Assembly: GCA_902633335.1 (NCBI GenBank)
Contig: CACPFY010000001.1
Span: 145,001 to 184,478 of the forward strand
Length of the DNA: 39,478 bases
DNA from: an uncultured Pelagibacteraceae bacterium
Lineage (GTDB): Bacteria > Pseudomonadota > Alphaproteobacteria > Pelagibacterales > Pelagibacteraceae
Reading direction: 5' to 3'
Made by a program: the position numbers and the translations under genes. This document shows, piece after piece, positions 1 through 39,478 of this stretch (the first letter of the stretch is position 1; every line of letters starts with the position of its first letter). Under the pieces are notes generated by a model. That model worked only from the letters and a program-made list of their open reading frames with translations, had not been told where the DNA came from and did no database searches.

Positions 1-166
1 GCTTATCCGGTATTAGCACAAGTTTCCTCATGTTATTCCAAACCAAAAGGCAGATACCCACATTATACTCACCCGTTTGCCACTCAGTATTGCTACTGCG
101 TTCGACTTGCATGTATAAGGCGTGCCGCCAGCGTACGTTCTGAGCCATGATCAAACTCTCAAGTTT
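1..166 (-). rRNA. rrs: 16S ribosomal RNA, 5' end only (partial)
   Basis: The reverse complement carries the universal start of small-subunit rRNA: GAGTTTGATCATGGCTCAG, then the CTGGCGGC and CATGCAAGTCGAACG blocks, GGCAAACGGGTGAG, and CTAATACCGGATAAGC at the window edge. Only about the first 166 bases are present; the gene continues to the left of position 1. The 5' end is placed by aligning the first bases with the E. coli mature end. The short first variable loop and the GTAGCAATAC stretch fit Alphaproteobacteria. An AT-shifted segment (GAGTATAATGTGGG where GAGTAACACGTGGG is usual) shows composition drift even in rRNA. Confidence 0.97.
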
Positions 167-190
167 AATAACGGCGCACACTAGCTTTAT

Positions 191-211
191 AACTTTTAGG
201 TAATAAAAGTT
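191..211 (-). other. hairpin just upstream of the 16S 5' end
   Basis: The sequence aactttta, five loop bases, taaaagtt forms a perfect 8-bp AT-rich stem. It lies in the rRNA leader about 25 bases before the mature 16S 5' end. It could help shape the precursor for processing, but no matching sequence on the 3' side of 16S can be seen here. Confidence 0.5.
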
Positions 212-217
212 ATTTTC

Positions 218-226
218 GTTAAAGCG
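218..226 (-). promoter_or_regulatory. boxA-like antitermination element of the rRNA leader
   Basis: Read on the minus strand the leader contains CGCTTTAAC, close to the bacterial boxA consensus (TGCTCTTTAACA), about 50 bases before mature 16S. BoxA in rRNA leaders binds NusB/NusE for antitermination. The call rests on sequence similarity and position only. Confidence 0.5.
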
Positions 227-321
227 TGTACGACAATTTCTTTATTAACCTAGCCGTCCACACTTCTCTTCTCAAAAATTTACAATTTAAAATAGCTAAG
301 ATTTTGTTAAAAATCTAAACG

Positions 322-358
322 CACCTCTACTAACGATAAAAATTGTATCGTAGAGGTG
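322..358 (-). other. hairpin at the predicted 5' end of the rRNA transcript
   Basis: CACCTCT at one side pairs with AGAGGTG at the other, and inside it ACGAT pairs with ATCGT, giving a two-part stem of 7 and 5 bp with a small bulge and a short loop. There is no T-run after it in either direction, so it is not a standard terminator. It begins where transcription from the predicted rRNA promoter (-10 at 366-371) should start, so it would form the 5' end of the rRNA precursor. Confidence 0.65.
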
Positions 359-365
359 AGCGCTC

Positions 366-393
366 GTTGTATTACAATAGATGAAATTGTCAA
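366..393 (-). promoter_or_regulatory. rRNA operon promoter
   Basis: On the minus strand a perfect -35 box TTGACA (388-393) is followed after 16 bases by TACAAC (366-371), a moderate -10 match. The spacing fits a sigma-70 type promoter and it points at the 16S gene. Transcription would start near 359, giving a leader of about 190 bases. The exact -10 hexamer is uncertain because TAATAC overlaps it. Confidence 0.6.
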
Positions 394-459
394 GGCGTAT
401 ATTGGCGAAAAAACCCTTTAAAATCAGGCTAAAAGAGCTTCTTATAATTGCAAATTTTA

Positions 460-465
460 TATAAT
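460..465 (+). promoter_or_regulatory. candidate -10 box for the M23 peptidase gene
   Basis: A perfect TATAAT lies 17 bases before the ATG at 483. No convincing -35 is found 16 to 18 bases upstream, and no Shine-Dalgarno sequence is seen before the ATG, so the leader would be only about ten bases. In DNA this AT-rich a single hexamer is weak evidence. Confidence 0.3.
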
Positions 466-482
466 TTTTATAGAAAACAACT

Positions 483-1832
483 ATGACGTTAAAAGAATTC
501 TTTAAAAAGTTTCAAACCCCTATTCTTCAAGGTAATCAAAAAAAAGGAGGTTTTAATTTTCTAAAGAATTATAGTTTAATTGTTTATACCGGAATATTGC
601 TATTTTCAATTATAATTTACTCTACTACCTATAAATCAGTTAACAATCAAAAAAATGAAAATGCCAAAAATTTAGAAGATTTTTTTAATTCAAATGAATT
701 TTCTAAAATTAAAGGCTCATTTTTTGAGACTTTCAAAAGTCCATATGTAGAATTTAGTTATAATATTGAAAATAATGATTCTATAGGAAAAATTTTAAAA
801 AAATTTAAAATACCAGATAACGAAATACAAAGAATAATTGAGGGATTAAAACAAAAAAAACTTACAAATATTTATGCTGGGAGAGAGTTAAATATTGTTT
901 TAAAAAAATTAGAAGATGGAAGTAATACAATAGTAAATATTTTGTATCCTATAAATAATACTCTAAGTGTAGAAATTAGAAAAAATAAAGACAAGATTGA
1001 AATTAAAGAAAATATTCTTAAATTAGTTAAAAAAGAAGTTGTTATCAGAAATACTATTAATAATAATTTATATTTAGCAGCAACAGGTGCAGGAATAGAG
1101 CCGAATATAATTATAGAGTTTGCAAGAATATATGGTTTTGAAATAGATTTTCAGAGAGATATAAGAAAAGGAGATACATTTGAAATTTTTTATGAGAAAT
1201 TTTTAGATGAAAATAACATAGTTAGAGATACTGGGAAAATTATTTATGCTCACATGAATGTAAACAATAGAGAGATTAATCTTTATAATTATAATGATAA
1301 AGATGAAATTGGTTACTATGACATCAGTGGCAAAAGTATAGTTAAATCTTTAATGAAGACACCTATTAACGGAGCAAGGCTTTCTTCATCATTTGGTATG
1401 AGAAAACATCCTATTCTTGGTTTTAATAAAATGCATAGAGGAACAGATTTTGCAGCACCAACTGGAACACCTATAATGGCCTCTGGATCTGGTACTGTTA
1501 CTCGAGCAAGATGGTGTGGGGGTGGAGGAAACTGTGTAAAAATTAGACACAACTCAACTTACGAAACTATTTATGCTCATATGTCAAAATTTGCGAGAGG
1601 TATCAAAGAAGGTAAAAAAGTAAAACAAGGACAAATTATTGGTTACGTAGGCTCTACTGGTATGTCTACTGGCCCACATCTGCATTATGAGGTAGTCGTA
1701 AACGGAAAAAAAGTTAATTCTCAAAAACTTAAATTGCCTTCAGGCAAAATACTAAAAAATGAAGCAAGAGAAAAATTTGAATTAGAAAGAATTAAAATTG
1801 ATTTAAGGCTTGCTGAATTAAGAATTAATTAA
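483..1832 (+). CDS. M23 family metallopeptidase (cell-wall endopeptidase)
   Basis: This 449-residue protein is a membrane-anchored murein hydrolase of the M23 (LytM/lysostaphin) family, which cuts peptide cross-links of peptidoglycan in the periplasm. Residues about 31-46 are one hydrophobic segment after a basic start, fitting a type II anchor. Residues about 95-145 resemble the LysM/OapA-like domain common before M23 domains. The catalytic domain spans about 295-415: HRGTD supplies zinc ligands H318 and D322, and HLHYE supplies H399 and H401. It is divergent from the 16S rRNA gene and convergent with the DUF4167 gene, with only 10 bases between the stops. Both zinc motifs are intact, so it is probably an active enzyme rather than an EnvC-type activator. 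Confidence 0.9.
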   Translation: MTLKEFFKKFQTPILQGNQKKGGFNFLKNYSLIVYTGILLFSIIIYSTTYKSVNNQKNENAKNLEDFFNSNEFSKIKGSFFETFKSPYVEFSYNIENNDSIGKILKKFKIPDNEIQRIIEGLKQKKLTNIYAGRELNIVLKKLEDGSNTIVNILYPINNTLSVEIRKNKDKIEIKENILKLVKKEVVIRNTINNNLYLAATGAGIEPNIIIEFARIYGFEIDFQRDIRKGDTFEIFYEKFLDENNIVRDTGKIIYAHMNVNNREINLYNYNDKDEIGYYDISGKSIVKSLMKTPINGARLSSSFGMRKHPILGFNKMHRGTDFAAPTGTPIMASGSGTVTRARWCGGGGNCVKIRHNSTYETIYAHMSKFARGIKEGKKVKQGQIIGYVGSTGMSTGPHLHYEVVVNGKKVNSQKLKLPSGKILKNEAREKFELERIKIDLRLAELRIN

Positions 1833-1842
1833 CAACTAAATA

Positions 1843-2211
1843 TTAAATTTCTTTATCTTTTGATGTCTCTGTATTTATATCAACGTTATCACTTTTATCT
1901 ATTGAGTTTGATACTGACTGACTTTTATAATTAATTTCAGCAAGTCTTCTAGAGTAGTGTTCAGCATGTTGAAGATAATTTTCAATTAAAACTGGATCCC
2001 CGCTGCTTTGAGCATCTTTTGCAAGTTGTTGATATTTTGAGATAACTTTTTCTATACTTGCTGGATTAGATAAAGATCCATTTCGACTAAAATTTTTATT
2101 TCCTGTATTATTTGAATAATGACCATTTACTCCGTGATTAGACGGAGTTCTTCTTCGAAAATTGTTTTTTTGTTGTCTGCCTCTAAAACTTCTTCTTCTA
2201 TTGTTAATCAT
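1843..2211 (-). CDS. DUF4167 domain protein
   Basis: A 122-residue protein with a very basic, Asn/Arg/Gly-rich N-terminus (residues 1-50, with RRRSFRGR and FRRRTPSNHG) followed by a short helical segment around 52-95 (SIEKVISKYQQLAKDAQSSG, then YLQHAEHYSRRL). This matches DUF4167, a family mostly limited to Alphaproteobacteria and usually encoded beside prmC and prfA, as here. The arginine-rich start suggests RNA binding and a link to translation, but no function is established. It lies 7 bases after prmC in the same direction and is probably the last gene of the lysC-ispG-prfA-prmC run. The acidic, low-complexity C-terminal tail (about 98-122) is not conserved in appearance. Confidence 0.8.
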   Translation of the reverse strand: MINNRRRSFRGRQQKNNFRRRTPSNHGVNGHYSNNTGNKNFSRNGSLSNPASIEKVISKYQQLAKDAQSSGDPVLIENYLQHAEHYSRRLAEINYKSQSVSNSIDKSDNVDINTETSKDKEI

Positions 2212-2218
2212 AGTTTAA

Positions 2219-3064
2219 TTAATAATGATTGAGTGTTGAAAATATACATCTTATGTTATCTTTATAATCCTTAATTAAAATTTTCTCTCTAAACTTATTT
2301 AACTTTAAAATTTGTGAAACTTTTTTATATTGCCCATTTCCAATTTCTAAGGCGAGCATTCCATTAATCTTTAAGATTTTTCTCGATTTGTAGATAACTT
2401 TTCTCATTACGTCAAGCCCATCATTTCCACCATCCAATGCTATTTTTGGCTCAAAAAATTTAATACCTTCATCTAAATTTTTTAATTCAGAACGAGATAT
2501 ATAAGGAGGATTTGAAACAATTAAATCAAATTTAAAGGTATTAAATTTACAAATAGAAAAGTTAACAAATTTTATTCTATTGAAAGTGCCATTGAGTTTA
2601 GAGTTTTTTTTCGCAATTTTTAAAGCTTTTTCAGAAATATCAATTGCTATACCTGTAGATTTTTTTAGTTCTTGTAATATTGAAATAATGATGCAACCAG
2701 ACCCTGTGCCTATATCCAAAATAAATGGATTTTTGCCGTTATAATACTTAATTAAATTTTCAACCAGAATTTCTGTTTCAGGTCTTGGAATTAAAACATC
2801 TGAACTAACATTTAATTTGTTGCTCCAAAATTCCTTTTTTTTTAAAAGATAAGCAATGGGCTCTTTGCTTTTGGCACGTTTTAAAATCATATTATTGAAA
2901 GATTTAATTTGAATAGGATTAACTTTAAAATCAGAGATTAGTAGATTTTCTCGTGACTTACCCGAAATACTAGATAGTAAGACTTCAGCATCAATCATAT
3001 AAGATTTTATATTATTCTTCTTAAGAAAATTTGAACCTATTTTTATTAATTCATTAGAATTCAT
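2219..3064 (-). CDS. prmC: peptide chain release factor N5-glutamine methyltransferase
   Basis: PrmC (HemK) methylates the glutamine of the GGQ motif in release factors RF1 and RF2 using S-adenosylmethionine. The 281-residue protein has the N-terminal helical domain (about 1-85), a SAM-binding loop [10 protein letters not shown] (about 116-125) and the family signature NPPYIS (about 184-189) that holds the substrate glutamine. The ATG overlaps the stop of prfA (3061-3064), the gene of its own substrate, so the two are translationally coupled. Length is normal for the family. No oddities are seen. Confidence 0.95.
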
Positions 3065-4137
3065 GGATTAAGCTCTTGTAATTTTAAGTTTTGATCTTTT
3101 AATCTTAGACTTTCATTCATTTCCTCGTGAATTTCACCACTTAAAAATTCATCTAACTTATGTAAAGTTAAATTTATTCTATGATCCGTAACTCGTCCCT
3201 GAGGAAAATTATATGTTCTTATTCTTTCAGATCTGTCACCACTTCCAATTTGATTTTTCCTATTTTCAGATCTCTCTTTATCTTTTTTTTGTCTTTCAGC
3301 CTCATAAACTCTAGCTCTTAAAATTTTAAGAGCCTTAGCTTTATTTTTATGTTGAGATTTTTCGTCTTGCTGACTTACGACTACTCCGCTCGGCAGGTGA
3401 GTAATTCTAACTGCGCTATCAGTCGTATTAACTGATTGTCCTCCTGGGCCTCCAGAACGGAAAACATCAATTCTCAAGTCGCTCTCTTTAATTTTAATAT
3501 CTACTTCTTCTGCCTCTGGCAATACTGCAACTGTAGCTGCTGAGGTATGAACTCTTCCTTGAGTTTCAGTATCTGGTACTCTTTGTACTCTATGAACTCC
3601 TGACTCATATTTTAAATAAGAATAAATATCACTGCCAGTAACTGAAAATATTATCTCTTTAAATCCGCCAGCCTCACTTTTTGAAATATTTATTATTTCC
3701 AATTTCCATTTTTTTTTGGAGCAGACTTTCTCATACATCTTAAATAAATCTGAACAAAACAATGTTGCTTCTAACCCACCAGTGCCAGCTCTAATTTCTA
3801 CTATAGCATTTTTTTTGTCATCTAAATCTTTCGGTAATAAAAAAATTTTTAGTTTATTTTCATTAATTTCATGTTGTTTATTAAGTTCGACTAACTCTTT
3901 TTTTGCCAAATTTATCATTTCTTTATCACCTTTTTCATCATTAATTATATTTTCTAAATCTTTTTTCTCTTTCATAAAATTAAGGTAGCCATTGGCATTT
4001 TTTAAAATATCACCCAACTCTGAATACTCTTTTGATTTTTCAGCAAAATTTTTAGGATCAATAGATCCACTTGCGAGTTCCTTTTCAATAGAATTGTGTT
4101 TTGAAACAATTGCTTCAACTTTTTCTTTCGGTATCAT
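3061..4137 (-). CDS. prfA: peptide chain release factor 1
   Basis: RF1 reads UAA and UAG stop codons and triggers peptide release on the ribosome. The 358-residue protein is full length. GGQ lies at residues 232-234 within [10 protein letters not shown], followed by [11 protein letters not shown]. The RF1-type stop-recognition region GVHRVQRVP precedes it at about 180-190. It overlaps prmC by four bases, and its start is only two bases after the stop of ispG. RF1 is needed here: infA, for example, ends in TAG. Confidence 0.96.
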
Positions 4138-4139
4138 AT

Positions 4140-5234
4140 TTAGTTATTTTTTTCGTTGGCCTTTTCTTCTACTAATTTTACTACTTGGCTAATGATTTGT
4201 TCATTAATAACTTTTTTATGAGGTATTCCAGATAAATAGAGTAAATTACTATCATTACCACCTCCGGTAATGCCTATTTCTGTTTGAGCAGCCTCACCAG
4301 GACCATTAACAACACATCCAATTATTGACAAAGTTATCGGTTTTTTAATATGAGATAATTTTTCTTCTAAAACTTTTACTGTCTCTATTACAGGGAAGGC
4401 TTGTCTGGCACAAGATGGGCATGATATTATTTTAACACCACGAGATCTAATATTAAGAGATTTAAGAATTTCGTAGCCTGCTTTAACTTCTTCCTCAGGG
4501 TCAGCTGAAAGTGAAACTCTTATAGTGTCTCCAATTCCATTCATTAATAAATGTCCCATTCCAATAGATGATTTAATACTTCCAGTAATCAGGCCTCCGG
4601 CTTCTGTTATTCCTAGATGTAAAGGGTAGTTACATTCTTTTGATAACATTTCATAAGATTTAATTGCTAAAAATATATCCGATGATTTAACACTAAGCTT
4701 GAAATTGAAAAAATTATTATCTTCAAATAATTTTACATTGTATATTGCACTTTCTACTAATGCTTCTGGGCATGGCTCTTTATATTTATCTAATAATTTT
4801 TTTTCTAAAGAACCTGCGTTTACGCCAATTCTAATTGAACAATTGTAATCTTTGGCAGCTTTTACAACATCTAAAACCCTCTCTTTAGATCCAATATTAC
4901 CTGGATTAATTCTTAAACATGCTGCACCATTTTTTGCAGCTTCAATAGCTCTCTTGTAATGAAAATGGATATCTGCAACTATTGGAACATTTACATTTTT
5001 GGTTATATCTTTTAATGATTGAGTAGAGCTTTCATCTGGGCATGATACTCTTACGATATCTGCTCCTTTCTCTTCTAATCGGTTGATTTGTTTAATCGTC
5101 GATTTAGGATCAGTAGTTAAAGTGTTAGTCATAGATTGAACGCTTATAGGAGATTCTCCGCCGACTAAAACTTTTCCGACTTTAATTACCTTAGTTTTTT
5201 TTCTTTTTACTTCTCTATAGGGTCTTATTTCCAT
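4140..5234 (-). CDS. ispG: 4-hydroxy-3-methylbut-2-en-1-yl diphosphate synthase (flavodoxin)
   Basis: IspG (GcpE) is the iron-sulfur enzyme that reductively converts MEcPP to HMBPP in the non-mevalonate isoprenoid pathway. The 364-residue protein begins with the TIM-barrel part ([36 protein letters not shown]) and ends with the cluster-binding part. The 4Fe-4S cysteines are visible in [11 protein letters not shown] (about 268-278) and [10 protein letters not shown] (about 304-313). It is the short form without the insert found in plants. It sits 1 base after lysC and 2 bases before prfA, so these are surely cotranscribed. Confidence 0.96.
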
Positions 5235-5235
5235 T

Positions 5236-6447
5236 TTAATCCAAATTAAATATATTATGCAATTTTTTAACCGCTTTTACGGTTAACTCTTCCTCAATAA
5301 TAACAGAAATTTTAATTTCTGAAGTTGATATAGCTAAAATATTAATCTTTTCTTCAGCAAGCGCTCTAAACATTTTATATGTTACACCAGGTGTAGTTAC
5401 CATTCCAGCTCCAACAATAGAAATTTTAGACACATTATTTTTATAACTTAAATTTTTAAATTTTATTTTAGTGTTTTTTTTCAATATTTCCAAAGATTTG
5501 TCTAAATCTTCTCTTTTAGTAGTAAATGTAATATCAGTTGTTTTGCCATCGGAGGATACATTTTGTATTACCATATCAATGTTAATTTGGTTTTTTCCAA
5601 AAGGTTCGAATATCTCAGCAGCTACGCCTGGTTTGTCTTCTACGGATTGAATAGTAATTTTTGCGTCATCTTTTGAATAAGCTACCCCAGTAACAGCTTT
5701 ACTGTAATCTAAACTTTCTTTGTTAAAAATTTTGGTTCCTTGTCGATCAGTAAATGTTGACTTTACCTCAAGCGGAATGTCATAAATCATTGCTGTTTGA
5801 ACCGCAGATGACTGCATTACTTTAGCTCCTAAAGATGATAGTTCAAGCATTTCTTCGTAAGATATTTTATCTATTTTTTTCGCTACTGGAATTTTATTTG
5901 GATCAGTTGAATATACACCTTCAACATCAGTATAAATTTCACAACTATCTGTATCAAAGATTTTTGCAATCGCAACTGCAGTTGCATCTGAACCACCTCT
6001 ACCGATTGTAGTTATTTCTCCTAAACTAGATATTCCTTGATATCCAGGAACAACTGCTATTCCTCCATTAGATAAATAATCGTTAATTTTATTAATGCTC
6101 ATGTTAATTATTCTTGCATTGTTATTTTCTCCTTCAGTTAAAATTGGAATTTGCCAATTCATAAAAGACTTGGAGTTAAGGCCTATTTCTTTCAAAGCGC
6201 CAGAAATTAAAGCACAAGAAACTTGCTCCCCAGTTGAAAGTAAAACATCTAATTCTCTTTTGTTAAAATTATTTGAAACTGATTTTGACAGAGAAATTAA
6301 TTCATTAGTTTTTCCTGACATGGCAGAAACTACAACAATAACTTTATTACCAAGATCTGACTCTTTTTTTATGATTTTTGCCGCATGCTTTATTCTATCT
6401 ACAGAGCCTAAAGATGTACCACCAAATTTTAAAACTTTTTTTTTCAT
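5236..6447 (-). CDS. lysC: aspartate kinase
   Basis: LysC phosphorylates aspartate, the first step towards lysine, threonine and methionine. The 403-residue protein has the N-terminal signature KFGGTSLG (7-14), a central kinase domain with [11 protein letters not shown] (about 147-157), and two C-terminal ACT domains from about 262 onward that normally give feedback control by lysine and threonine. Length is normal for a monofunctional enzyme. It is divergent from ubiG across 54 bases, an arrangement common in Alphaproteobacteria. It starts the run lysC-ispG-prfA-prmC-DUF4167. Later lysine-pathway genes dapD and dapE lie elsewhere in the window. Confidence 0.96.
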
Positions 6448-6501
6448 TATTTAGTTTTATTATAGTATGAATATGAATAATTAAATACTTTTTAAAATTT
6501 T

Positions 6502-7224
6502 ATGACTACAGTAAATCAAGAAGAAATTCAAAAATTTTCAAAACTTGCTGAAGAATGGTGGGATGTATCGGGTAAATTTAAACCCCTACATATGTTTAAT
6601 CCAGTAAGAATAGAATATATTTTGGAAAAAACTTCAGGTCATTTTGATAGAAAAGATAAAACACTTCCTTTGAAAGGTTTAAAATTTTTAGATATTGGGT
6701 GTGGCGGTGGATTAATGTCCGAACCTATGTGCAGACTAGGTGCCGATGTAACCGGCATTGATGCGTCTATGAAAAATATTAAAATCGCAGAAACTCATTC
6801 AAAAGAAAATAATCTTAAGATAAATTATCTAAATACTTCTCCCGAAAAACTTAAAGAAAGTGAAAAATTTGATGTAATTTTAAATCTTGAAATAGTTGAG
6901 CATGTTGAAAATGTAGATTTATATTTTAAAAGTTGTGCAAAATTATTGAAAAAAAATGGATTAATGTTCACAGCAACTCTAAATCGAACCTTTACATCCT
7001 TTATAAAAGCAATTATTGGAGCAGAGTATGTTTTAAGATGGCTACCAATTGGAACCCACGACTGGAATAAGTTTTTAAAACCGAGAGAGATAGAAGAAGT
7101 AATAAAAAATTTAAATTTTTCTGTAAAGGAAGTTAAAGGTTTAGAATTTAATCCTTTTACTCAAAAATGGAAAAGATCGAATGATCTATCTGTAAATTAT
7201 ATAATAACAAGCTATAAAAACTAG
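6502..7224 (+). CDS. ubiG: ubiquinone biosynthesis O-methyltransferase
   Basis: UbiG performs two O-methylations of the ubiquinone ring using SAM, in the cytoplasm at the membrane. The 240-residue protein starts with the family's EIQKFSKLAEEWWDVSGKFKPLH region, has the SAM loop LDIGCGGGLMSEP (about 64-76), then GIDAS and the family's ATLNRT segment. The start ATG matches the usual UbiG N-terminus. It stands alone on the plus strand between lysC and DUF1178. Its last four bases (CTAG) also encode the stop of the convergent DUF1178 gene. Confidence 0.94.
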   Translation: MTTVNQEEIQKFSKLAEEWWDVSGKFKPLHMFNPVRIEYILEKTSGHFDRKDKTLPLKGLKFLDIGCGGGLMSEPMCRLGADVTGIDASMKNIKIAETHSKENNLKINYLNTSPEKLKESEKFDVILNLEIVEHVENVDLYFKSCAKLLKKNGLMFTATLNRTFTSFIKAIIGAEYVLRWLPIGTHDWNKFLKPREIEEVIKNLNFSVKEVKGLEFNPFTQKWKRSNDLSVNYIITSYKN

Positions 7225-7643
7225 TTATCTTTTTCTACCCAGGGAATGTTTACTAAGTCTATACCTTCTTCTTTTAGCTCTTCTTTTTCCTTATCAGTAG
7301 TTATGCCATAAATATTTTTTTTGTTTGTTTTATCATAATAAACTTCTCTAACTTTATTAGCAAAATTGTGCTCAACATATTCAAAATTTTTTTCAACAAA
7401 TTTTCGTAATTTAATAAGGTCTTTTTTGAAATTTTTCATTTCTAAACTCGAAATTTTTTTTTGTTTGTTTTGCAATTTTGTACTAGCTACATTTGGAGCC
7501 ATTATTGACTTTTCCACTTTTTTCGATTGACAAAATATACATTCAATTAGGTTTCTTCTTTTTAATCTGTCAAATTCTTTGGAGTCAGAAAACCAACTCT
7601 CAAATTCATGTTTATTATTACATTTAAGATTGTATTTAATCAT
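7221..7643 (-). CDS. DUF1178 family zinc-ribbon-like protein
   Basis: A 140-residue protein of the DUF1178 family, seen mainly in Proteobacteria and often near ubiG or lysC in Alphaproteobacteria. The N-terminus IKYNLKCNNKHEFESWFSDS and the later CIFCQSKKVEKSIMAPNV (about 35-52) give Cys8, His12, Cys35 and Cys38, a likely metal site. The C-terminal half (VEKNFEYVEHNFANKVREVYY) is the conserved helical part. Function is unknown. It overlaps ubiG tail to tail by four bases and follows argJ by 30 bases. Confidence 0.85.
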   Translation of the reverse strand: MIKYNLKCNNKHEFESWFSDSKEFDRLKRRNLIECIFCQSKKVEKSIMAPNVASTKLQNKQKKISSLEMKNFKKDLIKLRKFVEKNFEYVEHNFANKVREVYYDKTNKKNIYGITTDKEKEELKEEGIDLVNIPWVEKDN

Positions 7644-7673
7644 AATAATTAATTAATATTTATTTTAAAAATT

Positions 7674-8984
7674 TCAAGTTGCATTTTTATAGTCTGCATT
7701 AATATCGATATAATCATGGGTAAAGTCACATGTAAAACATTCAAATAGATCTGAGCCAGAATTTAAATTTATCTCTATAGTAATGGAATCCCATTTCATG
7801 TACTCTCTTACTTTTTCGAAATCAATATTTTCTACTCGTGCCCCATTTTCAGCTAATAAAAAATCACCGAACTTTATAGAAATTTTATTTTTGTCAACTT
7901 TTTCACCTGATTTACCTATTCCCATTATAACTCTTCCCCAATTAGGATCTTCCCCTGCTACTGCAGTTTTTACAAGTGGCGAACAGGCGACTGAAAAAGC
8001 TATTTTTTTTGCACTAGTAACAGACTTAGCATTTAAAACTTTTATAGTTAAAAATTTTTTTGCTCCTTCTCCGTCAACAACTACCTGTTTGGCTAGGTTT
8101 AAGCATACATTTTTTAAAGACATTTCAAATTTTTGAATTACTGGATCATTTATTCCTCTATTATGTCCAATTTTTATTTTTCTTGTTGAGAAAATTGAGA
8201 CCATATCGTTAGTTGATTGGTCACTATCTACTGTGATCGCATTAAATGTATTAGCAACTGCTTTTTTTAATAATGTCTTAAGCAGATTAGAAGGAATATC
8301 AGCATCAGTGAAAATAAAAGATAGCATTGTTGCTAGATTAGGTGAAATCATTCCGGAGCCTTTTGCTATGGCTGCTATACGAATAATTTTATTGTTAAAA
8401 GTAAATTCATCGTAAGCTAATTTAGGTTTGGTATCTGTTGTCATTATAGCTGAGGCAGTTTTTATCCAAATTAGTTTATTTTGGTCATCTCTTAACTTGG
8501 AAACTAAGTCACTTATTCTATTTGATATTTTTTCAGCTGGAAATGTTTCACCTATTACACCTGTCGAAGCAAAAATAAGATCTTTAATTTTTACTGTTTC
8601 TGATATGCCTTCCTCTTTTTTTGACTCTCTTAAAGTTAAATTTTTCGCTAAGCTTTTTGCAATTATTTCTATTCCTTCAAAACCTTGTTTACCTGTAAAT
8701 GTATTGGCATTTTTTGTATTTACTAATAAAGCTTTTATAGTTTTTTTATTGGATTTTTCGTTCCATGTTATTGTTTCAGAAACTATAGAGCTTGTAGTAT
8801 TTAAAGTTGCGTAATTTGCTCCCTCTCTAAAATAAAATAAAGCTAAATCGTCTCTTCCATTATTATAAAGATCAGCAGAAATTGATGAAACTTCAAGCCC
8901 GTCTAAAGGCTTAAGATCCTGAAATTCACCCATTTTCGATAGTTTGGATTTATCGTTAAGAAAATTTTTTAAATTTATTGTCAT
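7674..8984 (-). CDS. argJ: bifunctional glutamate N-acetyltransferase / amino-acid N-acetyltransferase
   Basis: ArgJ moves the acetyl group from N-acetylornithine to glutamate in the cyclic arginine pathway. The 436-residue precursor cleaves itself into two chains before the threonine of KGSGMISPNLATML; here this is Thr219, which becomes the N-terminal nucleophile. The C-terminal SGEDPNWGR-like motif appears as VAGEDPNWGR (about 338-347). Length is slightly above typical. It is divergent from secA across only 44 bases, so the two promoters must overlap or interlock. The pathway partner argB is encoded at 20069. Confidence 0.95.
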   Translation of the reverse strand: MTINLKNFLNDKSKLSKMGEFQDLKPLDGLEVSSISADLYNNGRDDLALFYFREGANYATLNTTSSIVSETITWNEKSNKKTIKALLVNTKNANTFTGKQGFEGIEIIAKSLAKNLTLRESKKEEGISETVKIKDLIFASTGVIGETFPAEKISNRISDLVSKLRDDQNKLIWIKTASAIMTTDTKPKLAYDEFTFNNKIIRIAAIAKGSGMISPNLATMLSFIFTDADIPSNLLKTLLKKAVANTFNAITVDSDQSTNDMVSIFSTRKIKIGHNRGINDPVIQKFEMSLKNVCLNLAKQVVVDGEGAKKFLTIKVLNAKSVTSAKKIAFSVACSPLVKTAVAGEDPNWGRVIMGIGKSGEKVDKNKISIKFGDFLLAENGARVENIDFEKVREYMKWDSITIEINLNSGSDLFECFTCDFTHDYIDINADYKNAT

Positions 8985-9028
8985 TGTTACTATTTAATTT
9001 AAGTTATAAATACATATATAGAATATTA

Positions 9029-11572
9029 ATGAATTTATTTACAGCAGCTTTTAGTAAAATATTTAAAAGTAGTAATCAACAGGTATTAGATAAGATAAAA
9101 CCTTTGATTGCTGAGATTAATACTAGAGAAAGTTCATTGTCTGGGTTGAGAGACCAAGAATTCAAGGAAAAAACGCATTCTTTAAGGAAACAAGTTTCTA
9201 GCGGTGTAAAGTTAGAAAAATTAATTCCTGAGAGTTTTTCATTGGTAAGAGAGGCAGCTAAAAGAGTTTTGGGCGAAAGACATTTTGACGTACAGCTAGC
9301 TGGTGGAATAATTCTAAATCAAGGAAAAATAGCTGAGATGAAAACAGGTGAAGGAAAGACTCTTGTTTCTACTTTGCCAGCCTTTTTAAATTCTCTTGGC
9401 GGAAAAGGAGTTCACATAGTAACTGTGAATGATTATTTGGCTCAAAGAGATTCTGTATGGATGGGAAAAGTTTTTAATTTTTTAGGAGCTTCAACAGGAT
9501 GTATAACTTCTAATCTAGACGACAATGAAAGAAAAAAAAATTATAATTGTGATATTACCTATGCAACTAACAATGAGTTGGGTTTTGATTATTTAAGAGA
9601 CAATATGAAATATGATCTTAAAGATATGGTTCAAAGAGACCATAATTTTTGCATTGTTGATGAGGTTGATAGTATTTTAATTGATGAGTCTAGAACCCCA
9701 TTAATTATTTCTGGTAAAGTTGAAGATAAAAGTAATTTATATCTCGCCGCAAATGAGTTTGTAATTAAACTGCAAAAACCTGATTATGATTTAGATGAAA
9801 AAAACAAAAATGTAATTTTGACTGATACGGGAATAGATAAAATTGAAAAATTAGCTAGACAAAAAGGATTGCTTAAAAATAATAACTTTTATGATCCTCA
9901 AAATTTAAACTTAGTTCATCATGTTAATCAGTCTTTAAAAGCTAATTTATTATTTCTAAAAGATAAAGATTACATTGTAAAAGATGATAAAGTTCAAATT
10001 ATTGATGAGTTTACTGGTAGAATCCTAAGTGGAAGAAGATTTTCCGATGGTCTTCATCAAGCTATCGAAGCAAAAGAGAATGTAAGTGTTCAAGAAGAAA
10101 ATCAAACTCTCGCTTCTATCACCTATCAAAATTATTTTAGATTATATAAAAAATTATCAGGTATGACTGGTACCGCTTTGACAGAGGCAGAAGAGTTTTT
10201 TGATATTTACAAACTGAATGTCATTTCAATTCCTACTAATAATAAAATGATAAGAAAAGACTTCAATGATTTAATTTTTAGAACTGAAAAAGAAAAATAT
10301 GATGCAATTACTAAAAAAATATTAGAATGTAATAAAACTGGACAACCAATTTTAGTTGGTACAACAAGTATAGAGAAATCTGAAAAAATTTCTAAATTTC
10401 TAAAAGAAAAAAACCTAAAACATAATATTTTAAATGCTAAATTCCATGAAGAAGAAGCAAAAATTATTGCTGAAGCAGGTAAGGTAAATGCAATTACTAT
10501 AGCGACTAATATGGCAGGAAGAGGTACGGATATAAAATTAGGAGGGAAATTTGAAACAAATGAGCACAAAGACTTGATAAAACAAGAAGCAAAAAAAAAT
10601 GAGAACGCTGTTAAATCAAAAGGTGGTTTATGTGTTATTGGTACGGAGAGACATGAAAGCAGAAGAATAGATAATCAGCTTAGAGGGCGTTCAGGAAGAC
10701 AGGGAGATCCTGGAAGTTCAATTTTTTTCATAAGTTTGCAAGATGAATTGATGAGACTTTTTGGTGGGGACCAAATTGATGGTGTATTAAAAAAACTAGG
10801 TTTAAAAGAAAATGAGTCAATTGATCATCCTTGGATTAATAAAGCTATGGAGAGAGCACAAAAAAAAGTTGAAGCAAGAAATTTCGATATAAGAAAAACT
10901 CTTATAAAATTTGACGATGTAATGAATGATCAACGTCAAGTAATTTTTAGTCAAAGGCTTAATATTTTAAAACAATCTAACATTCACGAAATGCTAAAAG
11001 AATTTTTAAATGAATTATCTCAAAAATTATTAAAAATTAAAATTGATTTTAAAACATCAAATGATGAAAAATCGTTTTTAGCGAGTATCAAAAATTTAAC
11101 AGGTAATGCAATTGATGATAAAAAATTGATAAATTGTGCGAATTTAAATGACCAAGAATTTTTAAAAACGATTTTACTAATTTTTAATGAAAAAAGAGAT
11201 GAAAAAATCAAATTAATTGGTTCTGAACATTATCAAGATTTAGAAAAAAAAATCTTCTTGCAAATTTTAGATTTTTCTTGGAGAGCTCATCTACAGTATT
11301 TAGAACAGCTTAGACAAGTAATAGGGTTAAGAAGCTATGGTCAAAAAGATCCTCTATCTGAATTTAAAAAAGAGGCGTTTACTCTTTTTGAGATATTATT
11401 AGAGAAAGTAAAAAATGATGTTATTAAGTTTCTTTTAAATATGAATTTAGTTTTATCGAAGGAAACTGAAAAAGAAAAAATGCCTCTAGAAAAAAATCAA
11501 AAAGTAGGAAGAAATGATAAATGTCCTTGTGGTTCTGGTAAAAAATATAAACATTGTTGTGGATCTGTTTAA
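9029..11572 (+). CDS. secA: preprotein translocase subunit SecA
   Basis: SecA is the ATPase that drives secretory proteins through SecYEG. I start it at 9029 (MNLFTAAFSKIF), giving 847 residues; an upstream in-frame ATT-type extension to 8978 has no family support and would overlap argJ. Visible parts are the Walker A MKTGEGKT (104-111), VDEVDSILIDE, GMTGTA, the helicase motif TNMAGRGTDIKLGG, and QLRGRSGRQGDPGSS. The C-terminal zinc-binding tail RNDKCPCGSGKKYKHCC is intact. The stop at 11572 touches the stop of the convergent gene at 11573 with no spacer. Confidence 0.97.
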   Translation: MNLFTAAFSKIFKSSNQQVLDKIKPLIAEINTRESSLSGLRDQEFKEKTHSLRKQVSSGVKLEKLIPESFSLVREAAKRVLGERHFDVQLAGGIILNQGKIAEMKTGEGKTLVSTLPAFLNSLGGKGVHIVTVNDYLAQRDSVWMGKVFNFLGASTGCITSNLDDNERKKNYNCDITYATNNELGFDYLRDNMKYDLKDMVQRDHNFCIVDEVDSILIDESRTPLIISGKVEDKSNLYLAANEFVIKLQKPDYDLDEKNKNVILTDTGIDKIEKLARQKGLLKNNNFYDPQNLNLVHHVNQSLKANLLFLKDKDYIVKDDKVQIIDEFTGRILSGRRFSDGLHQAIEAKENVSVQEENQTLASITYQNYFRLYKKLSGMTGTALTEAEEFFDIYKLNVISIPTNNKMIRKDFNDLIFRTEKEKYDAITKKILECNKTGQPILVGTTSIEKSEKISKFLKEKNLKHNILNAKFHEEEAKIIAEAGKVNAITIATNMAGRGTDIKLGGKFETNEHKDLIKQEAKKNENAVKSKGGLCVIGTERHESRRIDNQLRGRSGRQGDPGSSIFFISLQDELMRLFGGDQIDGVLKKLGLKENESIDHPWINKAMERAQKKVEARNFDIRKTLIKFDDVMNDQRQVIFSQRLNILKQSNIHEMLKEFLNELSQKLLKIKIDFKTSNDEKSFLASIKNLTGNAIDDKKLINCANLNDQEFLKTILLIFNEKRDEKIKLIGSEHYQDLEKKIFLQILDFSWRAHLQYLEQLRQVIGLRSYGQKDPLSEFKKEAFTLFEILLEKVKNDVIKFLLNMNLVLSKETEKEKMPLEKNQKVGRNDKCPCGSGKKYKHCCGSV

Positions 11573-12016
11573 TTAAAAAAAAGGATTATAAGCCCATTGA
11601 AGTAAAGCTTGTCTCTGTCTTCTCCTACATTGCAAATCACCTCCATCACAATTTTTTCTCACAGCAGGTCCATGTCTATCTCCAAAAGCTTTCCATCTTT
11701 TGATTTGAATCATATCAATCTCTGGTAACCTTCTTCCATTTTTAAATCTACAATACCACTGGAACCAACCAAGTGGATCTTGTTTAAAAATCCAGCCTTT
11801 ATTAATCCATTCTTTTCTTGATAAACCAGATTCAATTTTAAAATAATTTATATTTATATCAAAGTTGTCACTGATTTTTGCTTTTTTAAACCAATCTTTA
11901 GGAAATTCTCTAATATCACCATCAGCGAAATATGCACCTCCAAATACACCTAGCTCCAGCATTTTTTTTGGAGTCAATTCGGGTTTGAATATTTTATAAA
12001 TTTCTTTTTCGTTCAT
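11573..12016 (-). CDS. conserved hypothetical protein (WFQWYCR motif)
   Basis: A 147-residue protein whose function I do not know. The conserved-looking core is the C-terminal half: KDWFKKAKI, GWIFKQDPLGWFQWYCRF (about 76-93), NGRRLPEIDMIQIKRWKAFGDRH and CRRRQRQALLQWAYN at the end. It is rich in Trp, Arg and Tyr and has no signal peptide or membrane segment. The cysteines at about 92, 122 and 129 could bind metal. The start ATG is five bases after the CCA end of tRNA-Phe, and there is no Shine-Dalgarno outside the tRNA. Its stop abuts that of secA. Similar proteins occur, from memory, in bacteria and some algae. Confidence 0.75.
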   Translation of the reverse strand: MNEKEIYKIFKPELTPKKMLELGVFGGAYFADGDIREFPKDWFKKAKISDNFDININYFKIESGLSRKEWINKGWIFKQDPLGWFQWYCRFKNGRRLPEIDMIQIKRWKAFGDRHGPAVRKNCDGGDLQCRRRQRQALLQWAYNPFF

Positions 12017-12021
12017 TTTGG

Positions 12022-12096
12022 TGGTGGCCTTGGTTTGAATCGCACAAACGACACATACCTTTTCAGGGTACTGCTCTACTACTGAGCTACAAGGCC
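12022..12096 (-). tRNA. tRNA-Phe (anticodon GAA)
   Basis: The minus strand folds into a 75-base tRNA: acceptor GGCCTTG/CAAGGCC, D stem GCTC/GAGC, anticodon stem GTACC/GGTAT with loop CTGAAAA (anticodon GAA), variable loop GTGTC, T stem GTTTG/CAAAC, and an encoded discriminator A plus CCA. Two positions are odd. The T loop reads TGCGATT, so base 55, almost always U, is G. The D loop AGTAGTA has a single G, so the partner base 18 is not G. The first base of the tRNA is the last base of the infA TAG stop codon, and the next gene begins five bases after CCA. It must be released from an infA-containing transcript. Confidence 0.93.
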
Positions 12097-12311
12097 TAAA
12101 ATCTAAAAGTTATTCTTCCTTTAGTAAGGTCATATGGAGTCATTTCAACCATTACATTATCTCCTGCAAGAACTCTTATTCTATTCTTTCTCAATTTTCC
12201 AGCAGTGTGAGCAAGAATTTCATGATTATTCTCGAGTTTTACTCTAAACATTGCATTGGGTAATAATTCAGTAACTTTCCCTTTAAACTCTAATGTTTCT
12301 TGTTTAGCCAA
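12096..12311 (-). CDS. infA: translation initiation factor IF-1
   Basis: IF-1 blocks the ribosomal A site during initiation. The 71-residue protein is full length, one OB-fold: [20 protein letters not shown] (3-22), then [19 protein letters not shown] (about 33-51) and [17 protein letters not shown] at the end. The stop codon TAG occupies 12096-12098 and its G is the first base of tRNA-Phe. In other Alphaproteobacteria infA also lies a few genes after murA. Cleavage by RNase P at the tRNA 5' end would leave an infA message ending in UA without a complete stop codon. Confidence 0.96.
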
Positions 12312-12340
12312 TAATTATTCCTATAAGTTATATTCAATCA

Positions 12341-12784
12341 TTATAAATCTTTGTGCTTAGGTTTATTTTTACTTTCCCACGGTGAACCTTGATCATCTAA
12401 AGTTACTTCAATAGCTTCAGCTACTAATTTAATTACTATATCTCCAGAAAAAATTAAATTCATTTCGTAATTTTTATCAGGCATTTTAGACGTTTCAATA
12501 GCTAAAAAGTCCAAAAATCTGTCATTTTTTTTTTGATTTACATTTTTTGACGTTACTTTAAGAATATTTTCAAATCTAAGTATAGTTCGAATTCTTTTAT
12601 TTTTTCTAAAAACTCCTTTTTCAACATCTTCCCACATAAACCTATTTAATTGCATGAGAAAAATTCTATTTTTTTTTAAATTGGCAATATCTGACGTTTT
12701 TACTATTGAGTCTTGTAAATGTGCAGAGATGACCCTTAAATCTTCATCTGTCTTCGCAATAAGTTTTAAATTTTGAACTTTCAC
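12341..12784 (-). CDS. DUF2948 family protein
   Basis: A 147-residue protein of the DUF2948 family, found in Alphaproteobacteria directly after murA. Visible family features are the start LKLIAKTDEDLRVISAHLQD (6-25), FLMQLNRFMWED (about 42-53), RTILRFENI and the end AEAIEVTLDDQGSPWES (about 123-139). It is cytoplasmic with no known function. Its start is one base after the murA stop, and infA follows after 29 bases. In Rhizobiales hisD and other genes lie between this gene and infA; they are absent here. Confidence 0.82.
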   Translation of the reverse strand: MKVQNLKLIAKTDEDLRVISAHLQDSIVKTSDIANLKKNRIFLMQLNRFMWEDVEKGVFRKNKRIRTILRFENILKVTSKNVNQKKNDRFLDFLAIETSKMPDKNYEMNLIFSGDIVIKLVAEAIEVTLDDQGSPWESKNKPKHKDL

Positions 12785-12785
12785 T

Positions 12786-14039
12786 CTAAACTCTTTTTAT
12801 ACGTGCTTTACAATTAATAAGTTTTTTTTCTAAATCTTGGTATCCTCTATCAAGATGATATATTCTATTTATTTTGGTTCTTTTATCTGCAATCAAAGCA
12901 GCTAAAACTAAACTCACTGATGCTCTTAGATCAGTAGCCATTACCTCAGCTCCAGTTAAAATACTCGGTCCTAAGATATATGCAGTGTTATTACGTATTT
13001 CTATTTTGGCTCCCATTCTTCTGAGCTCTGGAACATGCATAAATCTATTTTCAAAAATACTTTCTTTTATTTTTGATAAACCTTTTGCTTGCGTCATTAA
13101 TATCATAATTTGAGCCTGCAAGTCAGTTGGAAAGCCAGGGTATGGATCTGTTTTTAAATTAATATTTTTTATGCTTCCAGATTTGTAGACCTCTATGAAA
13201 TTTTCACCAATACTCATTTTAACACCCATCCTTTTCAAAACACTAATTTCTTTTTTAATTAGACTCTTATCAATATTTTTCAATTTTAACTTTTTGGCTG
13301 CTAAAGCCCCAGCTATTATATAAGTTCCAAGTTCAATTCGATCACAAATTACTTTATGTGAGACTTTTTTTTCTTTTAGTGATTTTTCTATTGTTATTTT
13401 TCTGCCCTTGATATTTATTTTGACGCCAAGTTTTTTTAAAAAATTTAATAGATCTATAATTTCAGGTTCAACAGCGCAATTATCCATTACTGTTATACCT
13501 TTGGCTTTAACTGCAGCTAAAATTGCATTTTCGGTTGCACCGACTGAAATTTTAGGAAATCTAAATCTTGTTCCCTTAAGACCATTTTTTGCTGTAGCAA
13601 AAATATATCCATTTTTGATCTTTATTTTTGCTCCAAGCTTTTTTAAAGCAAACAAATGTAAATTAACAGGCCTGGTACCTATTGCACATCCTCCTGGAAG
13701 TGAAACTTTAGCTTTTCTATACTTTGCAAGCAAAGGACCGAGTACTAAAACTCCAGCTCTCATAGTTTTGACAAGTTTATAAGGAGCTATGGTATTAATA
13801 TTTTTTCTTGGATTTATAACTTCAACTAAGTTAGTTTTCTTGGATAACCTATATTTTAGTCCAATAAATTTTAAAAGATTTAACATTGTGAAAATATCAT
13901 TTACAAAAGGAATATTTTTTATTGTAGTGTGATTATTAAGAATTGTGGCAGCCAGTATCGGTAGAGCGGAATTCTTTGAACCAGAAATAATTATACTGCC
14001 AGATAAGGTTTTTTTCCCATCTATTAATAATTTTTGCAT
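12786..14039 (-). CDS. murA: UDP-N-acetylglucosamine 1-carboxyvinyltransferase
   Basis: MurA adds enolpyruvate to UDP-GlcNAc, the first committed step of peptidoglycan synthesis. The 417-residue protein begins QKLLIDGKKTLSG and has the substrate-binding SGSKNSALPI (about 19-28, with Lys22 and Asn23) and the catalytic cysteine Cys118 in LPGGCAIGTRPV, the residue targeted by fosfomycin. The C-terminal part has ATDLRASVSLVLAAL and YHLDRGYQDLEKKL. It is five bases after dcd and one base before the DUF2948 gene. All key residues look normal. Confidence 0.97.
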   Translation of the reverse strand: MQKLLIDGKKTLSGSIIISGSKNSALPILAATILNNHTTIKNIPFVNDIFTMLNLLKFIGLKYRLSKKTNLVEVINPRKNINTIAPYKLVKTMRAGVLVLGPLLAKYRKAKVSLPGGCAIGTRPVNLHLFALKKLGAKIKIKNGYIFATAKNGLKGTRFRFPKISVGATENAILAAVKAKGITVMDNCAVEPEIIDLLNFLKKLGVKINIKGRKITIEKSLKEKKVSHKVICDRIELGTYIIAGALAAKKLKLKNIDKSLIKKEISVLKRMGVKMSIGENFIEVYKSGSIKNINLKTDPYPGFPTDLQAQIMILMTQAKGLSKIKESIFENRFMHVPELRRMGAKIEIRNNTAYILGPSILTGAEVMATDLRASVSLVLAALIADKRTKINRIYHLDRGYQDLEKKLINCKARIKRV

Positions 14040-14044
14040 TAAAA

Positions 14045-14599
14045 TTAAATTTTTGGAAGCGTTACACCTTTTTGTTTCATGTACTTACCTTTTCTTTTAT
14101 CATAAGTGACGTTAGGAATTTCATTTCCTTTTATAAAAACAAATTGCGCTACGCCCTCATTAGCATATATTTTTGCAGGTAGAGGAGTAGTATTAGAAAA
14201 TTCTAATGTTACGTGCCCTTCCCAACCTGGTTCTAAAGGGGTAACGTTTACAATTATTCCGCATCGGGCATAAGTTGATTTACCTAAGCAAATCACAAGA
14301 ACATTTTTTGGTATTTTAAAATATTCTACGGTTCTCGCTAAAGCAAAAGAGTTAGGTGGTATAATACATTCTTTTGATCTTCTTGTAACAAAACTATCCT
14401 TTTTGAAAATCTTTGGATCAACTACACCTGAATTTACATTAGTGAAAATTTTAAATTCGTTTGAGACTCTTGCATCATATCCATAAGAAGAAAGTCCAAA
14501 TGATACTTTGCCTTTTCTATTTTGTTTGTCCACAAAAGGCTTAATCATGTCTGTTGATTTAGACATTTTTTTAATCCACCTGTCTGAGAGTACGGTCAT
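14045..14599 (-). CDS. dcd: dCTP deaminase
   Basis: Dcd converts dCTP to dUTP, feeding dTMP synthesis. The 184-residue protein starts [11 protein letters not shown], carries [17 protein letters not shown] (about 34-50) and [19 protein letters not shown] (about 80-98), and has the nucleotide-binding [22 protein letters not shown] (about 130-151), in which Glu138 is the likely catalytic acid. The ending [12 protein letters not shown] is family-like. Its ATG overlaps the stop of the 47-residue gene upstream as ATGA, indicating translational coupling. It precedes murA by five bases. Confidence 0.95.
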
Positions 14600-14739
14600 C
14601 TAATGTAGTTCGCTGCCTTTTTTCTTTTTTTTAAATTTTTTTTTAACTGCTTTTTGCGCATTTCTAAGAGATTTTTGTTCTTTTGTTGTTTAATATGAGT
14701 TCTTTCGACACTTAGCTGTCCATAACTTTGTTTAGTCAT
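14596..14739 (-). CDS. small basic hypothetical protein (47 residues)
   Basis: This short frame runs from ATG at 14739 to TGA at 14596-14598 and encodes 47 residues, starting [20 protein letters not shown] and ending RKKAANYIR. About 40% of residues are Lys or Arg, with no hydrophobic stretch, so RNA or ribosome association is possible but unproven. The start shares one base with the stop of the 64-residue gene before it (TAATG) and the stop overlaps the dcd start (ATGA). This exact chaining on both sides is the main evidence that it is translated. I do not recognise a family. Confidence 0.55.
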
Positions 14740-14933
14740 TATGACTTATCTGGATTTGTTAAATCTTCCAAAGTTATAGGTTTATCAATATCGTGCATTT
14801 TATTCTCTTTTTTTGAGACAGGATTGTCTTTTGTTTTTTTTGCCCTTCTCTGCTCAATCCTCGCTTTTCTTTTAGCTTCTTTCTTCAAAGCTTTTTCACC
14901 GCGCGTAGATTTATAGTCATAATGAATTCCCAT
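14739..14933 (-). CDS. small charged conserved hypothetical protein (64 residues)
   Basis: A 64-residue protein beginning MGIHYDYKSTRGEKALKKEA, followed by a Lys/Arg/Glu helix (KRKARIEQRRAKKTKDNP) and an acidic tail (MHDIDKPITLEDLTNPDKS). It has no membrane segment. A good ribosome binding site, AGGAG, lies about six bases before the ATG, which supports this start. It looks like a small family shared by AT-rich marine Alphaproteobacteria, recalled only loosely. It is the first gene after the 79-base spacer holding a candidate promoter and overlaps the next small gene by one base. Confidence 0.7.
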   Translation of the reverse strand: MGIHYDYKSTRGEKALKKEAKRKARIEQRRAKKTKDNPVSKKENKMHDIDKPITLEDLTNPDKS

Positions 14934-14964
14934 AACTGCTCCTGCATACTCATACTTGTACTTC

Positions 14965-14983
14965 TTGCATTGAAATTATGCAA
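14965..14983 (-). other. short hairpin in the leader of the dcd-murA-infA run
   Basis: TTGCAT and ATGCAA form a perfect 6-bp stem around a 7-base loop, just downstream of the candidate promoter at 14988-15016. It would be at or near the 5' end of the transcript. No T-run follows, so it is not a terminator. At this size chance pairing is possible. Confidence 0.35.
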
Positions 14984-14987
14984 CCCT

Positions 14988-15016
14988 CTTATATGCTAAG
15001 ACTGTGGGTTTGTTAG
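14988..15016 (-). promoter_or_regulatory. candidate promoter for the small-gene/dcd/murA/infA/tRNA-Phe run
   Basis: On the minus strand CTAACA (15011-15016, four of six matches to TTGACA) is followed after exactly 17 bases by TATAAG (14988-14993, five of six matches to TATAAT). It lies in the only sizeable spacer of this minus-strand run, which supports a real promoter. The -35 box overlaps the stop codon of the 52-residue gene. Confidence 0.45.
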
Positions 15017-15171
15017 TTTCTATATTTTTTTATAAAAATAAATACTAGCGACAATATTACAGCAACTAAAACATCATAAAAAGGTGTTGCCTCTGGATAT
15101 CCATAATTCCATAAAAAAACTAAAAATAACCAAAAAAACCATTCTATATAATTTCTTCTCAAATTTTGCAT
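15013..15171 (-). CDS. small hydrophobic membrane protein (52 residues)
   Basis: A frame from ATG at 15171 to TAA at 15013-15015 encodes 52 residues, beginning MQNLRRNYIEWFFWLFLVFL. It has two hydrophobic segments (about 11-21 and 33-47) separated by WNYGYPEATPFYD and a positive tail KKYRN, so it is probably an integral membrane protein with two spans. It starts inside the last codons of the DUF255 gene, overlapping by 13 bases in another frame. GAAGG just upstream of the ATG (in acagaaggatg) is a short but close ribosome binding site. I know no family for it. Confidence 0.55.
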   Translation of the reverse strand: MQNLRRNYIEWFFWLFLVFLWNYGYPEATPFYDVLVAVILSLVFIFIKKYRN

Positions 15172-16886
15172 CCTTCTGTATTACAGTTTTTTCCACTATT
15201 TATTTCTTTAAAAAAATCTAAAGCCTTAAGAGAGCTTGTCATAAAATTTTTATAAATATTTAAATAACCATTAAGGCTATTCGAAAGCTCTTGGGCTTTA
15301 TCTAGAAATCCCAATCTTGAAAAATTTATTAACATAATTGAATTAGCATTCGGCAAAGTATTGTCACTTATATCAATTGGATTCATAAAAATATCATTTT
15401 TACTTTTTTCATTTTTTTGAAAAATTTTAGTATTATTGTCAAAAAATTTTTTTATAGCTTCATCACAGTATTTCTTTGCTAGTAATCGATATTTTGAGTT
15501 CATAGTTGCATCCGATAAATCTAACAGGCATTGAATTAGATAGGCATAATCTTCGATGAAAGAAATATCCTCAGAATAACTGTGATAAATGTTTTTAACA
15601 CAAAACCTTTTTTCTATTTTTTCATAAAAACTCTCAGCAATCTTTAAATAATCTTTATCCGGAATTATAGAATTAAGTGAAATTAAACAGCTCACCCAAA
15701 GACAATTTAAATCAAGTTGATTTTTTTTATCGAATAAGGGTTTTTTTCTTTTTAACCTTATTTCCAACAACTGTTTAGTTATGGTCTCGTTTGGCTCTTG
15801 AAGCTCTTCTAAAATAATTTTACCTTCCCAATTTCCTTCAGCTTTTATGTTAAAAAATTTTTCTATATCTTTAATATTTTTTATTTCATCATAATTATAT
15901 ACATAATATTTACCCTCTTCGCCCTCGCTGTCAGCATCGAAAGCTGACCCGAGTAATTCTGTCTCTCTTGAAATAAATTTTGTACTTATAAAATTAATAG
16001 TCTGATTAATTTTTTTTAGATAATAATTATTAGGCTGTATCTTTAAAAATTTTGCTAATAATAATACAAATTGAAGATTATCATAAAGCATTTTTTCAAA
16101 GTGAGGTATTAACCAATTATCATCGACAGTATATCTTGAGATACCGCCTTCAACATGATCATATATGCCTTTAGAGCAAAGATTTTTTAATATTAACTCT
16201 ACTGGTTTCAAATATTTTGTTTTTTTAGTTTTGTTATAAAAATAAATTAAAGTTTCAAATACATAAAATGTTGGAAACTTAGGAGCTCCTTTAAATCCAC
16301 CGTTCTTTTCATCCAAACTATTTAAAATATTTTCTAAAATTGGTTCTGGTTCTTGTCCTATGACATTATTTTTTTTTAATTCTAAATTTTTAATAATTAA
16401 ATTTTTTTGTTCAATAATTTTTACTCTTTGATCAGTATAAGCCTCGTGAACTTTTTGAAGAATTGTTTTAAAAGAAGGCAGACCATGCCTCTCCGCCTTT
16501 GGAAAATATGTTCCACCCATAAAAGGAACACCATTTTCATCTAAAAACATTGTTAACGGCCATCCGCCTCCACTCTGATTAAAAAGTTGAAAAGAACTTT
16601 GAAAAACAAAATCCAAATCAGGTCTTTCTTCTCTATCAACTTTGATATTAATAAAAAACTTATTCATTAAGTCTGCTGTAGATTTGTCTTCAAAACTTTC
16701 GTGTGCCATTACATGACACCAGTGGCAACTCGAATAACCTATGCTCAATAAAATTGGTTTAGAATTTTTTTTTGCAAACTCAATTGTCTCTGAGGACCAG
16801 ATCTGCCAATGAACAGGGTTATTCTTGTGCTGCTGTAAATATGGACTAGGATCATTAACCAAATTATTTTTACTAATATCAATCAT
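15159..16886 (-). CDS. DUF255 thioredoxin-fold protein (YyaL-like)
   Basis: A 575-residue protein of the family of B. subtilis YyaL and human spermatogenesis-associated protein 20. The N-terminal thioredoxin-like domain (about 1-165) has NPVHWQIWS, the CxxC site in SSCHWCHVMAHESFED (Cys54 and Cys57), VDREERPDLD and GGWPLTMFLDENGVPFMGGTYFP. The rest is an alpha/alpha-barrel like those of N-acylglucosamine 2-epimerases, with IPHFEKMLYDN and GSAFDADSEGEEGKYY. It is cytoplasmic with no signal peptide. Function is unsettled. It is somewhat shorter than typical members (about 650-680). The start overlaps the preceding VTT gene by eight bases. Confidence 0.88.
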   Translation of the reverse strand: MIDISKNNLVNDPSPYLQQHKNNPVHWQIWSSETIEFAKKNSKPILLSIGYSSCHWCHVMAHESFEDKSTADLMNKFFINIKVDREERPDLDFVFQSSFQLFNQSGGGWPLTMFLDENGVPFMGGTYFPKAERHGLPSFKTILQKVHEAYTDQRVKIIEQKNLIIKNLELKKNNVIGQEPEPILENILNSLDEKNGGFKGAPKFPTFYVFETLIYFYNKTKKTKYLKPVELILKNLCSKGIYDHVEGGISRYTVDDNWLIPHFEKMLYDNLQFVLLLAKFLKIQPNNYYLKKINQTINFISTKFISRETELLGSAFDADSEGEEGKYYVYNYDEIKNIKDIEKFFNIKAEGNWEGKIILEELQEPNETITKQLLEIRLKRKKPLFDKKNQLDLNCLWVSCLISLNSIIPDKDYLKIAESFYEKIEKRFCVKNIYHSYSEDISFIEDYAYLIQCLLDLSDATMNSKYRLLAKKYCDEAIKKFFDNNTKIFQKNEKSKNDIFMNPIDISDNTLPNANSIMLINFSRLGFLDKAQELSNSLNGYLNIYKNFMTSSLKALDFFKEINSGKNCNTEGCKI

Positions 16887-17595
16887 TAAAAAATTTTTTC
16901 TTTACTATTAAAGAAGATAAAATTAATCCTATAAATATTAAAACTGGTATATAAATTTCATCACTTAAAATTAGATTAAAAATACTAAATTCATCAGCCT
17001 CTTTAATAAATGTATTTAGTCCAGCACCAATAGTATTCCAAATAAAAAAAACTGGAATAAAACCCAAAAAACTTGCAAAAAAGTAGTTAGAATTTTTCAT
17101 TTTAAAAACAACAGGTAATACGTTTTGTAAAAAAAAAGGTACTCCTAATCCACCTGAAAATCTAAATGCAAAAAAATAATAAAATTCATTTTTTTGAAAG
17201 CGCTCTATATATTTTGAAAATTTTTCTTTCAATATTTGATTTACTAGGTCTGTAAAAAAATAACTCGCAATAATGTATAAACTTAGGGCTCCAACAGATA
17301 TTGAAATTGTAGAAATAATTGTTCCAATCCATTTTCCAAATAGTATCCCCGATAATAGAAGCAATGGTGTACCAAAACCTAATAGAACTATCCAAATAAT
17401 AGAAAATATAAAAAAAAGTATAAGATTAAAAATTAAATTTTTTCCAATTGTATCGTCTATATTTTCTTGAATAGTCTTATAATAAGAAAAGTCATCTATT
17501 CGAGAGATGTCGAATTTTGTGAAAAGAAAATATAAAAAGGAGATCAAAATAATTAAGTAAATTGATCCTAATGCAATCTTAATATTTTTATTCAT
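16879..17595 (-). CDS. VTT/DedA-like (TVP38/TMEM64 family) membrane protein
   Basis: A 238-residue integral membrane protein. It has a hydrophobic segment near the start (about 8-26), another at about 56-85 with the family motif region LGFGTPLLLLSGILFGKWIG, then segments at about 92-115 and 165-190 and a C-terminal span (about 214-230). FRFSGGLGVPFFLQNVLPVV corresponds to the TVP38 motif in which a polar residue pair and prolines break the membrane helix. Relatives act as lipid or ion scramblases or transporters; the substrate here is unknown. It is the first gene of the long minus-strand run and is divergent from rpmH across 50 bases. Confidence 0.8.
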   Translation of the reverse strand: MNKNIKIALGSIYLIILISFLYFLFTKFDISRIDDFSYYKTIQENIDDTIGKNLIFNLILFFIFSIIWIVLLGFGTPLLLLSGILFGKWIGTIISTISISVGALSLYIIASYFFTDLVNQILKEKFSKYIERFQKNEFYYFFAFRFSGGLGVPFFLQNVLPVVFKMKNSNYFFASFLGFIPVFFIWNTIGAGLNTFIKEADEFSIFNLILSDEIYIPVLIFIGLILSSLIVKKKFFND

Positions 17596-17645
17596 ATTTT
17601 ATCTGTACAATAGACATCATTTAAAATATATACCTTTAAATATTT

Positions 17646-17780
17646 ATGAAAAGAACTTATCAACCAAGCAATTTAGTTAGAAAACGAAGACATGGTTTTC
17701 GCTCAAGAATGGCTACAAAAGGTGGAAGAAAGCTTATTGCTAGAAGACGAGCAAAAGGAAGAAAATCTATATCTACTTAA
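17646..17780 (+). CDS. rpmH: 50S ribosomal protein L34
   Basis: L34 is a 44-residue ribosomal protein of the large subunit. The frame begins [20 protein letters not shown] and ends [18 protein letters not shown], a near-complete match to the family. It is directly followed, one base after its stop, by rnpA, the usual bacterial pair. The chromosome replication gene dnaA, often divergent from rpmH in other bacteria, is not here; a VTT membrane protein takes that place. Confidence 0.98.
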
Positions 17781-17781
17781 A

Positions 17782-18126
17782 ATGATAAAGCTTGAAAGTT
17801 TAAAAAAAAGCGATCATTTTAAGCTAGTTCTGAAAGGTAAAAAAACTCACACAAATCTTTATTCAATTTTTGCGACTAAAAATTTTTTAAAACCAAAGAA
17901 GAACAGATTATTCATAAGCTTTATAACAAAGAAAAAAATAGGTAACGCTGTAAAAAGAAATAGAATAAGAAGAAAATTGAAAGCAATAACGGGAAAAATT
18001 CTTAAAATAAGAGGTGCAATTAATACCAATTATACTTATATAATAATTTGTAAAACAAAATCTTATACGGAAAATTACGATAAAATATTTTTAGAAATGC
18101 AAAAAAGTTTTCAAAAATTAAAATAA
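17782..18126 (+). CDS. rnpA: ribonuclease P protein component
   Basis: RnpA is the protein subunit of RNase P, which trims tRNA 5' leaders. I start it at ATG 17782 (MIKLESLKKSDHFK), giving 114 residues; the frame is open upstream through rpmH, but that stretch belongs to L34 in another frame. The RNA-binding signature KKKIGNAVKRNRIRRKLK is at about residues 51-68, and FKLVLKGKK lies near the start. It abuts yidD with no gap. Its enzyme would have to process the tRNA-Phe that overlaps the infA stop codon. Confidence 0.95.
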   Translation: MIKLESLKKSDHFKLVLKGKKTHTNLYSIFATKNFLKPKKNRLFISFITKKKIGNAVKRNRIRRKLKAITGKILKIRGAINTNYTYIIICKTKSYTENYDKIFLEMQKSFQKLK

Positions 18127-18387
18127 ATGAATAAAATATTGATTAAGACTGTTGTTTTTTTTGTAAAAATTTACAAATATATTTTTTCTCCATTGTTAGG
18201 AAATAGATGTAGATTTTTACCATCATGTTCTGATTATTTTATTGAATGTTTAAATGAATATGGATTTTTTAAAGGAGCCTCTTTTGGATTAAAAAGAATA
18301 ATAAAGTGTCATCCTATTAAATTTTTAGGTGGGAGCTCTGGATTAGATTTAGTTCCAAAAAAAAGGAATATGAAAAATGGACAATAA
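18127..18387 (+). CDS. yidD: membrane protein insertion efficiency factor YidD
   Basis: YidD is a small membrane-associated protein that assists YidC-dependent insertion. The 86-residue protein has a hydrophobic N-terminus (FFVKIYKYIFSPLLG), followed by the signature NRCRFLPSCSDYFIECLNEYG (about 26-46) and GLKRIIKCHPIKFLGGSSGLDLVP (about 55-78). Cysteines 28, 34 and 42 are the family's. It begins directly after the rnpA stop and overlaps the yidC start by 11 bases. Confidence 0.95.
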   Translation: MNKILIKTVVFFVKIYKYIFSPLLGNRCRFLPSCSDYFIECLNEYGFFKGASFGLKRIIKCHPIKFLGGSSGLDLVPKKRNMKNGQ

Positions 18388-20068
18388 GAATGTTTTTGTA
18401 GCGATTGCGTTATCAATGGCTGTGCTTCTTTTCTGGGGAGCTTTTTTTGAAACACCAAGACAAGTAAAAGAAAGTCAAAAACTTGATAATGTTCAAACTG
18501 ATCAAAATAAAGTTCAAAGTGATTTAACACCGAACATAAATCAAGAAAAAATTGTTAAAAAGATTTCTAGAAAAGATGCCTTAACAGAAGTAGATAGAGT
18601 TATAATTGAAAATGAAAATGTTAAAGGATCTATTTCACTTAAAGGGGCAATATTTGATGACCTATCATTTAAAAATCATAAAAAAGATTTGAAATCCGAA
18701 GAAAATGTTGTGCTTCTAAATCCTAAAGATATAGAGGATGGATATTATATAGAGTCTGGTTGGGCTAGTGTTGGTAATGAGGTTGAAGTCCCTGGAGTAG
18801 ACTCACTGTGGCAAGTTAAAGGAAATAAAGTTTTAAGTGAAAAAAACGATGTTGTACTAGAATGGAAGAATGGAAAAGGTTTAATTTTTAAAAAGATTAT
18901 AAAGTTAGATGAAAAGTATTTATTCAAAATAAAGCAAGAAGTTAAGAATAATACCTCTTCAAAGATAAATCTTTATCCATATGCACAAATAACTAGAAAC
19001 AAGAAACCTGACGATGTAATGGGTTTTTATATTTTACACGAAGGTTTTATTGGAGTATTTGATGGTGAATTAAAAGAGGACGATTATGATGATATTCAAG
19101 AAAAAAAGATCGTAAGGAACTCAGATAATGGTTGGCTAGGTATCACGGACAAATATTGGGTTACTGCTATAGTTCCACCAAAAGATAAAAACTTTAAATC
19201 TACATTTCTCTATAAAGACAATTTTAGAGCAAATTATATATTAAATTCACCAGTTACTATTAATCCTAAAAGTGTATCATTTAATGAAGTAAGATTATTT
19301 GTTGCTGCAAAAGAAGTAGAAACAGTTGATGGATATGCTGAAAGTGAAAATATCGAAAAATTTGATCTAACAATTGACTGGGGATGGTTTTATTTTTTTA
19401 CTAAACCCTTATTTTTTATAATTGATTATTTATTTAAGTTTTCTGGAAATTTTGGAATAGCAATAGTTTTAATTACTCTAGCAATTAGAATTATTTTCTT
19501 TCCGCTTGCTAACTATTCGTTTAGATCAATGGCCAAAATGAAAGCTGTCCAACCAGAAATGACAAGACTTAAAGAGCTTCATAAAGATGACAAAGTGAAA
19601 TTACAGCAAGAAATGATGGCTTTATATAGAAAAGAAAAGATTAATCCTGCTTCAGGATGTTTGCCAATTTTAATACAAATACCTTTTTTCTTTGCTATCT
19701 ATAAAATGTTATTTATTTCTTTAGAAATGAGACACCAGCCATTTTTTGGATGGATACAAGATTTATCTGCCAAAGATCCAACGACTATTTTTAATTTATT
19801 TGGATTAATACCTTGGAGTCCTCCTGGATTTCTAATTATAGGTATATGGCCAATACTAATGGGACTTTCAATGTATGTGCAACAAAAGTTAAATCCTGCA
19901 CCAGCTGACCCGATTCAGGCCAAAATCTTTGCATTCTTTCCTTTGTTTTTAACAATCATTTTAGCACCATTCCCATCTGGATTAGTTGTTTATTGGACAG
20001 TTAATAATATTCTTACAATAGCTCAACAGTGGGTCATAATGAGAAAAACAAAAGTTAAAACCAACTAA
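18377..20068 (+). CDS. yidC: membrane protein insertase YidC
   Basis: YidC inserts and folds inner-membrane proteins alone or with SecYEG. The 563-residue protein has an N-terminal membrane anchor (about 6-26, VFVAIALSMAVLLFWGAFFE), a large periplasmic beta domain (about 30-330) and the conserved insertase core from about 355 to 555. That core holds FGIAIVLITLAIRIIFFPLA, the arginine-containing hydrophilic groove segment, and the cytoplasmic hairpin KMKAVQPEMTRLKELHKDD. PTIFNLFGLIPW and YWTVNNILTIAQQW are family motifs. This is the long gram-negative form. argB begins directly after its stop; the GTPase gene engB that often follows yidC in Alphaproteobacteria is absent. Confidence 0.97.
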   Translation: MDNKNVFVAIALSMAVLLFWGAFFETPRQVKESQKLDNVQTDQNKVQSDLTPNINQEKIVKKISRKDALTEVDRVIIENENVKGSISLKGAIFDDLSFKNHKKDLKSEENVVLLNPKDIEDGYYIESGWASVGNEVEVPGVDSLWQVKGNKVLSEKNDVVLEWKNGKGLIFKKIIKLDEKYLFKIKQEVKNNTSSKINLYPYAQITRNKKPDDVMGFYILHEGFIGVFDGELKEDDYDDIQEKKIVRNSDNGWLGITDKYWVTAIVPPKDKNFKSTFLYKDNFRANYILNSPVTINPKSVSFNEVRLFVAAKEVETVDGYAESENIEKFDLTIDWGWFYFFTKPLFFIIDYLFKFSGNFGIAIVLITLAIRIIFFPLANYSFRSMAKMKAVQPEMTRLKELHKDDKVKLQQEMMALYRKEKINPASGCLPILIQIPFFFAIYKMLFISLEMRHQPFFGWIQDLSAKDPTTIFNLFGLIPWSPPGFLIIGIWPILMGLSMYVQQKLNPAPADPIQAKIFAFFPLFLTIILAPFPSGLVVYWTVNNILTIAQQWVIMRKTKVKTN

Positions 20069-20938
20069 ATGCCTGAGGAAAAAAATTTAGAAGAAATTAA
20101 AAAATTTTGGCCTAAGAATGCTCCAAACATAAATAGTGTACAAAAATACATTAATAAATATAAAAAAGAACTAATAGTAATAAAATATGGTGGAAATGTT
20201 TTAATTGACAGAAATATTTTTAATAATTTTATTGAAGATATAAGTATATTAAACAAATTGGGTCTTTCAATTATTGTTGTTCATGGAGGTGGGCCAAGAA
20301 TTGAAAGAAAACTTAAGGAAGAAAATATACAAACAAAATTTATAAATGGGTTAAGAGTTACTGATGAAAAAGTAATTTCTATAGTTGAAGATGTGTTAAT
20401 TGACTTTAATAAAGATATTGTGAATTCTTTAAAAAAGAAAGGTTCGGAAGCCGTGTCTGTTACCTCGAAACTTAATAATATAATTAATGTTGTACCAGAT
20501 AACAAAGAACTTGGATTTGTCGGAATACCTGCAGATATAAATATTGAGTTTCTTAAAAATGTAATAAATAAAAAACAGATACCTGTAATAGCGCCCTTAG
20601 GAATTGATGAAAATAAAAATACTTACAACATAAATGGTGATACTGCAGCTAGCGCTATAGCAAAAAAACTTAAGTCAAGAAGACTTTTGCTTATGACAAA
20701 TGTGGAAGGTGTTTATGATGATAGGAAAACCTTAATATCAGAGATTAAACCTTTTGACATAGAAAATCTAGTTAAATTAAAAATAGTTCAAGGAGGCATG
20801 ATACCTAAAATTAAAAATTGTATTGATGCAGTTGAAAATGGAGTAAGGGGTGTAGTTATACTTGATGGTAGAAAACCACATTCGATATTAGATGAAATAT
20901 TTTCAGATAAAGGTTCAGGAACCCTAATAAGAAAATGA
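20069..20938 (+). CDS. argB: acetylglutamate kinase
   Basis: ArgB phosphorylates N-acetylglutamate, the second step of arginine synthesis. The 289-residue protein has an N-terminal helix of about 33 residues typical of arginine-sensitive hexameric forms, then IVIKYGGNVLID (about 36-47), VVHGGGPRIERKL (about 71-83), NINGDTAASAIAKKLKS (about 187-203) and GGMIPKIKNCIDAVENGV (about 246-263). The N-terminal helix suggests feedback inhibition by arginine, by family knowledge. Its stop overlaps the start of the HAD gene (ATGA). The partner gene argJ is at 7674. Confidence 0.96.
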   Translation: MPEEKNLEEIKKFWPKNAPNINSVQKYINKYKKELIVIKYGGNVLIDRNIFNNFIEDISILNKLGLSIIVVHGGGPRIERKLKEENIQTKFINGLRVTDEKVISIVEDVLIDFNKDIVNSLKKKGSEAVSVTSKLNNIINVVPDNKELGFVGIPADINIEFLKNVINKKQIPVIAPLGIDENKNTYNINGDTAASAIAKKLKSRRLLLMTNVEGVYDDRKTLISEIKPFDIENLVKLKIVQGGMIPKIKNCIDAVENGVRGVVILDGRKPHSILDEIFSDKGSGTLIRK

Positions 20939-21600
20939 AAGAATTAAAAGATATAAAATTTTGGTTATTTGATTTAGATAACACATTGTACTCAGGAGCT
21001 ACAAAAGTTTTTGAGCAAGTTGATAAAAAAATGACCCATTATATTTCAACTAAATTAAATATCAGTAGAGAAGAGGCAAGAAAAATTCAAAAAAATTATT
21101 TTGTAGAATATAATACAACACTAAATGGTATGATTAAAAATCATAAAATTGATGCAAATGAATTTCTAGAATTTGTTCACGATATAGATCTAAGCTTTTT
21201 AAAAAAGGATAAACAGTTAGATGAGGAAATTGAAAAAATTGAAGGCAAAAAGATTATTTTTACTAACGGGTCACTAGCGCATGCCAAAAATGTAACAAAA
21301 AGACTTGGAATTGAGAGACATTTCGATGATATTTTTGATATTGTAAGCGCAGACTTTATTCCCAAACCATCTATTGAGACTTACAAAAAAATTATAGAAA
21401 AATACAAAATTGAGCCACAATATAGTATATTTATTGAAGATATTGCGCGAAATTTAAAACCTGCTCATGAATTAGGAATGAAAACAGTATGGATAATAAA
21501 TGACGAGCCTTGGGCAGCTGAGTTTTCGGACTCAAATTTTATTAACTATAAAACAAATAAATTATCAAAATTTTTAAAGGAGATAAATGAAAGTAGATGA
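20935..21600 (+). CDS. HAD-family pyrimidine 5'-nucleotidase (SDT1-like)
   Basis: A 221-residue HAD phosphatase. Motif I is [10 protein letters not shown] (about 10-19) with the nucleophile Asp11 and Asp13; motif II is FTNGS (about 106-110); Lys at KPSIETY (about 140-146) and motif [19 protein letters not shown] (about 163-178) complete the site. A helical cap lies between motifs I and II. The closest named relatives are pyrimidine 5'-nucleotidases of the SDT1 type. It sits between argB and dapD, a placement conserved in many Alphaproteobacteria. It overlaps argB by four bases and dapD by 14. The true substrate is not shown by sequence. Confidence 0.87.
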
Positions 21601-22414
21601 ACTAGAAAAAATAATAAATGATGCATTTGAAGATAAACAAAATATATCGGACTCTTCTGATAAGAAGATTTTAGATGCTATAAATGAAACAATTAATTTA
21701 ACTGATAAAGGGTCGATAAGAGTAGCAGATAAGAAAAATGGCAAATGGTCTGTTAATCAATGGGTTAAAAAGGCAATTTTACTGAGCTTCAGAACAAATA
21801 AAATGACAATGTCTAAAGGTCCTTACACAACTTGGTATGATAAAGTTCCGGGCAAATCAGTTAGTTGGAATGAAGCTGATTGGAAAAAAGCTGGATATCG
21901 ACACGTTCCAAATGGAGTTGTAAGAAAAGGATCTTATATTGCAAAAAATGTTGTCCTTATGCCATGTTTTGTTAACTTAGGTGCATATGTAGATGAAGGA
22001 ACAATGATTGATACTTGGGCATCTGTTGGTTCATGTGCACAAATAGGAAAAAACTGTCATGTATCAGGTGGTGCTGGAATAGGAGGTGTACTAGAACCTC
22101 TTCAAGCTGGGCCAGTAATTATTGAGGATAATTGTTTTATAGGTGCCAGATCTGAGATAGCCGAAGGTGTCCTTGTTGAAAAAGGAGCGGTAATTTCTAT
22201 GGGCGTTTATATTGGTGCATCAACCAAAATCATAGACAGAAACACCGGTGAAATAACTTATGGAAAAATTCCAGCATATTCAGTTGTGGTACCTGGAAGT
22301 TTACCAAATAAGAAAAATCCTGACGGACCAAGTTTATATTGTGCAGTTATTGTTAAAAAAGTAGATGAAAAAACTAGAAGCAAAACATCAATAAACGATT
22401 TATTAAGAGACTAA
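21587..22414 (+). CDS. dapD: 2,3,4,5-tetrahydropyridine-2,6-dicarboxylate N-succinyltransferase
   Basis: DapD succinylates tetrahydrodipicolinate in the succinylase branch of lysine and diaminopimelate synthesis. The 275-residue protein has a helical N-terminal part and a left-handed beta-helix of hexapeptide repeats (about 115-230) with [33 protein letters not shown] and [25 protein letters not shown] and the C-terminal [16 protein letters not shown] are typical. It is followed directly by dapE, which removes the succinyl group two steps later. All expected motifs are present. Confidence 0.97.
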
Positions 22415-23572
22415 ATGCAAATAATTAACGAATTAACTTTATCCAAAGATTTAATCAAAATTCCAAGCATTACCCCTGTCGATGCAGGTGCAATTAAATT
22501 TCTAAGTAAAAAATTAAAATCTCTAGGTTTCAATTGTAAAATACTGGAATTTAAAAAAGGAAAAGGCAAACCAATTAAAAATTTATACGCTAGATTGGGA
22601 AAAAAACAGCCTAATCTCTGTTATGCAGGACATACAGATGTGGTTCCTCCAGGAGATTATAGGGATTGGACAGTAAATCCCTTCAAGCCTCAAGTTAAGA
22701 GAGGCTATTTGATTGGTAGAGGTGCTAATGACATGAAAAGTTCAATTGCTTGTTTTGTTTCTGCTGTCAGTGAATATATAAAAAAAAATAAAAATATAAA
22801 CGGTTCAATAAGTTTTCTAATTACAGGAGACGAAGAAGGATATGCTACCAATGGAACTAAAAAAGTTGTCGATTATTTAAAAAAGAAAAAAGAAAAGATA
22901 AATTTTTGCATAGTTGGAGAACCAACCAATCCAAAAAAATTAGGAGAAATGATTAAAATTGGAAGAAGAGGTAGTCTTACTGCAGAATTAGAAATATTCG
23001 GTACTCAAGGTCATATTGCTTATCCGCATTTATCTAATAACCCTATCAATACGTTAGTAAAAATTTGTGCAGAGCTAAAAAGAAAAAAATTAGATAAAGG
23101 AAACAAAAATTTTCAACCCTCCAATCTTGAATTTACAAGCCTTTATGTAGATAATAAGGCTCATAATGTAATTCCGTCATCTGCTAAAACTCAGTTTAAT
23201 GTGAGATATAATAATCTTCAAACTGCAGCTAAACTCAAAAGAAAAATTAACATTGCAATAAAAAAAATTACCCAAAAAAATAAGTGTCAATATAAAATTA
23301 ATTATTTAGAAAATGGTGAATCTTTTTTAACAAAACCCGGAAAAAATATATTTTTAGCTAAAAAAATTATTAAGAAAATCACAAAAATTAATCCAGTTTT
23401 TTCTACCACTGGAGGCACATCGGATGCACGGTTTATTAAAAAAATTTCCCCGTGTCTTGAATTTGGTTTAGTTAATAAAACTATGCATAAAATAGATGAG
23501 TGTGTTTCTTTAAAAGATCTTAGTAACTTAAAAAAAATATATTATAATTTTTTACTTGAGTTTTTTAAGTGA
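22415..23572 (+). CDS. dapE: succinyl-diaminopimelate desuccinylase
   Basis: DapE is a two-zinc hydrolase that yields LL-diaminopimelate for lysine and peptidoglycan. The 385-residue protein shows YAGHTDVVPPGDYRDW (about 70-85), where His73 is a metal ligand, GRGANDMKSS (about 97-106) with the bridging Asp, TGDEEGYATNGTKK (about 132-145) with the catalytic Glu, and CIVGEPT. The C-terminal TTGGTSDARFI and the final His near VNKTMHKIDE are as expected. Its TGA stop overlaps the GTG start of the next gene. Confidence 0.96.
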   Translation: MQIINELTLSKDLIKIPSITPVDAGAIKFLSKKLKSLGFNCKILEFKKGKGKPIKNLYARLGKKQPNLCYAGHTDVVPPGDYRDWTVNPFKPQVKRGYLIGRGANDMKSSIACFVSAVSEYIKKNKNINGSISFLITGDEEGYATNGTKKVVDYLKKKKEKINFCIVGEPTNPKKLGEMIKIGRRGSLTAELEIFGTQGHIAYPHLSNNPINTLVKICAELKRKKLDKGNKNFQPSNLEFTSLYVDNKAHNVIPSSAKTQFNVRYNNLQTAAKLKRKINIAIKKITQKNKCQYKINYLENGESFLTKPGKNIFLAKKIIKKITKINPVFSTTGGTSDARFIKKISPCLEFGLVNKTMHKIDECVSLKDLSNLKKIYYNFLLEFFK

Positions 23573-24495
23573 AGACCGGTTTTATATCATCTAAAAGCTC
23601 ATTAAATCACAATACTGGTGATGGGCATCCAGAAAACAAATATAGAATACAGTCTATTTTAGAAAGACTAAAAAAAAAGAATTTATCTAATCTCGAATGG
23701 AGTAAACCAAGAAAGTTTGACGAATCTTGTCTAAAAAAAACTCATAACAGTTTCTATATCGATGAAGTAAAAAAATCTTTTCCAACTAAAGGGCAATTTT
23801 TTTTAGATGGCGATACTGTAATTTCTCCCGGAAGCAAAGAAGCATCTTATGACGCTGTATCTTCAATCATAACAGCAATTGACTCTGTTAAAAATAAAAA
23901 GTTAAAGAATGCATTTTGTGCAGTTAGACCACCTGGGCATCATGCTGAATATGATAAGGCAATGGGATTTTGTATTTTTAATAATGTAGCTGTAGGAGCA
24001 AATTATTTAATTAACGAATATAAATTAGAAAGAGTAGCAATAATAGACTTTGATGTTCATCATGGTAATGGAACTCAAAATATTTTCTATTCCAGCAAAA
24101 AAGTCCTGTATATTTCTACACATCAATATCCACATTTTCCTGGTACTGGGGCAAGTCATGAGAAAGGATCTCACAATAATATATTAAACATACCTTTGCC
24201 TGCAGGTACTAACTCTGACGAGTATTTTGATGCATACGAACACGTTTTAAAAAAATTAAATGAATTTAAACCAGAGTTTATACTTTTTTCTGCAGGCTTC
24301 GATGCTCATAAAGATGATCCGCTTTCAAATATTAATTTAAAATCTCAAGATTATTTTGAAATTACAAAAAGAACATTGATAGCTTCAAAAGACTATTGTA
24401 AAGGAAATATTGTTTCTATTCTCGAAGGTGGTTATGATTTAAATGCATTAGCAGAAAGTACAGAAGAGCATATTAAAGCACTTATAGAATTTTAA
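23569..24495 (+). CDS. histone deacetylase family protein (acetoin/polyamine deacetylase type)
   Basis: A 308-residue zinc-dependent deacetylase of the arginase/HDAC fold. The active site is intact: RPPGHHAE (120-127) gives the His pair, IIDFDVHHGNGTQ (158-170) gives zinc ligands Asp162 and His164, and SAGFDAHKDDPL (about 244-255) gives the third Asp. GMSHEKG-like GASHEKGS and EGGYDLNAL are also visible. Bacterial members act on small acetylated molecules such as polyamines or on acetyl-lysine in proteins. It starts with GTG overlapping the dapE stop. It is followed two bases later by a SET-domain gene. Both interrupt the usual dapE-truA order. Confidence 0.9.
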   Translation: MKTGFISSKSSLNHNTGDGHPENKYRIQSILERLKKKNLSNLEWSKPRKFDESCLKKTHNSFYIDEVKKSFPTKGQFFLDGDTVISPGSKEASYDAVSSIITAIDSVKNKKLKNAFCAVRPPGHHAEYDKAMGFCIFNNVAVGANYLINEYKLERVAIIDFDVHHGNGTQNIFYSSKKVLYISTHQYPHFPGTGASHEKGSHNNILNIPLPAGTNSDEYFDAYEHVLKKLNEFKPEFILFSAGFDAHKDDPLSNINLKSQDYFEITKRTLIASKDYCKGNIVSILEGGYDLNALAESTEEHIKALIEF

Positions 24496-24497
24496 TT

Positions 24498-24968
24498 ATG
24501 AAAAAACTTTATAAAATAAAAAAATCTAAGATAGATAACAGGGGTTTATATGCTGCTACAAATATAAAAAAAGATACTAAAATTATAGAGTACAAAGGAA
24601 AAATTATTACTGTTAAAGAAACAGAAACTAATCCTAAATTTGATAATGATAAAGCAATCTATTTGTTTAACCTAAATAAGAAATATGATTTGGATGGTGA
24701 TTTTAAATATAATACTGCAAGACTAATAAATCATTCTTGTGATCCTAATTGTGAAGTTGATGGTGTTGGCCTTAAATTATGGATATATGCTTTAAAAGAT
24801 ATAAAAAAAAATGAAGAGTTAACTTATGACTATGGTTTTAGCTTTGATAAAGATTATAAAGATTTTCCCTGTAAATGTGGCGCAAAAAAGTGTGTAGGTT
24901 TTATTGTAAATTCACAGTCAAGATGGAGAATCAAAAAATCAAAAAAGAGAAAATCTTTTAATAAGTAA
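24498..24968 (+). CDS. SET-domain protein (putative protein lysine methyltransferase)
   Basis: A 156-residue protein that is almost only a SET domain. DNRGLYAATNIKKDTKIIEYKG (about 13-34) is the first part, ARLINHSCDPNCEVDG (about 74-89) is the SAM and substrate knot with Asn78 and His79, and NEELTYDYGF (105-114) carries the catalytic tyrosine region. A post-SET zinc motif follows, CKCGAKKCVGFI with Cys125, Cys127 and Cys132; with Cys81 this can bind zinc as in eukaryotic enzymes. The end is strongly basic (KKSKKRKSFNK). Substrate unknown; a ribosomal or DNA-binding protein is plausible. It overlaps truA tail to tail by 11 bases. Confidence 0.88.
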   Translation: MKKLYKIKKSKIDNRGLYAATNIKKDTKIIEYKGKIITVKETETNPKFDNDKAIYLFNLNKKYDLDGDFKYNTARLINHSCDPNCEVDGVGLKLWIYALKDIKKNEELTYDYGFSFDKDYKDFPCKCGAKKCVGFIVNSQSRWRIKKSKKRKSFNK

Positions 24969-25698
24969 CTTTATATAAATACAATCCACTTGGAGGCGCG
25001 GGTGGTGCACAATGGGATCTTTTTCTCGACTTTAGTAATATTTTTAAATTATTGATATGCCATTTCCCTTCTCCAATAACTTTTAAACAACCCACCATAG
25101 ATCTAACTTGATGTTGAAGGAAAGATTTAGACGAAAAAATCATAATAATTTTATCACCTTTTTTAGTTAGGGAGGATTTTTCAATGGTTCTTACAGGTGA
25201 TTTTGCACCACAAGATGATGATCTAAAGGCATTAAAATTATGCGTTCCCGCAAATAATTTAATAGCTTTTTTCATATTATGAATATTTAATTTTTTTTTA
25301 ACTAACCAAGCTCTATTCTTATCTAAAACCAATAAGTTTCTTCTATTTACTATCGTATACTTATAGGTCCTTTTTTTTGCATCAAATCTCGAATGAAAGT
25401 TTAATTTTTTTTTTTTTAAAGAGCTTATACTTATGTTCTTTTTAATTAAAAAGAAGTTTAAAGAGTTTAAAAATTTTTTCATATTTTCTATTTTATCGCA
25501 ATAAAAATTTGCTGATTGACCAACTGCATGTACTCCTGCGTCAGTTCTCCCAGAGCCAATAATTCGTATTTTTTTTTTTAAAACTTTCTTCAAAGCTTTT
25601 TCTATTTCATTTTGAATTGAGGACCCATTTTTTTGATACTGCCAACCATTATAATCTGTACCATCATATTCAATAATTATTTGATAATTTGACCTCAA
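24958..25698 (-). CDS. truA: tRNA pseudouridine(38-40) synthase
   Basis: TruA makes pseudouridine at positions 38-40 of tRNA anticodon stems. The 246-residue protein has the start YQIIIEYDGTDYNGWQYQKN (about 5-24) and the catalytic Asp53 in GSGRTDAGVHAVGQ. HNFNAFRSSSCGAKSPVRTI and SFLQHQVRSMVG are in the second half, and the terminal APPAPPSGLYLYKV is family-like. It overlaps fmt by four bases. A run of 13 A residues lies inside the gene (25405-25417), coding for four lysines, where polymerase slippage is possible. Confidence 0.95.
   Translation of the reverse strand: MRSNYQIIIEYDGTDYNGWQYQKNGSSIQNEIEKALKKVLKKKIRIIGSGRTDAGVHAVGQSANFYCDKIENMKKFLNSLNFFLIKKNISISSLKKKKLNFHSRFDAKKRTYKYTIVNRRNLLVLDKNRAWLVKKKLNIHNMKKAIKLFAGTHNFNAFRSSSCGAKSPVRTIEKSSLTKKGDKIIMIFSSKSFLQHQVRSMVGCLKVIGEGKWHINNLKILLKSRKRSHCAPPAPPSGLYLYKVTY
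25405..25417 (-). repeat. A13 homopolymer inside truA
   Basis: Thirteen consecutive T on the plus strand read as A13 in the truA message, giving Lys codons AAA four times after TTA. It is the longest single-base run I noticed in a coding region of the window. The frame is intact through it. Confidence 0.9.
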
Positions 25699-26612
25699 TT
25701 TAATTTAGTTCCTTTCTCTAAATCGTTGCCAGCCAAAAATTCTTGAGCATCCATTTCTCTTTTACCCTCTTTCTTTAATTTTAAAATTTGTATTGCATTT
25801 GACGAGCAACCAACAGTTAATTTGTCATCAAGTACTTTTCCTTCTTCGCCTTTTTGATTAATCTCTTTAGCTTTCAGAATTTTTATTCTCTCATTTTTTA
25901 GTAAAAACCAAGCACCTGGTTTTGGGTTAAAAGCATTAATTTTTGCGATAATATTTTCAGCTTTATCTTTCCAATTTATTCGAGTTTCAATTTTATTTAT
26001 TTTTTTTGCATATGTTGCGTCTTTTTCATTTTGTTGATTAAAATTTGCTTTGTTCGAAGATATTAATTCAATCGAGTCCTTTAAAGCTTCTGCTCCTAGA
26101 ACGGATAGTTTCATATTTAATTCTCCGCTTGTTGTCTCTTTATTAATCTTAACTTTTAGCTGTTTAACAAAAGGTCCGGCATCAAGTTTTTTCTCTATTT
26201 TCATAATTGAAATTCCTGTTTCTTTATCCTTATTTAAAATAGCTCTTTCTATAGGGGCTGCACCTCTCCATTTGGGAAGAAGCGATGCATGTAAATTTAA
26301 AAAAATTAAATCAGGATTATTTAAATAAATATCAGGAATTATTTGTCCATAAGCTACTACAACAACAAGATCAGGATTTAATTTAATAAAATTTTTATAT
26401 TCATTTTCATCGCTCAACTTATTTGTTTTTACTTTAATTCCCTCATTTTCAGAAAAAACGTGCACTGCAGTTTTAAGTATTTTTTGACCCCTTGATTTTT
26501 TTTTTGGCGGTTGAGTATAAACACAAACAATTTTGTGTTTTGATTGTTTCAAAGCCTTTAATGCTGGTATTGAGAACTCTGGAGTTCCCATAAAAACAAT
26601 TTTTAATGACAT
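25695..26612 (-). CDS. fmt: methionyl-tRNA formyltransferase
   Basis: Fmt formylates initiator Met-tRNA using 10-formyl-tetrahydrofolate. The 305-residue protein begins SLKIVFMGTPEFSIPALKAL and carries the folate and catalytic site NLHASLLPKWRGAAPI (106-121) with Asn106, His108 and a downstream Asp in KLDAGPF (about 143-149). The C-terminal OB-like domain (about 205-305) binds tRNA, with KINAFNPKPGAWF. It lies between def and truA, the normal alphaproteobacterial order, 13 bases after def. Confidence 0.96.
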   Translation of the reverse strand: MSLKIVFMGTPEFSIPALKALKQSKHKIVCVYTQPPKKKSRGQKILKTAVHVFSENEGIKVKTNKLSDENEYKNFIKLNPDLVVVVAYGQIIPDIYLNNPDLIFLNLHASLLPKWRGAAPIERAILNKDKETGISIMKIEKKLDAGPFVKQLKVKINKETTSGELNMKLSVLGAEALKDSIELISSNKANFNQQNEKDATYAKKINKIETRINWKDKAENIIAKINAFNPKPGAWFLLKNERIKILKAKEINQKGEEGKVLDDKLTVGCSSNAIQILKLKKEGKREMDAQEFLAGNDLEKGTKLN

Positions 26613-26625
26613 TTGATTTTTAAAG

Positions 26626-27150
26626 TTAAACTATTACCCTATCAATTTCTCTTATTTGTTTTTTGGTTTTTTTTAAAATTAAATCTTTTTTTAGTTTTGA
26701 TAAGTGGTCTATAAACAATATTCCATTCAAATGATCAACTTCATGTTGAATACACGTAGCTAAAAGTCCATCAGCATTTATTTCTGTTTTTTTTCCATGA
26801 TAATCTAAAAAATTCACTTTACATGAACTTGGTCTTTTTACTTCTGCAAATTGATTGGGTATTGATAAGCAGCCTTCTTCGTATGAGATTAAATTATCTG
26901 ATTTGTAAGTAATTTGAGGATTGACTATAAATAAAGGATTTTTTTTTTCACCATCTTTTGACAAGTCAATTACAATAATTCTTTTTAAGACTCCAACTTG
27001 AACTGCGGCTAGTCCAATTCCTGGTGCTGAATACATAGTCTCTAACATGTCATCCATTAAGTTTTTTATCTCGGCATTAATTGAATTTACTGGCTCAGAA
27101 ACTTTCCTAAGTAGAGGGTTCGGTACTGTTAATATTTTTTTTTTTGCCAT
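26626..27150 (-). CDS. def: peptide deformylase
   Basis: Def removes the formyl group from new proteins, undoing the mark added by Fmt. The 174-residue protein shows all three motifs: GIGLAAVQVG (44-53), EEGCLSIP (91-98) with metal ligand Cys94, and QHEVDHLNG (135-143) with ligands His136 and His140 and the catalytic Glu137. The start KILTVPNPLLRKVSEPV is typical. It is followed by fmt. Upstream on the same strand is the 576-residue exported protein, 17 bases away. Confidence 0.97.
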   Translation of the reverse strand: MAKKKILTVPNPLLRKVSEPVNSINAEIKNLMDDMLETMYSAPGIGLAAVQVGVLKRIIVIDLSKDGEKKNPLFIVNPQITYKSDNLISYEEGCLSIPNQFAEVKRPSSCKVNFLDYHGKKTEINADGLLATCIQHEVDHLNGILFIDHLSKLKKDLILKKTKKQIREIDRVIV

Positions 27151-27167
27151 CAGAGATTTTACTACAA

Positions 27168-28898
27168 TTATATTCTTAAAGGTAGAGCAGTGGAAAGAAT
27201 TTCGTTTCTAAATTCTGTCAAATTTAATTTATTCAATAAATTTGTAATAAAATATATCGTTTCAGGATCTAAATTGTTTACTTCATCTTCACCAATAATT
27301 TCAACAATTTTTAAAGCCAAATAACCTTTTTCACCTTTTTCAGCTAAATCATTTAAGCTATCAGGAATATTGTAATTTTCGGATAAAATCTTGTGATTAA
27401 TTTCTTTTGGAATTGTAATTCCATCGTTCTCAAGGGACTCTAGAACAGCAACATCTTTTGCAGAATAAAAATAATTTTTATTTCTTTTTATCTTTTTATA
27501 AATACTATCTAATTCTTTTTGAGTTTTTTTGATTGGATAGTCTTTTTCATAAAAGTATCTTATAAGTTTTGATCTATGTAAAGTTTTATCATCGAACTTG
27601 ATTTTTTGTTGGTTGAGACTTTTATTTGAAACTATATTTCTTTCGACAATGTTTAGATAATTTTCAGGAATTTCATTTACCTGGAATTCTTCAAGTCTGT
27701 CACTTAAAAATTTGGTGTAAACATTTGATAAATTATCTTTTTGGAAAAGGTCTTTTAATAAAAAAAGTAAATCCAGCTTATTTTTTGTATTATCTGACAG
27801 TAGAAATTTTTGGTATATTAATGCCCTACCTTCTATTTTTTCCATAGACTGATAAACTGTTTTAGCATTTATTAAAGTATTAAGTTCGAACGGAATTTGT
27901 TTATATATTTTAAAAACCTGACTTTTATTAACTTGATTTTTATTTGCTGCAATTTCAATATTTTCAATTTTCTCTTTATCAGTGATATCGTCAATTTTAA
28001 TTAAATTAGCAGAATTCATATACTCCCAAATACTTCTATCTGTTTTATCATTTGGTTCATATTTAAAATTTGAAAAAGTTACGCTTGATAAGTAAAAGTT
28101 TAATAAATTATCATCTTTAATTTTTTTATTTTTATTTTCAGAAACGCCTAATAGAACATCTACCGCATTATCAAAAAATTTATCAGATTGCTTTTGCTCT
28201 TTGAGAATATCATGCAATAATTGGGCTTGGCTTTTTTTATTATTAAAAATTAAACAGTAAATTTTAAATTTTTCTAAGTATGGGTCTTTAATATCTTTTC
28301 CTATAAAGTTTACTTTTTCACAACCAATTTTGATATTAGCATTAGAAATATTCCTATCCACTAGATATTGAATAATTTTATTTTTATTTGGAAAATCATT
28401 ATTTTTTGTTAAAAATTGCTCAATAAGATCATCTTTTTTATTTTTAATAAGCCAATTAATTTTAATATCTAAAAAATCTTTTTCACTTAAATTTACTGGT
28501 GCATATGAGTATGAAAAAAGAGTATTTAATAAAATACTTTCAGCAGTTTCTGAAAGTTTTAATTTATTTAAACGAGAAATTGTTTTTTGAATATTTTTAC
28601 CGTCAGTGTTAGACCACATGGATAATTCAAAATTATATTTATCTGGGTCCCAAATACCATAAAGTAAAGTATTATCTTCTTCCACAGTAGCTTGTTCTTG
28701 AATAATATTACTCGTTTTTATATTATTATTTTTAATTAGTGGACTTTGTATTTTTAGTTCCTTTTTCTCTAATGCCTCATCTGTTTTATTTGAGGGTTTT
28801 TTTTTCCAAATATCAATTTCCTCTTCTGCATATGAGCTGCTTAGATTTATAAAGAAAATTAAAAAAAAAAATATTTTATTTAAGTCTGATAATTTCAT
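27168..28898 (-). CDS. exported hypothetical protein (576 residues)
   Basis: A large protein I cannot assign to a named family. Residues 1-24 form a clear signal peptide (hydrophobic FFFLIFFINLSSSYA, then EEEIDIW), so it is periplasmic or secreted. A low-complexity, charged linker (about 25-75) is followed by an all-helical region with repeated short helices rich in Leu, Asn and Lys, suggesting a TPR- or superhelix-like scaffold. Cysteines are few. It sits between a 60-residue membrane protein and def, in what looks like one transcription unit, in a segment flanked by aroK. Similar signal-bearing helical proteins beside aroK are known to me only vaguely from SAR11-type genomes. Confidence 0.75.
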   Translation of the reverse strand: MKLSDLNKIFFFLIFFINLSSSYAEEEIDIWKKKPSNKTDEALEKKELKIQSPLIKNNNIKTSNIIQEQATVEEDNTLLYGIWDPDKYNFELSMWSNTDGKNIQKTISRLNKLKLSETAESILLNTLFSYSYAPVNLSEKDFLDIKINWLIKNKKDDLIEQFLTKNNDFPNKNKIIQYLVDRNISNANIKIGCEKVNFIGKDIKDPYLEKFKIYCLIFNNKKSQAQLLHDILKEQKQSDKFFDNAVDVLLGVSENKNKKIKDDNLLNFYLSSVTFSNFKYEPNDKTDRSIWEYMNSANLIKIDDITDKEKIENIEIAANKNQVNKSQVFKIYKQIPFELNTLINAKTVYQSMEKIEGRALIYQKFLLSDNTKNKLDLLFLLKDLFQKDNLSNVYTKFLSDRLEEFQVNEIPENYLNIVERNIVSNKSLNQQKIKFDDKTLHRSKLIRYFYEKDYPIKKTQKELDSIYKKIKRNKNYFYSAKDVAVLESLENDGITIPKEINHKILSENYNIPDSLNDLAEKGEKGYLALKIVEIIGEDEVNNLDPETIYFITNLLNKLNLTEFRNEILSTALPLRI

Positions 28899-29058
28899 TT
28901 GTAATATCAGTATTAAATTCTTTGTCGGGTTTTGAAAAATTGATTTTTTCTAATAAAAAAACTATCAAGACAATTATACTTGCAAATACTATTAACTTCA
29001 GCAATCTTTGCATTAAAGATTCCCTTAAACTTTTTTGTCGGTTGAATTTAAGTTGCAT
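28876..29058 (-). CDS. small single-pass membrane protein (60 residues)
   Basis: A 60-residue frame with a basic N-terminus (QLKFNRQKSLRESLMQRLLK), one membrane segment at about residues 21-41 (LIVFASIIVLIVFLLEKIN) and a polar, acidic tail. This is the pattern of a single-pass protein with its N-terminus in the cytoplasm. The start could also be the inner Met16. Its last 23 bases overlap the signal-peptide region of the 576-residue gene in another frame, so the two are probably coupled and may work together in the envelope. Family unknown. Confidence 0.55.
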   Translation of the reverse strand: MQLKFNRQKSLRESLMQRLLKLIVFASIIVLIVFLLEKINFSKPDKEFNTDITNEIIRLK

Positions 29059-29131
29059 AGTTAAAAAATATATTTAAACTCGGAAAATAAGACAAATTTG
29101 TGATAAATCAAATTTTTAATTAGGATTATAA

Positions 29132-29653
29132 TTGAATAAAAACCTTGTTTTAACTGGAATGATGGGCGTAGGTAAGTCTACTATAGGTAGATTAATAGCC
29201 AAAAAACTTAAAATGAAGTTCATTGATGTTGATAAGGCAATTGAAAATGAGGAACAAAGATCAATAAAACAGATTTTTGACGATAACGGAGAGAATTATT
29301 TTAGAAAATTAGAGGAAAAAATTACACTTAAAATTCTCAAGACTAATAAAGCAGTAGTTGCTTTAGGTGGTGGCGCATTTCTTAATAAAGAGGTTCGATC
29401 AAAAGTCTTAGGTTCATGTGTGAGTGTTTGGCTTAAAGTAAGCCTTGATAAGCTCATTAGACGATATAATAAGAATAATAAACGACCCTTATTAAATAAA
29501 AAAAAATTAGACACTGATGTGAAAAAAATATATCAGGCGAGAAAAAAAATTTATAGTTTAGCAAATTTTAAAATAAACTGTGATAATATTGATAAGGCAA
29601 AAATAGTAGAAAAGATATTAGATATTTATGACAATCAATCGATTAAAAGCTAG
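29132..29653 (+). CDS. aroK: shikimate kinase
   Basis: AroK phosphorylates shikimate in the route to chorismate. The 173-residue protein begins with TTG (29132), the only start that leaves room for the P-loop; AGGA lies seven bases upstream. The Walker A motif is LTGMMGVGKSTIGR (7-20), followed by FIDVDKAIE (about 30-38), FRKLEEK with the shikimate-binding Arg (about 57-63), and VALGGGAFLN (about 75-84). RPLLN is near 118. It overlaps aroB by 26 bases, the usual partner. Confidence 0.94.
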   Translation: MNKNLVLTGMMGVGKSTIGRLIAKKLKMKFIDVDKAIENEEQRSIKQIFDDNGENYFRKLEEKITLKILKTNKAVVALGGGAFLNKEVRSKVLGSCVSVWLKVSLDKLIRRYNKNNKRPLLNKKKLDTDVKKIYQARKKIYSLANFKINCDNIDKAKIVEKILDIYDNQSIKS

Positions 29654-30722
29654 AAATTATTCAATAATTGTAGGTAAAAATTCTTTATCTACTTTACAAA
29701 TTGAGGTTAAAAATCATTGTCCACAATGTAAAAAAATTGCTCTAGTAATAGATAAAAAAATACCAAAAAAATTTGTTTTAAAGATTAGAAAGATTTTAAA
29801 AAATTATAAACTATTTATTTTTTATGTATCATCTTCTGAAAAAATTAAAAATTTAAACCAAATTAATTTAATTATAAATAAATTACTAAAACTAAATTTC
29901 AATAGATCAGATTTAGTAATTGCTATGGGGGGTGGCATTATAGGCGACATGACCGGTTTTGGTGCAAGCATTTTTAAAAGAGGAATTAATTTTATTAATT
30001 TGCCAAGTACACTTTTAGCGCAAGTAGATTCCTGTATTGGAGGAAAAACAGCTGTTAATTCTAAACATGGAAAAAATTTAATAGGATCATTTTTTAATCC
30101 TAGAGTAGTAATTTCTGATACAGATTTATTAAAATCTTTACCAAAAAGAGAAATTATATGTGGATTTGCTGAAATATTAAAACATTCAATTATAAACGAT
30201 AAAAAATTTTTTAATTTTTTAAAAAATAATACAAACAGTATTTTATCTCTTGAAAATAAAATTTTAGCCAAAAGCATTTTAAAAAGTTGTAAGATAAAAT
30301 TAAGTTTTACTGAAAAAGACTTCAAAGAAAAAAATTTAAGAATGAAACTAAACTTTGGACATACATTTGCGCATGCGCTTGAGATTCAAAATAAATACTC
30401 TAATAAACTAAATCATGGTGAAGCAGTTTTAATAGGTATGTTGGTTGCTGCTAGAATTTCCAAATTAAAAAATTTATGTTCATCAAGCACTCTTTCGGCA
30501 ATCGAAAATTTATATCAAAAATATGCTTTAGTTAAGAATTTAAATAAATACCTAAATAAAAAACAAATTTTAAAATCTATAAAGTTTATGAAAAATGATA
30601 AAAAAAAAGATGATGAAAAAATAAGCTTAATTTTATTAAGTAGTATTGGAAAAACAACATCTCCAGGACATCACAAATATAAATCTGCCCAAGTTGAAAA
30701 ATTAATTAAAAAACTATTTTAA
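29628..30722 (+). CDS. aroB: 3-dehydroquinate synthase
   Basis: AroB makes 3-dehydroquinate from DAHP in the shikimate pathway, using NAD and a metal ion. The 364-residue protein shows AMGGGIIGDMTGFGAS (about 103-118), LAQVDSCIGGKTAVNSKHGKNLIG (about 133-156; His-rich metal site in the C-terminal part), EILKHSIINDKKFF, and metal-ligand motifs LNFGHTFAHALE (about 239-250) and LNHGEAVLIGM (about 258-268). Its start lies within aroK (26-base overlap). It overlaps bolA tail to tail by nine bases. Confidence 0.95.
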   Translation: MTINRLKARNYSIIVGKNSLSTLQIEVKNHCPQCKKIALVIDKKIPKKFVLKIRKILKNYKLFIFYVSSSEKIKNLNQINLIINKLLKLNFNRSDLVIAMGGGIIGDMTGFGASIFKRGINFINLPSTLLAQVDSCIGGKTAVNSKHGKNLIGSFFNPRVVISDTDLLKSLPKREIICGFAEILKHSIINDKKFFNFLKNNTNSILSLENKILAKSILKSCKIKLSFTEKDFKEKNLRMKLNFGHTFAHALEIQNKYSNKLNHGEAVLIGMLVAARISKLKNLCSSSTLSAIENLYQKYALVKNLNKYLNKKQILKSIKFMKNDKKKDDEKISLILLSSIGKTTSPGHHKYKSAQVEKLIKKLF

Positions 30723-30968
30723 ACGAATTTCTAATGCATGAATATTTTTTTGAAATTCTTCTTTGATAGTACTCATCAAAATTTTTTCAGCCTCAAGTCT
30801 ACTAAGATTATTAAGATAATTTGATTTAATTTCTAAAATTAAATGAAGTTTACCTTTTTGGAAAGATTTATGATTTTTATGTGCGTTAGTATTATCTATT
30901 ATTTTTATTTCTTCTAATTGAATGTTATTTTTTATTTTTTTTTCAATTTGATTTATATAAAAACTCAT
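30714..30968 (-). CDS. BolA family protein
   Basis: An 84-residue BolA-like protein. BolA proteins pair with monothiol glutaredoxins in iron-sulfur cluster and iron regulation. The fold is visible from EKKIKNNIQLEEIKIIDNTN through HKNHKSFQKGKLHLILEIKS, with a conserved His in the KGKLHL region, to LEAEKILMSTIKEEFQKNIHALEIRL. Its divergent neighbour is the J-domain gene, a conserved alphaproteobacterial arrangement. The 32-base spacer holds TATA-rich sequence that could serve both promoters. Confidence 0.88.
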   Translation of the reverse strand: MSFYINQIEKKIKNNIQLEEIKIIDNTNAHKNHKSFQKGKLHLILEIKSNYLNNLSRLEAEKILMSTIKEEFQKNIHALEIRLK

Positions 30969-31000
30969 AGAATAATATATTATATATAAAAAAAAGAATT

Positions 31001-31516
31001 ATGAAAATTATTTGTGATTGGGAAAACTGTAAAGAACAGGGAAGTTATAAAGCCCCAGTAGAAAGAGATAATATAAGAAAATATAGATTATTATGTTTAA
31101 AACATATTAAAATATTTAATAAAAACTGGAATTATTTCGAGAATATGAATAATGAAGAGATAGAATATTTTTTAAAATCAGATTTAACATGGCACAAGTC
31201 AACAAAAAGTTTTGGTTCTTCTGAAAATTTTTTCAATTTACTGTGGAATAATGCTTTAGAAGATAAGCTTAATATTTTTAAAACAACAGGTTTCAAAGAT
31301 TTTCAAAAATCAAATCTTTCGACTAAAGAAAAAGATGCTTTTGACATTTTAGAATTAAAATATTCTGCAAAATGGCAAGAAATCCAACAAAAATTTAAAT
31401 ATCTTGTAAAGAAATATCATCCTGATAAAAACCAAGGTAGTAAAAAATATGAAGATAAGTTAAAAAAGATTACTTTGGCGTATAGTCAGCTAAAAATGAA
31501 TTTAGGAAAAAAATAA
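31001..31516 (+). CDS. J-domain protein with N-terminal Cys-rich segment
   Basis: A 171-residue DnaJ-like co-chaperone. The J domain is at the C-terminus (about 110-168) and carries HPD at 140-142 in VKKYHPDKNQGS, needed to stimulate DnaK. The N-terminal part has CDWENCKEQGSYKAP and LLCLKHIKIFNKNWNYFENM, so Cys5, Cys10, Cys32 and His35 may form a small metal site. This architecture is common in Alphaproteobacteria next to bolA and cobS. It has no G/F linker or DnaJ zinc domain, so it is a specialised J protein. cobS starts two bases after its stop. Confidence 0.88.
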   Translation: MKIICDWENCKEQGSYKAPVERDNIRKYRLLCLKHIKIFNKNWNYFENMNNEEIEYFLKSDLTWHKSTKSFGSSENFFNLLWNNALEDKLNIFKTTGFKDFQKSNLSTKEKDAFDILELKYSAKWQEIQQKFKYLVKKYHPDKNQGSKKYEDKLKKITLAYSQLKMNLGKK

Positions 31517-31518
31517 AT

Positions 31519-32496
31519 ATGAGCACATCACAATTTATATCAAAACCGGATTTAAAAATTTCAGTTAAACAAACTTTTGGATTTGAAAGCAACATGGAAT
31601 TGAATGGTTTTTCAAAAAAAAATGAGTACGTCCCAAAAATTGACCCTGATTATAAATTTGATAAAGATACCACATTGGCAATTTTAGCTGGTTTCTCTTT
31701 CAATAAAAGAGTTTTAATTCAAGGTTACCATGGTACAGGAAAATCTACTCACATAGAACAAGTTGCTGCAAGATTAAATTGGCCTTGTGTAAGAGTTAAC
31801 TTAGATAGTCATATAAGTAGGATAGATCTTATTGGAAAAGACGCAATAATTCTAAAAGATGGAAAGCAAGTAACAGAGTTTAAAGAAGGTATTTTGCCTT
31901 GGTCTATCCAAAATCCTGTTGCTCTAGTATTTGATGAATATGATGCTGGTAGACCAGATGTAATGTTCGTTATTCAGAGAGTTCTGGAAAGTGAGGGAAA
32001 TTTTACTTTATTAGATAAAAATAAAGTTTTAGAGCAACACGACTTTTTCAGAATGTTCGCAACCACAAACACTGTAGGTTTAGGAGACACAACAGGCCTA
32101 TATCATGGGACTCAACAAATCAACCAAGGTCAAATGGATAGATGGAACATAGTTTCAACATTAAATTATCTCTCAAGTGAAAAGGAACTAGAGATTATTT
32201 TAGCTAAGAATAAAAAGTACAATAATAAAGAGGGTAAAGAAATCATTTCAAATATGATTAAAGTAGCTGATTTAACTCGAAAAGGTTTTATGCTAGGTGA
32301 TATATCTACTGTAATGAGCCCAAGAACGGTTATGCATTGGGCAGAAAATACTAGTATATTCAAGGATAAAGGTTATGCATTTAGAGTTACGTTTTTGAAT
32401 AAATGCGATGAAATTGAAAAAAAAATAATTTCTGAATATTATCAAAGATGTTTTGGAGAAGAGTTGCCAGAGTCTTCAATTAACGTTCAAATTTAA
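31519..32496 (+). CDS. cobS: CobS-like AAA+ ATPase (cobaltochelatase subunit family)
   Basis: A 325-residue MoxR-type AAA+ ATPase. It has the Walker A loop [14 protein letters not shown] (68-81), Walker [16 protein letters not shown] (about 135-149), and the sensor region [20 protein letters not shown] (about 180-199). In full systems CobS works with CobT and CobN to insert cobalt in aerobic cobalamin synthesis. No other cobalamin gene is in this window, and CobST pairs exist in genomes without the pathway, so a different metal-chelating or protein-remodelling role is possible. cobT follows after one base. Confidence 0.9.
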
Positions 32497-32497
32497 A

Positions 32498-34291
32498 GTG
32501 CAAAAAAAAGAAGAAATATTAGAAAATTTCAAAACTGCAATTAAATCAACAATTAAATCTTTATCAAACAAAGATGATTTAGAGATAAGTTTTGGCGGGC
32601 AAGATGTTTCAAGTGAAAATAATAAACTGAGACTGCCAGAAATAAAAGAGATACAAAACAAAATAAATTTTGACATAACTAGAGCACAAGCAGATTCCGA
32701 GTCACTTAAGCTAAGATATAGTGATAAAAAAATTTTGAAAAATTTTGAACCTAATGGGTCAAAAGCAAAAAAATTATATGGAATAGCTGAAAAAATTAGA
32801 TATGAGTCTCTTGGAACTCAAGAATACAAAGGAATAAAAGATAACTTATTAAATTATTACTCAAAACAAAAACCTCCTCAAAATAAATTAGAAAATATCT
32901 TTTTTGCTTTTGAAAATTATTTACGAAAAGAATTTTTGCAGTCTATTAAAAGTTCAAAAATAGAAGATATTCCAGCTAAATATAAAAAAAAATTTGATAA
33001 AGCCTTCAAAACAAAAATTGGTAAAATTAAAGATAATATTGATAATCAAAAGTTTTTTAATGCTGCTATTTCTGAAATAATTGAAAAATTAGAAATTGAA
33101 GAAACTTCTGACTATGAAGAAATGGATAATAAAAAAGAAGAAGACAAAAATAAAGAAGTAAACAATAAAGACGACTCAGATCAAAAAAGAGATTCAAAAT
33201 TTGACGAAAATCAAGAAATGGCTATAGATACAAGTATTCCAGAACTTGATAATTTAGCAGATGAAAATGATAAAGACTCAAATGAAATTGAAATCGAAGA
33301 ATCCTCTAATGATTCTGAGAAAAGAATGAGAGCTAAAAATAGTTTTGGAGATCAAAAATATAAATTTTACACAAAAGAATTTGATGAAATTATAGTTGCA
33401 GAAGATCTTGAGTCAGAGGATGAATTATTTAGATTGAGACAAAATCTAGATCAACAGTTGTTACAACTAAAAAGTTTTATTTCAAAACTTGCAAATAAAC
33501 TTCAAAGAAAGTTATTAGCTAAACAAAATCGATCTTGGGATTTTGATTTAGAGGAAGGAATGCTAGATACCTCAAAACTATCTCGAATTATTATCGACCC
33601 TTTAAACTCTTTATCTTTCAAAAAAGAGAAAGAGACAGAATTTAAAGATACTCTAGTAACTATTCTTATTGACAATTCTGGCTCGATGAGAGGTAAACCT
33701 ATTTCTGTTGCTGCAATTTGTGCTGATATTTTATCTAGAACATTAGAAAGATGCTCAGTAAAAGTGGAAATTTTAGGGTTTACAACTAAACATTGGAAAG
33801 GTGGCTCAAGCAGAGAACTATGGATGAAAAATGACAAGCCAAGATCTCCAGGAAGACTTAATGATTTAAGACACATTATTTATAAGTCTGCAGACACACC
33901 TTGGAGACTAGCAAAAAAGAATATGGGATTAATGTTGAAAGAAGGACTTCTTAAAGAAAATATTGATGGAGAAGCATTAAAATGGGCTTTTGAAAAAATG
34001 TCAAAAAGAAAAGAGGAGAGAAAAATTTTAATGGTAATTTCTGACGGCGCACCAGTAGATGACTCTACGCTATCAACAAATTCAAGTGATTTTTTGGAAA
34101 CAAATTTAAAACATACTGTGCAGTGGATTGAAAATAAATCAGACGTTGAACTACTTGCTATTGGCATAGGACACGATGTTACAAGGTATTATAAGAAAGC
34201 TGTAAAAATTACTGATGTTCAAGATCTAGGTGACGTGATGATAAATCAGTTAACTGACTTATTCAAAGACGATAAAAGAGTCTTAAATTAA
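32498..34291 (+). CDS. cobT: CobT-like protein with von Willebrand factor A domain
   Basis: The partner of CobS. I start it at GTG 32498, just after the cobS stop, giving 597 residues; the frame is open to a TTG at 32453, but that would lie inside cobS. The N-terminal half is helical, followed by a very acidic Asp/Glu/Asn/Lys-rich linker at about 200-270. The C-terminal vWA domain has a full MIDAS motif, [14 protein letters not shown], with Asp392, Ser394 and Ser396, and later [11 protein letters not shown] and [15 protein letters not shown] proteins bind a partner through a metal ion. The last four bases TTAA also hold the stop of the convergent transporter gene. Confidence 0.88.
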
Positions 34292-34881
34292 TAATTCAAA
34301 TTTTTAAATTTTAAATCTGTAAAGTCCCTAATTTTATCAATACATAGCTTAAACGGTATTAACATAATTAATGCTACTATAAGTTTAACTGCAAGATCAC
34401 CAAGAGCTAAAGTAAACCAAGGAATTCCTGTTTTATAAAATGCTATTAAGAAAAAGATAAAAGTATCAATTATTGATCCTAAAATTGAAGATGTTAGTGG
34501 AGCTACATACCAAGTTTTCTTTCTAAGTAAATCAAATATATTCACATCAAGGTTTTGGGCAATAATAAATGCTGTAGCCGACCCTATAGCAATTCTAATT
34601 GATATTATATCTTCAAAATTAGTTGAAACAAACAACGTTAAAATTATTCCTACAAAAAAACCAATAAGAACAAGTCTACGAGCGATTTTCTTTCCAAAAG
34701 CTCTGTTTGCTAAATCTGTAATTAAAAAAGTAATCGGGTAACTAAATGCACCGTAAGTTAGTAGATTGTCTAATTCATAAAACTTTACAGGAAATTGTAC
34801 AAGATAATTGGAGGAAATTATAACTAGGCCCATTAAAAAAGATAATGTAAAGAACAATTTTCTTTTAGAAGCTGATAACAT
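34288..34881 (-). CDS. queuosine precursor transporter (YhhQ/DUF165 family)
   Basis: A 197-residue membrane protein of the VUT/YhhQ family, which imports queuine precursors (preQ0/preQ1) for tRNA modification. About six hydrophobic segments are visible, beginning with [20 protein letters not shown], then [20 protein letters not shown] (about 44-63), the family signature with the Thr-Asp pair. [18 protein letters not shown] and [17 protein letters not shown] follow. It lies between rpmB and cobT, five bases after rpmB. The exact substrate cannot be told from sequence. Confidence 0.87.
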
Positions 34882-34886
34882 TATTT

Positions 34887-35165
34887 TTATTTTTGAGAAA
34901 CTATTGAAAATTTTAATTTTTTAACTCTCTTAGATAAATTTTTTCTCTTTGCTGTTTTTAAGAACTTGTCTATTCCACCTTTGAAATCAACAGTTCTAAG
35001 AGCAGCATTACTTACATTGAGTCTAATACTTCTCTTTAAAATATCACTTTTAAATGAAATTTTTTTAAGATTTGGCAAAAAACGTCTTTTAGTTTTGTTA
35101 TTAGCATGACTAACGTTATGACCTTTTAAAGGTAACACACCAGTGAGCTCACATCTTTTTGTCAT
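34887..35165 (-). CDS. rpmB: 50S ribosomal protein L28
   Basis: L28 is a large-subunit protein. I use ATG at 35165, giving 92 residues that start MTKRCELTGVLPLKGHNVSH, matching the family; the frame is open 13 codons further upstream, but that extension is unlike any L28. ANNKTKRRFLPNLKKI and LKRSIRLNVSNAALRTVD are conserved blocks. It stands 46 bases after pyrD and five bases before the transporter gene. Confidence 0.95.
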   Translation of the reverse strand: MTKRCELTGVLPLKGHNVSHANNKTKRRFLPNLKKISFKSDILKRSIRLNVSNAALRTVDFKGGIDKFLKTAKRKNLSKRVKKLKFSIVSQK

Positions 35166-35211
35166 AATACCAAATGGTATAGTTGTAAGTATTAATTTGG
35201 TCAAGGACTAA

Positions 35212-36258
35212 TTATGAACCAGTGCCAACAATTTCACTTATATTTTTGATTTTTTCTTTTTCCAATATATCAATTAATTCACTTTTGATCTTTTTTACTA
35301 TTCCCGGTCCTTCATAAATCATGCCAGTGTATAATTGTAATAGATTAGCTCCAGATTTTAATCTTTCATAAGCAGTCAAACCTGAATTTACTCCTCCGAC
35401 TCCAATTATCAAAATTTCGCCCTTAATTTCTTTATAAAACTTTTTTATTAAATCGTTTGATATCTTTGTTAGTGGTTCTCCAGATAAACCTCCGGACTCA
35501 TCTTTATATTTTCCTGTTAAATTTTCCCTATTTTTGTCTGTAGTATTTGAAATAATTACACCACTTATATTAAATCTTTTCATTAACTCTATTATATGTC
35601 CTATTTCGCTGTCAGTTATGTCAGGAGAAACTTTAAGTATTAATGGTTTTTTTATATTATTTTTTTTTGTAAATTCTGTAATATTTTTTAAAAGATTTTG
35701 TAAAGTTTTTTCATCATGAAAATCTCTTAAACCAGGAGTATTAGGTGATGAAATATTAATAGTTATATAATTTGCATGATTAAAAATTTCTTTTATACAC
35801 TTAAGGTAGTCGTTAATTTTATTTTCACTATCTTTATTCGGACCGATATTAATTCCTAGAAAATCTGCCGGGGGATTTTTTTGAAGTCTTTCAGAAACTT
35901 TTTCCAGCCCATCATTATTAAAACCTAGTCTGTTTATAAGAGCGCGATCATTTTCAAGTCTAAATACTCTTGGTTTTGGATTTCCATACTGTTGTTTTGG
36001 CGTGACAGTGCCTACTTCGATAAAACCAAACCCAAATTTAAACAATGAATTATAAACCTCAGCGCTTTTATCAAATCCAGCTGCTAATCCTATGGGATTC
36101 TTAATTTTAGTACCCAATATTTTTGTCTCAAGTATCGATTCATTTTCAACCGTAAATATATCTTCAGGAAGAAAATTATATTTCAAAGACTTGATCGCTA
36201 AATCATGCGCCATTTCCGGATCTATTTTAAAAATAAATGGCTTAAGTAGTGAAAACAT
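35212..36258 (-). CDS. pyrD: dihydroorotate dehydrogenase (quinone), class 2
   Basis: PyrD oxidises dihydroorotate to orotate, passing electrons to ubiquinone at the inner membrane. The 348-residue protein has the short N-terminal helical region of class 2 enzymes, then NPIGLAAGFDKSAEV (about 54-68), FRLENDRALINRLGFNNDG, NISSPNTPGLRDF (with the catalytic Ser about 171), LKVSPD, SGGLSGEPL, GVGGVNSG and LLQLYTGMIYEGPGI. UbiG at 6502 supplies the quinone pathway. It is directly after lysS, sharing no spacer. Confidence 0.95.
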   Translation of the reverse strand: MFSLLKPFIFKIDPEMAHDLAIKSLKYNFLPEDIFTVENESILETKILGTKIKNPIGLAAGFDKSAEVYNSLFKFGFGFIEVGTVTPKQQYGNPKPRVFRLENDRALINRLGFNNDGLEKVSERLQKNPPADFLGINIGPNKDSENKINDYLKCIKEIFNHANYITINISSPNTPGLRDFHDEKTLQNLLKNITEFTKKNNIKKPLILKVSPDITDSEIGHIIELMKRFNISGVIISNTTDKNRENLTGKYKDESGGLSGEPLTKISNDLIKKFYKEIKGEILIIGVGGVNSGLTAYERLKSGANLLQLYTGMIYEGPGIVKKIKSELIDILEKEKIKNISEIVGTGS

Positions 36259-37821
36259 CTAATTAATTTTATCTTTTATCAGTTTTACAGTTTCTTTCAC
36301 ACCAAAAAAGCTGACAAAAAATCCCATTCTTGGTCCATCTATATCTCCAAATAAAACTTGATAAATTAACTTAAACCAATCTCTGAGGTTTTTTTCATAT
36401 CCATTGTCTTTACCTACTGAATACACAATAGTCTGGATTTCTTCTGGCGGCATATTTTCATTAATTTTTTCAATATTTAAAGCAAGATTTTTTAACGCTT
36501 TTTTTTCTTGCTCATTAGGAATTTTATAAATTTTATTTGGTTTTAATTTGTCTTTAAAAAATTTTATAGCGTTTTCTGTTAGACTATCTAATATTGGATT
36601 ACTTGTTGGTCTCACATCTTTATGAAACCTATTAATAAATTTCCATAATGTTTTTTTATCGTCTGTATTGCTTGATCCTACTAGATTTAAGAGCATAGAA
36701 AAAGACATAACAATCTTCTCTTTGGGTGGTTCTCCATTATGAATGTGCCAAACAGGATTTGATATTTGATCCTTCTCTTTTTGATCAGGAAATTTTTCTA
36801 TAAGAGATAAATATTCATCAACAGCTTTTGGTACAACATCTGAATATAACTTCTTTGCTCTTTTAGGGTTTTGATACATATACAATGAGAGACTTTCAGG
36901 GGAGGCATAGTTAAGCCATTCCTCTATAGTAATACCATTTCCTTTTGATTTCGAAATTTTTTCACCTTTTTCGTCTAAAAAAAGTTCATAAGCAAATCCG
37001 CTAGGTGGAGTTTTGCCTAAAATTTTACAAACTTTACTCGATAATATGGCGCTCTCAGTAAGATCTTTACCGTACATTTCAAAGTCAACATCAAATGTAA
37101 ACCATCTCATTGCCCAGTCAACTTTCCATTGTAATTTACAATTTCCATCGTAAATAGTTGTTTGAATTTTTTTATCACCATTACTAAAAGTAATTTTACC
37201 TGTTTTTTTTTCAAGATTTAACATTGGAATTTCTAAAACTCTACCGGTCTCCGGACACAAAGGTAAAAAGGGACAATAAGTTTTCCTTCTTTCTGATCTT
37301 AATGTAGGTAAAATAATATTCATTATATCCTCATATTTTTCTGCTACCCTTTTAAGAGAGTCATTAAAAGTTCCATTTGTATAATTTTCAGTTGAACTTT
37401 TAAAAGAAAAATCAAAGTTAAACTTTTTTAAAAATTGTTTAAGCATTGTATTATTATGTTCAGCAAAACTCTTAAATTTTCCAAATGGATCCGGAATATT
37501 GCTTAGGGGTTTTCCAATATTTTTTTTTAAAACTTCATCGTTAGGAATATTATCGGGTACTTTTCTTAAACCATCCATATCATCAGAAAAGGTTATCAAT
37601 TCTGTATCAAATTTTTCAATATGACGTAATGCATTAATCATCATCGTAGTACGAGCAACTTCACCAAAAGTACCAATATGAGGTAAACCACTTGGACCAT
37701 AACCTGTTTGAAAGATAATTTTTTTTTTTGTTTTAATTAATTCTTTTCTATCTTTAATCAACTTTCTTACCTCCACAAAAGGCCAGGCAGAAGCTGATTG
37801 AATCACATTATTATCAAGCAT
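36259..37821 (-). CDS. lysS: lysyl-tRNA synthetase, class I
   Basis: This 520-residue enzyme is the class I type of lysyl-tRNA synthetase, found in Archaea, spirochetes and Alphaproteobacteria and unrelated to the common class II LysRS. The class I signature is PSGLPHIGTFGE (43-54) and the KMSKS loop is EKISKSKGNGI (about 288-298). The C-terminal helical domain (about 360-520) binds the anticodon. Length is near normal. The stop is next to the pyrD start (36258/36259). Upstream, 92 bases separate it from the divergent trkH and carry a direct repeat. Confidence 0.95.
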   Translation of the reverse strand: MLDNNVIQSASAWPFVEVRKLIKDRKELIKTKKKIIFQTGYGPSGLPHIGTFGEVARTTMMINALRHIEKFDTELITFSDDMDGLRKVPDNIPNDEVLKKNIGKPLSNIPDPFGKFKSFAEHNNTMLKQFLKKFNFDFSFKSSTENYTNGTFNDSLKRVAEKYEDIMNIILPTLRSERRKTYCPFLPLCPETGRVLEIPMLNLEKKTGKITFSNGDKKIQTTIYDGNCKLQWKVDWAMRWFTFDVDFEMYGKDLTESAILSSKVCKILGKTPPSGFAYELFLDEKGEKISKSKGNGITIEEWLNYASPESLSLYMYQNPKRAKKLYSDVVPKAVDEYLSLIEKFPDQKEKDQISNPVWHIHNGEPPKEKIVMSFSMLLNLVGSSNTDDKKTLWKFINRFHKDVRPTSNPILDSLTENAIKFFKDKLKPNKIYKIPNEQEKKALKNLALNIEKINENMPPEEIQTIVYSVGKDNGYEKNLRDWFKLIYQVLFGDIDGPRMGFFVSFFGVKETVKLIKDKIN

Positions 37822-37844
37822 AATAAAGGTTTATAAAATTTTCT

Positions 37845-37880
37845 TTATAAAATACAGTTATTAATTTATTAAATACAGTT
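37845..37880. repeat. two 15-bp direct repeats between lysS and trkH, 21 bp apart
   Basis: TTATAAAATACAGTT at 37845-37859 and TTATTAAATACAGTT at 37866-37880 match at 14 of 15 bases. The start-to-start distance is 21 bp, two turns of the DNA helix, so a protein dimer would meet both copies on the same face. The pair sits in the 92-base divergent promoter region. Confidence 0.6.
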
Positions 37881-37913
37881 GAATTTTTTTAGTATTTAAA
37901 TAGTCTGAATTTA

Positions 37914-39362
37914 ATGTCATCAAATAAAACAGTTTTTTTCTTAATAGGTGTATTAATAACAATTTTGGGATTTTCGATGCTGATTCCTTATGTTATCCAA
38001 GTTTTACTAAAAGAAAATAGTCACAGTTTTATAGGTTCATCGTTTGTTACAATTTTTGTTGGTGTTTTATTTATTCTTTCGAATTTAGAAAGACAATTTA
38101 AATTGAATCTACAACAGACTTTTTTATTTTCAGCTTTAGCTTGGTTTTTAATTGCAGTATTTGGAAGTTTACCATTTTTATTATCTCCAATACCATTTTC
38201 AATTAGTGAGGCTTTTTTTGAAAGTATGTCTGGTATTACTACAACTGGTGCAACAGTTATTACTGATTTAGATGGAACCCCTAAAAGCATTTTATTATGG
38301 AGAGCTATAATGCAATGGTTGGGAGGCATAGGAATTATTGTTATGGCAATTACTATTCTTCCTTTGTTAAAAGTAGGTGGAATGCAACTCTTTAAAATGG
38401 AAGGTCCATTGTCGACAGAAAAAATTTTACCTAGAACTTTAGAAGTAGCAACAATTCTAATTATAACTTATTTTATTCTAACCTCTCTGTGCGCTTTCTT
38501 TTATTGGATGTTTGGTATGTCTATTTTTGACAGTGTAGCTCACTCTATGACTACTTTAGCGACTGGCGGTTTTTCGACTCATAACGACTCAATTGGTTTT
38601 TTTAGTAATTCAAATATAGAAATTGTAGCAAGTGTTTTTATTATTTTAGGAAGCATACCTTTCATATCATATCTTAAGTTTATTAAAGGTAATAGAAAAA
38701 TTTTTGTAGAAGATATCCAAATTAAAGGTTTAATTAATATTTTATGTCTTTCAATTTTAATAATGTTTATTTATCTTTTTATAATAAGTGATGAGACATC
38801 AATTTTAGAAAATTTTAGAATTTCATTTTTTAATGTCATATCTATTTTATCAGGAACTGGTTATGTGACTGATGACTTTGGTCTATGGGGAAAATTTTCT
38901 TTAATATTTTTTCTCTTTTTGATGTTTATAGGAGGATGTGCTGGATCGACAGCGTGTGGAATAAAAATATTTAGACTCCAAATGTTGTTAGTTTTTTTGA
39001 AAAATCAAATAAAAAAGTTAATTTCACCTAATAGTGTAATAATCATTAAATATAATAATCAGAAAATTTCTGATGATTTTATGAAATCTGTCATTACTTT
39101 TATTTTTTCATTTTTGTTAATTTTTTTTATTATTGCTTTATTGTTGTCTTTAACGGGACTAGATTTCTTAACAGCTATTTCTGGAGCTGCAAGTGCTATT
39201 TCAAACGTTGGGCCTGGGTTAGGTGATATTATAGGTCCTGATGGTAATTATAAAAATATTCCAGATATCTCCAAATGGATTTTAGCGTTTGGTATGCTAT
39301 TAGGAAGATTAGAGTTATTTGCTATTTTAGTTTTATTTTTTCCGTCTTTTTGGAGAAATTAA
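37914..39362 (+). CDS. trkH: TrkH family potassium uptake protein
   Basis: TrkH is the membrane channel subunit of Trk potassium uptake, in the inner membrane. The 482-residue protein shows the four selectivity loops: SGITTTGATV (106-115), TLATGGFSTH, LSGTGYVTDDFG and ISNVGPGLGD. It has about ten hydrophobic spans, starting with TVFFLIGVLITILGFSMLIP, and the conserved WRAIMQWLGGIGIIVMAI near 125-142. A TrkA-type regulatory subunit would be needed; no such gene is in the window. It is divergent from lysS and three bases before the ampG-like gene. Confidence 0.93.
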   Translation: MSSNKTVFFLIGVLITILGFSMLIPYVIQVLLKENSHSFIGSSFVTIFVGVLFILSNLERQFKLNLQQTFLFSALAWFLIAVFGSLPFLLSPIPFSISEAFFESMSGITTTGATVITDLDGTPKSILLWRAIMQWLGGIGIIVMAITILPLLKVGGMQLFKMEGPLSTEKILPRTLEVATILIITYFILTSLCAFFYWMFGMSIFDSVAHSMTTLATGGFSTHNDSIGFFSNSNIEIVASVFIILGSIPFISYLKFIKGNRKIFVEDIQIKGLINILCLSILIMFIYLFIISDETSILENFRISFFNVISILSGTGYVTDDFGLWGKFSLIFFLFLMFIGGCAGSTACGIKIFRLQMLLVFLKNQIKKLISPNSVIIIKYNNQKISDDFMKSVITFIFSFLLIFFIIALLLSLTGLDFLTAISGAASAISNVGPGLGDIIGPDGNYKNIPDISKWILAFGMLLGRLELFAILVLFFPSFWRN

Positions 39363-39365
39363 ATT

Positions 39366-39478
39366 ATGGAGATATATAAAAAACAAAAATTATCAGAAAC
39401 TTTTAAAGTATATTTTGATCAAAGAATGATCAAAATATTATTGCTCGGAGCTATTAGTGGTTTTCCATGGGTTATTAT
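39366..39478 (+). CDS. AmpG-like MFS permease, N-terminus only (cut by the window end)
   Basis: From ATG at 39366 the frame stays open to the window end, coding for 37 residues. After MEIYKKQKLSETFKVYFDQR comes MIKILLLGAISGFPWVI, which resembles the first span of AmpG-type transporters (Arg followed by LLLGxxSGxP). These permeases carry muropeptides from the periplasm back into the cell. It begins three bases after trkH. The identification rests on this short match only. Confidence 0.6.
   Translation, partial: MEIYKKQKLSETFKVYFDQRMIKILLLGAISGFPWVI

Follow-up and report, generated by a model that had tools for sequence, protein, structure and literature searches.

A one-base overlap between the infA stop codon and tRNA-Phe in a genus of SAR11-like marine bacteria

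In animal mitochondria, most messages are bounded by tRNAs that punctuate the transcript, and incomplete stop codons are completed by polyadenylation. In Escherichia coli, mixed mRNA-tRNA operons, such as thrU-tyrU-glyT-thrT-tufB and secG-leuU, give rise to tRNAs that are cut from transcripts carrying protein genes, and there a spacer keeps the stop codon whole. A closer arrangement is the selB-selC overlap of Alphaproteobacteria, Gammaproteobacteria, and Nitrospirae, in which the 3' end of a translation-factor ORF overlaps with the tRNA gene that follows on the same strand (Mukai 2021, PMC8124441). According to the part of that paper available to us, the arrangement is conserved widely but has been lost now and then, the tRNA either sits within the ORF or has the stop codon deep inside it, SelB is the partner of its tRNA, and tRNA processing is proposed to limit the message and thus lower expression of the upstream ORF, as a proposal there too (PMC8124441). 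The same part describes the work as the first to report a tRNA gene nested within an ORF of bacteria, and tRNA-Sec nested in selB is the nearest published case among the matches listed from the open-licence literature; no title or abstract among those matches concerned a stop overlap of infA/tRNA-Phe or tuf/tRNA-Trp in SAR11.

We analyzed a window (the whole stretch of DNA under study, 39,478 nucleotides) from a SAR11-like host whose closest named contigs, by sequence comparison, are uncultured Pelagibacteraceae assemblies. The genome is about 0.95 Mb in size and 80.75% complete. On the minus strand, infA (12096..12311; IF-1 of 71 amino acids, TTG start, TAG stop at 12098-12096; PF01176, 4.1e-26) runs directly into tRNA-Phe(GAA) with an encoded CCA (12022..12096 by ARAGORN; Rfam tRNA match at 12096..12025, 65.2 bits), and direct reading of the joint gives ...AGA TTT TAG GCC TTG TAG CTC... 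The acceptor stem GGCCTTG/CAAGGCC, together with the encoded ACCA, places the tRNA 5' end at 12096, which is also the third base of the infA stop codon. Thus, the one-base overlap is real, and the claim of an earlier note that the infA stop codon contains base 1 of tRNA-Phe is borne out by direct sequence, ARAGORN, and Rfam. The span that the note assigned to the overlap, 12094-12098, does include it, although two of these bases belong to the tRNA only and the common base is 12096 alone. A second in-frame TAG for infA is provided by the tRNA bases U8-A9-G10 (12087..12089, minus strand).

Upstream of infA and on the same strand lie a DUF2948 gene (12341..12784; PF11164, 4.9e-42) and an EPSP synthase family gene that we take to be murA (12786..14039; PF00275, 4.3e-95). 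A 147-amino-acid ORF (11573..12016, minus strand) without a match in Pfam or NCBIfam starts 5 nt past the CCA end of tRNA-Phe, and its nearest ribosome-binding-like AAGG sits within the tRNA acceptor stem. No terminator-like site scored above threshold in 11550-12900, and infA is most likely cotranscribed with the only tRNA-Phe gene found. The only PF01176 match in the genome (80.75% complete) was infA, and a single tRNA-Phe gene was found, so that every tRNA-Phe would have to come from the infA joint; in this one-copy state of both genes the joint differs from selB-selC. It differs further in that it shares one base of the stop codon with the tRNA, and in that IF-1 has, to our knowledge, no special link to tRNA-Phe. 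The likeness to mitochondrial punctuation lies in the message itself, which would end at the tRNA 5' end with an in-frame UA or U left over: from what is known of RNase P, the cut would be expected between 12097 and 12096.

The earlier note had proposed to look for a conserved one-base overlap in related genomes, and we found the same overlap in 110 of the 120 genus loci that were read, one per genome, with all genus genomes in which infA was found without the joint string included. One overlapping locus is cut short by a contig end; the 109 with a whole tRNA carry 109 different infA sequences (median difference of 0.46 at fourfold sites), although mean IF-1 identity is 99.3% and tRNA-Phe occurs in two variants. 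The exact joint string TAGGCCTTGTAGCTCAG was present in 118 of 397 family genomes, all within the window's genus, and the reversed control gave no match. Besides the 110 loci read, these comprise five genomes in which the string abuts infA by coordinates only (their loci being unread), one in which the tRNA with the string lies 1.4 kb from infA, and two in which the place of infA is unlisted. The ten loci without overlap have gaps of 8 nt (three loci), 85 nt (one), or 947 to 1,414 nt (three), or have no tRNA within the stretch examined (three), and among genus loci with tRNA-Phe at most 100 nt away a gap of 8 or 85 nt occurs in 4 of 113. Like selB-selC, the joint is therefore conserved with some exceptions, some or all of which may be losses. 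The ten use TAA (eight loci) or TGA (two) and never TAG, so that the TAG stop of infA is held in place by the tRNA.

Conservation of the joint is by itself no proof of regulation. Since the tRNA is fixed and the protein end beside it hardly varies, infA and tRNA-Phe could be separated only by insertion or rearrangement. Of the 67 overlapping genomes with a hisD-like gene upstream of infA, 20 have a spacing other than 0 between these two genes, whereas the infA-tRNA joint is identical in 109 of 109 loci, which were preselected as overlapping and are uncorrected for relatedness. A Fisher test of the two spacings (p ~5e-10) is a hint only, as it ignores relatedness, includes the 109 preselected loci, and compares hisD ends that are free to vary with an IF-1 end that is not. 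An infA tree of 140 tips carried too weak a signal, with genus and outgroup mixed, and we do not rely on the seven parsimony changes (gains or losses) that it implied.

Loci outside the genus suggest how the joint arose. In two Rhizobiales loci (L104 and L135), infA is separated from tRNA-Phe by both maf and yacG, and in three SAR11 loci from outside the genus (L057, L059, and L092) by maf alone; the identification of Maf is backed by Pfam in L057, L092, and L135 and that of YacG in L135, and the remaining genes were recognized by eye. Among 45 SAR11 loci outside the genus (some genomes being counted twice), 33 have a gap of 0 to 13 nt, and ten have a gap of at least 51 nt or no tRNA seen; in these ten IF-1 ends in ...RFK or ...RLK, as opposed to ...RF, ...RY, ...RG, or ...RS in the 33 loci with a close gap. 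The series from maf plus yacG, through maf alone and 0 to 13 nt, to -1 thus points to a path of deletions, whose limit for a tRNA beginning with GG is TA|G. Judged from these sequences, the joint appears to be the end point of SAR11 genome shrinkage, reached as first maf and later the spacer were lost, and fixed since. The other two of the 45 loci are pieces of one broken infA, which is split with an in-frame TAG, possibly by assembly error or frameshift; both pieces start with TTG and stand close to tRNA-Phe, which lies 12 nt beyond the last matched codon.

Upstream same-strand ORFs were checked at all 21 tRNA places of the window's genome (22 distinct tRNAs by ARAGORN) and likewise at 28 places (27 distinct tRNAs) of a relative. 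Three genes end inside a tRNA in both genomes, namely infA (-1), tuf (-2), and recJ (-22). Convincing overlaps thus number three among the 22 tRNAs of the window's genome, in contrast to mitochondria, where tRNA-bounded messages prevail. The EF-Tu gene tuf (312-1502 of locus L163, on C5 of the window's genome) has the stop T|AG, of which two bases are common with tRNA-Trp (1501-1576 of the same locus). This joint was found in 15 of 151 genus genomes, following EF-Tu in 14 of the 15 loci and standing at a contig end in the other one; in a sample of 30 genomes, 25 had a tuf locus, with an overlap in 2 and gaps of 5 to 23 nt in 23. In the window's genome tRNA-Tyr and tRNA-Gly precede tuf, as in the E. 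coli mixed operon, and tuf starts 26 nt after tRNA-Gly, so that the tuf message is bounded by tRNAs on both sides. The recJ gene runs 22 nt into tRNA-Glu, with its TAG stop in the D-arm region of the tRNA, and is nearer to selB-selC in anatomy than the infA joint is; in the relative, recJ was identified by close sequence likeness. Further overlaps at L168 (-11) and L178 (-14) in the window's genome and at L327 (-24) in the relative involve ORFs of 69 to 95 codons and were rejected as unconvincing; at L168, the tRNA 5' end is additionally placed one base off that of its relative.

Cutting at the normal site would, by deduction, leave infA messages ending in ...UUU UA and tuf messages ending in ...AAA U. 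For infA, the earlier note had offered a choice between translation from uncut transcripts only and nonstop messages in need of rescue. This choice is incomplete, since 3' tailing as in mitochondria or a promoter within infA would be conceivable as well. The explanation that we favor as a whole, with a probability of about 0.5, is that the joint was made by genome shrinkage, that IF-1 comes mainly from uncut transcripts, and that cut ones are cleared by tmRNA. Ribosomes reaching UAG on transcripts not yet cut would make IF-1. RNase P would then split the stop codon between A and G, which would free tRNA-Phe and turn what remains into a stop-less infA message ending in ...UUUUA. Trailing ribosomes on this message would be freed by tmRNA, so that an infA message would cease to be useful once its tRNA is excised. 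While a ribosome occupies the stop codon, it would shield the 5' side of the acceptor stem, and translation and cutting should therefore compete. In E. coli, IF-1 and tRNA-Phe are present per cell in amounts of the same order, and hence it could be enough for each transcript to be translated once or a few times.

As for rescue, a search of 13 genus genomes, many of which are incomplete, gave alpha-type tmRNA above the cut-off in 6, and 8 of 8 genomes of another family of the order had it as well; it was not found in the window's own genome (80.75% complete). The tmRNA named by the earlier note is thus present in the genus. Rescue of the ArfB type is not supported: 21 genomes hold at most two RF-1-domain genes each, and hence no ArfB-like third copy was seen. 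The tRNA-Phe acceptor stem is predicted to form in its context (mean probability of 0.93 and minimum of 0.51 over 109 loci). The last ten leader bases before the tRNA are about half paired in the predicted folds (mean of 0.46), and a leader only half open may not be ideal for RNase P, which counts against the favored model. The tuf joint strains it as well. EF-Tu is needed in large excess over tRNA-Trp, for which a few translations per transcript would be insufficient, and tail completion or strong shielding by ribosomes becomes more attractive there. No single mechanism explains all three joints (infA, tuf, and recJ) well.

It is possible, if rather unlikely, that the joint is instead a neutral end point, with tRNA-Phe made mostly from a promoter hidden in infA and IF-1 supplied by long-lived read-through infA messages; the joint would then persist simply because only insertion or rearrangement could undo it. 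Deletion-driven shrinkage accounts for the path, and the seven genus loci with tRNA-Phe 8 to 1,414 nt downstream indicate that separation is viable. Synonymous diversity in the genus is reduced at infA codons 41-71 (observed/expected ~0.66-0.69, versus 0.96-1.0 at codons 2-40), as a hidden promoter could cause. However, the nearly fixed codons (GAT and AAA) are also the rule in ten SAR11 loci without an adjacent tRNA-Phe, so that their fixity is not tied to the tRNA, and we rejected the low diversity as a mark of an internal tRNA-Phe promoter. The earlier note had also considered a separate promoter between infA and the tRNA; no sigma-70-like promoter above threshold was found on the minus strand within infA in a simple-consensus scan, a weak negative that non-consensus promoters may escape. 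The scanned region overall held 11 promoter-like sites against 5.7 expected. At four loci with a standalone tRNA-Phe, the 90 nt before the tRNA are AT-rich and contain GTTATA (three loci) or GATATA (the fourth), which as a hint of promoters is suggestive only. The contrast between the variable hisD-infA spacing and the constant infA-tRNA joint, within the limits of preselected loci given above, likewise does not favor the neutral reading.

We consider it doubtful that the overlap has been retained for its coupling of IF-1 levels to the output of tRNA-Phe. The joint has remained unchanged across large synonymous divergence, and the start codon of infA is TTG in 120 of 120 genus loci; this fixity suggests selection for IF-1 synthesis that is low or limits itself. 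Another 66 SAR11 loci, among them the ten genus exceptions and eleven named genus contigs, with some genomes counted twice, have 56 TTG and 10 ATG starts, the latter being the ten loci outside the genus with tRNA-Phe at least 51 nt away or not seen, and other alphaproteobacterial loci have ATG in 61 of 61. A Fisher test of TTG against adjacency was based on rough counts and was not used. However, genus members with a distant or unseen tRNA-Phe retain TTG, which is thus independent of the overlap and probably reflects one clade-level change. The ten genus loci that live without the overlap, and the want of a known special link between IF-1 and tRNA-Phe, also speak against such coupling, although a published model with the same logic was proposed for selB-selC, with tRNA-Sec nested in selB, in the part of that paper available to us (PMC8124441).

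An improbable but bold alternative is that a free-living bacterium uses punctuation of the mitochondrial style, in which PNPase or the single nucleotidyltransferase would add tails to cut infA and tuf messages and so restore UAA; a tail starting with A (or G) would complete ...UA of infA, and an A tail would turn ...U of tuf into UAA. The infA and tuf joints leave exactly the partial stops of mitochondria (UA and U), and EF-Tu, which is hard to supply from uncut messages, has its T|AG joint in a fraction of the genus as given above. PNPase is encoded in 7 of 8 genus genomes searched, and it can extend RNA 3' ends, although the tails that it adds destabilize RNA, according to the part of the source available to us (PMC7866481). 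The PolyA_pol family (PF01743) is represented by one copy in 16 of 21 genomes, by a broken copy in one, and by none in four incomplete ones; where found intact, the gene is thus single, and the copy in the window's genome is nearer to the CCA-adding enzyme model (200 bits) than to PcnB (112 bits), both scores being below the cut-off. A clear PcnB was not found. Moreover, recJ would be beyond rescue by an A tail, since adding A to its cut end ...AAU GA would yield the codon GAA and not a stop. That RNase P cuts elsewhere, e.g., one base inside, and leaves the stop codon whole can practically be dismissed, as one-base cleavage shifts do occur in some tRNAs but here the 7-bp acceptor stem with G1-C72 is normal and CCA is encoded, a lost G1 would need repair, and very similar tRNA-Phe genes follow spacers of 1 to 8 nt in relatives.

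Two core translation genes of very abundant marine bacteria, infA and tuf, appear to lose their stop codons whenever a seemingly single-copy tRNA is made. Either stop-less messages would be routine, with a normal load of rescue, or translation would delay the cutting of the tRNA, or tailing would repair the messages. If the last were true, IF-1 and EF-Tu would be translated from messages whose full stop codon is added after cutting. Any of these outcomes bears on the limits of gene overlap under genome shrinkage and on how mitochondrial punctuation could have begun.

Two minor observations concern the surroundings of tRNAs in these genomes. A stretch containing CATCGA, located 3' of tRNA-Phe, is common to 56 of the 109 overlapping genus loci, and in the loci looked at the gene beyond it is presumably photolyase-like, as named from its first residues. 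In addition, a 472-codon open frame ends with TAG one base before tRNA-Arg(TCT) in both the window's genome and its relative.
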